Origin: Natrinema ejinorense
Lineage (GTDB): Archaea; Halobacteriota; Halobacteria; Halobacteriales; Natrialbaceae
Reading direction: 5' to 3'
Assembly (NCBI RefSeq): GCF_002494345.1
Contig: NZ_NXNI01000001.1
Span: forward strand, 1,178,001 to 1,242,000
DNA length: 64,000 nt
Shown: piece after piece, positions 1-64,000 of the stretch
Numbering within the stretch: the stretch's first letter is position 1
Layout of the letters: every line of letters begins with the position of its first letter
The notes under the pieces: model-generated
Told to the model about the DNA's origin: nothing
What the model saw: only the letters and a program-made list of their open reading frames with translations
Databases searched by the model: none
Made by a program: the position numbers and the translations under genes

Positions 1-539
1 TCGGCGTTTTGCTGGCGCTCGACGCGTTCGACGTGCTCTAAGGTGTTCCGTAGCTGGACGACGAGCAGGGTCGTCCGGAGCCCCTCCTCGGGCGCGGTCA
101 CCCTGACGCTGAGCCGGCCGTCGTCGGTCCTGTTCGCGTCGAGAACCGCGGCTACGTCGTCGGTCTCGAACGTGTCGTAGGCGGTCCCCCGATCGCTGTA
201 GCGCCGGGCGGTGACCCCACTTTGTTCGCTCGTAGCCGCGAGCAACTCCTCGGTGTCGTCGCCGGTGACGGCGACCGTCGTCTGGTAGTCGTCGATCGAT
301 CCCGGATCGTACAGCGAGACGAGTCCGACCACCAGAAACGAGGAGAACCCCGCGATGAAGAGCTGGATCGCCAGCGCCAGCAGGATCGTCTTCTCCGAGC
401 GCAGCGACGCCAGTTCTCGGCGGGCGATGGCCCAGCGTGCACCCCAGCTCGAGCCGGCATCGACACCGCCGTCCGGTCGCGCCGGCGGGTTCGGCCCGCG
501 TCGAATCGACTCCCGATCGCGGTCGCGCTCACGCGACAA
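1..539 (-). CDS. ABC-2 type transporter permease, partial (3' end beyond window)
   Basis: Partial gene running off the left edge. The minus frame gives an Arg-rich start, then WAIARRELASLRSEKT and a membrane segment (ILLALAIQLFIAGFSSFLVV), then a soluble stretch. This is the layout of an ABC-2/NatB-type permease N-terminus, where the cytoplasmic WEIARRELxxxxR element precedes TM1. No ATG or GTG lies in frame between the preceding stop and the conserved part, so TTG at 539 is the best start; it overlaps the upstream permease-protease gene by 11 nt. It is the third gene of an ATPase-permease-permease operon. Substrate unknown. The start codon is uncertain, and the fold is inferred from the N-terminal 180 residues only. 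Confidence 0.7.
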   Translation of the reverse strand, partial: MSRERDRDRESIRRGPNPPARPDGGVDAGSSWGARWAIARRELASLRSEKTILLALAIQLFIAGFSSFLVVGLVSLYDPGSIDDYQTTVAVTGDDTEELLAATSEQSGVTARRYSDRGTAYDTFETDDVAAVLDANRTDDGRLSVRVTAPEEGLRTTLLVVQLRNTLEHVERVERQQNA

Positions 540-2382
540 GCCGGAACACCCCCAGGTTGTAGGTCACGTGGAGGACCGTCGCAGCGACGAGCCCGACGAC
601 GTAGCCGGCTCGACCGCGACTCGCCCCGAGCGCAGCGGTGACGGCCGTCACCGCATGTAAGCCAAGCGGTGCGAGGAAGACGAGCAGGAGTATCAGCGGA
701 TCGCTCGAGAGGGCGGGGCCGAAGGCGGCGGCGCCGACTGACAGTTCGGGCAGGCCGACGAACTGGACGACGTGGGTGACTTTCTCCCCGACGAAGAAAC
801 CGGCCCCCGAGAGCGCGCCGACGACGGCGGCCGTCCGCAGCGTCGGCTCGAACCGCGAGCGGGCGAAGCCGGCGTAGACGTGGATGCTCTTCGCGACCTC
901 CTCGATCGCTGCGGCGACGACGACGATGACGGGCAACGCGACGCCCTGTGGAACGACGAACAGGAGGGCAACGGCGATGAGCTGGCCCGCGAAGACGAAC
1001 GGAATGAAGAGGATCGACAGCAGAGGGATGCTCCACGAGCCGTGGATCCGCCTCGCGATCGCGTCGACGACTTTCGCCGGGATCGGCTTCTGTGCGAACA
1101 TGTCCTCCTCGCGGTAGACGCCGATCCCCAGCAGGAAGCAGACGGCCGCGCTGAGATAGAACGGACCGGTCGAAAACAGGTACTCCCCCAGTCGAACCGA
1201 CTCGTCTTGCAGGTCCATCACGACCAGCGTCAGCGGCGAGATCAGTGCGATCGGGTTCACCTCCGTGAAGACCGCCGGAATGAACGTATACGTCGTCAGC
1301 ACGACGCTGATCGTGACCGTCACGAACGTTAGCTCCTTGAACGAGCGGGCGAGCATCGCGCCGATGAACGTCGACGCCAGAAAGAGTACGGCGATCGGTA
1401 TCGCCCCGGCGACGGCCAACGGGCCGCCGCCGATTGCGACGGCGACAGCGACGACGACACCGACGAGTCCGAGCAGATACGGCAGCGTCTTTCCGGCGAC
1501 GATTTCGTAGCGCGACGCCGGTGACACCAACAGGAGTTCACCCCGCCGCTTGACCCGCTCGTCCATGATCGTGCTTCCGTAGGATTGGATGACGAAGTTC
1601 ATCGGCACGATGAACAGGAACGCGAGGACGAGCGATTTGAATGGGAACGGCGGCGCGATCGAGCCGGGCGTCTGCGCCGTCGTCGATCCGTCATCGACGG
1701 TCGGAACCTGCAGGGCCCCGTCTCCCCCGGTCTCGTCGGTACTGCGATCACCACCGCCGACGGTCGTCGATCCGTCTCCACTACCGCCACCAGCCCCCTT
1801 GTCGGGGCCGTCCCCAGCATCGGTTTCGTCCCCAGTGGTGACGCCGGAACCGGTCGCCCCGCCGGGATCGCGTTGCTGATACTCGATCGAAACGGAAACC
1901 GGATAGGCGGCCGCTCGATCGGATTCGTTCTCCATGAGCCTCGAGTTGTACGCCGTGATCGAGCCGCGAAACGCCTCGTAGGCGGCCGCGCCGTTGTCGC
2001 CGGCGTGTGTAATCCGCCCGCGTTGTGTCACCACGAGGTCGACGTTCGCCGGGTCCCCGTGCTCGCGTTCGACGTCCTCGAGCGGTATCGCCCGGAACTC
2101 CTCGCTTTCGACCGCGACGTCGTGATACTGACTGTCCTCGTCGACGCCGACGACGTAGAGTTCCCGCTCGAGACCGGGGCCGTCGTCGGCGACGGAAGCC
2201 CCCGCGACGCCGACCACGAGCACCATCGCGAGGAGTGTAAGTGCCGTCTTCCGGTCGACGGTGCCGAGGCTCCGGGAGACTTCCCAGCGGGCGATCCGGC
2301 TCGTGCGAGCGATGGTTCCCCGGAGCCAACGAGCGAACCGAAGCACGTGCGAGAGGAGCCGCTGCAGACGGCCGTCGCTCAC
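529..2382 (-). CDS. ABC-2 permease fused to PrsW-type intramembrane protease
   Basis: A 617-residue two-part membrane protein. Residues 1-45 are cytoplasmic, TM1 is about 47-66, and an extracytoplasmic domain with a Gly/Ser/Thr linker (about 150-235) follows. ABC-2 permease helices run to about 440, including the cytoplasmic motif TIMDERVKRRGELLLVSP. The C-terminal third carries PrsW-family glutamic/metallo-protease motifs: EEVAK (E494, E495, K498), GAGFFVGEK (FxxxE), LHAVTAV and VLHVTYN. All PrsW motifs are intact, so the protease may be active. The ATG overlaps the stop of the ATPase gene (ATGA). The likely role is ATP-driven export with processing or sensing of a membrane substrate. Permease and PrsW are known separately; their functional link is inferred. 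Confidence 0.85.
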   Translation of the reverse strand: MSDGRLQRLLSHVLRFARWLRGTIARTSRIARWEVSRSLGTVDRKTALTLLAMVLVVGVAGASVADDGPGLERELYVVGVDEDSQYHDVAVESEEFRAIPLEDVEREHGDPANVDLVVTQRGRITHAGDNGAAAYEAFRGSITAYNSRLMENESDRAAAYPVSVSIEYQQRDPGGATGSGVTTGDETDAGDGPDKGAGGGSGDGSTTVGGGDRSTDETGGDGALQVPTVDDGSTTAQTPGSIAPPFPFKSLVLAFLFIVPMNFVIQSYGSTIMDERVKRRGELLLVSPASRYEIVAGKTLPYLLGLVGVVVAVAVAIGGGPLAVAGAIPIAVLFLASTFIGAMLARSFKELTFVTVTISVVLTTYTFIPAVFTEVNPIALISPLTLVVMDLQDESVRLGEYLFSTGPFYLSAAVCFLLGIGVYREEDMFAQKPIPAKVVDAIARRIHGSWSIPLLSILFIPFVFAGQLIAVALLFVVPQGVALPVIVVVAAAIEEVAKSIHVYAGFARSRFEPTLRTAAVVGALSGAGFFVGEKVTHVVQFVGLPELSVGAAAFGPALSSDPLILLLVFLAPLGLHAVTAVTAALGASRGRAGYVVGLVAATVLHVTYNLGVFRLVA

Positions 2383-3293
2383 GCCTCCGTCCTCCCCGGT
2401 TCGCTCGCGACCTCGAGGAAGATTTCCTCGAGACTCGGTGTCTTCGTCTGGATGTCGGTCACCCGGCCCCCGTCCGATTCGACGCCCTCCCGGATGGCAT
2501 CGACGGCGGTCATGTCGCCGACGACGTGACGGATCTGCCCGTTCTCGCGCGTGACCTCGATCGGCGAGTGCCCGTCGACGGCGCGGCTCCCGTCGGCCGT
2601 CGCGTAGACGTGGTATTCGGTGCCGCCGTGGGCGTCCCGGATCTCCTCGAGGCTGCCCCGGGCGACGATCCGGCCGTCGTTCATGATGACGATCCGATCG
2701 CAGATGCTCTCGACGTGGAAGAGGTTGTGCGCGCTGAAGACGATCGTCTTCCCCTCGTCGCTCAGTTCGCGGGTGAACTCGATGATGTAGTTGGTCGTCA
2801 GCGGATCCAGCCCCGACGCCGGCTCGTCGAAGATCAACACGTCGGGATCGTTCACCAGGGCACGCGCGATCGCGACCTTCCGTTGCATCCCCTTGGACAT
2901 GTTGCCGATGCGCCGCTCGCGGTGCTCGAGGTCGAGGCGGTCCAGCGAGTCGTGGATCCGCTCCCGAGAGACGTCCGCGGGAACGTCGTAGAGGTCGGCG
3001 AAGAACTCGAGGTAATCGATCGCCGTCATCTCCTCGTAGAGCGGCGATTCCTCGGGGAGGAAGCCGAGCCGGCGCTGCATCGCGGGCTCGCCGGGCGTCT
3101 GTCCGGCGACGACGGCGGTGCCCGCCGTGGGTTCGATCAACCCTGCGAGCATCTTCAGCGTGGTCGTCTTACCCGCGCCGTTCGGACCCACGACGCCGAA
3201 GACCTCGCCGCGCTCGATTTCGAAGGAGCTCCCCTCGACCGCGGTAAATCCGCCGTACTCCTTCCGGAGGTCGTCTACCTCGAGTATGGCCAT
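2379..3293 (-). CDS. ABC transporter ATP-binding protein (NatA/CcmA-like)
   Basis: A 304-residue ATPase that energises the two downstream permeases. Walker A GPNGAGKT is at 36-43, the signature MSKGMQRK at 132-139 (the degenerate form usual in NatA-type exporters), Walker B with D-loop LIFDEPASGLD at about 153-163, and the H-loop His at 189 in SAHN. A C-terminal extension of about 85 residues after the ATPase core is typical of Na+/drug/lipid exporter ATPases. It is the first gene of a tightly overlapping operon. The start is set by MAILEVDDL at the usual N-terminus; about 190 bp of spacer separate it from the divergent SRPBCC gene. Confidence 0.92.
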   Translation of the reverse strand: MAILEVDDLRKEYGGFTAVEGSSFEIERGEVFGVVGPNGAGKTTTLKMLAGLIEPTAGTAVVAGQTPGEPAMQRRLGFLPEESPLYEEMTAIDYLEFFADLYDVPADVSRERIHDSLDRLDLEHRERRIGNMSKGMQRKVAIARALVNDPDVLIFDEPASGLDPLTTNYIIEFTRELSDEGKTIVFSAHNLFHVESICDRIVIMNDGRIVARGSLEEIRDAHGGTEYHVYATADGSRAVDGHSPIEVTRENGQIRHVVGDMTAVDAIREGVESDGGRVTDIQTKTPSLEEIFLEVASEPGRTEA

Positions 3294-3480
3294 TCGTTAG
3301 CCCGACGGAAGGAGTCAGCCAAGTAAAATCTAGCGGCTGACGACAGTCAAGATACGGTGATCGATGGCGCTCCCGAACCGCTCGTCCGCCTCCGAACCCC
3401 CGTTCGCGCCACAGCCGCTCGTCGACGCCGACGCTCCCACCGTGGCAACGCCCTTAGTCGCTGACCGCGTAGCAACGGCC

Positions 3481-3903
3481 ATGACTCGAGTCCGGACCAC
3501 GCGAACGGGAGACGGTCGCTGCCTCGAGGTGTCGCACGTCGTCGGGGTTCCGGCGTCCGACGCCTGGGACCCCCTCGTCGATACGACGCAGTGGCCGGCG
3601 TGGTCGCCGACCGTGATCGGCGTCGAGGCGACGGACCGCCGGGTTCGAGCCGACACGACCGGTCGGATCCGGGTTCCGGGCGTCTGGCTGCCGTTCAGGA
3701 TCACGTCGTGTACCGAGCGCCGGTGGGCCTGGCGCGTGGCGGGACTCCCCGCGACCGGCCATCGCGTCGACGATCTCGGGGACCACCGGTGTCGGATCGC
3801 GTTCGAGCTGCCGCTCTCGGGGTCGGGATACGTGCCGGTCTGTCTCCGCGCGCTCGAGAACCTCGAGGAGTTGCTCGACGACCGGGCAGCGATGGCTCAG
3901 TAG
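3481..3903 (+). CDS. SRPBCC (START/polyketide-cyclase-like) family protein
   Basis: A 140-residue protein with the helix-grip pattern of the SRPBCC superfamily. An N-terminal strand (CLEVSHVVGVPA) is followed by the helix-entry motif AWDPLVDTTQWPAWSPTV, alternating strands and a long C-terminal helix (LRALENLEELLDD). Such proteins bind hydrophobic ligands; the ligand here cannot be told. The frame is open further upstream to 3364, but ATG 3481 starts immediately before the first strand and is preferred. Single gene, divergent from the ABC operon and convergent with the alpha/beta hydrolase. Confidence 0.7.
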   Translation: MTRVRTTRTGDGRCLEVSHVVGVPASDAWDPLVDTTQWPAWSPTVIGVEATDRRVRADTTGRIRVPGVWLPFRITSCTERRWAWRVAGLPATGHRVDDLGDHRCRIAFELPLSGSGYVPVCLRALENLEELLDDRAAMAQ

Positions 3904-3960
3904 CAGCGAGCCGAAGACTGACCCGCGGGGCCACGACCGACGCCGCGAGACTGGCCCGTT

Positions 3961-4881
3961 CTACCCCGATCCGAGATGCTCGCGGAGCAGTGCGGTTACC
4001 CGGTCGGGTTCCTCGTGGAGCACCCAGTGACTCGCCGCGGGGAACATCTCGAGGCGGCTGTTGGAACAGAACCCCGCACTGTCGACCGCCAACGCGGGGA
4101 CGAGCGCGTCGTCGTCCTCGCCCCAGACCACGAGCGTCGGCGCATCGACCCGCTCGCGTGGCGGCGTCGATGGGTACCTCGTGGCCGCGCGATACCAGTT
4201 GAGCATCCCGGTGAGCGCGCCGTCTCGACCCCAGGCACGCCGGTAGGCGGCCACCTCGTCGTCGCCGAACGTTCCCGGTCGGGCCGTCCGCCGAAGCGCT
4301 CGCTCGAGCAGGCGGTAGTCGTCGTACCGACAGGCGAACTCGGGCAGCCACGGCAACTGGAAGCCGATCGCGTACCAGCTTCGACGCAGTTGCGCCGGGT
4401 TCGAGCGGAGTTGCCGGCGATAGGCGGTCGGATGCGGGGCGTTGACGATCCCGAGCCGATCGATCGCCTCGGGATACCGAAGCGCGAGTTCCCAGGCGAC
4501 CATCCCACCCCAATCGTGGCCGACCACGTGTGCGGCCGTTCGGCCCTCGCTTCGGATCAGGGCACGGACGTCTCGCGCGAGTTCTCGAGTGCGGTAGGCT
4601 CGTGCCCCCTGTGGTTTTTCGCTCAGATTGTACCCCCGCTGATCGGGAACGAGTACCCGGTAGCCGGCCTCGGCGAGCGGCGCGATCTGCTCCCGCCAGC
4701 CGTACCAGAACTCGGGAAAGCCATGGAGCAAGACGACCAGCGGATCGCTCTCGTCGCCGGCAGTGACGACGTTCAACTCGATTCCGTTGACGACGCGAGC
4801 GGTCGAGTCGATATCTATCGGTGCCGGAACGACGGACTCGATATCGAGTTCCGTGGGCATCGATCGCTGGTTCGATCCCAT
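3961..4881 (-). CDS. Alpha/beta hydrolase, epoxide hydrolase/haloalkane dehalogenase type
   Basis: A 306-residue alpha/beta hydrolase. The oxyanion motif HGFPEFW is at 53-59 and the nucleophile elbow GHDWGG at 121-126 has Asp123 as nucleophile, which marks the epoxide-hydrolase/dehalogenase branch rather than Ser esterases. An acidic residue in WGEDDDAL (253-260) and catalytic His285 (ASHWVLHEEP) complete the triad. A cap domain with Trp and Tyr residues lies between about 150 and 235. Substrate unknown. A second in-frame Met (residue 8) is a possible start. It is transcribed divergently from nirK across a 265 bp spacer. Confidence 0.88.
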   Translation of the reverse strand: MGSNQRSMPTELDIESVVPAPIDIDSTARVVNGIELNVVTAGDESDPLVVLLHGFPEFWYGWREQIAPLAEAGYRVLVPDQRGYNLSEKPQGARAYRTRELARDVRALIRSEGRTAAHVVGHDWGGMVAWELALRYPEAIDRLGIVNAPHPTAYRRQLRSNPAQLRRSWYAIGFQLPWLPEFACRYDDYRLLERALRRTARPGTFGDDEVAAYRRAWGRDGALTGMLNWYRAATRYPSTPPRERVDAPTLVVWGEDDDALVPALAVDSAGFCSNSRLEMFPAASHWVLHEEPDRVTALLREHLGSG

Positions 4882-5146
4882 CGGGTTTCCATGTGTCGCG
4901 AACGGTCGTCTCGGTTGGGTGATCGACCGGCAGAACTCGTTCCGGCGAGGACCGACTCGAGTGGCAGGTCCGCGGTGAGCGGCCGATCACCCGACGACAG
5001 GGGGCCGAAACCCGTGCTGGCCACACGGTCGACTGGATGGGTATTTAAATGACCACGATATACGGGGTTAGGCTGAATGGATTATTATGCTGTGGGAACC
5101 GTCGCGATGGTTGATCATATGTCCACCTCTATATCCAGATAGGACA

Positions 5147-6235
5147 ATGACCCAAACTCAAATCAGTCGACGACGGGCGATGCAGGCGATCGGGGCGACC
5201 GGCGCGCTGGCGGTTGCCGGCTGCCTCGGTGAAAGCGGAGCGGAGAACGACGCTGAAACCAACCAGTCGGCCGCTACAGACGGGCTGCCGGCAGCGAAGG
5301 CGGTCGACGTCGACCGGATCGCGCGGGATCCGACGGACATCCCCCCGCCGGTCGACTGGAACGAGCCCCGCGAGCACGACGTGACGGTCGAAACGGTTCG
5401 GCGGACGGCCGAGATCGAGCCCGGCGTCACGTTCGAGTACATGACCTTCGGCGGGCAGGTGCCGGGGCCGATGATCCGCGTCCGGCGCGGTGACCGCGTG
5501 AACCTCACGTTCGACGTCCCGGAGGACCTGAACATGGCGGCTCACAACATGGACTTCCACGCGGTCTACGGCCCCGGCGGCGGAGCCGAGGCGACCACGA
5601 TCGCACCCGGCGACGACCCGGCCCGGATCAGCTTCACCGCCGACTACGCCGGCGTGTTCATCTACCACTGTGCGATCCCGAACATGGATCAGCACATCAG
5701 TTCGGGGATGTTCGGCTCGATCCTCGTCGAGCCCGAAGACGGCCTCCCCGAGGTCGACCACGAGTACTACCTCGGCCAACACGAGATCTACACCGACGGC
5801 GACGTCGGCGAAGCCGGCCACCACAGCTTCGACTTCGACGCCATGCTCGAGGAGTCGCCGACCTACGTCGTCTTCAACGGCCAGGCCTACGGCTTCACCG
5901 AGAACGGCGTCGGGCCCATGACGGCCGAAACGGGCGACACCGCACGCGTGTACTTCGCCAACGGCGGGCCCAACCTGTTGAGCTCGCTTCACCCCATCGG
6001 CAACGTCTGGAGCCGCTACTACCGCGACGGCGACCTCCTCAGCGAGCCCGACCTGAACATCGAGACCGCGCCCGTCGCCCCCGGGACGACCACCGCCGGC
6101 GAGCTGGAGTTCCCCGTCCCCGGGCCGGTCAAAATCGTCGACCACGCGCTGACGCGGGCCACTCGCCGCGGTGCCCTCGCCGTCATCGACGTCGACGGCG
6201 AGCCCACTCGAGACATCTACGACGAGGACCCGTAA
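5147..6235 (+). CDS. nirK: Copper-containing nitrite reductase (NO-forming)
   Basis: A 362-residue periplasm-type enzyme that reduces nitrite to NO, the second step of denitrification. It starts with a Tat/lipoprotein signal (SRRRAMQ, lipobox AVAGC, Cys26), so it is exported folded and lipid-anchored. Two cupredoxin domains are seen. Type 1 copper ligands are His133, Cys175, His183 and Met188; type 2 ligands are His138, His174 and His333; the catalytic pair is Asp136 and His282. All are present. ATG 5147 is chosen because the Tat motif follows directly, although the frame is open from 5087. A cupredoxin gene follows 57 bp downstream, and the NO-reductase-like operon is about 0.9 kb further on. 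Confidence 0.95.
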   Translation: MTQTQISRRRAMQAIGATGALAVAGCLGESGAENDAETNQSAATDGLPAAKAVDVDRIARDPTDIPPPVDWNEPREHDVTVETVRRTAEIEPGVTFEYMTFGGQVPGPMIRVRRGDRVNLTFDVPEDLNMAAHNMDFHAVYGPGGGAEATTIAPGDDPARISFTADYAGVFIYHCAIPNMDQHISSGMFGSILVEPEDGLPEVDHEYYLGQHEIYTDGDVGEAGHHSFDFDAMLEESPTYVVFNGQAYGFTENGVGPMTAETGDTARVYFANGGPNLLSSLHPIGNVWSRYYRDGDLLSEPDLNIETAPVAPGTTTAGELEFPVPGPVKIVDHALTRATRRGALAVIDVDGEPTRDIYDEDP

Positions 6236-6292
6236 GGGATCCCGAACGGTCCTCCCGGACGGGGAACCGATGACTGACCACACACCACCACT

Positions 6293-6880
6293 ATGACGTT
6301 TATTTCCCGTCGCACCGTGCTTCGATCGGCAGCCTTCGCGGTCGGCATCGGCCTCGCGGGCTGTCTCGAAGACGTCGCCGACCGCTCGAGCGACGGCGAC
6401 GAGCAGCCGCCCGAGAACGCCGGCGAACCGGGGATCCCCGCCGAACGGATCACCGTTACGGCGAATTCTCGACCCAATCCCGAGTTCGAACCGCAGATCG
6501 TCCACGTCGTCCCCGGCGGGACCGTCGAGTGGCTCGTCGAGACCGGTCGCCACGATGTCACCGCCTACCACGAGGACGGCCACGGCCCGCACCGAACACC
6601 CGAGGGCATCGAGCCCTGGGGAAGCGACCGGCTGAGCGGCGTCGGCGCGGCCTACGAGCGCCCCTTCGAGACCGAGGGCGTCTACGACTACGTCGACACC
6701 CAGCAGGTCTGTACCTCCCACGAGGTCGCCGGCAACGTCGGCCGTATCGTGGTCGGCTGGCCCGACCCCGACGACGAACCCGCGATGGTCGACCCCCAGC
6801 CCGAACTCCCGTCGCAAGCCGCGCGAGCGATCGAGTTGTTCAACGAGGAAACTCGGCCGATCCTCGAGGAGGGGCCGTGA
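6293..6880 (+). CDS. Halocyanin-like cupredoxin lipoprotein with altered axial ligand
   Basis: A 195-residue secreted blue-copper-type protein with a twin-Arg N-terminus (SRRTVL) and lipobox LAGC (Cys24). The cupredoxin fold spans about 50-160. Copper ligand positions are His87 (GRHDVTAY), Cys140 and His143 (VCTSH). The position five after His143, where halocyanins and plastocyanins carry the axial Met (HxxxGM), is Asn148 (HEVAGN). The C-terminal 35 residues form an acidic and helical tail. It lies directly downstream of nirK and is a plausible electron donor to NirK or to the CuA enzyme. The Met to Asn change would be expected to alter redox potential; that is inference. Confidence 0.85.
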   Translation: MTFISRRTVLRSAAFAVGIGLAGCLEDVADRSSDGDEQPPENAGEPGIPAERITVTANSRPNPEFEPQIVHVVPGGTVEWLVETGRHDVTAYHEDGHGPHRTPEGIEPWGSDRLSGVGAAYERPFETEGVYDYVDTQQVCTSHEVAGNVGRIVVGWPDPDDEPAMVDPQPELPSQAARAIELFNEETRPILEEGP

Positions 6881-7073
6881 CGGTCGGCGTCCGGTCCGCG
6901 CGACCGTCGAGTCGACCCGGCGACGGACTACTGTAAATCATTGACGGCGCACCCGCGAACCGACTTGGGTTGCGCCGGGAAATCGGCCCAGGGGACCGGA
7001 GCGACGATCGCAGTTCGGTCCGAGGGTCGTCGCTGCGAACGGCGGCACTGACCGAATAAACGGCAGATATAGC

Positions 7074-7085
7074 CGAATATGTTCG
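7074..7085. promoter_or_regulatory. CGAA-N4-TTCG palindrome, probable NarO-type operator
   Basis: A perfect CGAA-TATG-TTCG inverted repeat 70 bp before the SCO1 start codon, followed by a weak TATA-like CTTTAG near 7117-7122. This half-site spacing is the one described, from memory of the literature, for NarO, the regulator of anaerobic denitrification genes in Haloferax volcanii. Its position in front of the NO-reductase-like operon supports anaerobic induction. I found no exact copy before nirK. Confidence 0.5.
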
Positions 7086-7154
7086 CCCCCTTCTAAGGGA
7101 GCGGGAATCCTGGCGGTGCTTTAGCGCACCGAACGACGAGGTTCAGTTACAACT

Positions 7155-7931
7155 ATGACCCCAACACCTACCCCAATCGACAGGCGAACGCTCCTGCGCG
7201 CGGCGGGCACGGCGGCGATCGGCGCATCCCTCGCGGGCTGTTCGCAACTGGGTCGGTCCAGCGAAGCGGAGGACTCCCTCGTGCTCGACCCGCCGGAGAA
7301 CCACGATCGGATCGCGGACGCGGACCTCCCGCACCCGATCTACGGGGAAGCGATTCCGGAGGCGACAGTCCCGGCCCCGCTGCACGACCGGACGGTCACG
7401 ACCACGGAGTTCACCGGGAAGCGCCACCTGATGCTGACGTTCATCTACACGAGCTGTACGACCGTCTGTCCCGGCCTGACCGCGGCCCTGCGGCGCGTCC
7501 AGGCCGATGCGATCGAGGAGGGGTACGCGGACGAGATCGCGTTCCTCCCGATCACCTTCGACCCCGAGCACGACACCGCCGAAGTCCTCGAGACCTACGG
7601 CAAGGACTACGGGGTAGACTTCGACGCCGACAACTGGTACTTCCTGCGGCCGGAGACGCCCGAGGACGCCGAGGCGGTCGTCGAAGACACGTTCGGCGTG
7701 GCGTTCGCACCGAGCGACGGGGGAGACGGTGACGGGATGAACGGAAGCGACGGAATGGGCGACGAGATGGACGACAGCAACGGCCACGGCGGCCACGCTC
7801 GCCACTTCGTCCACACGTCGTTGATCCTGATCGTGAACAAGGACGGTCTCGTCGAACGCTCCTACACGGGCGGCTCCCCCGGCGGGAACGAGATCGTCGA
7901 GAACGCCCGCACCGTCGTCGAGGGGTGGTGA
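7155..7931 (+). CDS. SCO1/SenC family copper chaperone lipoprotein
   Basis: A 258-residue exported copper chaperone that loads the CuA site of the downstream subunit II. It has a Tat-like signal with lipobox SLAGC (Cys29), the thioredoxin-fold copper motif CTTVC (Cys101, Cys105) and the partner His220 (FVHTSL). Between strands, residues about 188-217 form an insertion rich in Met, His, Gly and Asp that looks like an extra copper-collecting loop. It is the first gene of a six- or seven-gene operon, and the spacing to the next gene is only 3 nt. The full set of SCO ligands makes the assignment firm; its client is inferred from context. Confidence 0.92.
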   Translation: MTPTPTPIDRRTLLRAAGTAAIGASLAGCSQLGRSSEAEDSLVLDPPENHDRIADADLPHPIYGEAIPEATVPAPLHDRTVTTTEFTGKRHLMLTFIYTSCTTVCPGLTAALRRVQADAIEEGYADEIAFLPITFDPEHDTAEVLETYGKDYGVDFDADNWYFLRPETPEDAEAVVEDTFGVAFAPSDGGDGDGMNGSDGMGDEMDDSNGHGGHARHFVHTSLILIVNKDGLVERSYTGGSPGGNEIVENARTVVEGW

Positions 7932-7934
7932 GCC

Positions 7935-8465
7935 ATGCGCCGTCGAGAGGTCATCGCGGGTACCGCCGGCCTCGCCGCTCTCGGCGGCGGCGCGATCGCC
8001 GTCGGCGAGTGGAACCCCCTCGAGAGCGGCGCGGCCGTCGATCCGATCGAGCTCGAGACGATCGACGCGCCGGGGAGCGAGGCCGGAACCGCGACGGTGC
8101 CCGAACGCGGTCGGGTGACGTTCGTCGAACTGTTCGCCACCTGGTGTACCGTCTGTCAGGACATGATGGAACCGCTCGGGCAGGTCCACGACGATGTCGA
8201 CGCGGACGTCCAGTTCGTCTCGGCGACCGGCGAACCGATCGGGAACACCATCACCCGCGCGGACGTCGCGGACTGGTGGCGCGAGCACGACGGGACCTGG
8301 CCCGTCGCCCTCGACGCCGATCTCGAACTGACGGAAGCGCTCGACGCCTCGGGCGTCCCGTACGCGTTCGTCCTGGACGCGGACAACGTCGTGACCTGGT
8401 CCGGTCGGGGGCGGAAGTCGCCCGACGAGATCCGATCGGCCATCGACGACGCCGGAGGTGAGTGA
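7935..8465 (+). CDS. TlpA/ResA-like thioredoxin domain protein
   Basis: A 176-residue membrane-anchored or exported thioredoxin. The N-terminus MRRREVIAGTAGLAALGGGAI has a twin-Arg motif and hydrophobic segment but no lipobox Cys. The active site ATWCTVC places Cys71 and Cys74, and VPYAFVLDADN near 140-150 carries the fold's cis-Pro region. The likely job is keeping SCO1 and CuA cysteines reduced, fed by CcdA. It follows SCO1 by 3 nt and overlaps CcdA by 8 nt. Confidence 0.88.
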   Translation: MRRREVIAGTAGLAALGGGAIAVGEWNPLESGAAVDPIELETIDAPGSEAGTATVPERGRVTFVELFATWCTVCQDMMEPLGQVHDDVDADVQFVSATGEPIGNTITRADVADWWREHDGTWPVALDADLELTEALDASGVPYAFVLDADNVVTWSGRGRKSPDEIRSAIDDAGGE

Positions 8466-9129
8466 CGTGGCGGGTGGCGAACTCCTCGGGACGATGGTGT
8501 TCGCCCTCGGCGTGGGCGTGGCGACGTTCTTCTCGCCGTGTGCGTACGCGCTGTTGCCCGGCTACGTCGGGTACTACGTCGCTGCGACGGGCGAAGAAAC
8601 GACGCCACCGCTCTCGGGGACCCTCGCACGCGGTCTCGCAGCGGCCGCTGGCGCGATGGCCGTCCTCGGCTCCCTGTCTCTCGCCGCAGTCGTCGCCGGC
8701 GAGACGGTCGGACGAGCGGTCCCACTGCTCGAGTACGGTGTCGGCGTCGCGTTGATCGTGCTCGGCCTGTGGGTACTGTACGGCGGGAGCGGTGCCGTCC
8801 ACGTGCTTCTGCCCGAGCGCCGATCGACCGTCCTGGGGTTCGGGCTCTTCGGCGCGATGTACGCCCTCGCGGCGACGGCCTGTGTCCTTCCGGTGTTCCT
8901 GGGGCTGGCGTTTCGCTCGCTTCCCATGCCGCCACTCGAGACGGTGCTGGTGCTTGGAACGTACGCCGTCGGGTTCGGCACGCTCATGGTCGCAGTCACG
9001 GTCGCGACGGCGTTCGGGTACGCTCTCGGGGCCGGTCGCATCGCCAACTACGTCGACCGGGTGATCCGCGTCGCGGGGGTCGTACTGGTGATCGCCGGCG
9101 TCGGCCAGCTCTACGTCGCCGCGGTCTAA
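8458..9129 (+). CDS. ccdA: CcdA-type thiol-disulfide membrane transporter
   Basis: A 223-residue protein with about six membrane helices. The redox pair is Cys28 (FFSPCAYALLPGYVGYY) and Cys142 (ATACVLPVFLGLAF), each in the proline-flanked context typical of CcdA/DsbD. It carries reducing equivalents from cytoplasmic thioredoxin to the outside partner encoded just upstream. The start is GTG 8458, overlapping the thioredoxin stop. CcdA, TlpA and SCO together make a CuA assembly kit. Confidence 0.9.
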   Translation: MSDVAGGELLGTMVFALGVGVATFFSPCAYALLPGYVGYYVAATGEETTPPLSGTLARGLAAAAGAMAVLGSLSLAAVVAGETVGRAVPLLEYGVGVALIVLGLWVLYGGSGAVHVLLPERRSTVLGFGLFGAMYALAATACVLPVFLGLAFRSLPMPPLETVLVLGTYAVGFGTLMVAVTVATAFGYALGAGRIANYVDRVIRVAGVVLVIAGVGQLYVAAV

Positions 9130-9318
9130 CGTCGGCCCGCTCACGCTCCCGTTTTCGCCCGGTCGTGACGACTAGTCCCGCTCCACCCGTGACTGCAGGC
9201 GTGGACCGCCACTAGCCGAGCCGCCATGGTCGAAGCGCCGTCGAATCCTCACTCTGAGGGAATATGTGCGGGACAATGGATATGCAAGTACCACGACGAC
9301 TCCCGGCTGAATAGAGCT

Positions 9319-9468
9319 ATGCCTTCGTCACACTCGCGTGAATCGGAACCGGTGATGCAACGACTCTACGATCGGATCTGGCTGCTCGCGGCAGCAGCGC
9401 TCGCGTTCTTCGCCGTCTCCTACGTCGCGTGGGGATGGATAGACGTGTTCTCGGTTCCCATGGGGTGA
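9319..9468 (+). CDS. Small single-TM subunit of the heme-copper complex (CbaD/subunit IIa-like)
   Basis: A 49-residue protein: a short polar N-terminus, then one helix (IWLLAAAALAFFAVSYVAWGW) and a short tail. It ends 4 bp before the CuA subunit gene. ba3-type oxidases carry a comparable one-helix subunit IIa that supplies the helix missing from subunit II. That function is inferred from size and position. The frame is open back to 9226 but the upstream part lacks conservation-like features; ATG 9319 is preferred. Confidence 0.65.
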   Translation: MPSSHSRESEPVMQRLYDRIWLLAAAALAFFAVSYVAWGWIDVFSVPMG

Positions 9469-9472
9469 TTCG

Positions 9473-10012
9473 ATGACGTCACCAATCAAACCACCTGACG
9501 GAAACTGGTGGAATCAACCGGTCAACAGACGGGAGTCGATCTGGCTGGGGCTCGGTGTCGGCTGGTCGCTCATCCTCTTCGGGTGGATGAGCGCCTGGAC
9601 GCGCGTCGGGGATCAGAACCCGATCGGCGAGACGTTCCGAATCGAGGGCGACGAGTACCGGGAAAAGATGAGCGACTACAAGGACCGGGCAACCGAGACC
9701 GACGACGGCCTCGTCCCGCCCGATCGAGACGTGTACCTGCAGGCGATGCGCTTCCAGTGGGACGGCGCACCGGTCGTGCTCGAGGCGGGAACGGAGTACG
9801 ACATCCACCTCAACTCCCTCGACGTCCAGCACGGCTTCTCCCTCCGACCGGAGGACGCGCTCAGCAAACAGATCAATCTGCAGGTGTTGCCGGGGTACGA
9901 GTGGGTCGTCCCCATGACCTTCGACGAGCCCGGCACCTACCACATCATCTGTAACGAGTTCTGTGGACAGGGCCACAGGAGCATGCACGGCACGATCGTC
10001 GTGGAGGAGTGA
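9473..10012 (+). CDS. CuA-containing subunit II of a ba3-like heme-copper enzyme
   Basis: A 179-residue protein with one N-terminal helix (about 24-42) and an external cupredoxin domain. All CuA ligands are present: His120 (VQHGF), Cys160, Glu162, Cys164, His168 and Met171 (CNEFCGQGHRSM). The single helix and short length match subunit II of B-family (ba3) enzymes. It accepts electrons from a cupredoxin or other donor and passes them to subunit I, which begins 6 bp after it. Confidence 0.92.
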   Translation: MTSPIKPPDGNWWNQPVNRRESIWLGLGVGWSLILFGWMSAWTRVGDQNPIGETFRIEGDEYREKMSDYKDRATETDDGLVPPDRDVYLQAMRFQWDGAPVVLEAGTEYDIHLNSLDVQHGFSLRPEDALSKQINLQVLPGYEWVVPMTFDEPGTYHIICNEFCGQGHRSMHGTIVVEE

Positions 10013-10017
10013 TATCG

Positions 10018-11763
10018 ATGACACACAAACTCGACGTTCTCGGTCTGTTCGACAACGAGTATCGCGACGACGGCTTCCGAACCTGTTCGGTTACGGGGCT
10101 CGAGGTCCACCGCACCATCGACAACTACGTCAAACTGTTCGGTCTCACGGCGGTCATCGCCCTGCTGTTCGGCGGTATCTTCGCCTTTACCGTCGCGATG
10201 ACCCGCTGGGAAGTTGTCGGGCTGCTCGAGCCTGCCGACTTCTACACGCACCTCAGCATGCACGCGTGGAACCTGCTGATCTTCTGGATGGTGTTCATGG
10301 AGATCGCCATCCTCTACGTCGGCGGCCCGATGGTGCTCGGCAGACGGCTCCCGATCACGATGGTCGCGAAGGCAGGATGGGCCGTCATGGTCGGGGGTGC
10401 CCTGCTGGTCAACTACGCCATCTGGACCACCGAACCACCCAACGAAGCACCGCTGTTGACCGCCTACGTCCCGATGCCCATCTCACCGTTGTTCTACGCA
10501 GGTGCGATAATCTTCATCCTGGGCACCGTCGTTGCGGCGTTGCCCTTTTTCGTGACGATGTGGTACGAGAAGCGCGAGAATCCGGGGAAGACGCTCCCGC
10601 TCGTCAGCTTCGCCGCGTTCGTCACGTCGATCATCGCCGTCGAGGCGCTGGTCGGCGGCCTGTTCGCGTTCGTTCCCACCCTGTTCTGGCGACTCGAGAT
10701 GATCGAGTGGTGGGACGCGGCCTGGTACCGCCAGATGTACTGGATCATCGGCCACGGGACCCAGCAGATCAACCTCGTGGCGATGATCGCGGTCTGGTAC
10801 TTCCTGACCCACGTCGTCGCCGGCGCGGAGGTCGTCAGCGAAAAGGTCTCACGGACCGCGTTTATCCTCTACCTGTTCTTCATCAACCTCGGGGCGGCAC
10901 ACCACCTGCTGTCCGACCCCGCGGTGTCGACCGGCTGGCGGCTCTGGAACACGTCCTACGCGTTCTACGGGGCGACGTTCGCGAGTCTGATCCACGCGTT
11001 CGCCATCCCGGCGGGGATCGAGGCCGGACGACGCAAGCGGGGGAAAGGCGGCGGCCTGTTCGGCTGGCTGACGTCCGCTCCCTGGTCGAACCCGGTGTTC
11101 TCCTCGACGATCTTCTCGATCATCCTGTTTGGCTTCCTCGGGGGGATCACGGGCGTCATGATGGGCCAACTCCAGCTCAACATGACCTGGCACAACACGT
11201 TCGCGACGGTCGGTCACTTCCACGCCACGGTCGTCCTCGGGACGACGGTCGCGTTCATGGGGCTGATCTTCTTCGTGATCCGGACGATGTTCATGCGCCA
11301 GTACATCTCCGAACGGCTCGCATCGATTCAGCCGTTCTTCTACTCGGCTGCGATGGGTGTGGCCGTCCTGATGATGATGTACGTCGGCATCCTCTATGGG
11401 GTTCCGCGCCGAACTGCGGAAGTCGTCGAGAACATTCCCGGGACGGAATTCAGCCTCTCGGCCGCATCGCCGCTGTTCGCGGTCTTCGGGATCTTCGCCC
11501 TGCTCGCCATCGCGGGCGGCGTCCTGTTCGTCGTCGTGGCGGTCGGGTCGCTGGTCTTCGGCGACCGCGTCGAGAACGGCGAGGAGAACGCGGATCTCGT
11601 CGCCGACGGCGGCCTCGGGATGGCACAGGATCCGGACGACCCGGTCCACGCCTATGAAATGCGGGGCACGTTCGTCCTCTGTCTGGTCTTCCTCGCGGCG
11701 TTCGTGATCACGTACCTGCTGAACTGGTATCTACTGACCCAACTCTGGTCGATCGGCGCCTGA
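10018..11763 (+). CDS. Heme-copper superfamily catalytic subunit; probable CuA-type nitric oxide reductase
   Basis: A 581-residue protein with 12 or more helices. Low-spin heme His82 (helix II) and His402, high-spin heme His400 (GHFHA), and CuB ligands His246, His295 and His296 (AAHHLL) are seen. The segment after the first CuB His reads GHGTQQINL. Oxygen reductases have HPxxY here, with Tyr at +4 cross-linked to His; this protein has Gln250, so the redox Tyr is missing. Loss of that Tyr is a mark of NO-reducing members, and Bacillus azotoformans CuA-NOR is a ba3 relative. Adjacent nirK, SCO and the NarO-like site agree. An ATG at 10018 is preferred to GTG 10009. NO specificity is inferred. 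Confidence 0.8.
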   Translation: MTHKLDVLGLFDNEYRDDGFRTCSVTGLEVHRTIDNYVKLFGLTAVIALLFGGIFAFTVAMTRWEVVGLLEPADFYTHLSMHAWNLLIFWMVFMEIAILYVGGPMVLGRRLPITMVAKAGWAVMVGGALLVNYAIWTTEPPNEAPLLTAYVPMPISPLFYAGAIIFILGTVVAALPFFVTMWYEKRENPGKTLPLVSFAAFVTSIIAVEALVGGLFAFVPTLFWRLEMIEWWDAAWYRQMYWIIGHGTQQINLVAMIAVWYFLTHVVAGAEVVSEKVSRTAFILYLFFINLGAAHHLLSDPAVSTGWRLWNTSYAFYGATFASLIHAFAIPAGIEAGRRKRGKGGGLFGWLTSAPWSNPVFSSTIFSIILFGFLGGITGVMMGQLQLNMTWHNTFATVGHFHATVVLGTTVAFMGLIFFVIRTMFMRQYISERLASIQPFFYSAAMGVAVLMMMYVGILYGVPRRTAEVVENIPGTEFSLSAASPLFAVFGIFALLAIAGGVLFVVVAVGSLVFGDRVENGEENADLVADGGLGMAQDPDDPVHAYEMRGTFVLCLVFLAAFVITYLLNWYLLTQLWSIGA

Positions 11764-11800
11764 TCGGCCGCCCGAACCGTTTCGATCGATTTCACCCATC

Positions 11801-12520
11801 ATGACACATTCCGAATCCGACGCGACCGCATCGCCACTTCAGTTCCTCAGGGGGGTCATCGGCCAGGCCTGGCGGGACCTCTTGAGCGTCTACTACGCGA
11901 ACACGCCGATCTGGCGGCTGTTCAAGAGCGTCGGTTTGCTCTTTTTCGGCTTCTTTTGCTGGTCGGCCTCGAGTCTCGTCCTCTCCTATGGCATCGAGTG
12001 GACGATCCTCCAGTACGTGAGGGCCTACGGGTTCGTACTCATCCTCTGGGGGCCGCTTACCCACGCCGTGATCGTCCCGCTCGTGATTCGCCTCCGACGG
12101 ACGGCCGAGCGACCGATCGTCCGAACGATCGCCCGGAACGGGTCGAAGATCAACCTCTCGATCTTCCTGACCATCGTCCTGATCCTGGGAACGGCACCCA
12201 TCTCGCCGATGTTGCTCGACTTTCAGGCGGCCCTCGAGACCGACTCGGGGGCGGACATCGACCCCGATCTCTCGTGTACACGGTCGGATGGCACCGTCTC
12301 CTGTTCGCTCTCCGATCCCTCCGGAATCGACAGCGTCGTGGTGACCAGCGGCAACCGCGAGATCGAACGCGTCGAGGAGCCCCCCTTCGAGTTCACGTTC
12401 CGTGAGAACGACCTCGAGGAGGTAGTCGGGCAGAAGGAATTCGTCGTCGAACTCCGCGACGAGGACGGCGAGACGCTCCGCCGATACCGGCGGTCCGTCT
12501 CGTCAGTCCCCGAGGCGTGA
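11801..12520 (+). CDS. Membrane protein with external Ig-like domain, NOR-operon associated
   Basis: A 239-residue protein not assigned to a known family. Three hydrophobic stretches (about 42-62, 72-98, 118-140) are followed by a C-terminal external domain of about 90 residues. That domain has two Cys (CTRSDGTVSC) and a beta-sandwich-like pattern (SVVVTSGNREIE, EFTFRENDLEE, EFVVELRDEDG). It follows the catalytic subunit by 37 bp on the same strand, so it is probably cotranscribed. An assembly or anchoring role for the NO-reductase complex is a guess from position. Confidence 0.7.
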   Translation: MTHSESDATASPLQFLRGVIGQAWRDLLSVYYANTPIWRLFKSVGLLFFGFFCWSASSLVLSYGIEWTILQYVRAYGFVLILWGPLTHAVIVPLVIRLRRTAERPIVRTIARNGSKINLSIFLTIVLILGTAPISPMLLDFQAALETDSGADIDPDLSCTRSDGTVSCSLSDPSGIDSVVVTSGNREIERVEEPPFEFTFRENDLEEVVGQKEFVVELRDEDGETLRRYRRSVSSVPEA

Positions 12521-12626
12521 CGCCACGGCTGACCGTCAAAGGGGACTCTCCGTGCCCGTTCGCTTGCGACGGTGTACCGACGAAGGGGTGTCGAGCGCAG
12601 GTCCGCGGCTGTCAGGAGGCAGGGGC

Positions 12627-13313
12627 TCATTCGAAGGTCGCAACGAGGTCGCCGTCCGCGAGCGGATCGGGTGCTCGAGATCGCCACTCGTCGGACTCGA
12701 GCGTGGCTGCCTCGTCGAACTCGACCCTGGCCGCGCCGGTCTCGTCGACCGCGTACACGACGCCGCTGGGTGCAACGTCGGCGACCGAAACGCTGCCGTC
12801 CTCGTGGAGCATCGATCCGATTGCGTCCGTTCGGAGGAGGAAGACGACCGTCGGGTCTTCGCCCCACGTCTCGCTCTCCCGCACGTCGTAGTGGATGTCG
12901 AGGACGTGGGGTGGCCCCTGCCTGCCACAGAGCAGGTCGTGTGTCACGTAGCCGTGCTCGAACTCGTCGACGAAGTCGACGATCCCGTCGGTCGTATACG
13001 CCGACGGTGCGTCGGGGTACGGAACCGTCGCCGCGGTCTCGTATTCGCGGGTCTCACCGCCCTCGTCCTCGACTTCGATGCGCTTCGAGTCCCGCGTACA
13101 CTCCGGTCGACTCGGCTCGCCGTCGAACTGACTTCGAACCGATCCGGTCGGTGTCTTTCCGTCGGACTGGGTCGGTTCGTCGTCGTCGGTTCGCTCGTCG
13201 CTGGACTGGGTCGGTTCGTCGTCGCTTCGCTCGTTGTCGCTGCCGGCATCGAGACAGCCGGCGAGCGCTCCCGATACCGCTCCGAGCGCCGTCAGCATCG
13301 AGCGCCGTTTCAT
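12627..13313 (-). CDS. Hypothetical Tat/lipoprotein
   Basis: A 228-residue lipoprotein with N-terminus MKRRSMLTALGAVSGALAGC; lipobox Cys20. The linker after it is acidic and contains a small tandem repeat (DDEPTQSSDER then DDEPTQS), visible in the DNA as two copies of a roughly 20 bp GACTGGGTCGGTTCGTCGTC unit. The folded part (about 75-228) has two Cys and no family I recognise. It stands convergent to the NO-reductase operon, downstream of the Cu-ATPase gene, with its own TATA element. Function unknown. Confidence 0.75.
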   Translation of the reverse strand: MKRRSMLTALGAVSGALAGCLDAGSDNERSDDEPTQSSDERTDDDEPTQSDGKTPTGSVRSQFDGEPSRPECTRDSKRIEVEDEGGETREYETAATVPYPDAPSAYTTDGIVDFVDEFEHGYVTHDLLCGRQGPPHVLDIHYDVRESETWGEDPTVVFLLRTDAIGSMLHEDGSVSVADVAPSGVVYAVDETGAARVEFDEAATLESDEWRSRAPDPLADGDLVATFE

Positions 13314-13338
13314 CGACTGAGACGTTGTGGCGCGGATC

Positions 13339-13344
13339 GTATAA
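13339..13344 (-). promoter_or_regulatory. TATA-like element of the lipoprotein gene
   Basis: TTATAC on the minus strand, 26 nt before the ATG at 13313, within TGTTATACGATCC. The spacing implies a leaderless transcript. Confidence 0.5.
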
Positions 13345-13483
13345 CAGTGGCTCGAGGTAAAACGGGAATTTTAGCTACTCGCGAGAGCCGTCCGAGTGGC
13401 TCTCGGAGTCGGCCATCGTCTCGTGCGCGATCGGGCCGCGTTCGATCGAGCGGAGGTCACGCCGTGACGGTTCCCCGACGACG

Positions 13484-15988
13484 TCATCGGTCGTCCTCGA
13501 GTACCGACCGTGAGGAGTTGACGACGACGATGGCGCTACTCGTTGCCATCGCAACGGCCGCGAAAAGCGGGTTGATCAGTCCCATCGCGGCCAGCGGAAT
13601 CGCGACGGCGTTGTACAGCAGCGCCCAGCAGACGTTCTCGCGGATCCGCCGCCGGGTCGCACTCGCGAGGGCGAACACCGACCGAACGTCCCGGAGGTCA
13701 CTCGAGGTGACGACCGCGTCGGCGGCGTCGGTCGCACGGGCCGTCCCGTTGCCGAGCGCGATTCCGACGTCCGCCGCTGCCAGCGCCGGGGCGTCGTTCG
13801 TCCCGTCGCCGACCATCGCCGTCACTCCCTCGCGGGAGAGTCGTCGGACCGTCTCGACCTTCCCGTCGGGTGGGACGCCCGCGAAGACCCGGTCGACCGC
13901 GGGGTGGTCGCGAACGGTCGCCGTCGCGGCCTCGTCGTCGCCCGTCAGCACGACCACCGTTCGGTCGGTAAACGACTCGAGAACCGGCTGCCAGGCCGCT
14001 CGCGTTCGATCGCCGACGACGGCGACCGCTCTCGCTCGCCCGCCGTAGCCGATGACCGTCGGGAGCCGTCCCGTCTCTCGTGCGTCGTCGATCGCCGCCT
14101 CGAGTTCGGCCGGTATCGGACCGACCAGCCGCTCGACCAGCGCCGGCGTTCCGACGACGACCCGGCCGTCGTCTTCGGGTGCGGCACCGGGATCGGAGCC
14201 GGCACTTGGCAGCGTCGTTCCATCGACCGTCGCACTGACGCCCTCGCCGGGATGGCGCTCGAAGTCGGTGACCGCGAGTGCTCGCTCGTCGGGGGAATCG
14301 TCGCCGGCAGCGACGGAGCCGAGGGTGCCGCCGTCGGGAGCGACGCCTGGGCCGCCCGTCCCGTCGGCTGTCCGCCCCGCCCGCTGGGCGTCCCCGGCGG
14401 CCACGATGGCGTCGGCGACGGGGTGTTCCGACCGTCGCTCGACGGCTGCGGCGGGACCGATCGCATCCGTCTCCCCGTGGATCTCGAGCACCGTCATCTC
14501 GCCGGTCGTCAGCGTGCCGGTCTTGTCGAAGACGACGGTCTCGACGGCCGGAGCCGACTCGAACAGGGTCGCGTTCGCGACGACGATCCCGCGCTCCAAG
14601 GCGTCACGGAGCCCGGAGGCGACCGCCAGCGGGGTCGCAAGCCCCATCGCGCAGGGACAGGAGACGACGAGTACCGTCAGCCCCGTGAGCACCGCTTCCC
14701 CGACCGCGGTTCCCGTCGCGAGCCGCCAGGCCGTCACGCCGATCGCGAGGGTCAACACGAAGGGGACGAAGACCGTCGCGAGCCTGTCTGCCAGCCGCTG
14801 GACCCCCGGCGTCGAACTCTGGATCTCCCACATGAGCGTCGCGATGCGATCGAGCGTGCTCTCGGCGTCCTCGCCGACCTCGAGGACGAGCGCGCTGTCG
14901 GTCACGATCGTGCCGCCGACGACCCGCTCCCCCGGTCGCTTCGTGACCGGGAGCGACTCGCCGGTGAGGAGGGATTCGTCGACGGCCGCCGTCCCCTCGA
15001 GGACCGTCCCGTCGACGGGAATCCGCTCGCCGGGTTTGACGAGGAGTTCGTCGCCCGCTGCGAGCCGATCGACGGGGACCGTCTCGGTACCGTCGGCGGT
15101 TCGACGGGTCGCGTCGCGGACCCGCGTGGCCGTCACGTCCGCGAGCAGGTCGGTCGCTCGACGCTTGATCCGTCGCTCGTAGTAGCTCCCGAGCGTGACG
15201 ACCATGATCACGGCGATGGTCACGTCGTAGTAGAGGTGCGTGCTCCCCATGATCAGCGCGACCGTGCTGTACGCGTACGCCGAGACGGCCGCGATCGCGA
15301 TCAGCAGATCCATGTTCGGCTGCCGGACCCGCAGGCTGACGTACGCGCCGCGCAAGACGGGATGCCCGGTGTAGAACAACACGCCGCCGGTCAACAGCCC
15401 GATCATCGTGAGCGGGAGGTAGATCCCCACGGGCGAGGTCGCGTCGACCGAGAGGATGCCCGTCTCGATCCCCACGTAGCTCGGATAGAGGTAGAACAGG
15501 TACCACGGCATGACGAGCATCGCCAGGAACCCGCCGACGAGCAGCCGCTGGACGAGTTCCACGTCGGCTCGAACGTCCCCCTCGTCGTCACGAAATCGCG
15601 CCTCGTAGCCGTAGCCCGAAAGCGTCTCTGGGAGGTCGCCCTCGTCCAGCAGTTCGGGATCGTAGACGACGCGGGCGGTGTCGGTCGCGTAGCTCGCCTC
15701 GACCGCCAGAATCCCCCGTTCGCGCTCGCCAAGCAGGGAGACGAACCCCTCGCAGGTCGAACAGTGCATGCCGTCGATCGCGAGGAACGTCTCCGTGGCA
15801 TCGTCGGGAATCGTCCGCTCGACGGTGCCCTCCGCCCGGTCGACGACGCGGTCCCGATCGACGTCCTCGACAGTCTCCAGCGTCCCGCTCACCTCGAGAC
15901 AGCCCTGACAGCAGAACTGCCCCTCGACGTCTCCCGCCGTCACCGGTGGCTCCGGCGTCGGGAGGCCACACAGCGAGCACGAACTCAT
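13484..15988 (-). CDS. Copper-transporting P1B-type ATPase, FixI/CcoI-like
   Basis: An 834-residue metal pump. The N-terminus has a Cys-rich zinc-finger-like domain (CSLC at 4-7, CCQGC at 26-30), as in FixI/CcoI pumps that supply copper for heme-copper enzymes. A heavy-metal domain follows with GMHCSTC (Cys76, Cys79). Transmembrane CPC is at 444-446, the TGES actuator motif is at about 330, and the phosphorylation site DKTGT begins at Asp488. [10 protein letters not shown] is near the C-terminus. An acidic, low-complexity insertion sits in the nucleotide domain (about 550-620). Close linkage to NirK and CuA genes suggests delivery of Cu to exported cuproenzymes rather than detoxification; that is inference. 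Confidence 0.92.
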
Positions 15989-16076
15989 CTCGTGGTCGAT
16001 ACTCGCGGACGCCGGGTAGCCATGGTGCCGAATACGTTCGTCCGCTCGCTCACCGCACCGCCCTCGGTCGCCGCAC

Positions 16077-16202
16077 TCAGGTCCAGACTCGAAGGCAATC
16101 GGTCGAACAGAAGTGCAGTTCGACGCGATCCGTTCGATCCGGTTCGACGTGGGTCGTCAACGTGTATGCGACCTCGTCGGCATCGCAGTTATCGCAGTGC
16201 AT
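16077..16202 (-). CDS. 41-residue treble-clef/TRASH-like zinc finger protein
   Basis: A small intact frame with four metal-binding Cys: MHCDNCDA (Cys3, Cys6) and [11 protein letters not shown] (Cys32, Cys36). A CxxC at the N-terminus and FCSxxC at the C-terminus is the pattern of TRASH/MYM-like fingers, which often bind copper or zinc near metal-pump genes. Similar short fingers are common in haloarchaea. It lies 88 bp upstream of the Cu-ATPase on the same strand. A metal-sensing or chaperone role is inferred from context. Confidence 0.65.
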
Positions 16203-16318
16203 ACTGGCCCGCTCGACGTGGGTACCCTTCAGTATGAATCGATTACGACCGTCGTGGGACGGTGCTCACGGCCGTCGCGAGGCCGTAATTTCGTATTAAC
16301 GGTGTCTTCGAGCCGGTT

Positions 16319-17299
16319 TCAGGCCGCTGCTCCCTCCTCGTCGGCCTCGAGCAACTCGTGGTAGCGGTTGCGGATCGTCACTTCGGAGATGTTGGCGACG
16401 TCGCTGACGTCGTTTTGCGTGACCTGCTCGTCGGTCAGGAGCGCGGCGGCGTACACCGCGGCGGCGGCGAGGCCGACCGGCGACTTGCCGCTGTGGATCC
16501 CCGTCTCTTTGGCCGTCGCCAGTAGCCCGCGAGCGCGGTGTTCGGTCTCGTCGGCGAGGTCGAGATCGCTGGCGAACCGGGGGACGTAGCTCTCGGGATC
16601 GGCCGGCTGGATCTCGAGGCCGAGTTCGCGGACGACGTAGCGATAGGTGCGGGCGATCTCGTCTTTCTCGACGCGTGAAACGGCCGCGATTTCGTCCAGG
16701 CTCCGGGGTGTACCGGCCTGACGGGCGGCGGCGTACAGCGAGGCCGTCGCGACGCCTTCGATCGAACGGCCCGGCAGCAGGTCGTCCTCGAGCGCGCGGC
16801 GGTAGATGACGCTTGCAGTTTCCCGAACGGTGTCGGGGAGTCCGAGTGCGGAGGCCATCCGATCGATCTCGCCGAGCGCCTGCTTGAGGTTCCGTTCCCT
16901 GGCGTTGCGGGTCCGGAACCGTTCGTTCCAGGTTCGCAGGCGCTGCATCTTCTCGCGCTGGCGGGAACTCAGGGACTTTCCGTAGGCATCTTTGTCCTGC
17001 CAGCCGATGTTCGTCGAGAGCCCCTGATCGTGCATCATGTTGGTCGTCGGCGCGCCGACGCGGGATTTCTCGTCCTTTTCAGCGGCGTCGAACGCTCGCC
17101 ACTCGGGGCCCCGATCGATCTCGTCCGCGTCGACCACCAGGCCACAGTCCGTACAGACCGTCTCGGCGTGTTCGTCGTCGGCGACCAGTCGACCGCCACA
17201 CTCCGGGCACCGCTCTCGCTGGCGGGTGGATTCGGCGGCCGCGTCGCTCTCGGCTCGGTCTCGCTCGTCAGTCCGCGTTCGAATGGGTGAGTCAGTCAT
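16319..17299 (-). CDS. tfb: Transcription initiation factor IIB (TFB)
   Basis: A 326-residue TFB, one of several paralogues usual in haloarchaea. The Zn ribbon uses Cys31, Cys34, Cys49 and Cys52. The B-reader/linker (GPEWRAFDAAEKDEKSRVG) is followed by NMMHDQGLSTNIGW, then two cyclin repeats (about 125-210 and 225-310). The second ends with the helix-turn-helix NISEVTIRNRYHELL that reads the BRE element. It bridges TBP-bound promoter DNA and RNA polymerase. Divergent from gatC; a TTTAAG-type TATA element lies about 65 nt upstream. Confidence 0.96.
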   Translation of the reverse strand: MTDSPIRTRTDERDRAESDAAAESTRQRERCPECGGRLVADDEHAETVCTDCGLVVDADEIDRGPEWRAFDAAEKDEKSRVGAPTTNMMHDQGLSTNIGWQDKDAYGKSLSSRQREKMQRLRTWNERFRTRNARERNLKQALGEIDRMASALGLPDTVRETASVIYRRALEDDLLPGRSIEGVATASLYAAARQAGTPRSLDEIAAVSRVEKDEIARTYRYVVRELGLEIQPADPESYVPRFASDLDLADETEHRARGLLATAKETGIHSGKSPVGLAAAAVYAAALLTDEQVTQNDVSDVANISEVTIRNRYHELLEADEEGAAA

Positions 17300-17494
17300 T
17301 ATCGCCGTCTCGGGAACCGATCGCTGGAAAACGTTCTCTGGACTATCTTAACGGATCGCTGTCACTTAAACGCTTGGGTCGACGACAGCGGGGGGACGAC
17401 CGACCCCTCGCGAACGAACCCAGAGACGCCAGCGACCGCCGACCGTGGCGGCGGTATCGAAACCCTTACTCTCCGGAGGCCGGTGCGAACACGT

Positions 17495-17773
17495 ATGAGC
17501 GACGACGCCGTCAGTCCCGAGGAAGTCCGCCACGTTGCGGAGCTGGCTCGTGTCGACCTCGACGACGACGAGGTCGACCGGTTTACCGGGCAATTCGCGG
17601 ACATCCTCGAGTACTTCGAGACCTTAGACGAGGTGCCGGAAGTCGACCGTGACGCCGATCTCGCGAACGTGATGCGACCGGACGAGGAACGCACTTCCCT
17701 CGAGAGCGAGGCCGCACTCGGAAACGCGCCGGAAACCGAGGACGGCTACTTCAAAGGCCCCAACGTCTCGTGA
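17495..17773 (+). CDS. gatC: Asp-tRNA(Asn)/Glu-tRNA(Gln) amidotransferase subunit C
   Basis: A 92-residue GatC that wraps around and stabilises GatA in the tRNA-dependent amidotransferase. Typical elements are VSPEEVRHVAELARVDL, a helix reading FTGQFADILEYFETLDEVPEV, and the C-terminal strand MRPDEER...DGYFKGPNV. A GC-rich promoter with CCTTAC sits about 30 nt upstream of ATG 17495. gatA follows after 2 bp; gatB is not in the window. Confidence 0.95.
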   Translation: MSDDAVSPEEVRHVAELARVDLDDDEVDRFTGQFADILEYFETLDEVPEVDRDADLANVMRPDEERTSLESEAALGNAPETEDGYFKGPNVS

Positions 17774-17775
17774 TC

Positions 17776-19044
17776 ATGTCGGACGATATCTTCATCACCG
17801 AGGAGCGGATCGAGGGGGACGACGACGGACCACTCGCCGGCAGGACCGTCGCGGTCAAGGACAACATCTCGACCGAAGGCGTCCGAACGACCTGTGGCTC
17901 GCGGATGCTCGAGGACTACGTCCCACCCTACGACGCGACGGTCGTCTCCCGACTCAGGGAGGCCGGCGCGACGATCGTCGGGAAGGCGAACATGGACGAA
18001 TTCGGGATGGGTACGACCACCGAAACCTCCTACTTCGGCGAGACGGACAACCCCGTCGCACCGGGACACGTCCCCGGCGGCTCCTCCGGTGGCTCCGCGG
18101 CCGCCGTCGCCGCCGGCGAGGCCGACCTCGCGCTCGGTTCCGACACCGGTGGCTCCGTCCGCTGTCCCGCCGCCTTCTGTGGCGTCGTCGGGATCAAACC
18201 CACCTACGGGTTGGTCTCGCGGTACGGCCTCGTCGCCTACGGCAACAGTTTAGAGCAGATCGGCCCCTTCGGCGAGACGGTCGAGGACGCCGCCGAACTG
18301 CTCGACGTGATCGCCGGCAGCGACGACCGCGACGCGACCACCCGCAGCGAGGGCGACGACGCGAACTACGCCGAGGCTGCCACCGGCGACGTCGACGGGC
18401 TCTCGATCGGCGTTCCGACCGAGTTGCTCGAGGGAGCCGACGAGGGCGTCGTCGAGACGTTCTGGGAGGCGCTGGGCGAACTCGAGGATCGCGGTGCCGA
18501 GTACCACGAGGTCTCGCTCCCGTCGGTCGAACACGCCGTCGAGGCCTACTACGTGATCGCGATGTCGGAGGCTTCCTCGAATCTCGCGCGGTTCGACGGG
18601 GTTCGCTACGGCCGCTCGGGCGGATACGACGGGAACTGGAACGAGACCTTCGCCCGCGCCCGCGAGGAGGGCTTCGGCGACGAGGTCAAGCGTCGGATCC
18701 TGCTCGGAACGTACGCGCTCTCGGCGGGCTACCACGACAAGTACTACAAGAAGGCACAGGACGCTCGCGCGTGGGTCAAACAGGACTTCGACGAGGCGCT
18801 CTCGGAGGCCGACGTGCTCGCGAGCCCCACGATGCCGGTCCCGCCGTTCGAACTCGGCGAGAGTCTGGACGATCCGCTCCAGTTGTACCTCGCCGACGCG
18901 AACACGGTGCCGGTCAACCTCGCGGACCTGCCCGCGATTTCGGTCCCGGCGGGCGAAACCGACGGGCTCCCCGTCGGCCTCCAACTCGTCGGCCCCGCCT
19001 TCGGCGAAGAACGTCTGATCCGGGCCGCGAGCGCGCTCGCCTGA
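17776..19044 (+). CDS. gatA: Asp-tRNA(Asn)/Glu-tRNA(Gln) amidotransferase subunit A
   Basis: A 422-residue amidase that releases ammonia from Gln or Asn for transamidation of misacylated tRNA. The amidase triad is visible: Lys28 (VAVKDN), cis-Ser in GGSSGGS (101-107) and nucleophile Ser127 in GSDTGGSVRCPA. It is shorter than bacterial GatA (about 480), as usual in haloarchaea. Start ATG 17776 follows the gatC stop closely; GTG 17770 would overlap it. Its TGA stop is the first codon-sized block of a structured 3' element. Confidence 0.95.
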   Translation: MSDDIFITEERIEGDDDGPLAGRTVAVKDNISTEGVRTTCGSRMLEDYVPPYDATVVSRLREAGATIVGKANMDEFGMGTTTETSYFGETDNPVAPGHVPGGSSGGSAAAVAAGEADLALGSDTGGSVRCPAAFCGVVGIKPTYGLVSRYGLVAYGNSLEQIGPFGETVEDAAELLDVIAGSDDRDATTRSEGDDANYAEAATGDVDGLSIGVPTELLEGADEGVVETFWEALGELEDRGAEYHEVSLPSVEHAVEAYYVIAMSEASSNLARFDGVRYGRSGGYDGNWNETFARAREEGFGDEVKRRILLGTYALSAGYHDKYYKKAQDARAWVKQDFDEALSEADVLASPTMPVPPFELGESLDDPLQLYLADANTVPVNLADLPAISVPAGETDGLPVGLQLVGPAFGEERLIRAASALA

Positions 19045-19128
19045 TACGGTTATGCTGTCCCGATGTCCCGGCGGGACCGCAGGGCGGTCCCGGTCCCACC
19101 GGCACTGACGGACAGGAGGCCGTATGAG
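19042..19128 (+). repeat. Structured 3' element, copy 1 (after gatA)
   Basis: An 87 bp element beginning at the gatA stop TGA. It starts TGATACGGT and ends CCGTATGAG. Outer pairing: ACGG with CCGT and CTGTCC with GGACAG. The core CGGGACCGC-AGG-GCGGTCCCG is a 9 bp hairpin. It closely matches the element after hisF (about 80% identical) and more distantly those after the BCCT transporter and the small zinc-ribbon gene. No T-run follows, so it is not a simple terminator. Function unknown. Confidence 0.7.
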
Positions 19129-19277
19129 TTCTCCCGGACATCACCGCGATGAAACTGACGGGAGCATGGGGTTCGTGATAGCGTGGCAGTGGTGCCGATA
19201 CGATCGTCTGAACAACACACTTTTGTACTATTTTGGAGAGTGTAGATATACCGACGGAATCACTCGAAGAAAGGACC

Positions 19278-19691
19278 ATGAAAATCGCACAGAACCAGAC
19301 CGTCGAGTTCGCCGAGTTCTCGAGGGCGTGTGACCTCGTGGAGGCGTATTTCGGCGACACCATCGACGACGTCGCGTTGCACGCGCCCGTATCACGTCGC
19401 CAACTCATCGCCGTCCTCGCTCGCGCACAGCTCTCGGGCCGTCAGTTCACGATCGATGGACTGACCCAGCAAGGCGAGATCGTCTACCAGTCCAACACCG
19501 AGACCCTCCTCTGGCTCGACGGCGGGTTCTGGACGGATATGCGGGGTCGACACCACTTGACGCCAGACGAAGGCCGGGCGGCACGCGAAGTCCACCGACG
19601 AATCATCGACGCCCTCGTCGGCGACGTGTCCTACTACAACCGCGAACGCGACCCGTTCGTCCTCATCGAGCGCTTCGATCCCTACGAGTGA
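19278..19691 (+). CDS. Hypothetical protein, haloarchaeal
   Basis: A 137-residue soluble protein (MKIAQNQTVEFAEFSRACDLVEAYFG...) with alternating helices and strands. It has no Cys pairs, no signal and no membrane segment. ATG 19278 is preceded by an AT-rich promoter region (TTTTGTACTATTTTGG at about 19221-19236). It may carry a divergent helix-turn-helix in residues 38-75 (VSRRQLIAVLARAQLSGRQF), but I cannot assign a family. Monocistronic between gatA and the FNT-like gene. Confidence 0.65.
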   Translation: MKIAQNQTVEFAEFSRACDLVEAYFGDTIDDVALHAPVSRRQLIAVLARAQLSGRQFTIDGLTQQGEIVYQSNTETLLWLDGGFWTDMRGRHHLTPDEGRAAREVHRRIIDALVGDVSYYNRERDPFVLIERFDPYE

Positions 19692-19795
19692 ACGATACCG
19701 GGCCGCCGGAGCCGAGTTCCGGCCCGATTCTCGGTGCATCGGCGTCCGGCGTATTCATGTCTCGGCCTCATTCATCAACGAACCGTAACTAGTCC

Positions 19796-20341
19796 GTGTC
19801 CACCGCTCCGGATCCCGCCGAGATATTCGACCGCGCCGTCGACGAGGGGCAACGGCGACTCGAGCAGCGACTGCTCGAACTCGCCGCGACCAGCCTCATC
19901 GCGGGGTTTACGATCGTCTTCGGTATCGTCGCGCTCGGCGTCGTCGACGGGCTCGTCGAACCGCAGTTTGGCAAGGCCGCACACGTGGCGGGCGCGCTCA
20001 CCTTTGGCGTCGGCATGGTGTTTCTGGTCGTCGGCCGCACGGAACTGTTCAACGAGAACTTCTTCGATCCGGTCGCGGCGGCCGCTCGAGACGGCACGTG
20101 GCTGCTGGTCTCGATCGGTCGCCTGTGGGCGGTCACGCTCGTCTTCAATCTCCTCGGTGGGTTCCGCTTCGCGGTCGTCTTGGCCATCGAGGTCTTTTTT
20201 GGGTACCTCTTCGACGCGACGACTGATCCGGCGCGATGCCCCGCGCTCAAGCGGCTGTCGACCGAGAGACGGCAACCGATGAAAGGGAGGTGGTCCGTCG
20301 ACCGCGGTCGACGAGCTACTCCTCGTAGGCGAGGTTCATAA
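19796..20341 (+). CDS. Formate/nitrite transporter (FNT)-like protein, C-terminally short
   Basis: A 181-residue frame starting with GTG. Residues 1-120 resemble the first half of an FNT channel: amphipathic N-terminal helix, LLELAATSLIAGFTIVFGIVALG, then LTFGVGMVFLVVGRTELFNENFFDPV, the characteristic FNT segment, and LWAVTLVFNLLGG. FNT channels are about 250-300 residues with six helices; here a basic, low-complexity tail (about 145-181) replaces the last helices. That tail runs 26 bp into the oppositely oriented regulator gene. It may be a truncated relic or a reduced channel. The family assignment is from motif resemblance only. Confidence 0.55.
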   Translation: MSTAPDPAEIFDRAVDEGQRRLEQRLLELAATSLIAGFTIVFGIVALGVVDGLVEPQFGKAAHVAGALTFGVGMVFLVVGRTELFNENFFDPVAAAARDGTWLLVSIGRLWAVTLVFNLLGGFRFAVVLAIEVFFGYLFDATTDPARCPALKRLSTERRQPMKGRWSVDRGRRATPRRRGS

Positions 20342-20675
20342 TCCACTGGGAGAAGGCGTCGCTGTTGGGATCGACTTCCTCCTCGCCGATGAACGGCGAG
20401 AGCATGTCGCCGGCCATCAGAAGGGTGAAATCGAGGTCACGAGCGGTCGGCGAGATGTAGTAGGTGTTGTGGCCGTTGTAGACGGTTTCCTCGCGATCGA
20501 CCAGCTCTTTTTCGACGAGCGACTCGACGATTCGGCTGCCCTTTCGCGATGAAACGTCCAGTTCCTTCCAGAAATCGCTCTGATGAATGCCGCCGGTTTC
20601 CCGAACGAGTTCGAGGCCGGCCCGTTCGTCCTCGGAGAGTTCGGCTTCGGTCGCCGAAACGCTCACGGTGACCAC
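20316..20675 (-). CDS. MarR/wHTH-type transcriptional regulator
   Basis: A 119-residue winged-helix protein. The core is ELVRETGGIHQSDFWKELDVSSRKGSRIVESLVEKELVDREE, a classic helix-turn-helix plus wing. It is followed by TYYISPTARDLDFTLLMAGDMLSPFIGEEEVDP and the ending SDAFSQWIMNLAYEE, which I recall as strongly conserved in haloarchaea. It starts with GTG at 20675; an internal start a few codons later is possible. It converges on and overlaps the end of the FNT-like gene. Targets unknown. Confidence 0.82.
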   Translation of the reverse strand: MVTVSVSATEAELSEDERAGLELVRETGGIHQSDFWKELDVSSRKGSRIVESLVEKELVDREETVYNGHNTYYISPTARDLDFTLLMAGDMLSPFIGEEEVDPNSDAFSQWIMNLAYEE

Positions 20676-20814
20676 CTCGCCGTGCGCGTCGCTACAGGCA
20701 GGAGTGCGTCCATATCCATACGAGAGGGAGCGAGCCGCTTAAATGTGCCCTTCGCCGTCGACTGCGGACGCGGTCGGTCCACCGCGGCCCGCGAGAACGG
20801 TCACCGCGGAGTCG

Positions 20815-21573
20815 TCACCCCCCAGGCTCTCCCTCGGTCTCGAGGCTAGTGGCTTCGTAGGTCGTCCGACACGGTGGCCCCGAGGCGAAGGCGTATCGTG
20901 ACGTTTCGGGGCCAAGCGCGATCAGTGACGACGATCGGGTTCCGAACCCGTTTCGGTGAATGCAGACGCCGTATTCGTGATCACCGAGTACTTCGCCCGC
21001 GCGTTCGAGCCAGTCGCCGGCAGTTTCGTCGGATTCGACCGCGAGCGCCTCCCGAACGGCTCGAGCGTTCGCCGCCTGTTCTCGCCCCATCTCGGGTCGA
21101 ACCGAGGGGACGTCGACGTCGTCGTCGACGGCGACGTTGACGACGACGTGGACGCCGGGGTCGAACTCGGTCAGAGAAAGGCTCCCATCCCACTGGTAGC
21201 AGAACGCGTCCGCCGCGTCGGCGACGACGAGGTAAAAGCCACTGTACTCGTCGTCTTCGATCGCAGTTTCGACGACGGCTTTCGCGTCCGCGGCGGATCG
21301 TGCCTCGAGGACGTCGGCGACGAGCAGCCCGCGCGAGCGGTCGCCGGCGAGGTCCGCGTTGTTCCATTTGTTCGTGATCCCGACGAAAACGCCGAACTCG
21401 TTGTAGCCGATCCAGGTTCCGCCGGCCTCGGCGTCACGCGGCGCGACGATCAGCGGGTCTTCGCGGTAGACGTCCGGCGGTTCCGAGGGCCGGCCGACCG
21501 CCTCGTCGCGGTTCGCGGCGACGGCGACCGGTGCCTCCTCGAAGACCTGCCAAGCGAGCGTGAGCGTACACAC
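20815..21573 (-). CDS. NRDE family (TANGO2-like) protein
   Basis: A 252-residue Ntn-hydrolase-fold protein. Starting from GTG 21573 gives MCTLTLAWQ, the standard N-terminus with Cys2 as the possible nucleophile, then AVAANRDEAVGRPSEPP (the NRDE motif) and GGTWIGYNEFGVFVGITNKW. The open frame continues 41 codons upstream but that part is not family-like, so the internal GTG is chosen. Eukaryotic TANGO2 relatives are linked to heme or lipid trafficking; the archaeal role is unknown. Confidence 0.88.
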   Translation of the reverse strand: MCTLTLAWQVFEEAPVAVAANRDEAVGRPSEPPDVYREDPLIVAPRDAEAGGTWIGYNEFGVFVGITNKWNNADLAGDRSRGLLVADVLEARSAADAKAVVETAIEDDEYSGFYLVVADAADAFCYQWDGSLSLTEFDPGVHVVVNVAVDDDVDVPSVRPEMGREQAANARAVREALAVESDETAGDWLERAGEVLGDHEYGVCIHRNGFGTRSSSLIALGPETSRYAFASGPPCRTTYEATSLETEGEPGG

Positions 21574-21809
21574 GGCTCCGGGTAGGGCCGCAAGCGGCTT
21601 AACTCCGGCTTCGGCGGCAATCCCGTTGCCTCCGTCCGGCGGTCCCGCAGTGTGATACCGACCCTGTATCGGCGTTCGATACAAAGGGTACTTCAACGAT
21701 TAGCGGCGGGATCCGAGACACATCTGATGCTAGCTCACACAACCGTGAGTAGCGACGACGTGCAGTCGACTGCCCACGACGGGCACGAAACACCCAGCGG
21801 GGTCGGACG

Positions 21810-23399
21810 ATGAACGTCGGACGGCTCCTCGGCCTCGAGGACGCGTCGCGGGGGGAGCGGGCCCTGTTCTTCGTGACGATGGGCGTGATGCTCTCGCTCG
21901 GGACGGTCGGGTTCTTCCGGCCGACGGCGTTGAGTAACGCGCTCACCGGCGCGAAAGACTGGATCCTCGTTTACTTCGGCTGGTGGTTCATCCTCCTCGG
22001 GTTCGTCCTGCTGGTCGCCGCGACCGCGTTCACGGCCTCGCGATACGGCCGGATCCGGATCGGCGGCCCCGACGCCGAGCCCGAGTTCGATCGCTTCTCG
22101 TGGCTGTCGATGGTCTTTACCGTCGGGTTCGGCGCGTCGGTCCTCATCTGGGGCGTGGCGGAACCGGTCTCGATCGTTCAGCAGCCACCGCCGGATCCCG
22201 CACCGGTACAGAACGCGTCCACCGAGTCGATGGCGCTCGCGTTCATGTTCATCCACGAGGTGTTCCCGGGGCTGGCGATGTGGTATCTGCCCGTCGCGAT
22301 CGCCTTCGGGATCGCGGTCTACACGGACGGGATCGGCGACTACAAGATCAGTTCGATGCTGGCCGGCGTCGTCGACGCCGACCGGATCCCCGGTCTCTAC
22401 TGGCTGGTCGATCTGGCGGCGCTGATCGCCACGATCGGCGGCATCGCGACGACGCTCGGGTTCAGCGCACAGACGATGTCCGCGATCCTCGGCGGCGTCT
22501 TCGGCCTCGAGGCGCGGATCCTGACCTACGCGGTGTTCGCGCTGATCGGCGTCGTCTTCCTCGGCGACGTCTGGCTCGGCCTCCGTCAGGGCATCCGCAA
22601 CGCTGCCCGCGCGACGGTGGTCCTCATCGGCGTCGCGATGGCCCTGCTCATCGTGGTCGGGCCGACGCTGTACATGCTCGAGTTGCACCTCGACGCGACC
22701 GGCGTCTGGCTCAGCAACCTGTTCCGCCTGTCGCTGTACACCGCGCCGGGGGCCGAGGGCAACTGGGCGGCCAACTGGACCGGCTTCTGGTGGGCCTGGT
22801 GGGCCGCCTGGAGCATCTTCGTCGGGAGCTTCGTCGCCCGCGTCTCGAAGGGTCGCACGATCAGGGAACTGTTCACCGTCCTCGTGCTGGTTCCGACGCT
22901 GTTCACTTGGATCCAGCACGGCCTCATCGGCGGCTGGGCGCTCGCGCCGGGGTATCAGGCCCCGATCGCCGAGGCCATGGCCGCGGCGGGCAAGCCCGCA
23001 GCCGTCGCGAAAGCCCTCGAGATCACGCCGTACGGTACCGTCCTCGCGGTGCTTTTCATCTTCATCATCGCTGGCTACATCGTCACGTCGCTCGACTCGG
23101 CGGTGTTCATGATCTCGGCGATTACGCTGGGCGACGAGAACCCGAACCCGCGAAACCGTGCGTGGTGGGGCGCGCTACTGGCGCTCTTTGGAATGATGTC
23201 GCTCGAACTCGAGGAGTTCAGCGCCATCGAGTCGCTGTCGGTGACGATGGCGCTGCCCTTCTCGCTGTTCCTGTTGCTCGTCCTGTACGGCAGCTACGTC
23301 GTCGCCAGGGACTACGTCCGTGAGAACGAGACGTCGATAGCCGACCCGCGGGCCCGCCATCGGCAGTCGGCGTCGAAGAGCGTCTCCGACGACGACTGA
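21810..23399 (+). CDS. BCCT family osmolyte transporter
   Basis: A 529-residue transporter with 12 predicted helices. It carries the BCCT signature region with WWAWWAAWSIFVGSFVARVSKGRTIREL (about residues 327-354) and GASVLIWGVAEPVS near 110-125. It imports betaine or a related trimethylammonium compound with Na+ or H+, for osmotic balance or as nutrient. The acidic/polar C-terminal tail is short. The exact substrate cannot be told from sequence. The gene ends at the TGA that begins structured 3' element copy 3. Confidence 0.92.
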   Translation: MNVGRLLGLEDASRGERALFFVTMGVMLSLGTVGFFRPTALSNALTGAKDWILVYFGWWFILLGFVLLVAATAFTASRYGRIRIGGPDAEPEFDRFSWLSMVFTVGFGASVLIWGVAEPVSIVQQPPPDPAPVQNASTESMALAFMFIHEVFPGLAMWYLPVAIAFGIAVYTDGIGDYKISSMLAGVVDADRIPGLYWLVDLAALIATIGGIATTLGFSAQTMSAILGGVFGLEARILTYAVFALIGVVFLGDVWLGLRQGIRNAARATVVLIGVAMALLIVVGPTLYMLELHLDATGVWLSNLFRLSLYTAPGAEGNWAANWTGFWWAWWAAWSIFVGSFVARVSKGRTIRELFTVLVLVPTLFTWIQHGLIGGWALAPGYQAPIAEAMAAAGKPAAVAKALEITPYGTVLAVLFIFIIAGYIVTSLDSAVFMISAITLGDENPNPRNRAWWGALLALFGMMSLELEEFSAIESLSVTMALPFSLFLLLVLYGSYVVARDYVRENETSIADPRARHRQSASKSVSDDD

Positions 23400-23480
23400 G
23401 ACGGTCCATTGTAACGATTGACCGGTGCAACCGCAGGTCGTCGCGGTTGCACCGAAAACGACTTACAACAGCCCGTATGA
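23397..23480 (+). repeat. Structured 3' element, copy 3 (after BCCT gene)
   Basis: An 84 bp element starting at the stop TGA. It begins TGAGACGGT and ends CCCGTATGA. Outer pairing: ACGG with CCGT and TTGTAA with TTACAA. The latter stem occupies the place of CTGTCC/GGACAG in copy 1, with every changed base compensated. The core is an 11 bp hairpin GGTGCAACCGC...GCGGTTGCACC. It separates the BCCT gene from convergent menE and could also terminate transcription. Confidence 0.65.
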
Positions 23481-23496
23481 CCGCCGAGCCGGTTTC

Positions 23497-25056
23497 TTAG
23501 CCGCTGATGTCCGTTCCGTCAGCGCGCAGGCGCTCGCGGACCGCCTCGCGGTCGACGGTGCCCGAGGCGGTCCGTGGGAGCGCGTCGCAAAAGCCGATCG
23601 TCTTCGGCCGCTTGAAGCCCGCGAGGCGCTCGTCGCAGTGGGCGAGCAGGGACGCCGGCTCGAGCGAACCCGCCGCCCCCGCCTCGGGAACGACGAGCGC
23701 CGCGACGCGTTCGCCCCACTCCGGATCGGAGAGGCCGACGACCGCGGCGTCGTCGACGGCCGGATGGACCCGCAGCGCCGCGACGACCTCGCCGGGATCG
23801 ACGTTCTCCCCGCCGGTGACGATGCGGTCGCTGCGGCGGTTGAGAACCCACAACCGGCCGCCCTCGTCGCGGTAGCCGACGTCGCCGGTGTGGAGGCCGT
23901 GGTCGCCGAAGGCTGCGTCGGTCCGATCGCCGTCGAGATAGCCCGGCGTCACCGTCGGCCCCGAGACGACGAGTTCGCCCTGTTCGCCCGGCCCGAGAAC
24001 CGTTCCCTCCTCGTCGACGACGGTCACGTCGGTCCCGGAGAGCGGCCGGCCGACGGTCCCCTCGTGGGTCGCGGTTTCGGCCGGCGTCGCCGTCGCGATC
24101 TGGGAGGCGGTCTCGGTCATGCCGTAGGTCGGGTGGGCCGGCACGCCCCGCTCCCGACAGCGTTCGAGCAGTTCTCTCGAGGCCGGGGCACCGCCCAACA
24201 GGGCGAATCGCAGCGATTCCGGGGGTTCCCAGCCGGCCTCGAGCAGGCGCTTGCACATCGTCGGCACGAGCGAGACGCCGGTGATATCGTACTCGTCGAT
24301 GACGCGAGCGGTTTCGCGGGGATCGAACGCGCGCTGGATCACGGCGGTCGTCCCATAGAGCGTCGATCGGACGATCGGGGCCAGGCCGCCCATGTGATAC
24401 ATCGGCAGACAGCAGAGCCACCGGTCGTCCGGCAGGACGCCCAGTCGAAACGCCGAGGCGGTCGCGCTGGCGACGAGGTTGCCGACCGTCAGGCGGACGG
24501 CTTTCGGCTCGCCCGAGGTTCCGGACGTGAACATGAGCAGGTGGGTACGATCGCGCTCGAGCGTCGTCGCGATCGAACCATCGCCGGCGACCGACCGGTC
24601 TGGCTGGCCCGCTCCGCCGCCCGGCCGAACGGGGCGAACGGCATCGTGGTCGGGCTCGTCGACGGAGACGACCGGACAGTCCGCGATCTCGAGCGCGAGC
24701 CCTTCCGTCTCGGACTCGCAGACGACCGCATCGAGGGCGAGTCGGCCCGCCTTCGCCTCGAGTTCGGCGGCCGTTTCGCGGACGTTCAGCGGCACGACGG
24801 TGACGCCGCGACGCATCGCCGCGAAGTACACCTCGGCGAACGCGACGCGGGTCCCCATGAGGATCCCGAGACGATCGTCCGGACCGGAGACGACGGGTTC
24901 GAGCCGCTCCGTGACCGACTCGACCCGGAGATCGAACTCCTCGTATGTCCGCTCCTCGTCCTCGTCGGCGTCGACGAGTGCCGTCGCGTCCGGGGTCGCC
25001 GAGACGCGATGCGACAGCAGGTCACGCGTCGGCCAGTCGATCGGCTCGCCCCTCAT
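23497..25056 (-). CDS. menE: o-Succinylbenzoate-CoA ligase
   Basis: A 519-residue acyl-adenylate-forming enzyme that activates o-succinylbenzoate with CoA in menaquinone synthesis. The AMP-binding P-loop LLMFTSGTSGEPKAV, the motif YGMTETAS, the hinge and A8 region TGDVGYRDEGGRLWVLNRRSDRIVTGGENVDPGEV, and the C-terminal Lys in PRTASGTVDRE are visible. ATG 25056 overlaps the menC stop as ATGA and is preferred over the Met four codons upstream. Placement after menA and menC decides MenE over other acyl-CoA ligases. Confidence 0.92.
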   Translation of the reverse strand: MRGEPIDWPTRDLLSHRVSATPDATALVDADEDEERTYEEFDLRVESVTERLEPVVSGPDDRLGILMGTRVAFAEVYFAAMRRGVTVVPLNVRETAAELEAKAGRLALDAVVCESETEGLALEIADCPVVSVDEPDHDAVRPVRPGGGAGQPDRSVAGDGSIATTLERDRTHLLMFTSGTSGEPKAVRLTVGNLVASATASAFRLGVLPDDRWLCCLPMYHMGGLAPIVRSTLYGTTAVIQRAFDPRETARVIDEYDITGVSLVPTMCKRLLEAGWEPPESLRFALLGGAPASRELLERCRERGVPAHPTYGMTETASQIATATPAETATHEGTVGRPLSGTDVTVVDEEGTVLGPGEQGELVVSGPTVTPGYLDGDRTDAAFGDHGLHTGDVGYRDEGGRLWVLNRRSDRIVTGGENVDPGEVVAALRVHPAVDDAAVVGLSDPEWGERVAALVVPEAGAAGSLEPASLLAHCDERLAGFKRPKTIGFCDALPRTASGTVDREAVRERLRADGTDISG

Positions 25057-26138
25057 CGGCCACCCCACACGTCCGAGACCCCGAGCCCCTTCGCCTGCGG
25101 GACGACCGCCGACCCTTTTTCGAGCAACACGGGATCCCGTCCCAGGTCAGTCGCGAGCAGATCGCCGGTCGCGAGCCCGCAGGCCGGGACGTTGGAGATC
25201 GTCGCCGCGAGGTGGACCGCACCCGTCCGCGCGACGACCCCGTCGATCGTCGTCGTCACCAGCGGCGTGATATCGAGTTCGCTCACCCAGGCCGCGACCT
25301 TGCGGGCGACGTCGACCCCGCCAAGCGCCATCGGTTTCAGAACCACGATGTCCGCCGCGTCGGCATCACAGATCGCGTCGACGCCGTGCTCGAGGAGTCC
25401 CTCGTCGAGCGCGATCGAGACCTCACCGCTCCGGACTCGGAGGTCGGCGTGTCCCTGCAACGCCCCCGCGGGAAGGGGTTGCTCGAGGGTCGAAACGTCA
25501 AGCTCCGCGAAGGACTCGAGTGCGGACGCGGCCTCCTCGTAGGTCCAGGCCTCGTTGGCGTCGGCTCGCAGTTCGACGGTCGAACCGACGGCGTCGCGGA
25601 CGCGACGAACGCGCTCGACGTCTTCTTCGACGCTTCGAACGCCGACCTTCAGCTTGCAGCACTCGAACCCGCGGTCGACGGCGCGGCGCGCTTCCGCGGC
25701 GGTTTCGGCCGGCGACCCGTCGCCGATCGTCGCGTTGACTGGGACCCGACCGACCATCTCACCCTGGCCGAGATACCGATACAGCGGCATCGACTGTCGG
25801 GTCGCCTGGAGATCCGCCAGCGCCAGCGCTAGCGCGTGTCGCGCCGCGACCTGCCGATCGACCGCCGCGAGCGCCTCGCTCGGGCCGCCGGTCCGAATCG
25901 CGTCACGGGCGCGCTCGAGGGCCCGTTCGCAATCCTCTCGGGACTCCGTCCAGCCGGGTAGCGGCGTCGCCTCGCCGTAGCCGACGGCCGGTTCGTCGCC
26001 GGGGTCGCCCCCGTCCGCGACTACCCGAACGAGAAACCCGTCCCGGGACTCGATCGTCCCGTCGCCCGTCTCCAGGGGCTCGGCGAGCGAGAGGGAAAAC
26101 GGCCGGTATTCGAGAGCGAGGGCGTCCGCCGAACTCAT
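25053..26138 (-). CDS. menC: o-Succinylbenzoate synthase
   Basis: A 361-residue enolase-superfamily enzyme that dehydrates SHCHC to o-succinylbenzoate. Metal ligands are in ELRADANEAW (Asp), LEQPLP (Glu) and IALDEGL (Asp). The catalytic Lys pair is in CKLKVG and VVLKPMALGG. The start at 26138 overlaps the menA stop as ATGA; the open frame extends into menA but only in a shadow frame. Middle gene of menA-menC-menE. Confidence 0.94.
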   Translation of the reverse strand: MSSADALALEYRPFSLSLAEPLETGDGTIESRDGFLVRVVADGGDPGDEPAVGYGEATPLPGWTESREDCERALERARDAIRTGGPSEALAAVDRQVAARHALALALADLQATRQSMPLYRYLGQGEMVGRVPVNATIGDGSPAETAAEARRAVDRGFECCKLKVGVRSVEEDVERVRRVRDAVGSTVELRADANEAWTYEEAASALESFAELDVSTLEQPLPAGALQGHADLRVRSGEVSIALDEGLLEHGVDAICDADAADIVVLKPMALGGVDVARKVAAWVSELDITPLVTTTIDGVVARTGAVHLAATISNVPACGLATGDLLATDLGRDPVLLEKGSAVVPQAKGLGVSDVWGGR

Positions 26139-27079
26139 ACGACCACCAGTCCGCCGGCGAAACAGACCGCGTACATCGCGAGCAGTTTGCCGGTTCGCTC
26201 GAGTGCGGGGTTGAGGGCCTCGCCGGCCGTTCGCGTACAGACCGTCCGGGCGATCATCGCCGCGTACGGCAGGGTCACGAGCGGGAGCAACACGCCGGGG
26301 CCGAACCCCGCCGCGAGCCAGAACCAGAGCGGAACGACGTAGGCGAGCGCGAGCATGGCGACGTACTCGAGGCGACTCCACCGGTAGCCGAGCCGAACTG
26401 CGAGCGTTCGCTTGCCGGTCTCGGCGTCGGTCTCCCTGTCGCGGATGTTGTTCACGACGAGGATCGCCGTCGAGAGCCCGGCGATGGGCAGGCTCGCCGC
26501 GACGGCTTCCCGGGTGACCGTTCCGTCGGGAATCGTCGTCGTCAGCGGTTCGGCCAGGACGGCGACGGCTTGCACGTAGTAGGTCCCCGTCACTGCGACG
26601 AGCCCGAAGAAGACGAACACGAAGAGGTCGCCCAGCCCGTGGTAGCCAAGCGGGTAGGGGCCGCCGGTGTAGGCCCACCCACAGAAGACGCTCACGAGCC
26701 CGATCACGAGGATCGGGAGCCCGCCGACGTAAACGAGATAGGTGCCGGTGAGGATCGCCAGGCCGAAGGTCACGACCGTCGCGAGCTTGACCTGCTCGGG
26801 CGAGATGAGCCCCGACTGGGTGACGCGGGTAAAGCCCTCGCGGTCCTCGGTGTCGGCACCCTTGATCGCGTCGTAGTAGTCGTTCGCGAAGTTCGTTCCG
26901 ATCTGGATCAGTGCTGCCCCGACGAACGCCAGTATCGCCGGTAGCGGCGCGAACACGCCCTCGTGGACTGCGAGTCCCACCCCCACGATGATCGGTGCCG
27001 CAGCCGCGGGCAAGGTCTGGGGGCGGGCCGCCATCAGCCACGCCTTCGTCCGTGAGATGTCGACCTCAGCCGAACTCAT
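26135..27079 (-). CDS. menA: 1,4-Dihydroxy-2-naphthoate polyprenyltransferase
   Basis: A 314-residue UbiA-family membrane enzyme with about eight helices that attaches the isoprenoid tail to DHNA, giving demethylmenaquinone. Asp-rich motifs are NFANDYYDAIKGAD (about 62-75) and VVNNIRDRETDAETGKRTLAVRLG. It heads the menACE operon. No methyltransferase (MenG/UbiE) gene is nearby. Confidence 0.94.
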   Translation of the reverse strand: MSSAEVDISRTKAWLMAARPQTLPAAAAPIIVGVGLAVHEGVFAPLPAILAFVGAALIQIGTNFANDYYDAIKGADTEDREGFTRVTQSGLISPEQVKLATVVTFGLAILTGTYLVYVGGLPILVIGLVSVFCGWAYTGGPYPLGYHGLGDLFVFVFFGLVAVTGTYYVQAVAVLAEPLTTTIPDGTVTREAVAASLPIAGLSTAILVVNNIRDRETDAETGKRTLAVRLGYRWSRLEYVAMLALAYVVPLWFWLAAGFGPGVLLPLVTLPYAAMIARTVCTRTAGEALNPALERTGKLLAMYAVCFAGGLVVV

Positions 27080-27142
27080 TGGTCGAGTATCCCACTCGAG
27101 AGAGTGTCAACGTTGGCATTGCGAGTCGGGAATCGGCCAGGC

Positions 27143-28351
27143 TCACGCCGGTGGGACGACCACGTCGAGCGGTTCCATCTCGAAAAACGCCGTCTCGTAG
27201 CCCTGATGGCGTGTCGCTTGCGGTGGGGAGTCGATGAAGATCGTCACTGAATCGCCCCGCCGTCCGGATGCGAGCGACGCCCCGTAATGCAGCCCGTACT
27301 CGGCGTCGAGCGTTTCGGGTAGCTCGAGGGCGTCGACGATCGGGTCGCCGTCGCGCTCGACGTCGGCCCGCAGGGACATGGCCGGCAGCGGAACGCGGTT
27401 GTACGGCGTCCGCGGCGAGACGAGCAGGTATCGATCCTCGCCGTCGGCCAGCCGGGAACCCGGCTCGAGGAGCGTGACGACGAACGCCGCGTCGCCGCTT
27501 CTGGGAGGCCCGTCGGTGGCTGGATCCGCGTTCGGATCGACCAGACGAGTCCCCGGATACTCGTCGGCCGGCGGGAGCGCGGAGTACGGAATCTCGGAGT
27601 GCGTGCCAGCGGTCTCGCCATCGCCGCCGGTCATCGGCTCGAGGGCACCCCGGTCGCCCCAGCGTTCTCGATCGAGGAGTTCGAGCCCGTCGACGACGTC
27701 CTCGCGGAACGCCTGATCGTACGTAAATTCGAACGTCGCAGTTCCACCGTCGGTGAACCGCTCCGCGAGCGAGCCGGTTCGCCGCGTCGGAAGCGGAGGC
27801 AGTTCGATGTCGACAGTGTGGGTACCGTCCTCCCGCAGGGAGAGGTTGTCGCCGAAGTGGACCCCCATCTCCTGTGAGAGCATGGGCCACAGCCGCCGCG
27901 ACGCGACCTCGTCGCCGTCGTGCGTAATCGTCACCCTCGGCTCGGCGTCGACGGGGAGGACGACTCCCGTCTCCGGATCCCAGCGGACGAGCATGAGATG
28001 AATCCCGCGATCAGCCGCCGGTTCCACGAGTTCGCGGTCCGTCCCTGTCACGACCCAGAACGGGTGGGGGTACGTGAGCATCGGTGCGACCATGGAGTCG
28101 CCGGCCGCGATCGGCTCGAGCATCCGCATCGACTTCCGGTGACCCGGGAGGTAGACCGCGTCCGGCGGGTCATCGAGCATCGGGATCGGTACACTGCCCG
28201 CGCTTTCCTCGCCGTTGCCGGGCACCTCGTTCCCGCGGCCGTCGGTACGTTCGTCGGTCCCGTCAGTGCCGGTGCCCGGGGCGGAACAGCCCGCGAGGGC
28301 GAGGGCGACCGGAAGGGCAGCCGTTCGGCGGAGGATGGATCGTCGATTCAT
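27143..28351 (-). CDS. Tat lipoprotein, Tp34/Fe2+-transport-like domains (tentative)
   Basis: A 402-residue exported lipoprotein with MNRRSILRRTAALPVALALAGC; Cys22 is the lipidation site. The body contains two domains with similar closing motifs: VHFGDNLSLREDGTHTVDIELPPL and LHYGASLASGRRGDSVTIFIDSP. This HYG-type motif followed by beta strands recalls Tp34/P19-like iron-binding proteins. His and Met residues are scattered (YPHPFWVV, GIHLMLVRW). ATG 28351 is chosen for its twin-Arg signal; the open frame starts nine codons upstream. It sits between menB and menA on the same strand, perhaps by chance. Function tentative. Confidence 0.6.
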   Translation of the reverse strand: MNRRSILRRTAALPVALALAGCSAPGTGTDGTDERTDGRGNEVPGNGEESAGSVPIPMLDDPPDAVYLPGHRKSMRMLEPIAAGDSMVAPMLTYPHPFWVVTGTDRELVEPAADRGIHLMLVRWDPETGVVLPVDAEPRVTITHDGDEVASRRLWPMLSQEMGVHFGDNLSLREDGTHTVDIELPPLPTRRTGSLAERFTDGGTATFEFTYDQAFREDVVDGLELLDRERWGDRGALEPMTGGDGETAGTHSEIPYSALPPADEYPGTRLVDPNADPATDGPPRSGDAAFVVTLLEPGSRLADGEDRYLLVSPRTPYNRVPLPAMSLRADVERDGDPIVDALELPETLDAEYGLHYGASLASGRRGDSVTIFIDSPPQATRHQGYETAFFEMEPLDVVVPPA

Positions 28352-28393
28352 GTCGGCTGTGTCCTCGAGCAGTATCACAGTTCGTCGACGGAT

Positions 28394-29335
28394 TCAATAG
28401 TGCCACGGGAAGTCGTCGAAGTCGGGGTCGCGACCCTCGACGAAGGCGTCCCGTCCTTCCTTTGCTTCGTCGGTCATGTAGCCAAGCCGCGTCGCCTCGC
28501 CGGCGAAGACCTGCTGGCCGACCATCCCGTCGTCGGTCATGTTGAAGGCGTACTTGAGCATCCGCATCGCCGTCGGGCTCTTCGCGTTGATACGCTCGCC
28601 CCACTCGAGGGCGGTCTCCTCTAGCTCCTCGTGTGGGACGGCCTCGTTGACCATGCCCATGTCGGCGGCCTCATCGGCGTCGTAGGTCTTGCCGAGGAAG
28701 AACACCTCGCGGGCTTTTTTCTGGCCGATCTGTTTGGCGAGGTACGCCGAGCCGAACCCGGCGTCGTAACTGGCCACGTCGGGATCGGTCTGGAGGAACT
28801 TCGCATGCTCGCCGCTCGCGAGCGTGAGATCGCAGACGACGTGCAGCGAGTGGCCCCCGCCGACGGCCCAGCCCGGCACCACCGCGACGACCACCTTCGG
28901 GATGTGCCGAATGAGGCGCTGGACCTCGAGAATGTGGAGCCGCCCCTGTTCCGAGGCGCGCGCTCGCGGACCCTGTCCGCTCGCGTCTTCCGAGGCGCGT
29001 TGCGCCTCGCTCTCTTCGCCCCCTTCGTACTGGTACCCGTCCTCGCCGCGAACCGTCTGATCGCCGCCGGAACAGAACGCCCAGCCGCCGTCCTTCGAGG
29101 ACGGGCCGTTCCCGGTCAGCAGAATACAACCAACGTCCGTCTGGCGCTTGGCGTGGTCGAGCGCGTCGTAGAGTTCGTCGACGGTGCCCGGCCGGAATGC
29201 GTTGCGCACGTCGGGCCGGTCGAACGCGATCCGGACCGTTCCGGAGTCGACCGCGCGGTGATAGGTGATATCCCTGAACTCGTCGTTCAACTCCGCAGGC
29301 TCCCACTGCTCGGGGTCGAAGAGTTCCGAAACCAT
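28394..29335 (-). CDS. menB: 1,4-Dihydroxy-2-naphthoyl-CoA synthase
   Basis: A 313-residue crotonase-fold enzyme closing the second ring of menaquinone. Key regions are FDRPDVRNAFRPGTVDEL, WAFCSGGDQ, the oxyanion-hole segment VPGWAVGGGHSLHVVCDL, and the C-terminal DPDFDDFPWHY typical of MenB. Residues about 100-130 form an acidic and Arg/Ser-rich insertion (GQGPRARASEQGR) in the flexible A-loop. ATG 29335 begins just before the conserved part. A CATAAATAAATCC TATA element lies about 75-85 nt upstream. Monocistronic or followed by the lipoprotein gene. Confidence 0.93.
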   Translation of the reverse strand: MVSELFDPEQWEPAELNDEFRDITYHRAVDSGTVRIAFDRPDVRNAFRPGTVDELYDALDHAKRQTDVGCILLTGNGPSSKDGGWAFCSGGDQTVRGEDGYQYEGGEESEAQRASEDASGQGPRARASEQGRLHILEVQRLIRHIPKVVVAVVPGWAVGGGHSLHVVCDLTLASGEHAKFLQTDPDVASYDAGFGSAYLAKQIGQKKAREVFFLGKTYDADEAADMGMVNEAVPHEELEETALEWGERINAKSPTAMRMLKYAFNMTDDGMVGQQVFAGEATRLGYMTDEAKEGRDAFVEGRDPDFDDFPWHY

Positions 29336-29535
29336 TTGCTCGACGTTGGTGTGCCGACCATGAAATAGGTTCGCGTCGCGGTTCGGCCCGTTTCGTATCG
29401 CACTATAGGATTTATTTATGGGTTTTGGACCGCTGAGCACTGACGCTACAGCACCGAACGTCGACCTCTCTCCGCCAGTGACAGTCTTCTCACCCGATTG
29501 ATTTTTTACCCGGTCGTTCGACATCCTCGTAGGGA

Positions 29536-30585
29536 ATGGGCGAGACGTACTACGACGTCCTCGAGGTCGATCCGGACGCGACCCAGGAGGAAATCGAGTC
29601 GGCCTATCGCGACCGCGTCCTCGAGACGCATCCGGACCACTCCGACGACCCCGACGCGGCCGAGCAGTTCCAGCGTGTCACGACCGCGAAGTCCGTCCTC
29701 ACCGACGGAACGGAACGCGCACGCTACGACCGCCTCGGCCACGAGGCGTACGTCGGGCTCGCCCAGGCGACACACGACTCGAGCGACGGAAGCGAGGAAT
29801 CCCGGAGCCGGGAGTCGGATACCGACCGAACCGACACCACGCAGCGGTCGACGGGGAGCGGGCGGACGGCCACCGGGAGGCAGGGATCGTCCGCCGGGAC
29901 GGGGCGGACCGCGACCGACGCGGGGACGACGTCGAACGGCAGGCAACGGCGCTCGACCGGCACGGACGCCGGGGCTGGCGGAGAAACGGAGACGACCGAG
30001 ACCACCAGCGGACGGACGGAGACGAACGAGGAAACCGAGCGGGGGAGCCACCACGCTCGACAACGATCCAAACGCCGCCGTCGACGAGCGAAACGGCACG
30101 CGGCAACCGGCGGCCCGTTCGTCGGCGACGACGGCAGCGACCTCGGGACACCCGGAACGGGAACGACCACCACGGTCGGAGAATCGACCGACTCACAGGA
30201 CGAGGAAGCCGAATACTCCGTTCACGACTGGAACGACGAGATCGACCTCGAGCGGAACGGACACCCGTTCGACCGGACGACGGTGGTCTCGGTCGGTGCC
30301 GTCGCCCTCCTCTATCCGCTGTTCGTCGCCGCGAGTCTGACGACGATGTTTTCGCTCCCGGTCAACGCGATTATCGCGGCGTGTACGCTCGCACTGGTGG
30401 GCTATCTGCTGACGATGCCCCGCGTCGCGATCGCGACCTTCGGGGTCTGGAGCGTCCTCTTTCCCGTTGGCATGCTCCAGACCGGACTGGCCGACCCGTT
30501 CACCCTGGTCGGCTTGCTGACGCTCGCGTTCGCCTGGGTCCCGCTGGGCAACGCCGTCGCTCTCTGGTGGGTGCTCCGACCCTGA
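29536..30585 (+). CDS. DnaJ-domain membrane protein
   Basis: A 349-residue protein with a J domain (residues 4-68, HPD at 32-34). A 150-residue linker follows, rich in Thr, Ser, Gly, Arg and Asp. The C-terminal membrane part has about four helices (250-345), starting TTVVSVGAVALLYPLFVAASL. There is no zinc-finger or substrate-binding domain, so it is not DnaJ itself. It probably recruits DnaK to the membrane; partner unknown. It lies between menB and menD, divergent from menB and convergent with menD, whose stop immediately abuts its own. TATA-like GATTTTTTACC is about 30 nt upstream. Confidence 0.85.
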   Translation: MGETYYDVLEVDPDATQEEIESAYRDRVLETHPDHSDDPDAAEQFQRVTTAKSVLTDGTERARYDRLGHEAYVGLAQATHDSSDGSEESRSRESDTDRTDTTQRSTGSGRTATGRQGSSAGTGRTATDAGTTSNGRQRRSTGTDAGAGGETETTETTSGRTETNEETERGSHHARQRSKRRRRRAKRHAATGGPFVGDDGSDLGTPGTGTTTTVGESTDSQDEEAEYSVHDWNDEIDLERNGHPFDRTTVVSVGAVALLYPLFVAASLTTMFSLPVNAIIAACTLALVGYLLTMPRVAIATFGVWSVLFPVGMLQTGLADPFTLVGLLTLAFAWVPLGNAVALWWVLRP

Positions 30586-32409
30586 TCACTCGGGGGTTCC
30601 GCCGACGGCCGACCTGACGCGCTCGGCGAGTGCGTCCCGACGCCGGTGGCTCGCTTCGGAATCGAATTCGACCGCGAGGAGCTGCGTCCCCGACGCGTCG
30701 ATCGATCGACGGTACGCGGCGTCGAACGCCGTGGGAGTCACGCGCTGGAACTCGAGTCCGTACAGGTCCGCGAGCGCGTCGAACTCGAGGCCGTGGGGCG
30801 TCTTGAACTGCTCCGTGAACGGCGGATCGAACGCCTCGATGGGGAGTTCGTGGAAGATGCCGCCGCCGTCGTTGTCCAGCAGCACGATCGTGGCGTCGAC
30901 GTCACAGCGATCGACCGCGAGCAGCCCGTTCGAATCGTGATAGAGGGCCAGATCGCCGGTGACGAGCACCAGCGGTTCGTCGGCGGTGCTGCCAGCACCG
31001 AGTGCCGTACTCGTGATCCCGTCGATACCGCTCGCGCCGCGATTTGCGAGCACCGTCAGGTCGGCGGTTCGCGGTCGCGCGAACCGGTCGGCGTCCCGGA
31101 TCGGCATGCTGTTCGAGACGAACACCGTCGCCGGATCCGGCGCGTTCGAGACGACCGACGCGAGGATCGCCCCCTCGAAGGGGTCGGACTCGAGTATCGA
31201 CGGCTCCAGTGCCTCGTCGCGGACCGTCCAGTGGCGACGTTCGGCCGCGTCGAACCGGGCGCGCCAGTCGTCGTCGGTCATCCCCTCGTTGAGCCCGCTC
31301 TCAGCCGTCGTCAGCGCCTCGAGCAGGCCGTCGACGACGGCCGCGGGCTCGGCGACGAGCAGGTCGGTGGCGGTGAACGTCGCCTCGCGCCACGCGCCTG
31401 CGGGATCGACGAGGAACTGCCGGGCATCGGCGTCCCGAAGCCAGTGACGAAGCGGTTTCGACGTGGGAGAGGCACCGAACCTGAGAACGACATCGGGGGG
31501 TGGTAACTCTCCGATGTAGGTGTCGTAGCCGCCGTAGATCGTCCGCAGTCGGCCAGTCCCGTCGTCGCTCTCGGGGCGGACGTGCGGACCGAATCGCAGT
31601 CCCGAAAGCGGGTCCGCGAGGATCGGCGCGCCGAGTCGGTCCGCGAGTTCGGTGACGGCCGCAGGCTCGAGGGCGGAAAGCGCCGTCGGATCGGCGGGAC
31701 CCGCGACGACGAGCGGTCGGTCGGCGGCCTCGAGCGCTTGCAGAAGCGCTCCGTGCTCCTCGGCCGCGAGCGTTCCCGTCCCGCGAGTCGTTTCGACGAA
31801 GGGGCCGTCACGACCCCGTGCGGCCGTCGTCTCGGCAAACGACTCCGGCACGTCGCCGGGCACCGGGGTCGGCTCGAGCGGCTTGCGAAACGGACAGTTA
31901 CAGTGGACCGGACCGGGCGGCTCGCCGGTCGTTTCGGAGAGCGCCCGCGCGGCGGTCGTCCGGAGACGTCGCACTTTCCGCTCGTCGGGTTCGGGTTCGG
32001 GCAGTTCCGTATACCACCGGACCGCGTCGCCGTAGAGTTTGACCTGATCGACGGTCTGGTTCGCGCCGCTGTCCCGGAGTTCGGGCGGTCGGTCGGCCGT
32101 GAGCACGAGCAGGGGAACGCGGGCCTGATCGGCCTCCATCACGGCGGGATGGAAGTTGGCCGCCGCCGTCCCGGAAGTACAGACCACCGCCGTCGGCTCG
32201 CCGGTGCGACGGGCACGACCGAGCGCGAAGTACGCCGCCGAGCGCTCGTCGAGGTGCGAGTAGACGTCGATAGTCGGGTGTTCGGCGAACGCGACCGTCA
32301 GCGGCGTCGAGCGACTGCCCGGGGCGATACAGACGCCCTCGAGCCCGTGCTTTGCGAGTTCGTCGACGAGGACGCGACCCCACAGCGTCGCGCGGTTTGG
32401 TGCCGTCAT
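30586..32409 (-). CDS. menD: SEPHCHC synthase (2-succinyl-5-enolpyruvyl-6-hydroxy-3-cyclohexene-1-carboxylate synthase)
   Basis: A 607-residue thiamine-diphosphate enzyme joining isochorismate and 2-oxoglutarate. N-terminal GSRSTPLTVAF and the glutamate helix ERSAAYFALGRARRTGEPTAVV are visible, as is the ThDP-binding block VTGDLALYHDSNGLLAVDRCDVDATIVLLDNDGGGIFHELPI. The ATG overlaps the menF stop. It ends exactly one base after the DnaJ-like gene, so these two genes converge without a spacer. Confidence 0.95.
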   Translation of the reverse strand: MTAPNRATLWGRVLVDELAKHGLEGVCIAPGSRSTPLTVAFAEHPTIDVYSHLDERSAAYFALGRARRTGEPTAVVCTSGTAAANFHPAVMEADQARVPLLVLTADRPPELRDSGANQTVDQVKLYGDAVRWYTELPEPEPDERKVRRLRTTAARALSETTGEPPGPVHCNCPFRKPLEPTPVPGDVPESFAETTAARGRDGPFVETTRGTGTLAAEEHGALLQALEAADRPLVVAGPADPTALSALEPAAVTELADRLGAPILADPLSGLRFGPHVRPESDDGTGRLRTIYGGYDTYIGELPPPDVVLRFGASPTSKPLRHWLRDADARQFLVDPAGAWREATFTATDLLVAEPAAVVDGLLEALTTAESGLNEGMTDDDWRARFDAAERRHWTVRDEALEPSILESDPFEGAILASVVSNAPDPATVFVSNSMPIRDADRFARPRTADLTVLANRGASGIDGITSTALGAGSTADEPLVLVTGDLALYHDSNGLLAVDRCDVDATIVLLDNDGGGIFHELPIEAFDPPFTEQFKTPHGLEFDALADLYGLEFQRVTPTAFDAAYRRSIDASGTQLLAVEFDSEASHRRRDALAERVRSAVGGTPE

Positions 32410-33773
32410 CGGTTCGGCTTCGACCGGAGTTCATCGAGGATCGGTCGGAACTTGAGCTGTACCTCGTCCCACTCCTCGGCCGGGTCGCTGTCGGCGACGA
32501 TCCCGTTGCCCGCAAAGAGCGTCACCGCGCCGTCGGCCGCGATGCCGGATCGGATGGCGACGGCGAACTCGCCGTCGCCGTCGGCGTCGAACCACCCCAC
32601 GGGTGCGGCGTACCAGCCACGATCGAACGTCTCCGTCTCGCGGATCGTCTCCCAGGCAGCGTCGGGCGGGACGCCGCCGACCGCGGGCGTCGGATGCAGT
32701 GCCTCGACGATCTCGAGGACGTGCCGATCCCCCGCGAGCCTCGCTTCGATCGGCGTCTGGAGGTGTTGAATGGTCGCCAGCCGTCGAATCGTCTGCTCGC
32801 TGACGGTGAGTTCGCTCGCGAGCGGGGCGAGCTGTTCGCGGATCGCGTCCACGACGAGCCCGTGTTCGTGCTGGAACTTCGCGTCCGCCCGCATCCGCTC
32901 GACGTGTTCGTCGTCCTCGGCCGGCGTCTCGCCGCGGGGGACCGAGCCGGCGAGCGCTTCCGTCTCGACGCGATCGCCGTGCTTCGAGACCAGCCGTTCG
33001 GGTGGTGCGCCGAAGAACGTCCCGCCGATTTCGTGACCGACCAGAAAGCGATAACAGTTCGGATACTGGCGGCGCAGGCGCTCGAGCGTCGCGGGGACGT
33101 CGACGGGCCCCTCGAGGTCGACCGAGAGGGCCTGCGCGAGGACGACTTTCCGCAACCGGCCGTCGGCGATCCGCTCGAGTGCGGTCTCGACCTGGGCCGA
33201 CCAGTCCGCGGGCGAGGTCGTCCGCCGTGTCGCGGCGACGCCCGGCGTCGACCCGCTCGGTCGCATCGCCGGGAGGGCCGCCAGCCGCTCGTGCCAGTGC
33301 TCGAGTCGGTCGGCGGCTTCGTCTTCGCCGGTTCCGACGGCCGTCAGCCACGTCCCGTCGTCGGTCCGAGTGACGAGAACCTGCGGGACGACGAACGACG
33401 CCGCGTCGAAGCCGGTCCAGGGCGGCGCCGGCTCGTGGCCGTCGTGAAACGAAAACCCGCCGAACGCTCGTGGCCGGGCTGCCGGGGGCCCCTCGTGTTC
33501 GAGCCCGTCGAAGGCCCGGCTAGCCTGCGACCGGATCCGATCGAATCGGTCGGTGCCACCGGCCCTGAACCGGGCGGCAACGCCCCGACCGACGAGTTCG
33601 AGACCGTCGGGGGTAGCCCACTGGACGCACGACTCGGCACTGCCGTCGAGAATCGCGCCGAAGGAGACGCCCTCGAGTTTGCGACTCCGGCCGACGAGGT
33701 CGGCAGTGCCGGCCGCCGACTCACCGTCACTCGCCAGTCGACCATCGCCCGACGATCGATCCATCGACCGCAC
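32406..33773 (-). CDS. menF: Isochorismate synthase
   Basis: A 455-residue chorismate-utilising enzyme that feeds MenD. The conserved core includes LRKVVLAQALSVDLEG, GGTFFGAPPERLVSKHGDRVETEALAGSVPRG, KFQHEHGLVVDAIREQLAPL, HLQTPIEARL, and LHPTPAVGGVPPDAA near the C-terminus. The N-terminal 60 residues are variable; ATG 33773 or the Met three codons later (33764) can serve as start. First gene of a menFD operon. Confidence 0.94.
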   Translation of the reverse strand: MRSMDRSSGDGRLASDGESAAGTADLVGRSRKLEGVSFGAILDGSAESCVQWATPDGLELVGRGVAARFRAGGTDRFDRIRSQASRAFDGLEHEGPPAARPRAFGGFSFHDGHEPAPPWTGFDAASFVVPQVLVTRTDDGTWLTAVGTGEDEAADRLEHWHERLAALPAMRPSGSTPGVAATRRTTSPADWSAQVETALERIADGRLRKVVLAQALSVDLEGPVDVPATLERLRRQYPNCYRFLVGHEIGGTFFGAPPERLVSKHGDRVETEALAGSVPRGETPAEDDEHVERMRADAKFQHEHGLVVDAIREQLAPLASELTVSEQTIRRLATIQHLQTPIEARLAGDRHVLEIVEALHPTPAVGGVPPDAAWETIRETETFDRGWYAAPVGWFDADGDGEFAVAIRSGIAADGAVTLFAGNGIVADSDPAEEWDEVQLKFRPILDELRSKPNR

Positions 33774-33837
33774 GTCAGGACCGCCCGGCCTTCAGCCTAA
33801 CTATTCGCCGACCGACCGAGCGGGAATGGTGGGAAGC

Positions 33838-34434
33838 TCAACTGTATCGTTCTTCCTGCCACGGATCAGCCGTCTGCGAGTAGCCGCGCCGTTCCCAGTA
33901 GCCCCGCTGAGGGTCGGTAAGGAACTCGATGCCGTCGACCCACTTCGCACCCTTGTAGGCGTATCTGTGGGGCGTGACGACCCGGAGCGGGCCGCCGTGG
34001 TCTTCGGGAAGCGGCTCGCCGTCGAACCCCCACGCGAACAACACCTCCTCGCGCATGCACTCCTCGAGCGGGAGGTCGGTCGTATAGTCGTCGAGCGCGG
34101 CGAACATGACGTGGACCGCATCCTCGTCGACGCCGGCCCGGTCGGCGAGTTCGAGGAACGGAACGCCCGTAAACTCGCAGTCGAACTTGCTCCAGCCGGT
34201 CACGCAGTGAAAGTCCTGTCGCTGGGTGACACTCGGCAAGGACCGGAACTCGTCCCACGAGAAGCGCAGTTCCTCCTCGACCGCCCCGGTGACGGTAAAC
34301 TCCCAGGTCTCCGGATCCCAGTCGGGCCGCCCGCTCTTCGAGAGAACCGGAAACTCGGAGGTCTCGCGCTGTCCCGGCGGCAGTCGGTCGTCGCCGAACT
34401 CCTGGTAGAGATCCGTAACGTCCGTGGTGTCCAT
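33838..34434 (-). CDS. YedY/sulfite-oxidase-like molybdopterin oxidoreductase
   Basis: A 198-residue Mo-cofactor enzyme. The molybdenum-ligating Cys77 is in QDFHCVTGWSKFDCEFTGVPF. Other family elements are FSWDEFRSLPS, GYTTDLPLEECMREEVLFAW-like residues, and GGPLRVVTPHRYAYKGAKWV near the C-terminus. No signal peptide is seen, so it probably acts in the cytoplasm, unlike bacterial MsrP/YedY. The frame stays open upstream to ATG 34593 (53 extra codons of basic sequence), but MDTTDVTDLY is the family-like start. Substrate unknown. Confidence 0.85.
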   Translation of the reverse strand: MDTTDVTDLYQEFGDDRLPPGQRETSEFPVLSKSGRPDWDPETWEFTVTGAVEEELRFSWDEFRSLPSVTQRQDFHCVTGWSKFDCEFTGVPFLELADRAGVDEDAVHVMFAALDDYTTDLPLEECMREEVLFAWGFDGEPLPEDHGGPLRVVTPHRYAYKGAKWVDGIEFLTDPQRGYWERRGYSQTADPWQEERYS

Positions 34435-34735
34435 GTTCGTGCGTTCGTCCCGACGGACGTAGATGTGACGCCATCGACTGCCATCCGTCCGCCGGTGAGC
34501 CGACACCTCGTGTTCGATCGAACTCGGAGGAACCGACTGGCCGTAGGCGAGGCGATTCGCGTTCCGATCGGCGACTGTCACACCGGTCGACATCCATCCG
34601 CTCGAGAAATCCGGAATTAGCCCGACGGCGTCGGGCTGGAAACCGAGGGAAAGAATCGACTCGGCGTCACAACGAGGTTCTGTCCGGCGAAACCCTCGCC
34701 ACCCCTTAGTACAGTCTCGGCGAGACTATCGATGC
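34435..34735. other. Intergenic, promoters only
   Basis: 301 bp between divergent genes. It holds a possible N-terminal extension of the molybdoprotein gene (34435-34593, open frame) and, for the right-hand gene, a TATA-like CCTTAGTACAG about 30 nt before ATG 34736. I see no further gene. Confidence 0.5.
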
Positions 34736-35035
34736 ATGGCTAGCACAGAACAGCTCACGGAACGGGAAATGTCCGGACGGTCAACGGCAGAGGTCGGCGA
34801 GCAGGCGATGGGGCCCGCGTTCATCGCGTCGGCTGCATCGGTCGGGCTCGCACTATACTACTACTTCGTACAGGGAGAGCGCGAACTCGGCACGTTCGTC
34901 GGCCTCTGGCCGCCGACCATCCTCGCGTTCGCCAGTTACTTCAACCAGCGCCGGATGCGCCAGCAACTCGAGACGTTGACCAAGCCCGGAACGAAACTGC
35001 GTGATGCGATCGATTCGATGATGGGCAGTCGCTAA
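34736..35035 (+). CDS. Hypothetical small membrane protein
   Basis: A 99-residue protein with two hydrophobic segments (about 27-47 AFIASAASVGLALYYYFVQ, and 52-68 FVGLWPPTILAFASYF). A basic C-terminal helix follows, RRMRQQLETLTKPGTKLRDAI. No family recognised. A TATA-like element about 30 nt upstream implies a leaderless transcript. Confidence 0.7.
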   Translation: MASTEQLTEREMSGRSTAEVGEQAMGPAFIASAASVGLALYYYFVQGERELGTFVGLWPPTILAFASYFNQRRMRQQLETLTKPGTKLRDAIDSMMGSR

Positions 35036-35184
35036 CCGGGCGACGAATCGACGCCTCGGCAACACCCGCTGTGCCTTCGGTATTCCTCGAGGGCCATCAA
35101 TAGGTTCGATGATTCACATATGTGTCCCAGTAGATGTGCGTTCCCCGTCAAACCTAAATACCCCCTCGCCGAAAGCCGAATCAG

Positions 35185-35412
35185 ATGCCGAAAGTAGAGA
35201 TCACCATACCGGAACACCTCGAGATGCAGATCGCCCAGATGGTCGAACGCGGCGAGTTCGTCAACCGTGAGGAGGCGATCGAGGACCTCCTCTCGACGGG
35301 CATCAAGGCCTACAAGACCAGTGGACCGATGGACGAAGAGGAGGGAGCGACCGGCGGCACCGGCCTCGAAGACGATGGCATGATGGGCCACGACGACGAG
35401 TACGTCTTTTAA
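35185..35412 (+). CDS. Ribbon-helix-helix (CopG-like) DNA-binding protein
   Basis: A 75-residue protein with the RHH pattern: strand KVEITIPEHLEMQI, helix AQMVERGEFVN, helix REEAIEDLLSTGIKAYKT. An acidic Gly/Met-rich tail follows (about 49-75). Such proteins dimerise to bind operators. AAATACC at about 35155 is a TATA-like element about 30 nt before ATG 35185. It ends 1 bp from the convergent small membrane protein gene. Confidence 0.85.
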   Translation: MPKVEITIPEHLEMQIAQMVERGEFVNREEAIEDLLSTGIKAYKTSGPMDEEEGATGGTGLEDDGMMGHDDEYVF

Positions 35413-35413
35413 C

Positions 35414-35602
35414 TTATATTCCGACTGCGAGTACCGGAATTCCGAACGCGATCGCTGCGCCGACGAGTGCAACGATGAGACCGACGAGGACGGCTCGCGA
35501 CGAGTAGTCGCTCATCGGTGCGGTCGTTCGTTCGGTCTCGAGATCGTGACCGACGTCGGCTCCCGAATCGTCATCGTCGGGGGTTGCAGTGTCGTCCGTC
35601 AT
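35414..35602 (-). CDS. Small acidic single-TM protein
   Basis: A 62-residue protein: an acidic N-terminus (TDDTATPDDDDSGADVGHD), then one helix AVLVGLIVALVGAAIAFGIPVLAV at the extreme C-terminus, as in tail-anchored proteins. Short proteins of this kind are common in haloarchaea. No function can be assigned. Confidence 0.7.
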   Translation of the reverse strand: MTDDTATPDDDDSGADVGHDLETERTTAPMSDYSSRAVLVGLIVALVGAAIAFGIPVLAVGI

Positions 35603-35688
35603 AAGTGCCCCTTCTCGGCTCGGTCCCTTAAAGACATCTACAGCGGAGCGTCGGGGGACGCCGCCTCGGCCGTTCTGTCATCCGGAAG

Positions 35689-35695
35689 TATATAT
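35689..35695 (+). promoter_or_regulatory. TATA box of lipoprotein operon
   Basis: TATATAT 25-31 nt before ATG 35720, in a GC-rich context (GGAAG before it). The spacing fits a leaderless transcript for the two-gene lipoprotein operon. Confidence 0.6.
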
Positions 35696-35719
35696 CGCTC
35701 GAGTAACCATCGGTGGACG

Positions 35720-36427
35720 ATGTCCTCCACGACGCTCTCCCGCAGGCGGGTACTCGCTGCCGGCGGTAGTTGCCTTTCGACGGTGGTTGCGGGGTGTTCC
35801 GGGAGCGGCGGATCGACCGGCGACAGCGAGACCGTTCACGACACGAATCGGGTGTCCGAATCGACCCACGAGTACGACGTCCTGTTCGTGCGCTCGGCCG
35901 ACGGGGCACCGTTCGTCTATCCGAACGAAGCGGCGGCCCAGCGGCAGAAAGACGAGGATCGGCCGCCGCTACACACCGGGTCGTTTTTCCTGATCGATGA
36001 CGGTGATGCCGATGCACTCCGGATCGATCTCGAGGAGAACGCCGAGGAAACGACTGAGATACGCGAGTTCGTCGACGACACTGATTTCGAGACTGAATCG
36101 ATCGTCATCGATCAGCGTCCCATCGGCGACTGTTATCACAGACACGTACGGAGCGTTCAGGCGACGGACGGCAATTTTCATCGACGGTACTGCCGCACGC
36201 TGAAAGACCCGATGACGCCCTGTGAGGCCGATACCGACGTGATGGAAGTCGTCGTCTTCCGGATCCAGCGATCGTACGAGGACACGCCATCGAGTCACTC
36301 GAGTTCCGAGAGCGCGTCCTGTCGAGGCTCGATCATCGAGGGAGAGAACGGATCCGAACCGGTCTCGAACGGGACCGACTCTTCAGACGCGAACGCAACC
36401 GACGGCGAGGAGGGGAGTCGCGAATGA
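35720..36427 (+). CDS. Hypothetical Tat lipoprotein
   Basis: A 235-residue protein with signal LSRRRVLAAGGSCLSTVVAGC; lipobox at VVAGC. The mature part is acidic, with a central segment (YPNEAAAQRQKDEDRPPLHTGSFFLIDD) and four Cys (CYHRHV, YCRTL, PCEAD, SCRGS) that might form disulfides. The tail is Ser/Asn/Asp-rich. Its stop overlaps the start of the next lipoprotein gene by 4 nt, so they are translationally coupled. No family recognised. Confidence 0.75.
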   Translation: MSSTTLSRRRVLAAGGSCLSTVVAGCSGSGGSTGDSETVHDTNRVSESTHEYDVLFVRSADGAPFVYPNEAAAQRQKDEDRPPLHTGSFFLIDDGDADALRIDLEENAEETTEIREFVDDTDFETESIVIDQRPIGDCYHRHVRSVQATDGNFHRRYCRTLKDPMTPCEADTDVMEVVVFRIQRSYEDTPSSHSSSESASCRGSIIEGENGSEPVSNGTDSSDANATDGEEGSRE

Positions 36428-37773
36428 CCGCGTCGAACCGGCGGTCGACTGACCGACGGCGGTTCCTCGCCGGGCTCACCGCGGTGTCCGGGGTTGCCGT
36501 CGCCGGCTGCAGTAGCTTCCCGTGGATCGACGAAACGAACGGGTCGTTTCCCGTCTCGGAAGTCGCCAGCGTTCTCTCACCGCCCGCTCCGCGGATCGAC
36601 GGCCCGGTTCCGGTACGGCCCGACGCGAGTGCGATCGAAACCGCACTCGAGCGGGTCGACGAACTGGTGGCACCGATCCCCAACCCGCTCACGGTGGAGG
36701 CGGTCCCGAACGGAGTCGTCCGCGAATCGATCGCCGACGCGCGCAACGAGGCCGGCGAGAGCCGGGCCGAGGCGGCCGATGCGACGGGGCCAGCGCTGTA
36801 TCACGCGCTTCGTGGTCTTCGAGGAGGCCGTGCCAACGCTCGGCAAGCGATAACGACGTGGTCGGCCATCGACGACGAGACGCTGGCCGCCGATCTCGTG
36901 GACGAGTACAGCGAACTCCAGCCGCGGGTCCGCGATCAGCGCACGTCGCTCGCGTATCGCGGAAACGCCACCGACGACGAACTGTTCCGCTCGGCCCTCT
37001 ACTACTCCCGGCTCGAGGCCGCCCTCGACCGGGCGATCGGGTCTCTCGGGCAATGGGAGATCGACGAGGGCGCAACCGTCATCGACACAGGCGAGGCCGC
37101 CGCCGACCTGGAGTCCGCGGCGGCGACGGCGAGCGGCTGGGAGCACTTCGCCGATCGGTACGAGGCGACGCTCGACGAGCCGATCGACCTCGAGCCGATC
37201 CTGCGCGGCGCGCTCGAGCGGTGCGTCGACTACGCCGACGGCGTCGCCTTTCCCGCACAGGACGACGACTGGTTCGACGAAATCGGCGTCGGCGACATCA
37301 ACGAGACGTACCTCGAGCACATTCTCTGGCGGACCGGTAATGCCGTCACGGACGAGCGAGAGAGAATGGAGACTTCAGTGAGCGACGGGGACCTCGGAAC
37401 GGGGCTCTATCACGCTGTTCGATTCGAACAGGCGTTCCGGACGTTCGCGGTCGTTCGCGACCGAATCGCGGACGGTTCGGTCTCACTCCCCGAAACGCTC
37501 GCCGACGTCCGCGACGAACGGAAGGCCGCGATCGGCGCGGCCGAGACGGCGCGAGACGCGCTCACCGACCCATCGCCCGGAGCGTTGGCACTCGCGGAAA
37601 CGAGTCAGCGACTCGAGTGGGCCGACCAGTCCGTGCGACGAGTGGCCGACGCCGACTCCGATGCCGTCACGTCGCTGAACAGCGAGTACGGAGACTACGT
37701 GCGCGTTCGGGCATCGCTCGAGGTGCTTCCGGAGGCGGTCGATGCGTTTCGGTCGCGCGTGCTCGAGGGATAG
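36424..37773 (+). CDS. Hypothetical Tat lipoprotein, helical
   Basis: A 449-residue protein with signal TDRRRFLAGLTAVSGVAVAGC (Tat motif and lipobox). After a Pro-rich stretch, the mature protein is nearly all alpha-helical (ETALERVDELVAPI, DLESAAATASGWEHFADRYEATL, RVADADSDAVTSLNSEYGDYVRVRASLEVL). It has no extra Cys and no catalytic motif that I recognise. Coupled (ATGA) to the upstream lipoprotein; the two may form a surface complex. Confidence 0.75.
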   Translation: MTASNRRSTDRRRFLAGLTAVSGVAVAGCSSFPWIDETNGSFPVSEVASVLSPPAPRIDGPVPVRPDASAIETALERVDELVAPIPNPLTVEAVPNGVVRESIADARNEAGESRAEAADATGPALYHALRGLRGGRANARQAITTWSAIDDETLAADLVDEYSELQPRVRDQRTSLAYRGNATDDELFRSALYYSRLEAALDRAIGSLGQWEIDEGATVIDTGEAAADLESAAATASGWEHFADRYEATLDEPIDLEPILRGALERCVDYADGVAFPAQDDDWFDEIGVGDINETYLEHILWRTGNAVTDERERMETSVSDGDLGTGLYHAVRFEQAFRTFAVVRDRIADGSVSLPETLADVRDERKAAIGAAETARDALTDPSPGALALAETSQRLEWADQSVRRVADADSDAVTSLNSEYGDYVRVRASLEVLPEAVDAFRSRVLEG

Positions 37774-37858
37774 CACGAACGTCGTCACGATGGTCGGAGC
37801 CGTTGCCCGATCCAGACCCCTTTACTATCCCCGGTGCGAAGGCTCGCCTAACAACCAC

Positions 37859-38674
37859 ATGGTACTGACAAAGCGAGTCATCCCGTGTATCGACGTGGAT
37901 CTCGACGCGGACGGGAACCCGGCAGTCTACACCGGCGTCAACTTCGAGGACCTGAAATACACCGGCGATCCGGTCGAGATGGCTCGCGCGTACAACCGCG
38001 CGGGCGCAGACGAGTTCGTCTTCCTCGACATCACCGCCTCGGCGGAGGGTCGCGAGACGATGCTCGACGTCGTCGAGCGCGTCGCAGACGAGGTCTTTAT
38101 TCCGCTCACCGTCGGTGGCGGTATCCGCACCACCGAGGACATCAAGGAGACCCTGCGGGCCGGCGCGGACAAGGTCTCGATCACCACCGGCGCTCTCGAG
38201 CGGCCCGAACTGATCAACGAGGGCGCGAGGGCCTTCGGCAACCAGTGTATCGTCATCAGCGTCGACGCCCGGCGGCGCTTCGACGAGGGGGGCGAGCACT
38301 ACGTCGAGATCGACGGCGAGTCCTGCTGGTTCGAGTGTACGAAGAAAGGCGGCCGCGAGGGGACCGGCATCGACGTCCTCGAGTGGGCCGCGGAAGCCGA
38401 GTCCCGCGGGGCGGGCGAACTGTTCGTCAACTCGATCGACAAGGACGGCACGAAAGACGGCTACGACCTGCCGTTGACGAAGGCGGTCTGTGATACCGTC
38501 GATACCCCGGTGATCGCCTCCTCGGGCTGTGGCGGCCCCGAAGACATGTACGACGTGTTCGCCGAGGCGGGTGCCGACGCCGGACTTGCGGCCTCGATCT
38601 TCCACTTCGACGAGTACTCCATCGAGGAGACGAAGGCCTATCTGGACGACCACGGCGTCCCCGTTCGTCTCTGA
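37859..38674 (+). CDS. hisF: Imidazole glycerol phosphate synthase cyclase subunit
   Basis: A 271-residue TIM-barrel enzyme that, with HisH, makes imidazole glycerol phosphate and AICAR in histidine synthesis. Signature parts are [10 protein letters not shown] (catalytic Asp), [28 protein letters not shown] and [15 protein letters not shown] (second catalytic Asp), plus [11 protein letters not shown]. An acidic haloadapted insertion lies near 125-145. ATG 37859 is set by homology of the N-terminus; TTTACTATCC about 38 nt upstream is a TATA candidate. Its TGA begins element copy 2. Confidence 0.96.
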
Positions 38675-38757
38675 TACGGTTTGCTGTCCCGATGTCCCGG
38701 TGGGACCGCAGGGCGGTCCCGGTCCCACCGGCAATGACTTCCAGTAGACCGTATGAG
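38672..38757 (+). repeat. Structured 3' element, copy 2 (after hisF)
   Basis: An 86 bp element starting at the hisF stop TGA. It begins TGATACGGT and ends ACCGTATGAG. The outer stem ATACGGT/ACCGTAT is 7 bp, and CTG/CAG pairs inside it. The core GGGACCGC-AGG-GCGGTCCC can also pair in an alternative form, CCGGTGGGACC with GGTCCCACCGG (11 bp). The two mutually exclusive hairpins could act as a switch. Closest relative is copy 1. Confidence 0.7.
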
Positions 38758-38869
38758 GGCGACACGTCCGCGGCCACCGATGTCTCGGCCGCCTCGAACG
38801 ATCCGTTGACGGACCGGTTCCGATCGGACATCCAATACGTTTATTCCGCCGCAGTCCTGCTTTCCGACA

Positions 38870-39733
38870 GTGAAATGGCGGTGTACGCGGTGTGGGAAAC
38901 CACACGCGGAAAACGATCCTCCCTGTGACGAGTGCGGTCACAACGCCTTCGAGAAGGCGGTCGTCCGGGTAGACGAGACCGACGGCGCGAGCGATGCCGG
39001 CGGCGAGCCGATCCCGTCCGGAACCGTCGAGACCGGGCCGGAGTACGTCTGGGCCTGTCCGAACTGCGGCCGCGAACACGTCCGGAACACCCCGCCGTGT
39101 TCCCGCTGTGGCAATCCCGACCTCGAGCGGGTCGAACGGACCTACGAGGGGCTCGAGCAGGATCTCGACACGCCGAGCTGGTTCGAGGTCGCAAAGCCTT
39201 ACCTGCCGATCTTCGCCGTCGTCGGCGTCGTCATCGCGCTGTTCGCGACGGGAATCGTTCCGGTCTCGGTGCTCCCGGGGATCGGCCAGCCATCGCCGCC
39301 CGACGCGCCGGGCGATGGGGCCGAGTCAGCAGGGTTCGATCTCGAGGCGATGGAAGGCGAGATTCACGAGCGACTCGAGATGGAACGGGAGTCCTCGGCG
39401 GGACGATCGTACGACGAGGGCCTCGCGGACTACGCCGAGTACGAAAACCGACGGCTCGTCGCGGAAGCGTTCTCCGACAGGGATCCCGACGACGCGAGGG
39501 CTAGCCAGTTCGATCACGGGTGCGGTAACGCACGAGTCTCCGGCGCGCCACTGATCCTCTCCGAGCGGTCGATCGGAGCGTACGACGACGAGTCGGCACT
39601 CGCCGACGACATCGCCCGGGCGCTTCTCTCCTCACAGTTCGGTGACGCCGTTCGGGCCGGGTTCGACGCCGAAGGGATCGACGTCCACGTCGCACCGAAC
39701 GACGACATCTACGTCTATTATACCGTCTGCTAA
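38870..39733 (+). CDS. Zinc-ribbon membrane protein with possible CAP-like domain
   Basis: A 287-residue protein starting with GTG. Two CxxC zinc ribbons come first: CTRC...CDEC (residues 5-23) and CPNC...CSRC (about 63-82). One membrane helix (about 112-132, LPIFAVVGVVIALFATGIVPV) follows. The outer C-terminal domain reads IHERLEMERESSAGRSYDEGLADYAEYENRRL and ends YVYYTVC; this matches the helix arrangement of bacterial CAP/SCP-like domains, though the His-Glu core is not fully clear. TATA-like GTTTATTCC is about 30 nt upstream. Confidence 0.65.
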   Translation: MKWRCTRCGKPHAENDPPCDECGHNAFEKAVVRVDETDGASDAGGEPIPSGTVETGPEYVWACPNCGREHVRNTPPCSRCGNPDLERVERTYEGLEQDLDTPSWFEVAKPYLPIFAVVGVVIALFATGIVPVSVLPGIGQPSPPDAPGDGAESAGFDLEAMEGEIHERLEMERESSAGRSYDEGLADYAEYENRRLVAEAFSDRDPDDARASQFDHGCGNARVSGAPLILSERSIGAYDDESALADDIARALLSSQFGDAVRAGFDAEGIDVHVAPNDDIYVYYTVC

Positions 39734-39832
39734 CCGCTCTCGACGGCGGGCTCGAGATCGGAGGAAAACGGCGAGAACAGGTTCGCGCCAATACGAGAAC
39801 AGCGAGAGCGCTGCGATCGACTGTCGGGGGGA

Positions 39833-40117
39833 TCAGGCGGCCGCTTCGAACGCGTCCCGGAACGACGTCGCCTTCTCGCGGACGGTCACGGCCGCCTCCT
39901 CGAGGCATTCGAGGGGATCCGCGCCGCCTTCGGTCTTGATCGTCAGGATTGGCTCCGTCTGACCCCCCGACTGCTCGGGGTTGACGTCGTAGGTCGCTGC
40001 GCTCACGTCGTCGTGCTCGAGCAGCGCGCCCTTGAGCACGTTCATGAAGGTGTGATCCTCGCCGGCGATCTCGATCGAGAGTTCGTTGTCGGTGCTCTCG
40101 GTGACCCGCAGTTCCAT
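39833..40117 (-). CDS. rpo11: RNA polymerase subunit Rpo11 (L)
   Basis: A 94-residue subunit, homologous to eukaryotic Rpb11, that dimerises with Rpo3 during polymerase assembly. The typical core is [27 protein letters not shown] and [21 protein letters not shown]. The length is right for the family. Convergent with the zinc-ribbon gene and divergent from the rhomboid gene (103 bp between). Confidence 0.95.
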
Positions 40118-40220
40118 GTCATCCAGTCCGGTCGTCGGCTGCTTGTACCTTTCGAAGCCGCCGCTGGACGGCCGTTCGCTGAAGGCAAATCACTATACGC
40201 CCCCGTTCGAACGACGGCAC

Positions 40221-42062
40221 ATGCTCTCGCTTGCGGCCACGCTGTCGGTTCTCGTCGCCGCGGCGCTAGTGGGATCGATCGCGATCGTCAGGCGGGTCCA
40301 TCGGCCGGAGCGACGCTGGCGCGACGTGCTCCGATCCCGATTCGTCTACGGAATCCCGTGGGGATCGATCGTGGTGATCGCGTTCGTCGTCGCCGTCTAT
40401 CTCTTCGTCCAGGACGGCATCACGAACGTCGACGATCCGGTGACGATTCCCTACCGCACCTGGTCGTACTTCTACCCGCTGGGAATGGCGACGGCGTCGT
40501 TTTCCCACGCCGGCCCCGGCCATCTCGTCGGCAATCTCGCCGGGACGGTCGTCGTCGCGCCGCTGGCGGAGTACGCCTGGGGTCACTATCCGGACGAGCG
40601 CGACCCACAGCGACCCGACTCGTGGCGAACCGATCCGCGGGTTCGGGCGTTCGTTCTCTTTCCGCTGGCCGTCGTCGCAATCGGGCTGGTGACGAGTCTG
40701 TTCGCGCTCGGCCCCGTGATCGGCTTCTCGGGCGTCGTCTTCGCCTTCGCCGGGTTCGCCATCGTCCACTATCCGATCGTGACGATCGTCGCCACGCTAG
40801 GCGTCCAGAGCGTCGTCCTGCGGCTCTTTTATGCGCTGCAGGACCCGATTCGAACCTACACCGCCCAGCCGAGCCCACCCTCGGCCCCCTCCTGGGCCGG
40901 CATCGCCATCCAGGGCCACGCGCTGGGCCTCTTCCTGGGTTTCGTCCTCGGCATCGCGCTCCTGGAGCGGCGGGGAACCCGGCCGAACCCGTTCCGACTC
41001 TGGCTCGCGGTGCTCCTCTTTGGGTTCTCAAAGGGACTGTGGGCGATCTACTGGTTCGGGGGCGAGAACTCGTACATCCTCTTTCAGGGCCCCGGTGTCG
41101 CCATCGTCTCGGTACTCGCGCTCGTCGTCACCCTCTCGATGACCGCCTCGGAGACTCCCCTCCTCCCCCGACGACTCGAGGGCCTGCTCGCGGGGTCGAC
41201 GGCACCACCGCCGGGGCCGGCCGACGACGGGGCGTCCTCGGTCGTCCGCCCGCTCGAACTCGCAGGCGGTGGTCGCGACGACGGTCCCACCACGGCTCGT
41301 CTCGACCGCGTTCGAGAGATCGTCGGTGGCGGCCGACGGCGCGCCCGCGAGTCGAACTGGCTGTCGGCCCTGACACCCAAGGGGGTCGCGTTCCTCGCGG
41401 TCGTCGGTATCCTCGCGCTTCTGGCCGGCATCGCCGTCCCGGCCAACTTCCTCGTCGTCGACGACGCAAGCGCGTCCTCGGACGCGGCCGTCCAGATCGA
41501 GGACTACACCGTCGAGTACGTCGAAGGCGTTCCGAACGGACTCGTCACCGGGATCGGCATCGACGCGGTCGAGAGCGACGAGGGCCTCGAGTCCAGCGGG
41601 GTGATCGTCGCCAGCGAGCGACGCCAAATCTGGCTCGAGGCGGTCAGCACCCAGCGACTCGCCTATACCGGCGAGGAAACGGTCGCCGTCGGCGGCCCCG
41701 GCTGGCGAGAGACCGTCCACGTCGAACGGACCGGCTGGGAACCCGTCGGCAACGAGACCGTCTATCAGGTCTGGCTGTGGGAGGACGGCGACGACCGCCA
41801 ACTCGCGTACGAATCCAACGAATCACGAGCGGAAGCCGAGATCGCCGGGCGGAACGTGACGATCGACTCCGACGACGACACGTTCGTCCTCGCGGTCGAC
41901 TCGAGCGAAACCGGGGCCGTCACGACGCCGCTCCCGAACGACAACGAGACGGCGTCGGCGGGCGGGCTCACCTTCCAACGCGAGAACGAAACGATCTACG
42001 CGAGCGCCGACGGCACTCGCGTCGCGATCGCGAGCGAGGAGACCTACGATACGGTCGGCTGA
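40221..42062 (+). CDS. Rhomboid family intramembrane serine protease with external domain
   Basis: A 613-residue protein. The rhomboid core occupies about residues 35-310, with HLVGNLAGTVVVAPLAEY (HxxxN), the catalytic Ser in VIGFSGVVFAFAGFAIVH (GxSG) and the catalytic His in IQGHALGLFLGFVLGI. Loops are longer than in bacterial GlpG. After a cytoplasmic Pro/Arg linker, one more helix (VAFLAVVGILALLAGIAVPANFLVV) leads to an external domain of about 200 acidic residues. TATA-like ACTATACG 30 nt upstream suggests a leaderless ATG at 40221. Substrates unknown. Confidence 0.9.
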   Translation: MLSLAATLSVLVAAALVGSIAIVRRVHRPERRWRDVLRSRFVYGIPWGSIVVIAFVVAVYLFVQDGITNVDDPVTIPYRTWSYFYPLGMATASFSHAGPGHLVGNLAGTVVVAPLAEYAWGHYPDERDPQRPDSWRTDPRVRAFVLFPLAVVAIGLVTSLFALGPVIGFSGVVFAFAGFAIVHYPIVTIVATLGVQSVVLRLFYALQDPIRTYTAQPSPPSAPSWAGIAIQGHALGLFLGFVLGIALLERRGTRPNPFRLWLAVLLFGFSKGLWAIYWFGGENSYILFQGPGVAIVSVLALVVTLSMTASETPLLPRRLEGLLAGSTAPPPGPADDGASSVVRPLELAGGGRDDGPTTARLDRVREIVGGGRRRARESNWLSALTPKGVAFLAVVGILALLAGIAVPANFLVVDDASASSDAAVQIEDYTVEYVEGVPNGLVTGIGIDAVESDEGLESSGVIVASERRQIWLEAVSTQRLAYTGEETVAVGGPGWRETVHVERTGWEPVGNETVYQVWLWEDGDDRQLAYESNESRAEAEIAGRNVTIDSDDDTFVLAVDSSETGAVTTPLPNDNETASAGGLTFQRENETIYASADGTRVAIASEETYDTVG

Positions 42063-42113
42063 TCGCGATCTTCCGTGCTCATCTCTCCACATACTTTTTT
42101 GTGGTCGAAGTGA

Positions 42114-42668
42114 ATGGTTAAAACGATGTCATCTAACGATAGCAGACGCAGAAAACTACGCGAATCGGGACGATCGCTCGTCTCGACAGTACTGTCCTGG
42201 CTCGTCGGCAATCGCCCCGCCAGATCCATGGCCACCGTTTTTCTGGCAGCCGTCCTCGGTCTCGCGGTCGCAGTGGGGGTCGGGACGACGATCGGCAGTG
42301 ACCGCATTGCCGCCCTCGTCGTCGAAACGTGGACCGGGACCGAATTCCACGTCGAGGTCGTGGTCGCGACCAGTCTGCTCGTTGGCGTCGGCGCACTCGG
42401 CGCGGCCGTCACGTCCGGATTCCTCCCGACGTTTGCGCTGGTCGCCAGCGTCCCGTTCGGCGTCGGACTCGCCCGGTACGGAACCGTGTACGCGGTCGAA
42501 CAGTTCACCATGGTCGTCTCGCTGCCGGAAGCGATTGCCGATGGAACGGGTGCGGCACTCGTCGTCGGTCTCCCGCTTGCGGTGCTTGGCTATCTCGTCG
42601 GTGCTAGTCTCCGGCGCATCGCCGGTAGCACTCGCGGTCGCTCCGGGCCTCGATTCCGCCCCGGCTGA
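42114..42668 (+). CDS. Hypothetical membrane protein
   Basis: A 184-residue protein with a basic N-terminus (SNDSRRRKLRESGRS) and four hydrophobic segments: about 38-60, 80-102, 103-125 and 145-168. A second Met at codon 5 (42126) is an alternative start. An AT-rich ACATACTTTTTT lies about 25 nt upstream. No family recognised. It ends 7 bp from the convergent methyltransferase gene. Confidence 0.65.
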   Translation: MVKTMSSNDSRRRKLRESGRSLVSTVLSWLVGNRPARSMATVFLAAVLGLAVAVGVGTTIGSDRIAALVVETWTGTEFHVEVVVATSLLVGVGALGAAVTSGFLPTFALVASVPFGVGLARYGTVYAVEQFTMVVSLPEAIADGTGAALVVGLPLAVLGYLVGASLRRIAGSTRGRSGPRFRPG

Positions 42669-42675
42669 TCGCCCG

Positions 42676-43314
42676 TCACTCCCACTCGATGCGGAACACT
42701 TCGGCCTCGAGGGCCTCCCGTGTCTCGGTGTGGAACGCGAACCGCTTCGCGATGGGGAATTCCGCGCGGAACGCGTGTGTCACGCCCCCACCTTCGTCGG
42801 CGGCGAACGACTCGACGAACGCCTGGCTCCCCTCGTTGTGGATCGTGTACGAAACCGTCGCGATCTCGCTGGCCGTCTCGAGGAAGGCCCGATCCGCGTG
42901 TCGGTTCCCACGCTGTGCGCCGAATGGAGGGTTCGAGACGACCGTCGCATCGGAGATCGAAAACGGATGCCGGGCAACGTCCCCGCGAAGCCACGCGAGC
43001 GCGTGGTCGGGATCACCGCTCTCGCCGACGACTGCCCGTTCGTTCCGACGAGCCAACTCGAGCGCGTCCGAATCGACGTCGATGCCGGCAACCCGATCGG
43101 CACCGGCGAGTGCCGCCCCGATCGCGAGCATTCCCGTCCCGGTTCCCAGATCGACGACCTGCCGGTCGAGGTCGTCCTGTAACCCCGCCAGATGACAGAT
43201 GTGGGCGGCGAGTTCCGCCGGCGTCAGATACTGCTCGAGGGAGACGGAGGGATCCTCGAAGTCCGCGATCGACTCGAGTCGCCGGGCGAGGGTCCGTCGT
43301 GAGAGCCCGCTCAT
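42676..43314 (-). CDS. METTL5-like N6-adenine methyltransferase
   Basis: A 212-residue class I SAM methyltransferase. The motif I region is DLGTGTGMLAIGAALAG, the acidic motif II is GIDVDSDALELARRN, and the catalytic N6-adenine motif NPPFG is in DATVVSNPPFGAQRGNRHADRAFL. QYLTPAELAAHICHLAG precedes motif I, as in METTL5, which methylates a small-subunit rRNA adenine. ATG 43314 (MSGLSRRTLARRLESI) is chosen; the longer frame upstream is not family-like. Confidence 0.87.
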   Translation of the reverse strand: MSGLSRRTLARRLESIADFEDPSVSLEQYLTPAELAAHICHLAGLQDDLDRQVVDLGTGTGMLAIGAALAGADRVAGIDVDSDALELARRNERAVVGESGDPDHALAWLRGDVARHPFSISDATVVSNPPFGAQRGNRHADRAFLETASEIATVSYTIHNEGSQAFVESFAADEGGGVTHAFRAEFPIAKRFAFHTETREALEAEVFRIEWE

Positions 43315-43438
43315 CTCGGCCGTCGACGGCGATCGATTCCTCGCGGACGACGGTCTCGAGAGCGACGGAGAACAGTCACGGACTGGTGTCGGCCGATCGC
43401 GCGAGTGGACGACGATCTCATTGGCATCGAATACACGA

Positions 43439-43609
43439 ATGACGTGCAAAAAGGTTCGTGAATGCGTGAACCGACCGATCCGAGTGGACGCCATTGCGGA
43501 ATCCGAGGTCGTCGGGGAACTGATCGACCTGGGTCGACGATGGGAACCTCTCACGATCGAACGGTACGGTTTCACGACAGGTTCGAATAGAGTTAAGGAT
43601 TCCCCGTGA
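43439..43609 (+). CDS. Possible small protein
   Basis: A 56-codon frame (MTCKKVRECVNRPIRVDAIAES...) with codon use that resembles real genes, lying alone in the 306 bp between the methyltransferase and the zinc-ribbon gene. Two Cys (3 and 9). It ends 11 bp before the zinc-ribbon ATG. It could instead be leader DNA of that gene. Weak call. Confidence 0.3.
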   Translation: MTCKKVRECVNRPIRVDAIAESEVVGELIDLGRRWEPLTIERYGFTTGSNRVKDSP

Positions 43610-43620
43610 CAGTTACAGGT

Positions 43621-43803
43621 ATGGACGAGTGCCCACGGTGTGGGGGATCCATCGAAGAGTTCTCGCTCGGGGACGTGTCGACGATCACGTGTTCCCGCTG
43701 TGGATTCGCCGATATCCCCGTCGAACACCAGCCGGCCGGTGAGAACACCGAGTCCTGGCGGGACGCGTTCAACCGGTTTTACGAGGACTCCGCCGAGGGC
43801 TGA
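43621..43803 (+). CDS. Small zinc-ribbon protein
   Basis: A 60-residue protein with a zinc ribbon: CPRC at 4-7 and CSRC at 24-27, followed by an acidic helix (ESWRDAFNRFYEDS). Such one-domain ribbons are common in haloarchaea and several affect metabolism or motility, but this one has no known role. ATG 43621 is preferred to GTG 43606. Its TGA is the first triplet of element copy 4. Confidence 0.75.
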   Translation: MDECPRCGGSIEEFSLGDVSTITCSRCGFADIPVEHQPAGENTESWRDAFNRFYEDSAEG

Positions 43804-43886
43804 GACGGACTCCTGTCAGTCGGTGGCGAGGCAACCGCAAGGCGGTTTCGCGGTTACGTCGATCAGTCGTTCCGGCAGACCGTGTG
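43801..43886 (+). repeat. Structured 3' element, copy 4 (after zinc-ribbon gene)
   Basis: The most divergent copy, 86 bp, again beginning at a stop TGA. It starts TGAGACGG and ends GACCGTGTG. Outer pairing ACGG/CCGT with CTG/CAG is kept. The core is AACCGC-AAG-GCGGTT, a shorter hairpin in the place of the copy 1 core, with GG to AA and CC to TT compensated. It runs towards the 3' end of the convergent actin-like gene. Confidence 0.5.
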
Positions 43887-43947
43887 TCGCTCGAGTCGTC
43901 GCTTCGGGAACTTGCCGTCGAAAGAACGAGCGCCGCGGAGCCGGCGG

Positions 43948-44979
43948 TTATTCGTTTGCGGCCGCCGCTTCCGCCTCTTCGTCCGCGTCCTCGTGGTCGA
44001 TGTCCTCGTCGGACCGGGCCGCGACGAGGCCACCGCGTGCCACGCTGTACAGCGGTTCGTTCGCGTGCGTGACGCCGCTGATCGAGAACGGGATGTTCGC
44101 CTCCGAGAGGTGGTCACGGAACAGCGCCTCGAAGCCGTCGGGGCTCGAGGTGCCACCGGTGACGACGACCGGGACGTCCAGCCCTTCTTCGACGTCCTCC
44201 TCGTCGACTTCCTTGACGATGTTCTCGATGACGTAATCGAGCAGGTTCTCGTAGTAAATCGAGAGCGCACCCTCGACGCCGCCGACATCGGTCGTGAAGT
44301 CGAGTTCGAAGTCGTCTTCCTTGATCGAGGTGACTTTGTCGACGGGCGTCCCGGTCGCGCGGGCGGCCTGTTCGTCGACCCAGTCGCCACCGCGAGCGAC
44401 GGAGAACTTCATGACGGGCACCGCGTAGTAGGAAAGACAGACGTTGGTCATCCCGGCACCGAAGCTGATGCCCAGTCCGGTGAAGTTGTTGTCCGCGAGT
44501 TCGCTGTAGATGACGGACATCCCCTCGTTGATCGGTTCGGAGTCGTACCCCATGTCGTCGAGGAACGACTCGATCGTCTTCTGGTGGTACAGCGTCGAGA
44601 GATCGGAGTCGATCGGGTCCGCTGGGGACGAGAAATAGAGCTTCTCGTCGGGATAGGCGGGTTCGCCGACGACCTGCTCGATGATGAGTTTCATCATCGG
44701 GATCGCGCTCTGCTCGTCGTTCGAGAGGATCCCGTGTTTCATCGGACGGCGGGTCTCCTTGTTGAAAATATTCGCAAAGTTCAGCGCGTCGTCGCCGACG
44801 ACGTATACCTTGTCGTCTTTGCGAATGTGGAGTACTTCGCTTCGCGAGAGCATCTGCTCGGCCATATCCGAGTATTCGATCTCGACGAACGAATTACGCT
44901 GTTGCACGAAAACCGTATCGTTCCCATCCTGTTGTGCCGACAGAATGTTCATCGTTCCGACGTCTAGGCCTTTGGCCAT
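43948..44979 (-). CDS. Archaeal actin/MreB-fold protein (salactin/volactin type)
   Basis: A 343-residue actin-superfamily ATPase. Phosphate 1 is [14 protein letters not shown], and the second phosphate loop is [22 protein letters not shown]. The adenosine motif is [17 protein letters not shown], and [14 protein letters not shown] is the segment used in ParM/MreB-like filaments. The C-terminus is acidic. Haloarchaeal actins (salactin, volactin) form dynamic filaments and affect shape or division; I assign it there by recall of sequence style. A TATA element at 45003-45010 gives a leaderless transcript. Confidence 0.85.
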
Positions 44980-45002
44980 ATGTGGGCAAGGCCACCGACG
45001 GA

Positions 45003-45010
45003 TTATAAAT
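45003..45010 (-). promoter_or_regulatory. TATA box of the actin-like gene
   Basis: ATTTATAA on the minus strand, 24-31 nt before ATG 44979. The start is therefore probably leaderless. Confidence 0.6.
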
Positions 45011-45076
45011 CTATGTGAGTTAATTCCAGTTCACGGAAAGACAGATTAAGACGATATTTATCCGCCCCTCCAGTCG

Positions 45077-46000
45077 TTAATTCCGTTTTAGGAGGTTACG
45101 GAACCGCTCGAGCAGGTTCTGGATCGGTTTTCCCAACGTGTCGACGGCGCCGTCGTCGTCGGCGGTCGCCAGTTCCTCCGCTCGTTGCTGCTCGCGCAGT
45201 TCCTTGAGCTTCGCCGTCTGATCGTCGACCGTCGAACTCGAGGTCGTCTGCTTCGTCTCGCCGCCTTTCATCCCTTTGAGACCGGCGACCTGTGCGTCGA
45301 CGCCCGAGGAGCGGGTGGTCGTGGTGCCGACGCTAGTATCGACATCGACGTCGTCGAGGCTGTCTTCGTCGAAGCTCAGTCGCGTGTGTTCGGTCTTCTC
45401 GACGCCGCCCCACGACAGTTCGACGTCTTCCATCGCCTCGTCGATGTCCTGTTGGACCGCCGCGTCGCTCACGTCGGGTTCGTCGTCCGTCTCGTCGGCG
45501 TCGGATTCGACTGCCTCGACCCGCTGTGCCATATCCAGGTAGTGAGCGATCAGTGCCGCACCGGTCGACGCGGTAATACCGGCGAGGCCGACGGCGTAGA
45601 CCGCGATGACCTGGACGGTGTAGTCGTTGCCGTAGCCGTTCCAGTCTTTGGGATAGGCGACGAGGAAACCGACGACTGCAGCGATCGTGACGGCAGCGCC
45701 GGCGACCGAGATGTACAACACTCGTCGTTCCGAGGGGAGCAACACGACGATTCCGAGCATCGCGACGGGAAGTGCGACCATCGCGAGGGCGTATGCGGGG
45801 CCGACCCACGCGAAGTAGCCGACGGATCGCGCATCGAACGTATTGCCCCACAGAAAGAGCAGGAGTCCGACGATCGCGAGCCCGATTCCGCCGAGAAACA
45901 ACCCGAACCCGACGTAGACGTCCGTCCGGTCTTCCGGTTCACCGATGTATCGACGGTAAAGGTCGAAGAGATAGCCGTCTGCGGCCTGTTCCGCTGACAT
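45077..46000 (-). CDS. Membrane protein with acidic cytoplasmic tail, next to actin-like gene
   Basis: A 307-residue protein with about five helices in residues 28-165 (VYVGFGLFLGGIGLAIVGLLLFLW and following). A charged cytoplasmic tail of about 140 residues contains acidic runs (ESDADETDDEPDVSD) and two short similar helices near KLKELREQQRAEELA and GKPIQNLLERFRNLLKRN. Its gene is just upstream of the actin-like gene on the same strand, separated by 97 bp with a separate promoter. A role as membrane anchor for the filament is a guess. Confidence 0.75.
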   Translation of the reverse strand: MSAEQAADGYLFDLYRRYIGEPEDRTDVYVGFGLFLGGIGLAIVGLLLFLWGNTFDARSVGYFAWVGPAYALAMVALPVAMLGIVVLLPSERRVLYISVAGAAVTIAAVVGFLVAYPKDWNGYGNDYTVQVIAVYAVGLAGITASTGAALIAHYLDMAQRVEAVESDADETDDEPDVSDAAVQQDIDEAMEDVELSWGGVEKTEHTRLSFDEDSLDDVDVDTSVGTTTTRSSGVDAQVAGLKGMKGGETKQTTSSSTVDDQTAKLKELREQQRAEELATADDDGAVDTLGKPIQNLLERFRNLLKRN

Positions 46001-46286
46001 TAGTACTCCGTTTACGCTCCAGTACTATGACTGTTGGGACGAAAAACGAACTCGCTGTCTGACCGCATTTTCCCGCCGGTGAACGAACCGGTGGGCTGGA
46101 TCGATGAAACGCCTCTTCGAGTGGCGTTCGAACCGTCGTGTCGATACTAACGTGGTCGCCTCCACGACGACGACCACCTGTTTTCGAGCGCGTTCCACGA
46201 TCGCCCGCGGAGTGCCTGGTGACCGGAACGCCGGACCGAAATTCGACGCTGCGTGCCGTATTTCTGTGTCTCGAAACAACGTGCAG
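46001..46286. other. Intergenic region between divergent genes
   Basis: About 290 bp with no convincing gene. It contains the promoter of the membrane-protein gene (TCATAGTAC about 25 nt before 46000 on the minus strand) and leads into the dph2 promoter. Short open frames here lack start context and protein-like content. Confidence 0.5.
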
Positions 46287-46316
46287 TATATACGTCCGTG
46301 GCCGTTAGGACGGCCA
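46287..46316 (+). promoter_or_regulatory. dph2 promoter: TATA box plus inverted repeat at the start
   Basis: TATATAC at 46287-46293 is about 25-30 nt before ATG 46317. Immediately before the ATG is TGGCCGT-TAGG-ACGGCCA (46299-46316), a perfect 7 bp inverted repeat over the expected transcription start. It could be an operator for a repressor or be chance. Confidence 0.45.
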
Positions 46317-47366
46317 ATGAGTCAGGAGTCGGAGTACACCGAGGGGGACCTCCGGAACACGGGAATGCGTCTCAAGCACGATCGCGAATGGGATTACGAA
46401 CTCGAGGAGATCGTCGATGCGATCGAGGAGCGAGACGCGACGAAAGTCGGACTGCAGTTCCCCGAAGGACTGAAACGACGAGGGCCAGCCGTCGCGGACG
46501 ACCTTCGGGCACTGGCCGACGACGACGTGACGTTCATGCTCTCGGGACAGCCCTGCTACGGTGCCTGCGATCTGGATACCTATCTGATGAAGCGGACCGA
46601 CGTGTTCGTTCACTTCGGCCACTCGCCGATGAAGGACACGGACAAGGTGATTTACGTGCCGCTGTTCTCGAACGTCGATGTCACACCGATCATGGAGGAG
46701 GCACTGGACACGTTAGAGCCCCCCGAGGAGACCGAGGGCGTCGGCCTCGTCACCACGGCCCAGCACATGAACCGGTACGCGGAGATGACCGAGTTCCTCG
46801 AGGAGCGGGGCTACGAGGTTCAGAGCCGTCGCGGTGACGAGCGACTGACCCACGAGGGACAGGTACTGGGCTGTAACTACGCGAGCGCCGACGTCCCCGC
46901 GGAGCAGGTGCTATACGTCGGCGGCGGGAAGTTCCATCCACTCGGACTGGCGATGGAACACCCCGACAAGCACGTCGTCATCGCGGATCCGGTCAACAAC
47001 GTCGTCACCGTCGCGGACACGGACAAGTTCATGAAACAGCGCTACGGAGCCATCCACCGCGCGATGGACGCCGAGAAGTGGGGCGTCATCTTCTGTACCA
47101 AGATCGGACAGGGTCGCTGGGAGATGGCACAGGACATTCTCGACGACAACGACAACGCCTACCTCATCACGATGGACGAAGTGACGCCGGACCGCCTCCG
47201 CAATTTCGATATGGACGCGTTCGTCAACACCGGCTGTCCCCGAATTACGACCGACGACGGCCCGCAGTTCCACAAACCGATGCTCACCCCGGGCGAGTAC
47301 CGGATCGCCGTCGGCGACGAACCCCTCGATAGTCTCTCGTTCGACACGTTCCACGGTACCTGGTAG
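46317..47366 (+). CDS. dph2: Diphthamide synthase Dph2 (radical 3-amino-3-carboxypropyl transferase)
   Basis: A 349-residue enzyme that starts diphthamide formation on aEF2 His by a noncanonical radical-SAM mechanism. The three 4Fe-4S Cys are in place: Cys84 (YGACDLD), Cys186 (LGCNYA) and Cys307 (NTGCPRI). Other motifs are GLQFPEGLKRRGP, FVHFGHSPM and GGGKFHPLG. ATG 46317 gives MSQESEYTEGD and matches the TATA spacing, although the frame is open to 46104. Confidence 0.95.
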   Translation: MSQESEYTEGDLRNTGMRLKHDREWDYELEEIVDAIEERDATKVGLQFPEGLKRRGPAVADDLRALADDDVTFMLSGQPCYGACDLDTYLMKRTDVFVHFGHSPMKDTDKVIYVPLFSNVDVTPIMEEALDTLEPPEETEGVGLVTTAQHMNRYAEMTEFLEERGYEVQSRRGDERLTHEGQVLGCNYASADVPAEQVLYVGGGKFHPLGLAMEHPDKHVVIADPVNNVVTVADTDKFMKQRYGAIHRAMDAEKWGVIFCTKIGQGRWEMAQDILDDNDNAYLITMDEVTPDRLRNFDMDAFVNTGCPRITTDDGPQFHKPMLTPGEYRIAVGDEPLDSLSFDTFHGTW

Positions 47367-47602
47367 TACACTGGGCTTCGAGCCCCCTTTTGACGGTCGT
47401 CACGCTTTCAACCCCGGCGAGCGTTATTGCTCTTGACATCCTGGTAAAGTGGAGAGTCCGACAGTAGACGAGGTTACACTATTCCGTTCGAATAACAATA
47501 GTAAAATATAGTTGAATATGTTTTTGGTTGGGGACGATAATTCGATGGTTCCAAAGCAGTTTGGAAGCATCCTTTTGCACGCTAGGTGCCGACCAGTAGT
47601 CG

Positions 47603-48286
47603 ATGAATAACTCAGTTCCGAGCGGATCGACGGCCGTTACTCGCGAGGTGTCGTTCGATGTCCTCGCCGACGCTCGCCGACGGACCGTCCTCCGACTCGT
47701 CCACGAAAGGTCGCCGGAGGGAGTCGGGAAACACGATCTTGGATACCAACTCGCCGCAGTAATATCGGACAACCCCCCGGCTGCGATCACCGACGGGGAC
47801 CACCGGCGGGCGCTCGTCGAACTCCATCACCGGCTCCTGCCCCAGTTGACGGACGCGGGCCTGCTCGAGGAAGGCGACGACGAGACGATCCGGACGACCG
47901 GCCATCCGGTGTTCGACGAGTCCGAGTTCGAGGCACTCATCGCGGGCGATCAGACCGCCGACGCCGAGGAACTGGACACGATGTTCAGGGTCCTCGCCAA
48001 CGAACGCCGACGGGCGATCCTCGCGGTACTCGACGACCAGTTCCACCCGGTCGCAACCGAAACGCTCGCTCGCGATGTCGCAGTTCGCGAGGCCGGGACG
48101 GCCGAGCGTGCGGTCCCCCGAGAGCGCGTCGACGAGGTACTGGCATCGCTCGTTCACGTCCACCTCCCGGTGTTGCACGACGCTACGCTCGTCGGCTACG
48201 ACGCCGAGTCGGGCCGAGTCTCCGACGAGCGCCACTCCGCGCTTCGTGGACTGGCTCCGGTCCGGGACCGAGTTGCCGGCGACTGA
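47603..48286 (+). CDS. DUF7344-like double winged-helix regulator
   Basis: A 227-residue protein made of two similar domains. Domain 1: FDVLADARRRTVLRLVHERSPEGVGKHDLGYQL...RRALVELHHRLLPQLTDAGLLEEG. Domain 2: FRVLANERRRAILAVLDDQ...LASLVHVHLPVLHDATLVGYD. The pattern LxxxRRRxxLxxL then HxHLPxLxxxGL(V) is that of haloarchaeal DUF7344-type wHTH domains. An AT-rich promoter region lies at 47480-47530. Target unknown. A coding-like fragment follows it immediately. Confidence 0.82.
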   Translation: MNNSVPSGSTAVTREVSFDVLADARRRTVLRLVHERSPEGVGKHDLGYQLAAVISDNPPAAITDGDHRRALVELHHRLLPQLTDAGLLEEGDDETIRTTGHPVFDESEFEALIAGDQTADAEELDTMFRVLANERRRAILAVLDDQFHPVATETLARDVAVREAGTAERAVPRERVDEVLASLVHVHLPVLHDATLVGYDAESGRVSDERHSALRGLAPVRDRVAGD

Positions 48287-48299
48287 GGGGTACCGTTGG

Positions 48300-48590
48300 T
48301 CCCGTCGAGGCCACCAGTACGGGCGTCAATACGCTCGCGGACCGAGCGTTCATCGTCGCGGCCGGGCAGTCACTCTGCGACCGCGACGACGAACGCTTCG
48401 CACTGTTCGCGACGACAGGGTTGCTCGAGGAGGAGTGGCTCGGCCGACTCGCCGGGGTCGAACCCGAGCGTCCCGACAGCCCGTCGCAGTTCCCGCCGTC
48501 GGCTGTGACGGCGGATCGGCCGGCGTTGCTCCCAATGTGCCGCGCTCGCCGTTGGAATCGCCGATACCGGGTGCCGCCGGAGAGGATAAC
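48300..48590 (+). pseudogene. Coding-like remnant without start codon
   Basis: From about 48315 the plus frame reads EATSTGVNTLADRAFIVAAG and continues QSLCDRDDERFALFATTGLLEEEWLGRL with strong G/C third positions and protein-like composition. There is no ATG or GTG at its beginning, and the frame runs without a stop into the next gene's frame. It may be the eroded C-terminus of a gene, or a frameshifted extension of the upstream regulator. The rest of the 48287-48621 gap shows only a promoter-like stretch before 48622 (GATAACACTTACC). Confidence 0.35.
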
Positions 48591-48621
48591 ACTTACCCAG
48601 TCGGTCGCCGCATCGTCGGGT

Positions 48622-49455
48622 ATGACTCGGAGCGACTGGGGCGACTGGCTCGTGCGCGACGTCGAAGAGGCGAATCCGGAGGGCGTTGCGATCTGGTATC
48701 TCGGCTGTAACGGCTTCATCCTAAAGGGGACCGGCGGAACGACGATCTACATCGATCCGTACGTCGGCCTCGGTGATCCACCGCGAACGGTCCGCATGAT
48801 CCCCGTGCCGTTCGATCCGGACGATATCGAGGAAGCCGACGCCGTCCTCGCGACCCACGAACACACTGACCACGTCCACGGGCCGAGTCAGGCACCGATC
48901 CTCGCGAATACCGGCGCAACGCTGTACGCGCCCGACGACAGCATCGCGGTCGCCCGCGAGGAGGAGGCGTGGACCGACGAGTGGGCGGTCACCGACGAAC
49001 AGCTGATCGAAGTCACCGAAGGCGACACGATCGACGTCGGCGAGTTTACGATCCACGTCGAGCAAGCGTCCGATCCCGACGCGACCCATCCCGTGAGCTA
49101 CGTGTTCGAACACGAGGCAGGGACGTTCTTCCATGGCGGCGACACGAAACCGAGTGCCGAGTTCGAGCGAATCGGCGACGAGTACGCGATCGACCTCGCG
49201 GCACTCGCCTTTGGAACCGTCGGACAGATCCTCGACAAACGAACCCGCGAACCGAAACGAACCCGCTGGTACAACGACGAGAACCAGCTCATCGAGTGCG
49301 CCGCTGCCCTCGAGTGTGAGCGACTTCTGCCCAGCCATTGGGACATGTGGAAAGGGCTAACCGCCGATCCGACGGCGCTCCAGCACCACGCGCAGAGTTT
49401 CGAGTACCCACAGCGCCTCGAGATCGTCGAAATCGGGGATCGGACCGACCTGTAA
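48622..49455 (+). CDS. Metallo-beta-lactamase-fold hydrolase (UlaG-like)
   Basis: A 277-residue MBL-fold protein. IWYLGCNGFILKG and TIYIDPYVG open the fold. The metal motif THEHTDH has His79, His81, Asp83 and His84. FFHGGDTKPSAEF supplies a further His/Asp, and LLPSHWDMW the last His. This set is typical of UlaG/L-ascorbate-6-phosphate-lactonase-like enzymes; the substrate is unknown. ATG 48622 is chosen by the usual N-terminal spacing to the fold, as the longer frame includes the remnant upstream. Confidence 0.88.
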   Translation: MTRSDWGDWLVRDVEEANPEGVAIWYLGCNGFILKGTGGTTIYIDPYVGLGDPPRTVRMIPVPFDPDDIEEADAVLATHEHTDHVHGPSQAPILANTGATLYAPDDSIAVAREEEAWTDEWAVTDEQLIEVTEGDTIDVGEFTIHVEQASDPDATHPVSYVFEHEAGTFFHGGDTKPSAEFERIGDEYAIDLAALAFGTVGQILDKRTREPKRTRWYNDENQLIECAAALECERLLPSHWDMWKGLTADPTALQHHAQSFEYPQRLEIVEIGDRTDL

Positions 49456-49490
49456 CGCTGACAGTCACTACAGACGATCCGTCCACACAA

Positions 49491-49497
49491 TTTATAA
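49491..49497 (+). promoter_or_regulatory. TATA box of the coiled-coil gene
   Basis: TTTATAA, 24-30 nt before ATG 49521; leaderless start expected. Confidence 0.6.
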
Positions 49498-49520
49498 CAG
49501 TATGGTAACGTTGGTCTCAT

Positions 49521-51338
49521 ATGAGTAGTACCGCCGACACGGACGACGTGATCGAGGTCAGTACTGACGGGATAGCCGTCCGAAAGACGTTCGCTGCGGA
49601 CGAGTTTCCCGTCCCTGCGATCCGGTTCGAGATCGAGTCGGACCGCCCGAATCCAGTAACGTTTCAGCTCTCGGAGGAAATCCCCGAATCGTTCCCGATG
49701 GACAAAGTCGGGTTTCATCCGGATTATCACAGCGACGACTGGACCGCGTTTCAGGACCACCACGTCGAGTTTACCGCGACGCTCGAACCCGACGAACAAC
49801 TCGAGACGGTCTATGGCATCCAGATCGACGACGAGAGCCAGGCCGCCGAGTTCCTCACCGAACCGACGATCGTCGAACGCGACGCCGGCACCGACAGCGA
49901 GGGAGAGGCCGACGAAGTCGACGACGGGGTGATCGACAATATCGTCTCGGAAGATCGGAACCAACCCGTCAAAGACATGATTTCCGGCGATTCGGACTCG
50001 GTTCCCGGCCTCGAAGACGAGGCCGAAACCGACGACACCACGGTAGAGGAGTCAGGCGGACTCGACCTGGATCTCGGCGATGTCGATACGGATCCCGACC
50101 CGGTCGACGACGAGGCGGACGACACGGCAGCGGAGGACGACACCCCGGATATCGATCTCGGATTCGACGAAGAGGAGATTCCGGAACCAGATACCGACGA
50201 AGAACAGGCAGTCGATCTGTCCGGAACTGACGACGATGAGCCGACGGTCGACCTCGACCTCGGGACCGATACCGACGACGCTGACACCGACGGCGAATCC
50301 AAAGCAGAATCCGAGCCCGAAATCGAGCTCGATCTCGAGGATTCGGCAGCCACACTCGACGAAGACGACGAGGAGACAACCGAGTCTGAGACGGGCGAAA
50401 TGGCGGATGAACCCGTCGACGACGAGTTAGCGGAGACTGACTCCGAAGCTGAATCGGCCGAGCCGGAGCCCGAAGCCGAATCCGAAGAGACGATCGAAGC
50501 ATCGGCCGAGCCGGAGCCCGAAGCCGAGTCCGAGGAGACGATCGAAGCGTCGGCCGAGCCGGACTCCGACTCCGTAGCCGACACGACGGAGGAAGAGGCG
50601 GCACCCGCGGCCGACGAAGGCGATGAGCCGGCCGCCGATACGGAGACGGTGGCGACCCCCGAGCCCGACTTCGAGGGATCGATCGCGTCCCGTCTCGCAA
50701 CCGAGATTCGCGATGGATCGGTCGACGACAGCGACCTCGAGGCGATTCGGTCCGAGCTCGATCTCGAACCCGCGGGCCCCGATATCGCGAAAGTCGAACA
50801 TCTTCAATCCCGCGTCGAGGAGGTCGCGGCCTACACCGACGCACTCGAGACGTTCCTCGAGGAAAACGGCACCGGTGCCCAGCTCATCGAGGAGGTCCAA
50901 GCCGAAATGGACGCGCTCGAAGCGGACCTCGAATCGATCGACGACCGGCTCGAGGGGACGGAATCGAACGTCGACGAACTCGAAGCCGACGTCACTGATC
51001 TGACCGACTGGAACAGCACTCTCGAAGCGGACCTGAACACGGTCGACGACGATGTCGACGAACTCGAAGCTGATCTCGAGACGGTTGCGGACGATCTCGC
51101 GGAGACCGAAGCGGACGTCGAATCGGTCGAAGAAGCTGTCGACTCCGTCGCGGAAGACGTCGACTCGGTCGAAGCGGACGTCGAATCAGTCGAAGAAGCT
51201 GTCGACTCCGTCGCGGAAGACGTCGACTCCGTCGAGGAGGACATCGAATCCGTCGAAGCGGAGCTCGAGGACGTGCACGCGGACGTAACGGACATTCAGG
51301 AGTGGCGCGACCAGCTCGGTTCGATGTTCTCGGACTGA
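49521..51338 (+). CDS. Acidic coiled-coil protein with internal repeats
   Basis: A 605-residue very acidic protein in three parts. Residues 1-115 form a folded beta-rich domain (VRKTFAADEFPVPAIRFEIES, TLEPDEQLETVYGIQI). About 116-385 is Asp/Glu-rich and probably disordered, with two copies of a 16-residue unit. About 400-595 is a long heptad coiled coil (LEADLESIDDRLEGTESNVDELEADVTDLT) with repeats of about 21 residues. The N-terminal fold and coil together suggest a structural or scaffold protein. No membrane segment or signal. Function unknown. The next gene, 78 bp downstream, is on the same strand. Confidence 0.8.
   Translation: MSSTADTDDVIEVSTDGIAVRKTFAADEFPVPAIRFEIESDRPNPVTFQLSEEIPESFPMDKVGFHPDYHSDDWTAFQDHHVEFTATLEPDEQLETVYGIQIDDESQAAEFLTEPTIVERDAGTDSEGEADEVDDGVIDNIVSEDRNQPVKDMISGDSDSVPGLEDEAETDDTTVEESGGLDLDLGDVDTDPDPVDDEADDTAAEDDTPDIDLGFDEEEIPEPDTDEEQAVDLSGTDDDEPTVDLDLGTDTDDADTDGESKAESEPEIELDLEDSAATLDEDDEETTESETGEMADEPVDDELAETDSEAESAEPEPEAESEETIEASAEPEPEAESEETIEASAEPDSDSVADTTEEEAAPAADEGDEPAADTETVATPEPDFEGSIASRLATEIRDGSVDDSDLEAIRSELDLEPAGPDIAKVEHLQSRVEEVAAYTDALETFLEENGTGAQLIEEVQAEMDALEADLESIDDRLEGTESNVDELEADVTDLTDWNSTLEADLNTVDDDVDELEADLETVADDLAETEADVESVEEAVDSVAEDVDSVEADVESVEEAVDSVAEDVDSVEEDIESVEAELEDVHADVTDIQEWRDQLGSMFSD
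50457..50552 (+). repeat. Two 48 bp tandem repeats (coding)
   Basis: Two adjacent 48 bp units differing at only a few third-codon positions, encoding AEPEPEAESEETIEAS twice, followed by a partial third unit. A recent in-frame duplication within the acidic linker. Confidence 0.85.
51111..51236 (+). repeat. Two 63 bp tandem repeats (coding coiled coil)
   Basis: Two adjacent 63 bp units, almost identical, each encoding the three heptads ADVESVEEAVDSVAEDVDSVE. A degenerate third unit follows (EDIESVEAELED). Whole-heptad unit length preserves the coil register. Confidence 0.85.
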
Positions 51339-51416
51339 TCGGGACCGCCACCACCGTCGACGGAGGGGAGTCCGGAAACACAACTCGTTTATCCGTCGCC
51401 AGTCGAGAAGCGGTCG

Positions 51417-52343
51417 ATGGGCGAGACGATACCGATCGCTGTTCCACGTAAGGGGCGACCGCTCGAGTCCGTACTCGATCGGATCGCGGACCGCCTCGAT
51501 GTCCCCGAACTCGCGGACGACATTACGTCGACGCTTCGCCACGAAAAGGCGCTCACGAAGGGGAATATCGACGCCGACGGGAACGACGTGTATCATCGTC
51601 TCGCCGACTACAGCACCGTCGACGATCCGACCGAACCGGAATACACGCTGCTTCGGGACGACCGCGCCGGGAAACCGCGTCGGATCGTCTTCGATAGCGT
51701 TACGATCCCGTTCGCGGACGTCGAGGGTGCGCCCGAGGGGACGGCGGTCCAGCTCGTGGGCCGCGAGGAGCCGTTCCGATCCCTTCGGACTCACGAATTC
51801 GCACTCGGGTTCGACAGCGCCGATCTGGTCCTCGAGGAGGTGGTCGAGCTCCGACCGGAGCCGCTCGATCGGATCGCCGACGTCAACGCCCGGATCAACC
51901 CCTCCGATACCGACGTGCAGGTCGTCACTGGGCTCGGTGATACTGTCTATCATACGCTGTTAGCGACGCCCGAAGTCGCACCGTCGGCGGAATCGATCGA
52001 TCGGGAGTTCCTCGAGAGCTACGAGGGGCCGCTGTGTATCGAGCCACGATACGAGCGGCTCGTACAGGCAGTGTTGGGAACGCGGGCACTCGATGGACTC
52101 GACTTTCGCTACCCCGAGGAGGGCCGCGAGGAGGAGGCCGCCATCGCCGATGCGGGGCTCGGCGTCTACCTGACCGTCACCGGCTCGACGGCACGCGAAC
52201 ACGGCTTGCTCCTCGGTGAACAGCTGTTCCCGAGCGAGACGGTATTGCTCGAGAATACGGCTGAGACGGCCGAAACGACGAGCGTCGTTCGCTCACTGTT
52301 GAACGGAGCCGACCTCGAGACGGAACTCGCGGTCGGACGATAG
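51417..52343 (+). CDS. Uncharacterised haloarchaeal protein with HisG-like N-terminus
   Basis: A 308-residue soluble protein. The N-terminus IPIAVPRKGRPLESVLDRIADRL resembles that of ATP phosphoribosyltransferase (HisG; IAxPxKGRL). Later parts such as VTGLGDTVYHTLL and GVYLTVTGSTAREHGLLLGEQLFPSETVLLENT have the look of a two-lobe binding fold, but I do not see the HisG PRPP motif (DLVxTGxTL). I take it as a distant relative or unrelated. A downstream partner of the coiled-coil gene. Confidence 0.6.
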   Translation: MGETIPIAVPRKGRPLESVLDRIADRLDVPELADDITSTLRHEKALTKGNIDADGNDVYHRLADYSTVDDPTEPEYTLLRDDRAGKPRRIVFDSVTIPFADVEGAPEGTAVQLVGREEPFRSLRTHEFALGFDSADLVLEEVVELRPEPLDRIADVNARINPSDTDVQVVTGLGDTVYHTLLATPEVAPSAESIDREFLESYEGPLCIEPRYERLVQAVLGTRALDGLDFRYPEEGREEEAAIADAGLGVYLTVTGSTAREHGLLLGEQLFPSETVLLENTAETAETTSVVRSLLNGADLETELAVGR

Positions 52344-52400
52344 CGATCGGGGCCAAACCGGCGCCACAACTATTATCGGAACCAGCATCGCGTCTAGGGT

Positions 52401-52535
52401 ATGTACGATCGGACACCGACTGTCGCGGATCGGGTAGGCGACGGAAATCGACGACCGAATGGAACAACTCGAGCCGGGATCGAGAGCACCGCCGCCCGGA
52501 CTTCGATGCGGGTCACTGGGGGGACCAGCCGATGA
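52401..52535 (+). CDS. Possible 44-residue leader ORF coupled to the MaoC gene
   Basis: ATG 52401 lies about 30 nt after ACTATTATCGG, the best TATA candidate, as expected for a leaderless start. The frame (MYDRTPTVADRVG...) ends TGA overlapping the MaoC ATG (ATGA). The peptide is basic and low in recognisable features. It may be a translated leader that couples to MaoC, or chance. Confidence 0.3.
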   Translation: MYDRTPTVADRVGDGNRRPNGTTRAGIESTAARTSMRVTGGTSR

Positions 52536-52999
52536 GTTCGACGAGCGATGCCGACGCGGAGGGGTTCTTCGAGCAGACCGCGGTCGGCGATCGAATGGTC
52601 ACTCAGGGCCGGACGATCACCGAAGCCGACGTGACGAACTTCGCCGGTGTCTCGGGCGATTTCAATCACCTTCACACCGACGGTGCCCGCATGGCCGACT
52701 CGGCGTTCGGGGAGCGGATCGCTCACGGCATGCTCGTCCTGTCGGCCGCGACGGGCCTGATCTGGCAGGCTCGCAGCATCCTCGAGCGCGAGTCGGTCGT
52801 CGCCTTCTACGGCATGGACGACCTCCGCTTTACCGCACCGACCTTCATCGGCGACACGATTCGGGTCGAGCGGGAGGTCCTCGAGACGGAGCGAACGCCC
52901 GATGCACCGGGAACTGGCACGGTTCGATATCAGGTCGACGTGATCAAAGACGACGAGACAACGGTGCTTTCCTGTGAGATGACGTCGCTCGTCGAGTAG
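52532..52999 (+). CDS. MaoC-like dehydratase ((R)-specific enoyl-CoA hydratase type)
   Basis: A 155-residue single hot-dog domain. The catalytic motif SGDFNHLHTD has Asp43 and His48, followed by AFGERIAHGMLVLSAATGLIW and the C-terminal strands RFTAPTFIGDTIRVEREV. The likely reaction is hydration of enoyl-CoA, as in fatty-acid or polyhydroxyalkanoate metabolism. A start at 52532 gives a normal N-terminus for the family. Confidence 0.9.
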   Translation: MSSTSDADAEGFFEQTAVGDRMVTQGRTITEADVTNFAGVSGDFNHLHTDGARMADSAFGERIAHGMLVLSAATGLIWQARSILERESVVAFYGMDDLRFTAPTFIGDTIRVEREVLETERTPDAPGTGTVRYQVDVIKDDETTVLSCEMTSLVE

Positions 53000-53162
53000 T
53001 GCGACCGTCGTCGGCTAATCGATATCGGTTGGTCGTTCGATAGTCCGTCCTTGATATAGCGAAATATGGTTTACAAGATGGATCTGAGACAATTCGAATG
53101 AGTACATTCGTAGTAAAACTATTTCCCCAAACGCAGGTAGATCCGGACTGGGCGGGCGAATC

Positions 53163-53183
53163 ATCGGTGGCGAATCCACCGAT
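53163..53183. terminator. Perfect 8 bp hairpin between convergent genes
   Basis: ATCGGTGG-CGAAT-CCACCGAT, 36 bp from the stop of the recombinase gene and 164 bp after maoC. A strong stem without a T-run; could end transcription from either side or stabilise the mRNA 3' end. Confidence 0.4.
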
Positions 53184-53218
53184 ACCACAGCCCTCGATCG
53201 CTGTCGTTCCGCCTGCGG

Positions 53219-54262
53219 TCAAGTGACGGAATAGATACACTCGAGATACGTCTCTCGAACGCGATCGCCCCAGTTGTGAGTGTACGTATCGATGACGTCG
53301 CCGGCGACATCGCCTCGGAGGTACTGGACGATCCCCCGATCACCGGTTCGGTCCCGAAGATGCGTCGTGAAGAAGTGCCGGAAATAGTGGGGCGTGACGT
53401 TCTCTTGGGTGCCGCCGCCGGTCCGGTACCAGCCGCGGTCTCGAGCGTGTTTCTCGACGATGTAGCGCACGTCCGAGGGCGTGAGCCGCTGGCCCCACGA
53501 GTCGCGGGTGTCGAGAAAGAGCGGGCGCGCCCCCGAAACCGTGTCCGGCCGGATGGCCAGCCACTCGAGGAGGACACGCCGCAGTTCGGCATCGATCGGA
53601 ACCACCGTCTCCCGCTTTCGCTTGTTCGAGGCCGTCCGCTCTTCGCCGTTGACAACCGTGCCACGAGCGGGTTTCGACGAAATGAATAGCGAGGAGGGCC
53701 GGCGCTCGAGTCCGACGCGGGCCGTCCATTCGAGTTCGAGTTCCGGTGTCTCGAGGTGAAGATCCCGCAAATCGAGGTTGCAGAGTTCACCGACACGCAT
53801 CCCGGTTTTCAACAGCGTGACGACGACGGCCCGCTCGAGGGGGTGTGCGATAGCATCGACGAACGATCGCATTTCGTCGACCGAGATATCCCGTCGCGTC
53901 GGGTTCGTCTCGATCGATTCGGACATCTCCTCCATGACGAGGGCCATCGGATTGTCGTCGAAGACGCCGACCCGGGTCATGTAGTCGTAAAACCGGTTGA
54001 GATACGAGGCGTAGGTCGCGATCGTGCTGGATTCGAACGCCCCACGCAGCGAGTGAATCCAGGCCATACACTCCCGTCGTTGGGCCTCGCCGACTGCCGC
54101 CACGTCGAAGCGTTCGTCGAGGAACGACTCGAACTGCCGGAGGACGCGTTCGTAGGCCTCGAGCGTCCGTTCGCTCTTCCCGTGATAGCGCTGGTCGTCG
54201 AGGAAGTATTCGATCGGGTCCGTCACGTCCGAGGGCGCGTCGGCCCCGGACTCAGTCGCCAT
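53219..54262 (-). CDS. Tyrosine recombinase (XerC/integrase family)
   Basis: A 347-residue site-specific recombinase. The N-terminal SAM-like domain (about 12-115) binds the core site. The catalytic domain has Arg156 (TGMRVGEL), His292 and Arg295 (TPHYFRHFF), His329 (THNWG) and the nucleophile Tyr339 (RETYLECIY); a Lys in NKRKRETVV (213-217) fits the beta-hairpin Lys. All catalytic residues are present, so it may be active. It overlaps the upstream small gene by 11 nt. Chromosome-dimer resolution or mobile-element integration are both possible; no att site was identified. Confidence 0.9.
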   Translation of the reverse strand: MATESGADAPSDVTDPIEYFLDDQRYHGKSERTLEAYERVLRQFESFLDERFDVAAVGEAQRRECMAWIHSLRGAFESSTIATYASYLNRFYDYMTRVGVFDDNPMALVMEEMSESIETNPTRRDISVDEMRSFVDAIAHPLERAVVVTLLKTGMRVGELCNLDLRDLHLETPELELEWTARVGLERRPSSLFISSKPARGTVVNGEERTASNKRKRETVVPIDAELRRVLLEWLAIRPDTVSGARPLFLDTRDSWGQRLTPSDVRYIVEKHARDRGWYRTGGGTQENVTPHYFRHFFTTHLRDRTGDRGIVQYLRGDVAGDVIDTYTHNWGDRVRETYLECIYSVT

Positions 54263-54647
54263 CGTCATCACCGTCGACGGTCGTGTACCCGCCGTGGCGA
54301 CCGCTGTATCGAATTCGGTTGCCCGATTGGAGCTCCTCGAGGGTTTCGTCCAACCGCGACTCGATGTCGTCGGCAACCGCTTCGAGGAGTTCCTCCCACG
54401 AGTACGTGTCGGCGGCGAGTAACTCGAGGACCTGTGTCTCGAGGGCGTTACCCCCAGGGTCTGGGCCGTGAGAACCGGGTTCCGCCGAGCCGGATTCGAA
54501 CCCCCGACGCCCCGCCTGAACCATCGTTCGGACGAACTCGCTCTGGCTCATGTCGAGTTCCTCGGCGTGGGATTCCCACTCCTCTTTCTGGTAGGCCGGA
54601 ACGTAGGTTTTGACAGCCGTTCTAGACGTGTCCGCCGAATCGCTCAT
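54252..54647 (-). CDS. Small recombinase-associated protein (DUF5805-like)
   Basis: A 131-residue protein with TAVKTYVPAYQKEEWESHAEELDMSQSEFVRTMVQAGRRGF, a ribbon-helix-helix-like N-terminus, and a C-terminal winged-helix-like part (ETQVLELLAADTYSWEELLEAVADDIESRLDETLEELQSGNRIRYSG). I recall the family being found next to haloarchaeal integrases. It overlaps the recombinase gene by 11 nt, so they are coupled. It probably binds DNA and helps or controls recombination. ATG 54647 is preferred over 54686. Confidence 0.75.
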   Translation of the reverse strand: MSDSADTSRTAVKTYVPAYQKEEWESHAEELDMSQSEFVRTMVQAGRRGFESGSAEPGSHGPDPGGNALETQVLELLAADTYSWEELLEAVADDIESRLDETLEELQSGNRIRYSGRHGGYTTVDGDDDGD

Positions 54648-55287
54648 ACGCCACTCATCAAACGCGGTGATATTCAATCTACCCATTATTCGATCTAAGT
54701 GAGTTTATATCGATTTGCTTCACTCCTTTCGGACGATTAGTAGTCCTAGGATTAGAGATAAACGCCTATTACGGGAACATGAGTCCAGATATTATCTATT
54801 GGTGGTTAGGGCTACAGTTTCGGATCTGTCTATCACGGAAGCAGGTGATCGGGACGAGAGTCCCGCCTCATCAACGAGGATCGAACAGGGGGAGCGACTG
54901 CTCGCCCGGCAACTGTCGTGTTCGATAGAACCAATACGACGCCGCCACGGCCAGCTGGCCCGTGGAGTCGTTCGGGAACTACCGTCTGCGGGAGGGGGAG
55001 TAGCGTGCGCTGGAGGCCGTCGTTCGCTCGAGAACTGGCGACCGCCTGTCTAGATTGCGATCCTGATTTCGGCTGACCGATCTCTCTCCAGTTGTCTGAC
55101 CGAACGCACTCTCCTGGTGGCGGCGACCATCATCTACTGGAATCAAGGCTTCGACCAGTTGTCGGAGCGGATTCGACCGGTATCCTCGCGGCGTCAACGT
55201 GTCTCCCTCGGTAGTGGTGTGAGTACCCAAGGAGTGAAGCAAGTACGATTGACTGGTTGTGTTGGTTGGATCGTGTGCTACTCTTAC
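54648..55287. other. Gene-poor stretch with lower GC, possible gene remnant
   Basis: 640 bp with AT-rich composition at its left end (54690-54810). On the minus strand near 54860-54990 a short coding-like run reads GQLAVAASYWFYRTRQLPGE without a start codon. It looks like the eroded end of a gene. I see no intact ORF, tRNA or repeat. Confidence 0.45.
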
Positions 55288-55515
55288 TTATTCGGTGAGC
55301 GGGAGTATAACTCCAAAGATCCATGGTGAGAAAAACGCCGTGAGAAGACCGATCACTGCGGAGATGTACAATAGCGTGTTTTCCCATGCGGGGAGTTGAC
55401 CCCACATAGCATGACCGATATACTCGCCACCTGTTCCCAACGCGAATAATCCGAGTCCAAGCAGGAACCCTGCTTTAGCCAGATGGGCGAAATCGATATT
55501 GCCGTATCGTTGCAT
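55288..55515 (-). CDS. Small haloarchaeal membrane protein
   Basis: A 75-residue protein with three hydrophobic segments: FAHLAKAGFLLGLGLFALGTGGEYIGHAMW, then TLLYISAVIGLLTAFFSPWIFGVILPLTE. The ending ILPLTE and the GYIGHA-like centre are ones I recall as conserved in small haloarchaeal membrane proteins. Start ATG 55515 is a family-like beginning (MQRYGNIDFAHL). Lower GC than its neighbours. Function unknown. Confidence 0.65.
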   Translation of the reverse strand: MQRYGNIDFAHLAKAGFLLGLGLFALGTGGEYIGHAMWGQLPAWENTLLYISAVIGLLTAFFSPWIFGVILPLTE

Positions 55516-56253
55516 ATGTGTCGGGTTACACGGACTGAATAAAGAGTTTATCTGTCTCACGTCTTGGAAAGTCGCTACCCGTACTTTCCGGGAGTTGCAC
55601 ACTGAACACCGAACAAAGAAACCGTGCTACTACCTACTGCTCCGTCGGAATCTGGACTCCGTTGCATGGTCGCAGACACGCTCATCGGTTGCGTTGCGAC
55701 AGTATCGACGGTCAGTTCGTGTGTTCCGGCCTCGAGTACCCCCGACTCTTTCGCGTGAGTCAGCAGTACGCCACGGTCCGTGTGCCGCGTCGTGATCGCC
55801 GTCTCCGCTTCCGAACGTCTCGAGTCGGCCTTGACGACCGGGTCACACGGTCTAATAGGGACCTCATCGAATAGCATCACGCCAATCGACCCGCAAAACA
55901 GATACGACAGAAATCGTCTCAGAGCGCTACTGAGCGGATTTTACGAACCCGGGGGAAAGCCGTGACACACACGCTTGCTTTCGATTCGACCGGGCTCCAC
56001 CGTTCCATGCAGCATCGTCTCCAGGGACAGTACATTCGGTATATCGATCCTTCCACTACTGGGAAGACCGTTGAACCGTTGTCCGACCCACCACACATGA
56101 ATTGCATGTCGCTATACAGAGCGTCGGGGAAATCGATACGGGACCCGTTGACGGAACGTCACGGAGTCGATAGTAGTAACCTACCGAGTTCGTCCCCGCG
56201 CCGAGAGCCCCGTCTGCGGTAGTTATTCCACGCTCGTGTTCGTCCATTCGGGT
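55516..56253. other. Gene-poor stretch
   Basis: 738 bp with mixed codon patterns. Short frames at 55575-55880 (minus) and 55962-56222 (plus) have stops nearby, poor third-position bias and no recognisable domain. TTATTCC at about 56222-56228 is the TATA candidate of the SDR gene. I see no tRNA, IS or repeat. It could be a degraded insertion region. Confidence 0.45.
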
Positions 56254-57129
56254 ATGGCCGATATGACCGTCGAAGAGGCGATGGCGAAGTACGGGCCGTC
56301 AGAACTCACGCGGGACGATCTCCTGGTCCTCGAGGACCCACACTACACCGCCGAGAACGTCGCGATCGTGACGGGTGCCGGCTCCGGTATCGGACGGGCG
56401 ACCGCGCTGGCGTTCGCGGCGAACGAGGTGACCGTCGTCGCGACGGACCGCGACGAAGACGGGCTCGCCGAGACACGGAGCCGGGCCGAGGAGCTGTCGC
56501 TCCCGGGAGAACTCGTTACGGTCGTGGGCGATCTGACTGACGACGCGGCGCTCGAGCGGATCGTCGACGAAGCAGCAGCGCAGGGCAACGTCCGGTATCT
56601 GGCAAACATCGCCGGGATCCAGACCATCGCCCCCATCGAATCGTTCCCCATCGAGAAGTACGACCTGATGCACGACGTCATGCAGCGCGCACCGCTGGTC
56701 CTGACGAAACACTGCTTACCACACTTCCGGGACAACGAGGACGGCAAGGGCGTCGTCGGGAACATGTGCTCGGTCCACGGCCACATCGTGACACAGGACA
56801 AGGTGGCGTACAACACGACGAAGTTCGGGCTTCGTGGGCTCACGCAGTCGATCGCCGCCGAGGGAGAGGGGAAGGTGCGAGCGTTTACCGTCAGTACTGC
56901 CTACGTGAAGACGGCGCTCGTCGCGAAACAGCTCCCCGAGACGGCGGATCAGCGCGGGATGACCGTCGACGAGGTCGTCGAGAACGTGATGCTCGAGGAC
57001 ACCCGGGTCAAGGAACTGATGGAACCCTACGAGGTCGCGAACCTGTTCGTGATGGGCTGTTCGACTCACAGCAAGCACCTCAACGGCGGCGACATGACCC
57101 ACGAGGGCGGGATGAGCCTGACCTACTGA
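56254..57129 (+). CDS. Short-chain dehydrogenase/reductase (3-hydroxybutyrate dehydrogenase-like)
   Basis: A 291-residue SDR. The nucleotide-binding motif is TGAGSGIG (about 43-50), NIAGIQ follows, and the catalytic Tyr-Lys are in AYNTTKFGLRGL (YxxxK). HGHIVTQDKVAYNT and TPLVxKQ-like (YVKTALVAKQLPE) residues recall 3-hydroxybutyrate dehydrogenases. An N-terminal extension of about 30 residues precedes the Rossmann fold. ATG 56254 (MADMTVEEA) lies about 30 nt after a TATA-like TTATTCC. Ser of the triad is in MCSVHGH. Substrate inferred only. Confidence 0.88.
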   Translation: MADMTVEEAMAKYGPSELTRDDLLVLEDPHYTAENVAIVTGAGSGIGRATALAFAANEVTVVATDRDEDGLAETRSRAEELSLPGELVTVVGDLTDDAALERIVDEAAAQGNVRYLANIAGIQTIAPIESFPIEKYDLMHDVMQRAPLVLTKHCLPHFRDNEDGKGVVGNMCSVHGHIVTQDKVAYNTTKFGLRGLTQSIAAEGEGKVRAFTVSTAYVKTALVAKQLPETADQRGMTVDEVVENVMLEDTRVKELMEPYEVANLFVMGCSTHSKHLNGGDMTHEGGMSLTY

Positions 57130-57324
57130 GCCCTAGACTCGGGTCGTCAGCCGCACATCGGCGGTCCGACCGGCAGAACGGATCCGGCTCGCTCCCGGCC
57201 GCTCCGAAACGACGGGGCGATACACGCCGACGGGCGATCGAGTGTCGAGACCCACGTTTCGTGGCCGTTTTTGAGTCGAGCGTCCGTGACTTCCCCCGAG
57301 CGAGGAGTCACTCGCTTCGGTCCC

Positions 57325-58911
57325 TCAGGTGGGACCGTCGCTTTCGGAGGACCCTTCCTCCGGATCCGTCGGTTCCTGAAACCACCGATCGATCGTCCGC
57401 TGGCGTTTACGCGCCCGGAGTCGGTCCTGTAATCGCTCCTCGATGACGGCTTGTAACTCGAGGCCGCGATCCGCGTCCACGTCGTGGGCGGTTGCGGTCC
57501 GTCCGAGGAGGGAAGCGGAACTGGCGGTATCCGCCGTCACGCTGGCGAGTCGACGCCGACGTTGAAATATCGTCGCCTGGTGGAGAACGGCCTGGACTCG
57601 GTAGTAGGGGACGACCTTCGTCGTTCGCCGCCAAAACCCCGTTCGCGTGAGGAGGTACCGGTCGCCGACGTGATAGCCGCGGTTCGACCACTTCAGATGC
57701 GCAGCGATCGGGGCGAACGCGGCGAGGACGGCGACGAGATACCACCGCTGAACGACGGTCGTATAGCGGGAAGCGACGTACGCGATGCCGACGACGACAC
57801 CGACGACGAGCAGGTATCGGATCGCGTACCGCTCTCGAGCCCGTCGTGGCGGCGACTCGAGATCGATCGCTCCGAACGGCTCGATCGCGCGTGCGAGTTC
57901 GGCCACGCGGTCGGCGTCGGCGAGGGGAATCGCCGACTCGGTTCCGCGGGAATCGGATTGGCCCGGCGCATAGCCGGCCGTCTCGACGCTCAGCGCGGCG
58001 TAGCCGAACCACCGGAAAGGGATCGACTCCGTGATCGTCAGCGTCTGGACCTTCTCGAGGGGGATCGTCCCGCTGTACCGTTGCAAGAGGCCACGCTCGT
58101 AGTAGAGTTCGTCGTCGACGCGAGTGAGCCGGAAGCCGTAGTATCTGGTAAACGTGAGGGCCGCGCTGATGACCCAGGCGGCGAGCAAGAAGAGGAAGAG
58201 TCCCCATGCGAGTGCGAACAGACCGGTCGCCGGGCCGGGAAGTTCCGGGAGACGATCGGCGGGAAGCAAGGTCGTCGGATCGAAGCCGCTCGCGAACGAG
58301 AGCGCGATGCCGCCGAGCAAACTCGCCCCCGGATCGATGGTGAACACGCTCAGGATCACGAGTTCGTGTCGCTGAATCTCGAACAGGAGTTCTTCGTCCC
58401 CGGCCGTCGCCCCCTCGGGAGCGCTCGCGTCGTCGTCGCGGGTAGTCGCCTCGGTGGACCGGGCCTCGCTGGCACTCGCGCCGTTCCGGAGTTGGCGTCT
58501 GAGATGGTGTGCTTCGTCCTCGTCGACGTACTGGAGACTGACCTCGGTCTGGCCACCGCCGGCGGTTTCGACGTGGACGGCAGCGATGCCCAGGATTCGT
58601 CCGAGGACGTTTTGTCTGATGTCGACGTTCTGGACCCGTCCCAGCGGGAGTTCGCGATCCCGACGCGAGATCACGCCGGACGTGACATCGAACGTGTCGT
58701 CGGTGAGTTCGTACCGGAATCGCTGGTAGTAGGCGAACTCGTAGACGATCCCGATGACGATCCCGACGGCCACGAGCGGAAGGATCGAGAGCACGTCCAT
58801 CCCGTTCCCGCCTGGCGAGGCGACGATCCCGATGACGAAAAACAGGAACCCGGTGTTGAGGCTGCGCGAGAGCGACCGGACGGCGATCGATGCCGGATGG
58901 AGTTTCCTCAT
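57325..58911 (-). CDS. Membrane protein with bacterial PH (bPH2/YdbT-like) domains
   Basis: A 528-residue protein with repeated units of two helices plus a bPH2 domain. The first unit is IGIVYEFAYYQRFRYELTDDTFDVTSGVISRRDRELPLGRVQNVDIRQNVLGRILGIAAVHVETAGG. A second starts ALTFTRYYGFRLTRVDDELYYERGLLQRYSGTIPLEKVQTL. A third starts GYHVGDRYLLTRTGFWRRTTKVVPYYRVQAVLHQ. The pattern RLPLxRVQxVxIxQ is the hallmark. The gene is coupled (ATGA) to the smaller PH gene, a YdbS-YdbT-like pair. Function unknown; possibly cell-envelope stress. Confidence 0.88.
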   Translation of the reverse strand: MRKLHPASIAVRSLSRSLNTGFLFFVIGIVASPGGNGMDVLSILPLVAVGIVIGIVYEFAYYQRFRYELTDDTFDVTSGVISRRDRELPLGRVQNVDIRQNVLGRILGIAAVHVETAGGGQTEVSLQYVDEDEAHHLRRQLRNGASASEARSTEATTRDDDASAPEGATAGDEELLFEIQRHELVILSVFTIDPGASLLGGIALSFASGFDPTTLLPADRLPELPGPATGLFALAWGLFLFLLAAWVISAALTFTRYYGFRLTRVDDELYYERGLLQRYSGTIPLEKVQTLTITESIPFRWFGYAALSVETAGYAPGQSDSRGTESAIPLADADRVAELARAIEPFGAIDLESPPRRARERYAIRYLLVVGVVVGIAYVASRYTTVVQRWYLVAVLAAFAPIAAHLKWSNRGYHVGDRYLLTRTGFWRRTTKVVPYYRVQAVLHQATIFQRRRRLASVTADTASSASLLGRTATAHDVDADRGLELQAVIEERLQDRLRARKRQRTIDRWFQEPTDPEEGSSESDGPT

Positions 58912-59396
58912 ACGGCGTCCTCACCCTCGCTTTCGATCGCGAGTCGGCGAAGCGACTCCTGGAGATCTTCCGCGCGTTCCGGCGTCAGTCCGGGGATCGC
59001 GACGTCCGAACTCCGGGAGCCGGCCGTATAGACCACGACCGTCGCGAGCCCGGTCGTTCGCTCGAGGGGGGACCGGCGGGAGTCGACGTGTTGGACCCGA
59101 ACGTAGGGGACGACCGTTTTGATGCGGGTGAAGACCCCGTGTTCGATGTAGAGATCGTCGTCCCGGAGATCGAACCGCCAGACGCCGTAGCGAGCCCAGG
59201 CCACGAGGACGCCGGCGATAGCGATGATGAACGCGAATCCGACGGCGGCGGGGACGAGAACCGAGGGCGGGGAGTCCCAAACCGCGGTTCGGTCGAAGGC
59301 GATCGCTGCGCCGACGACGAGACCGCCGAAGATCGCGGCTCGGAGGAGCGAGAGGACGAGCCAGACGACTCGCACTCGTGGGGTGAGCCGTTCCAT
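58908..59396 (-). CDS. Membrane protein with one PH domain (YdbS-like)
   Basis: A 162-residue protein: two helices (about 11-31, 42-66) then a bPH2 domain with YGVWRFDLRDDDLYIEHGVFTRIKTVVPYVRVQHVDSRRSPLERTTGLATVVVYTAG. The first gene of the ydbS-ydbT-like operon; its stop overlaps the larger gene's ATG. Function unknown. Confidence 0.88.
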   Translation of the reverse strand: MERLTPRVRVVWLVLSLLRAAIFGGLVVGAAIAFDRTAVWDSPPSVLVPAAVGFAFIIAIAGVLVAWARYGVWRFDLRDDDLYIEHGVFTRIKTVVPYVRVQHVDSRRSPLERTTGLATVVVYTAGSRSSDVAIPGLTPERAEDLQESLRRLAIESEGEDAV

Positions 59397-59508
59397 ACGT
59401 ACTGTGAGCGGAGGATCGGATTAAAGGGTGGGAATGCGGTGGCGGTTCTCACGGCGTGAAACGGGTTCGGTGCATAGCTATTTGTGAGTGGTTAACGTGT
59501 ATCGATCG

Positions 59509-59871
59509 ATGGGCAACGATCACAACATGCCGGACATCTCTGCCCTCCAATCAGCGACCAGTGAGATACCGGTCGACGACGTGATCCGCACCCTCGGGGA
59601 TCGTCACGCTCGAAACGCGATTATCTATCTTCACGACCATCCGAGGGCGACGTTCGACGAACTCGCCGACGTTCTCGCCGCGAGTGAGGCCAGTGACGAC
59701 GACACGATTTCCACGCCAGCCGACCGGGAACGGATCCGCATCCAACTCTACCACGCGATCCTCCCCCGGCTCGCCGAGGTCGGGTTCGTTCGATTCGACA
59801 GCGAGACGAACACCGTCACCGACACGACGATCCCGAAACCGGTGGTCGACGCGCTGGGGATCGGGGACTAG
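59509..59871 (+). CDS. DUF7344-like winged-helix regulator
   Basis: A 120-residue single-domain protein: VDDVIRTLGDRHARNAIIYLHDHPRATFDELADVLAA then RERIRIQLYHAILPRLAEVGFVRFD, the same layout as the larger two-domain regulator upstream in the window. The start may be 59509 or the Met at 59527. It is 5 bp upstream of the DICT-domain gene, and the two probably act together in signalling. Confidence 0.8.
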   Translation: MGNDHNMPDISALQSATSEIPVDDVIRTLGDRHARNAIIYLHDHPRATFDELADVLAASEASDDDTISTPADRERIRIQLYHAILPRLAEVGFVRFDSETNTVTDTTIPKPVVDALGIGD

Positions 59872-59876
59872 CTGCC

Positions 59877-60635
59877 ATGCACTCGCTTCGAGAGAGTTTC
59901 GAAACCGTCACACGACGGCGAAAAACGCTCGAGATACACACCGACGAGGAGTCGGTCGCCACCGAGCTCCGACACCAGTTCGACACGCGCAACGTCGACG
60001 TTACCCACCAACCCCTGGGATCGATCGACGAGACCGGGTTCGTAATCATCCGAACCGACGACGGGGAATTTCAGGGAGCACTGGGAATCGATCAATTCGA
60101 GGCGATACTCTCACCCGACATTCATCCACCGTGGGAGCTCGACGAACCCGATCACGATCACGCGGAGTTGTTCCGGTTCCTCGAGAACACGCTGTTTTCG
60201 TCGTACAGCCGTCGACAGATGATCGCGACGTCTCGTGAAATCGAAGAACGGGCCTGGCGCGTCGGTCGCGGCCGATTGTACGCGGGCTTCCAGCGGGCTG
60301 GTGCACTCCGTGCACAGGCCGACATCTACGAACGGTTCGGAACCCACGAATCCATCACCGTCGCAGTGTTCCTCGACGAGCAGCGAGACGTGGCGTTTCC
60401 CGACCCCGTGACGGTCATCACGGACGCCGATAGCGAACTCGGTGCGTTCTGGTTCGTCGTGTTCGACGGCGGCGGGAGCGATCTGCATCAGTGTGCCTTG
60501 GTCGCCGAAGAACGGGATCCCGGCCAGTACTACGGGTTCTGGACGTTCGAGCCGACGATCGTCAGCGAACTGTTCGCGTATCTCGAGCGGACGTACGCCG
60601 TCTCCGAGCCCGAAAGCGATGACACCACCCGGTAG
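59877..60635 (+). CDS. DICT-domain sensory protein
   Basis: A 252-residue protein of the DICT type (domain found with diguanylate cyclases and two-component systems). LRESFETVTRRRKTLEIHTDEE opens it, then SYSRRQMIATSREIEERAWRVGRGRLYAGFQRAG, and VTVITDADSELGAFWFVVFDGGGSDLHQCALVAEE, ending GFWTFEPTIVSELFAYLERTY. It probably senses a signal and pairs with the adjacent regulator. No output domain of its own. Confidence 0.82.
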   Translation: MHSLRESFETVTRRRKTLEIHTDEESVATELRHQFDTRNVDVTHQPLGSIDETGFVIIRTDDGEFQGALGIDQFEAILSPDIHPPWELDEPDHDHAELFRFLENTLFSSYSRRQMIATSREIEERAWRVGRGRLYAGFQRAGALRAQADIYERFGTHESITVAVFLDEQRDVAFPDPVTVITDADSELGAFWFVVFDGGGSDLHQCALVAEERDPGQYYGFWTFEPTIVSELFAYLERTYAVSEPESDDTTR

Positions 60636-60702
60636 TTGTTCCCAGCGGTTGTCCCTCCGCGATCACAACGGCTGACGGGACACGGGAGTAACGGTTCGGC
60701 GA

Positions 60703-60936
60703 TTAGTGGGTCGCGGTTCGGACGTCCTCGACGCGATAGAGGTCCTGCTGTAGTCCGTCACCCTCGCAGTCCTCGTTCGGACACTCGTAGTGCCAGCCGT
60801 CCTGGGTCGCGCTCCCTTCCTGGAATCGCTCTCCACATACCTGACAGAAGAGTTGTCCCTTTTTGCACGTATCCCGGTGGAGCTCGAGTGCGAGTTCGGT
60901 CTGGAACGACTGGTTGCAGTTACGACAGGTGTGCAT
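60703..60936 (-). CDS. Zinc-finger protein
   Basis: A 77-residue protein with a C2HC-type finger (CRNC at 4-7, His20, Cys24) and a second Cys cluster CQVC at 31-34 with CPNEDC at 52-57. Start ATG 60936 precedes the first finger; the nine codons before it are an unlikely extension. An AT-rich stretch GAATAAAAG about 40 nt upstream is the promoter candidate. DNA- or RNA-binding is probable but untested. Confidence 0.75.
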   Translation of the reverse strand: MHTCRNCNQSFQTELALELHRDTCKKGQLFCQVCGERFQEGSATQDGWHYECPNEDCEGDGLQQDLYRVEDVRTATH

Positions 60937-61235
60937 ATTTCGTCTGACGCGAGCATCCACCAAAACCTCTTGGGTTCTTTTATTCCGTCGTATTTCGCGT
61001 TGATTCGGGCTCTATACCCCGATTTGTCCGCGACGAACCGGGAAAAAAGAGTGTTCGAGCGACGGGTTTACTCGCTATCGAGTATGCCGCTCGTTGGTAG
61101 ATCGGGAACACAGTGGCTCGTGTGAACACACCGGTCAATAGACTATCACACCGCTGGTAGTCGGTGGGTCGACGAGGGCTTTCGTTCGAACGGAAACCAC
61201 ACCGAATTTGTGTCTCGCCGGGTAACAGTACGGTT

Positions 61236-62312
61236 ATGAACTCGCTCGTCATCAGCGGGCGGTTATTCGCAGGCGTGTTGCTCATCCTGGCGAACGCCTT
61301 CTTCGTTGCCATCGAGTTCGCGTTGACACGCGCGCGGCAGTTCAGCGAGGAGGAGTTCGTCGGCGATACCCCCAAACTACAGCGAGCGTGGGAGATGACC
61401 GACGATCTCGAACTCTATCTCACGACGTGCCAGGTGGGGATTACGGCCTCGAGCATCGCCGTCGGGATCGTCGCCGAACCGGCGCTGGCGGCCATCTTCG
61501 AGCCGTTTTTCGAGAATACGGCGCTGGCAACGATCGGGAGCGGGGCGATCCTCGCGTTCCTCATCATCAACCTCGTCCACCTGACCCACGGCGAACAGAC
61601 GCCGACGTATCTGGGCGTCGAACGGTCGCGGCTGGTCTGTCGGTACGGAGCCACACCGCTGTACTGGTTCTACCGGATCATTTCGCCGGTCATCACGCTC
61701 GGCGACGGGATCGCGAAGCTGACGCTCAAACTCTTCGGGATCGAGATGACAGGAGCGTGGCTCGAGACCGAAGAGGACGTCATCGAGTCCCGTGCGGACC
61801 TCCGGAACAAACTCGGCTCGATCCTCGACGAGGGCGACCTGTCCGAGGAACGTCGCGACGAGGTGATGAACGCGTTCGCTATCGGCGAGCAACCGATCCG
61901 GGAGGTCATGGTCCCGCCGGAGGAGATCGTCGCGGTGTCGACCGAAGCCACCCCCGAAGAAAACTTCCGGAAGATGGAGGAGCGCCCGCAGACGCGGTAT
62001 CCGCTGGTCGGCGAAACGATGACCGACTTCCGCGGGATCGTCTACGCACCGGTTTTCGTCCGCCACCGCGAAAAACTGGCCGCGGGCGACATCGACTTCG
62101 CCGAACTGGCGGCCCCGCCGATGACGCTCTCGCCCGACGCGGACGTCAGCGACGCGGTCGACCAGTTCCAGGCGGAGAACCAGGAGCTCGCTTTAGTCAT
62201 CGAAGACGGGGACATCGTCGGGCTGGTCACCGTGACCGACCTGCTCGAGGCGGTGATGGGCGACATCGAAGATCCGCTCGATCAGGCACAACTCGATCCG
62301 GTCGATCGGTGA
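61236..62312 (+). CDS. CNNM/DUF21 and CBS-domain membrane protein
   Basis: A 358-residue hemolysin-like protein (HlyC/CorC family). The CNNM transmembrane domain (about 8-190) has ANAFFVAIEFALTRAR, QVGITASSIAVGI and LTHGEQTPTYLGVER. Two CBS motifs follow (about 225-345): VMVPPEEIVAVSTEATPEENFRKM and MTLSPDADVSDAVDQFQAENQELALVIEDGDIVGLVTVTDLLEAVMG. There is no CorC C-terminal domain. Mg2+ or Co2+ transport control by nucleotide binding to the CBS pair is known of the family. Confidence 0.9.
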   Translation: MNSLVISGRLFAGVLLILANAFFVAIEFALTRARQFSEEEFVGDTPKLQRAWEMTDDLELYLTTCQVGITASSIAVGIVAEPALAAIFEPFFENTALATIGSGAILAFLIINLVHLTHGEQTPTYLGVERSRLVCRYGATPLYWFYRIISPVITLGDGIAKLTLKLFGIEMTGAWLETEEDVIESRADLRNKLGSILDEGDLSEERRDEVMNAFAIGEQPIREVMVPPEEIVAVSTEATPEENFRKMEERPQTRYPLVGETMTDFRGIVYAPVFVRHREKLAAGDIDFAELAAPPMTLSPDADVSDAVDQFQAENQELALVIEDGDIVGLVTVTDLLEAVMGDIEDPLDQAQLDPVDR

Positions 62313-62342
62313 TCGGTCACGACTCGATCGACCGCTGTCGGC

Positions 62343-63758
62343 TCAGTCGTCCTGTCCGAGAATACCGCGCTCGGCCATCTTCCGCGGGTCGAGCACCTCG
62401 TCGGCTTCCTCCTCGTCGAGGTAGCCCTTCTCGAGGACGACCTCCCGAACGGTCTTGTCCTCCTTGAGCGCGGTCTTGGCGACCTCGCTGGCCTTGTCGT
62501 AGCCGATGTGGACGTTCAGCGAGGTGGCCATCGCCATCGACTGTTCGACGCGCTCTTCGCAGTACTCCTCGTTGGCCTCGAGCTTTCGCACGAAGCGCTC
62601 GCCGAAGACCTGGCTCGCGTTCGAGATGAGTTCGGCCGACTCGAGGAAGTTGTGGGCCAGCACGGGCTTGTAGAGGTTCAGATCGATCTGGCCTTCCGCA
62701 GCGCCGGCCGAGACGGCGGCGTCGTTGCCGACGACCTGCTTGTGGACCTGGTTGACGGCTTCGGCAACGACGGGGTTGATTTTGCCGGGCATGATCGAGG
62801 AACCGGGCTGGTTCTCCGGCTGTTCGATCTCGCCGAGCCCGTTACGCGGACCGGAGGCCAGCAGTCGGAGGTCGTTGGCGATCTTGTTCAGCGAACCGGC
62901 CACTGTGCGAAGCGCGCCGTGGGCCTCGCTCATCGCGTCGTGGGCGGCCTGAGCCTCGAAGTGGTTGTCGGCCTCGCGGAACTGGACGCCGGTCTCCTTC
63001 GTGATGTACTCGGCGGCGCGGCCGGGGAACTCCTCGTGGGTGTTCAGGCCGGTCCCGGTCGCGGTGCCGCCCAGCGCGAGTTCGCCGAGGTGATCCCGGA
63101 CCTGATCGACGCGGGCCAGCCCCTTCTCGACCTGGGTCCGGTAGCCCGAGAACTCCTGCCCGAGCGTGACCGGCGTCGCGTCCTGCAGGTGCGTGCGGCC
63201 GGTCTTGATGACGTCGTCGAACTCCTCCTCTTTCTCCTCGAGCGCCTCCCGGAGGGTATCCAGCGCCGGAATGACGTCCTTCTCGACGGCCTCGAGGGAG
63301 GCGACGTGCATCGCGGTCGGGATGACGTCGTTGCTCGATTGGCCGTAGTTGACGTGGTCGTTGGGGTGGACGACGCGGTCGCCGATCCCCGATCCCATGA
63401 TCTCGGCGGCGCGGTTGGCGATGACCTCGTTGGCGTTCATGTTCGAGGAGGTTCCCGAGCCGGTCTGGAAGATATCGACCGGGAACTGGTCGTCGTGTTC
63501 GCCGGCGATGACCTCGTCGGCGGCCTCGATGATCGCCTCGGCCACGTCGTCGTCGACCAGGCCGAGATCGCGGTTAGCCTGTGCGGCGGCCTTCTTGACG
63601 ACGCCGAGCCCGCGGACGAACCGGCGGCTGAACGTGATCCCCGAGATGGGGAAGTTCTGAATGGCGCGTTGGGTCTGAGCACCCCAGTAGGCGTCCGCCG
63701 GCACTTGCATCTCGCCGAGGCTGTCCTCCTCGATTCGGTAGTCGTCTCCGTCTGCCAT
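62343..63758 (-). CDS. fumC: Class II fumarate hydratase
   Basis: A 471-residue TCA-cycle enzyme converting fumarate and malate. Conserved regions include DAYWGAQTQRAIQNFP, SGTSSNMNANEVIANRA, the TH motif in KTGRTHLQDATPVTLGQEF, and the signature GSSIMPGKINPVVAEAV with its active-site loop Ser. The C-terminal ERVEQSMAMATSLN is typical. A second upstream Met is absent, so ATG 63758 is firm. A PH-domain gene precedes it. Confidence 0.96.
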   Translation of the reverse strand: MADGDDYRIEEDSLGEMQVPADAYWGAQTQRAIQNFPISGITFSRRFVRGLGVVKKAAAQANRDLGLVDDDVAEAIIEAADEVIAGEHDDQFPVDIFQTGSGTSSNMNANEVIANRAAEIMGSGIGDRVVHPNDHVNYGQSSNDVIPTAMHVASLEAVEKDVIPALDTLREALEEKEEEFDDVIKTGRTHLQDATPVTLGQEFSGYRTQVEKGLARVDQVRDHLGELALGGTATGTGLNTHEEFPGRAAEYITKETGVQFREADNHFEAQAAHDAMSEAHGALRTVAGSLNKIANDLRLLASGPRNGLGEIEQPENQPGSSIMPGKINPVVAEAVNQVHKQVVGNDAAVSAGAAEGQIDLNLYKPVLAHNFLESAELISNASQVFGERFVRKLEANEEYCEERVEQSMAMATSLNVHIGYDKASEVAKTALKEDKTVREVVLEKGYLDEEEADEVLDPRKMAERGILGQDD

Positions 63759-63778
63759 ACGTGGAGCCTCGGAGCCGG

Positions 63779-64000
63779 TCAGGTAAAATCCACCGAAAGC
63801 CCGAGATCGTCCCTGCGAGCGCGCTCGCGCAGCGCCGACTGGAGCCGTTCCCGGCCGGTTCCCTGGAGTTCGCGTGCCGTCTCGAGGTCGACGTCGTAGA
63901 TCGTCGGTGTCCCCCAGGAAAACGTCCGCGAACTGGCGGTGTCGACGACCAGCGATGCGAGCCCGAGCCGGCGCTGGAAGATCGATCGCCGGGTCGAGAC
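63779..64000 (-). CDS. PH-domain (bPH2/YdbT-like) protein, partial
   Basis: The last 73 codons of a gene that starts beyond the right edge. The minus frame reads RRSIFQRRLGLASLVVDTASSRTFSWGTPTIYDVDLETARELQ and ends GLSVDFT. This is the closing strand and helix of a bPH2 domain, similar in style to the two PH genes at 57-59 kb. It stops 20 bp before the fumC start on the same strand, so the two may be cotranscribed. Partial; domain number unknown. Confidence 0.7.
   Translation of the reverse strand, partial: VSTRRSIFQRRLGLASLVVDTASSRTFSWGTPTIYDVDLETARELQGTGRERLQSALRERARRDDLGLSVDFT

Follow-up and report, generated by a model that had tools for sequence, protein, structure and literature searches.

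What does a perfect CGAA-N4-TTCG palindrome do in front of copper-handling genes that lie beside an oxidase-like enzyme? The window, a 64,000-nt stretch of the Natrinema ejinorense genome, holds such a site at positions 7074-7085. The answer that we consider very probable is that it forms the distal half of a composite denitrification promoter controlling the SCO-thioredoxin-CcdA genes, the genes of an eNOR and of a copper ATPase being switched in parallel. The features of the locus, in window coordinates, are these:

5144-6235, plus strand: NirK copper nitrite reductase (TIGR02376 above cut-off)
6293-6880, plus strand: halocyanin-like blue copper protein (PF00127 just above cut-off, TIGR03102 below)
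7074-7085, plus strand: proposed distal operator of the SCO promoter, CGAATATGTTCG (read in the sequence, matching the consensus, at a conserved place)
7091-7107, plus strand: second inverted repeat, or proximal element, TTCTAAGGGAGCGGGAA, that is TTCTAA-GGGAG-CGGGAA (fixed columns and spacing in 21 SCO promoters)
7120-7123, plus strand: TATA-like TTTA, 12 nt after the proximal element
7155-7931, plus strand: SCO1/SenC-family copper chaperone (PF02630, 2e-14, above cut-off)
7935-8465, plus strand: thioredoxin-like protein (redoxin; TlpA/ResA/StoA type; PF08534 and PF00578 above cut-off, NF041202 and the ResA/TlpA models below)
8458-9129, plus strand: CcdA/DsbD-like membrane protein (follows the thioredoxin-like gene in relatives)
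9259-9270, plus strand: putative eNOR-operon site GGAATATGTGCG, degenerate with 2 mismatches, at -60 to -49 of 9319
9319-9468, plus strand: small protein, first gene of the eNOR operon (in 49 of 51 eNOR loci; start codon inferred)
9473-10012, plus strand: CuA subunit II (PF00116; CuA ligand motif)
10018-11763, plus strand: heme-copper subunit I, eNOR type (PF00115; Gln at the position of the cross-linked Tyr)
11801-12520, plus strand: conserved eNOR-linked protein (in 48 of 51 loci, two of the other three being cut at a contig end)
13484-15988, minus strand: copper-type P1B ATPase (TIGR01511 above cut-off)
16029-16040, minus strand: putative copper ATPase site, reading CGAACGTATTCG on the minus strand, at -52 to -41

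Three of these assignments do not come from family models. The protein at 8458-9129, which we take from a motif to be CcdA/DsbD-like, gave no Pfam or NCBIfam match in the profile search, nor did a longer reading of the small protein (9226-9465). The same holds for 11801-12520, which by its constant company is likely to be an unrecognised partner of the eNOR.

Is the oxidase-like enzyme an oxidase at all? When subunit I is aligned with the Thermus ba3 oxidase, GHGTQQ replaces the GHP..Y that bears the cross-linked Tyr. The active-site Gln is found in all 52 subunit I sequences (GHGTQQ in 35, GHGSQQ in 17), and the C, E, C, H and M of the subunit II CuA motif CxExCGxxHxxM are invariant in 52 of 52. 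In the accessible text of PMC8756737, eNOR is a NO reductase of the heme-copper superfamily with an active-site Gln and a cupredoxin subunit II, and its presence in Halobacteria is already published. Our enzyme resembles that description in its Gln at the place of the cross-linked Tyr, in its CuA-bearing cupredoxin subunit (9473-10012) directly upstream, and in its halobacterial host; thus we predict that it is an eNOR-type NO reductase. A regulatory link to a CGAA motif, unlike these features, is not described in that text. The first-pass annotation had read the 7074 site as support for a NO reductase rather than an oxidase. That preference holds as a prediction, and what favours it is the Gln in 52 of 52 sequences, independently of the site.

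In fact, the genome encodes a second NO reductase, a qNor with a composite promoter of the kind described below, as well as nosZ. This enzyme is of the haloarchaeal qNor/NorZ kind (PMC8400030, as far as accessible) and differs from the eNOR in that its subunit I is fused with a NorB cytochrome c-like domain in one protein. The same 2021 survey gives qNor, in its accessible part, as the sole NOR class in haloarchaea, a statement that the eNOR loci contradict. PF14710, taken as a marker of respiratory nitrate reductase, found no match here; only the E. coli and Bacillus subtilis controls matched it, and the result is therefore silent on archaeal Nar.

How far does the palindrome itself rise above what a GC-rich genome produces by chance? 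It is present and perfect, as had been claimed, with the sequence CGAATATGTTCG, and it is intergenic: it falls in the 274-nt gap between the halocyanin-like gene (end 6880) and the SCO1/SenC gene (ATG 7155), spanning -81 to -70 relative to that ATG. The loose pattern CGAA-N4-TTCG is weak evidence, too weak for annotation. The window holds 8 copies against 3.07 in shuffles, 1 of 100 shuffles being as high, and the 4.48-Mb genome holds 327 against 28 for the backward-read pattern. The abundance in the genome, together with two window copies that sit within coding genes of the cluster (5389 and 10078), is what speaks for a chance palindrome. The specific forms behave differently. The published haloarchaeal denitrification operator consensus CGAAYATDKTYG, which the 7074 site matches, occurs at 18 places in the genome with a backward control of 0. 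The strict palindrome CGAAYATRTTCG occurs 9 times, where a first-order model built on the window predicts about 1.0 in the genome and 0.00003 in an upstream region of 150 nt. With genes called by a simple codon-usage finder, 8 of the 9 fall outside them. The neighbours of these 8 include the SCO gene, the qNor (PF22085 and PF00115), a DUF2249 gene, the HTH_10 protein P0001, a ferredoxin/NrfD pair, a CGCGG RiPP precursor, a 73-aa protein and the HTH_10-like P0002. The proposed scan of the genome thus came out in two ways: in its specific forms (CGAAYATDKTYG, CGAAYATRTTCG) the site stands far above chance, and we reject a chance origin for the strict motif, though not for the loose pattern.

Conservation points the same way. 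Of the 125 family genomes 122 gave an SCO match, and we compared the best 30 of these loci, the window's own included. The site lies at the aligned place in 21 of the 30 promoters, with no mismatch in 10, one in 4, two in 3 and three in 4; at most one mismatch is thus seen in 14 of 21, against 0.17% of dinucleotide shuffles, small probabilities of this kind being overstated because related genomes are not independent. Orthologous promoters had been named as a check, and they keep the site where it was expected. As an explanation of the 7074 site we practically dismiss chance. Among the 9 promoters that lack the site, a short gap of 20-141 nt separates SCO from the preceding halocyanin gene in 5, and the other 4 belong to distant SCO genes (44-46% identity). 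No clean rule for its presence emerges, because the SCO gene at L098, 141 nt behind the halocyanin gene, is without a site whereas others with 111-154 nt have one, and because the distant SCO genes at L104-L106 (44-47%) nonetheless show a recognisable copy.

The sequence is also a known one. According to the accessible part of PMC10062603, the Haloferax mediterranei nirK promoter carries a 12-mer identical to CGAATATGTTCG (the nirp motif, Table 3), which bears out the view that the 7074 site is the haloarchaeal denitrification motif. The nirK, nor and nosZ motifs of that organism lie 79, 66 and 69 nt before the ATG, similar to the distance seen here, and the idea that the site is rightly placed for control of the operon at 7155 stands. 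There, a change of the first base lowered promoter activity, significantly for nor and nosZ but not for nirK, and the nar copy of the motif behaved differently. The NarO regulon of Haloferax volcanii, known to us through citing papers such as this one, is a further comparison: the same source says that in several genera of haloarchaea the promoters of narGH, nirK, nor and nosZ carry a similar motif. H. mediterranei has the motif but no NarO homologue (PMC10062603, accessible text), and the presence of the motif is therefore by itself no pointer to NarO. RNA-seq in the accessible part of PMC11218638 places 25 motif-bearing promoter regions in front of differentially expressed genes, and that text describes the identity of the binding protein as undisclosed. 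What distinguishes our case from H. mediterranei is the position before SCO-thioredoxin-CcdA beside an eNOR, and the presence of a second repeat at a fixed distance, which finds no mention in the accessible part of PMC10062603.

Which genes, then, does the site control? To answer this question, we read the upstream regions at the eNOR loci, 51 from named genomes plus the window, the closest named relatives of the window's eNOR being Natrinema species. Fifty regions before the first eNOR gene were readable; a site with at most one mismatch is present in 31 and with at most two in 39, and in 32 of these 39 it starts 67-44 nt ahead of the gene start. The 7 bacterial loci are all without a site, which makes it 39 of 43 for the archaeal regions. 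In the window, sites with at most two mismatches number 15 against 8.15 in shuffles, only about twice as many; for the eNOR site at 9259, which has two mismatches, it is therefore conservation that carries the assignment, GGAATATGTGCG being unchanged in 5 relatives (L019-L023). Before the ATPase, 23 of 33 regions have a site with at most one mismatch and 21 of these sites begin 50-56 nt before the start. By the same measure NirK has 6 of 21, SCO 5 of 15, halocyanin 1 of 15 and the internal-operon control, gene 11801, 0 of 49, and shuffles gave 0-0.6%. The NirK and ATPase counts leave out 4 loci each, where the match starts past residue 60 or less than 100 nt lies upstream. The regulon is not uniform: halocyanin rarely has a site, the window's nirK (5144-6235) has no CGAA motif within 220 nt upstream, the best match there having 4 mismatches, and no CGAA-N4-TTCG lies within 1.5 kb on either side of the genome's nosZ. 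The promoter of the nos operon may be further away than that. The leader of the window's nirK does contain a stretch, TTGATCATAYGTCCACC, common to the Natrinema relatives L019-L021.

These separate sites bear on how the genes are transcribed. The first-pass annotation had placed the 7074 site before an SCO/CuA operon. SCO is indeed directly downstream, but SCO and CuA probably belong to separate operons, since a gap of 189 nt with a second conserved site (9259-9270) lies between the end of the CcdA-like gene at 9129 and the first eNOR gene at 9319. One could still imagine a single long transcript from the 7074 site through SCO, thioredoxin and CcdA into the eNOR genes, all of which lie on one strand across a gap that can be read through. 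We judge a single operon from 7155 through the eNOR unlikely, given that only 8 of 51 eNOR loci showed an SCO gene shortly upstream (6 of the remaining 43 end early) and that the start of the eNOR operon has its own site, with at most two mismatches, in 39 of 50. Direct control of the CuA and reductase genes by the 7074 site thus finds no support. Because the eNOR and the ATPase have sites of their own, the 7074 site most likely controls SCO-thioredoxin-CcdA.

A second element accompanies the site in the SCO promoters. Its consensus is about TTCYYG-N5-CRGGAA, with a left arm that is degenerate and weak in the window. Across the 21 SCO promoters the left arm starts with TTC in 19 and CTC in 2, the right arm ends 33-35 nt past the beginning of the first site, and then comes TTTA or ATTA, 12 nt further on in 20 and 13 nt in 1. 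Judged by this position, the TTTA at 7120-7123 would be the TATA box. The symmetry of the proximal repeat is imperfect in many promoters and copies, and scoring of repeat arms was mixed, the proximal repeat being the best-scoring one in only some promoters; the case for it is therefore built on the fixed columns and spacing. Searched as a composite pattern (CGAAYATRTTCG, 4-8 nt, TTYY, 7-10 nt, GGAA), the arrangement turns up 127 times, spread over 80 of the 125 family genomes, and the complement control only once. A similar pattern is found in 93 of 391 genomes sampled across the class, 70 of them among the 102 from the family and 23 among the 289 others, with a control of 0. The strict motif alone gives 410 sites in 117 of the 125 family genomes (backward control 13), which means that most of its copies are without the second repeat as defined. 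At the eNOR loci, considering sites with at most two mismatches, the second element follows 6 of 6 SCO and 1 of 10 NirK sites but none of the 39 eNOR, 29 ATPase or 5 halocyanin sites. There are thus two kinds of promoter, with and without the second repeat, since it follows the SCO sites but not those of the eNOR and the ATPase. We found no mention of the second element in the accessible literature on the motif, a search outside which the NarO paper, a possible source, lay.

What do composite promoters precede elsewhere? Within the family we inspected 44 composites in 33 loci. The commonest gene behind them is the ferredoxin of a ferredoxin/NrfD pair (17 of 44), followed by one DUF2249 gene (8, the class at 66-168 nt, of which two were run against Pfam), another DUF2249 gene at 393-500 nt (4), NirK (4, the one that was run having TIGR02376 above cut-off), qNor (2) and SCO (1). 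For 8 composites no downstream gene was found, and called genes contain 2 of the composites. At L111 and L113 the NirK label comes from blastp clustering alone, the frame examined having no family match. Among loci outside the family we read 21 with a composite, 12 of which have it before a multicopper oxidase of about 380 aa. We call these genes NirK-like multicopper oxidases, not NirK, because TIGR02376 fell below cut-off in all 6 of the 12 that were run. Single outside composites precede qNor, nosZ (a second locus with identical sequence), a ferredoxin and a ThiS-like gene; those at L155 and L160 stand before halocyanin-like or blue copper genes; and one has as its sole neighbour a relative of P0001, 699 nt off. 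Going by sequence, the composite promoters precede denitrification-related genes wherever these can be named. What the DNA itself shows is the elements with their spacing and conservation, and which genes stand behind them.

For binding, activation and signal we infer the following course. In the layout CGAAYATRTTCG, 5-7 nt, an inverted repeat TTCY...GRGAA with its centre two helical turns or about 20 nt downstream, 12 nt and a TATA-like box, a dimeric regulator of the denitrification regulon would bind CGAATATGTTCG at low oxygen or with N-oxides present. This regulator and a factor on the proximal repeat would jointly recruit TFB/TBP and so switch on SCO-thioredoxin-CcdA, whose products would supply CuA sites with copper and hold the cysteines of these sites in the reduced state. 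These copper-insertion helpers probably serve the eNOR. The eNOR operon (small protein, CuA subunit, subunit I and 11801) and the copper ATPase would respond through their own simpler sites near the start, such that the NO-reductase module would be switched on together without a single transcript. Relative to the cited literature, in its accessible parts, the link to the copper module of the eNOR and the composite layout appear to be new.

Who would occupy the two elements? We hold it to be evenly balanced whether an HTH_10 regulator different from NarO, for example P0001 (C1:1923423-1924067), occupies the distal operator. The promoter of P0001 itself carries the site 77-66 nt upstream of the start. 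Of the 125 family genomes, 121 contain a match to P0001 (E up to 1e-20), and 116 of these 121 have at least one strict site against 1 of the 4 without a match. Two of those four, however, are incomplete (66% and 53%), and the weaker matches may be paralogues, given that the genome encodes 45 HTH_10 domains. P0002, the other candidate, likewise has an upstream site. A 42% relative of P0001 in Haloferax larsenii lies between a gene annotated as cbb3, which we take for qNor, and a multicopper oxidase gene, a setting that resembles that of the H. mediterranei candidate E6P09_00735 in the nirK/nor cluster (accessible part of PMC11218638). A synteny search for NarO on plasmids found relatives of P0001 and P0002, and no nameable NarO among them.

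The proximal repeat at 7091-7107 might belong to no separate regulator. It could be a contact of the extended BRE/TFB kind, or the protein on the first site could have a second, weaker site here. Its position directly upstream of the TATA-like box at constant spacing speaks for this reading; against it are the absence of the repeat behind the eNOR (0 of 39) and ATPase (0 of 29) sites, and its half-sites, TTC...GAA being everted relative to GAA...TTC. We keep this reading in mind with some doubt. About as tentatively, we envision a two-operator code of haloarchaeal denitrification genes. Two regulators would read CGAAYATRTTCG and an inverted repeat of about TTCYYR...GYRGGAA that lies two helical turns further down, with 12 nt left to the TATA box; the eNOR and ATPase promoters would be single-operator forms reading one signal. 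If so, the qNor, nosZ, nirK-like, DUF2249, ferredoxin/NrfD and copper-insertion genes would need both signals, the two regulators sensing for example oxygen and NO or nitrite, and the eNOR and the copper ATPase would answer to one.

The composite denitrification promoter that we favour for the 7074 site would extend the targets of the motif to the alternative NO reductase and its copper machinery. It also makes the identity of the motif-binding protein directly testable, with a compact 34 bp DNA probe for candidate HTH_10 regulators. The handling of NO and N2O by haloarchaea bears on gas release from salt lakes.

The modules of this locus do not always travel together. At the bacterial eNOR loci L044, L046, L047, L049, L059, L061 and L066, subunit I is 61-67% identical and the core gene order is kept (at L066 gene 11801 was not detected), and all seven are without the archaeal motif; enzyme and control thus appear to have been separated in transfer. 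At L019, from Natrinema salsiterrestre, eNOR subunit I is 97% identical to that of the window, yet the 7.3 kb before the small gene hold no SCO, thioredoxin or halocyanin match, which suggests that the helper module moves independently.

Several further strict sites deserve a word of their own. One, on contig C2 (L073, 4594-6731), is flanked by P0002 and by a membrane protein of 420 aa that partially matches ccoN. Another stands 50 nt upstream of a CGCGG-family radical-SAM-modified RiPP precursor (TIGR03995; L072, 4128-4483), possibly a denitrification-linked RiPP. Finally, at L070 (2731-6091) a cluster of DUF2249, the HTH_10 gene of P0001 and ferredoxin/NrfD carries three strict sites within 1.3 kb.
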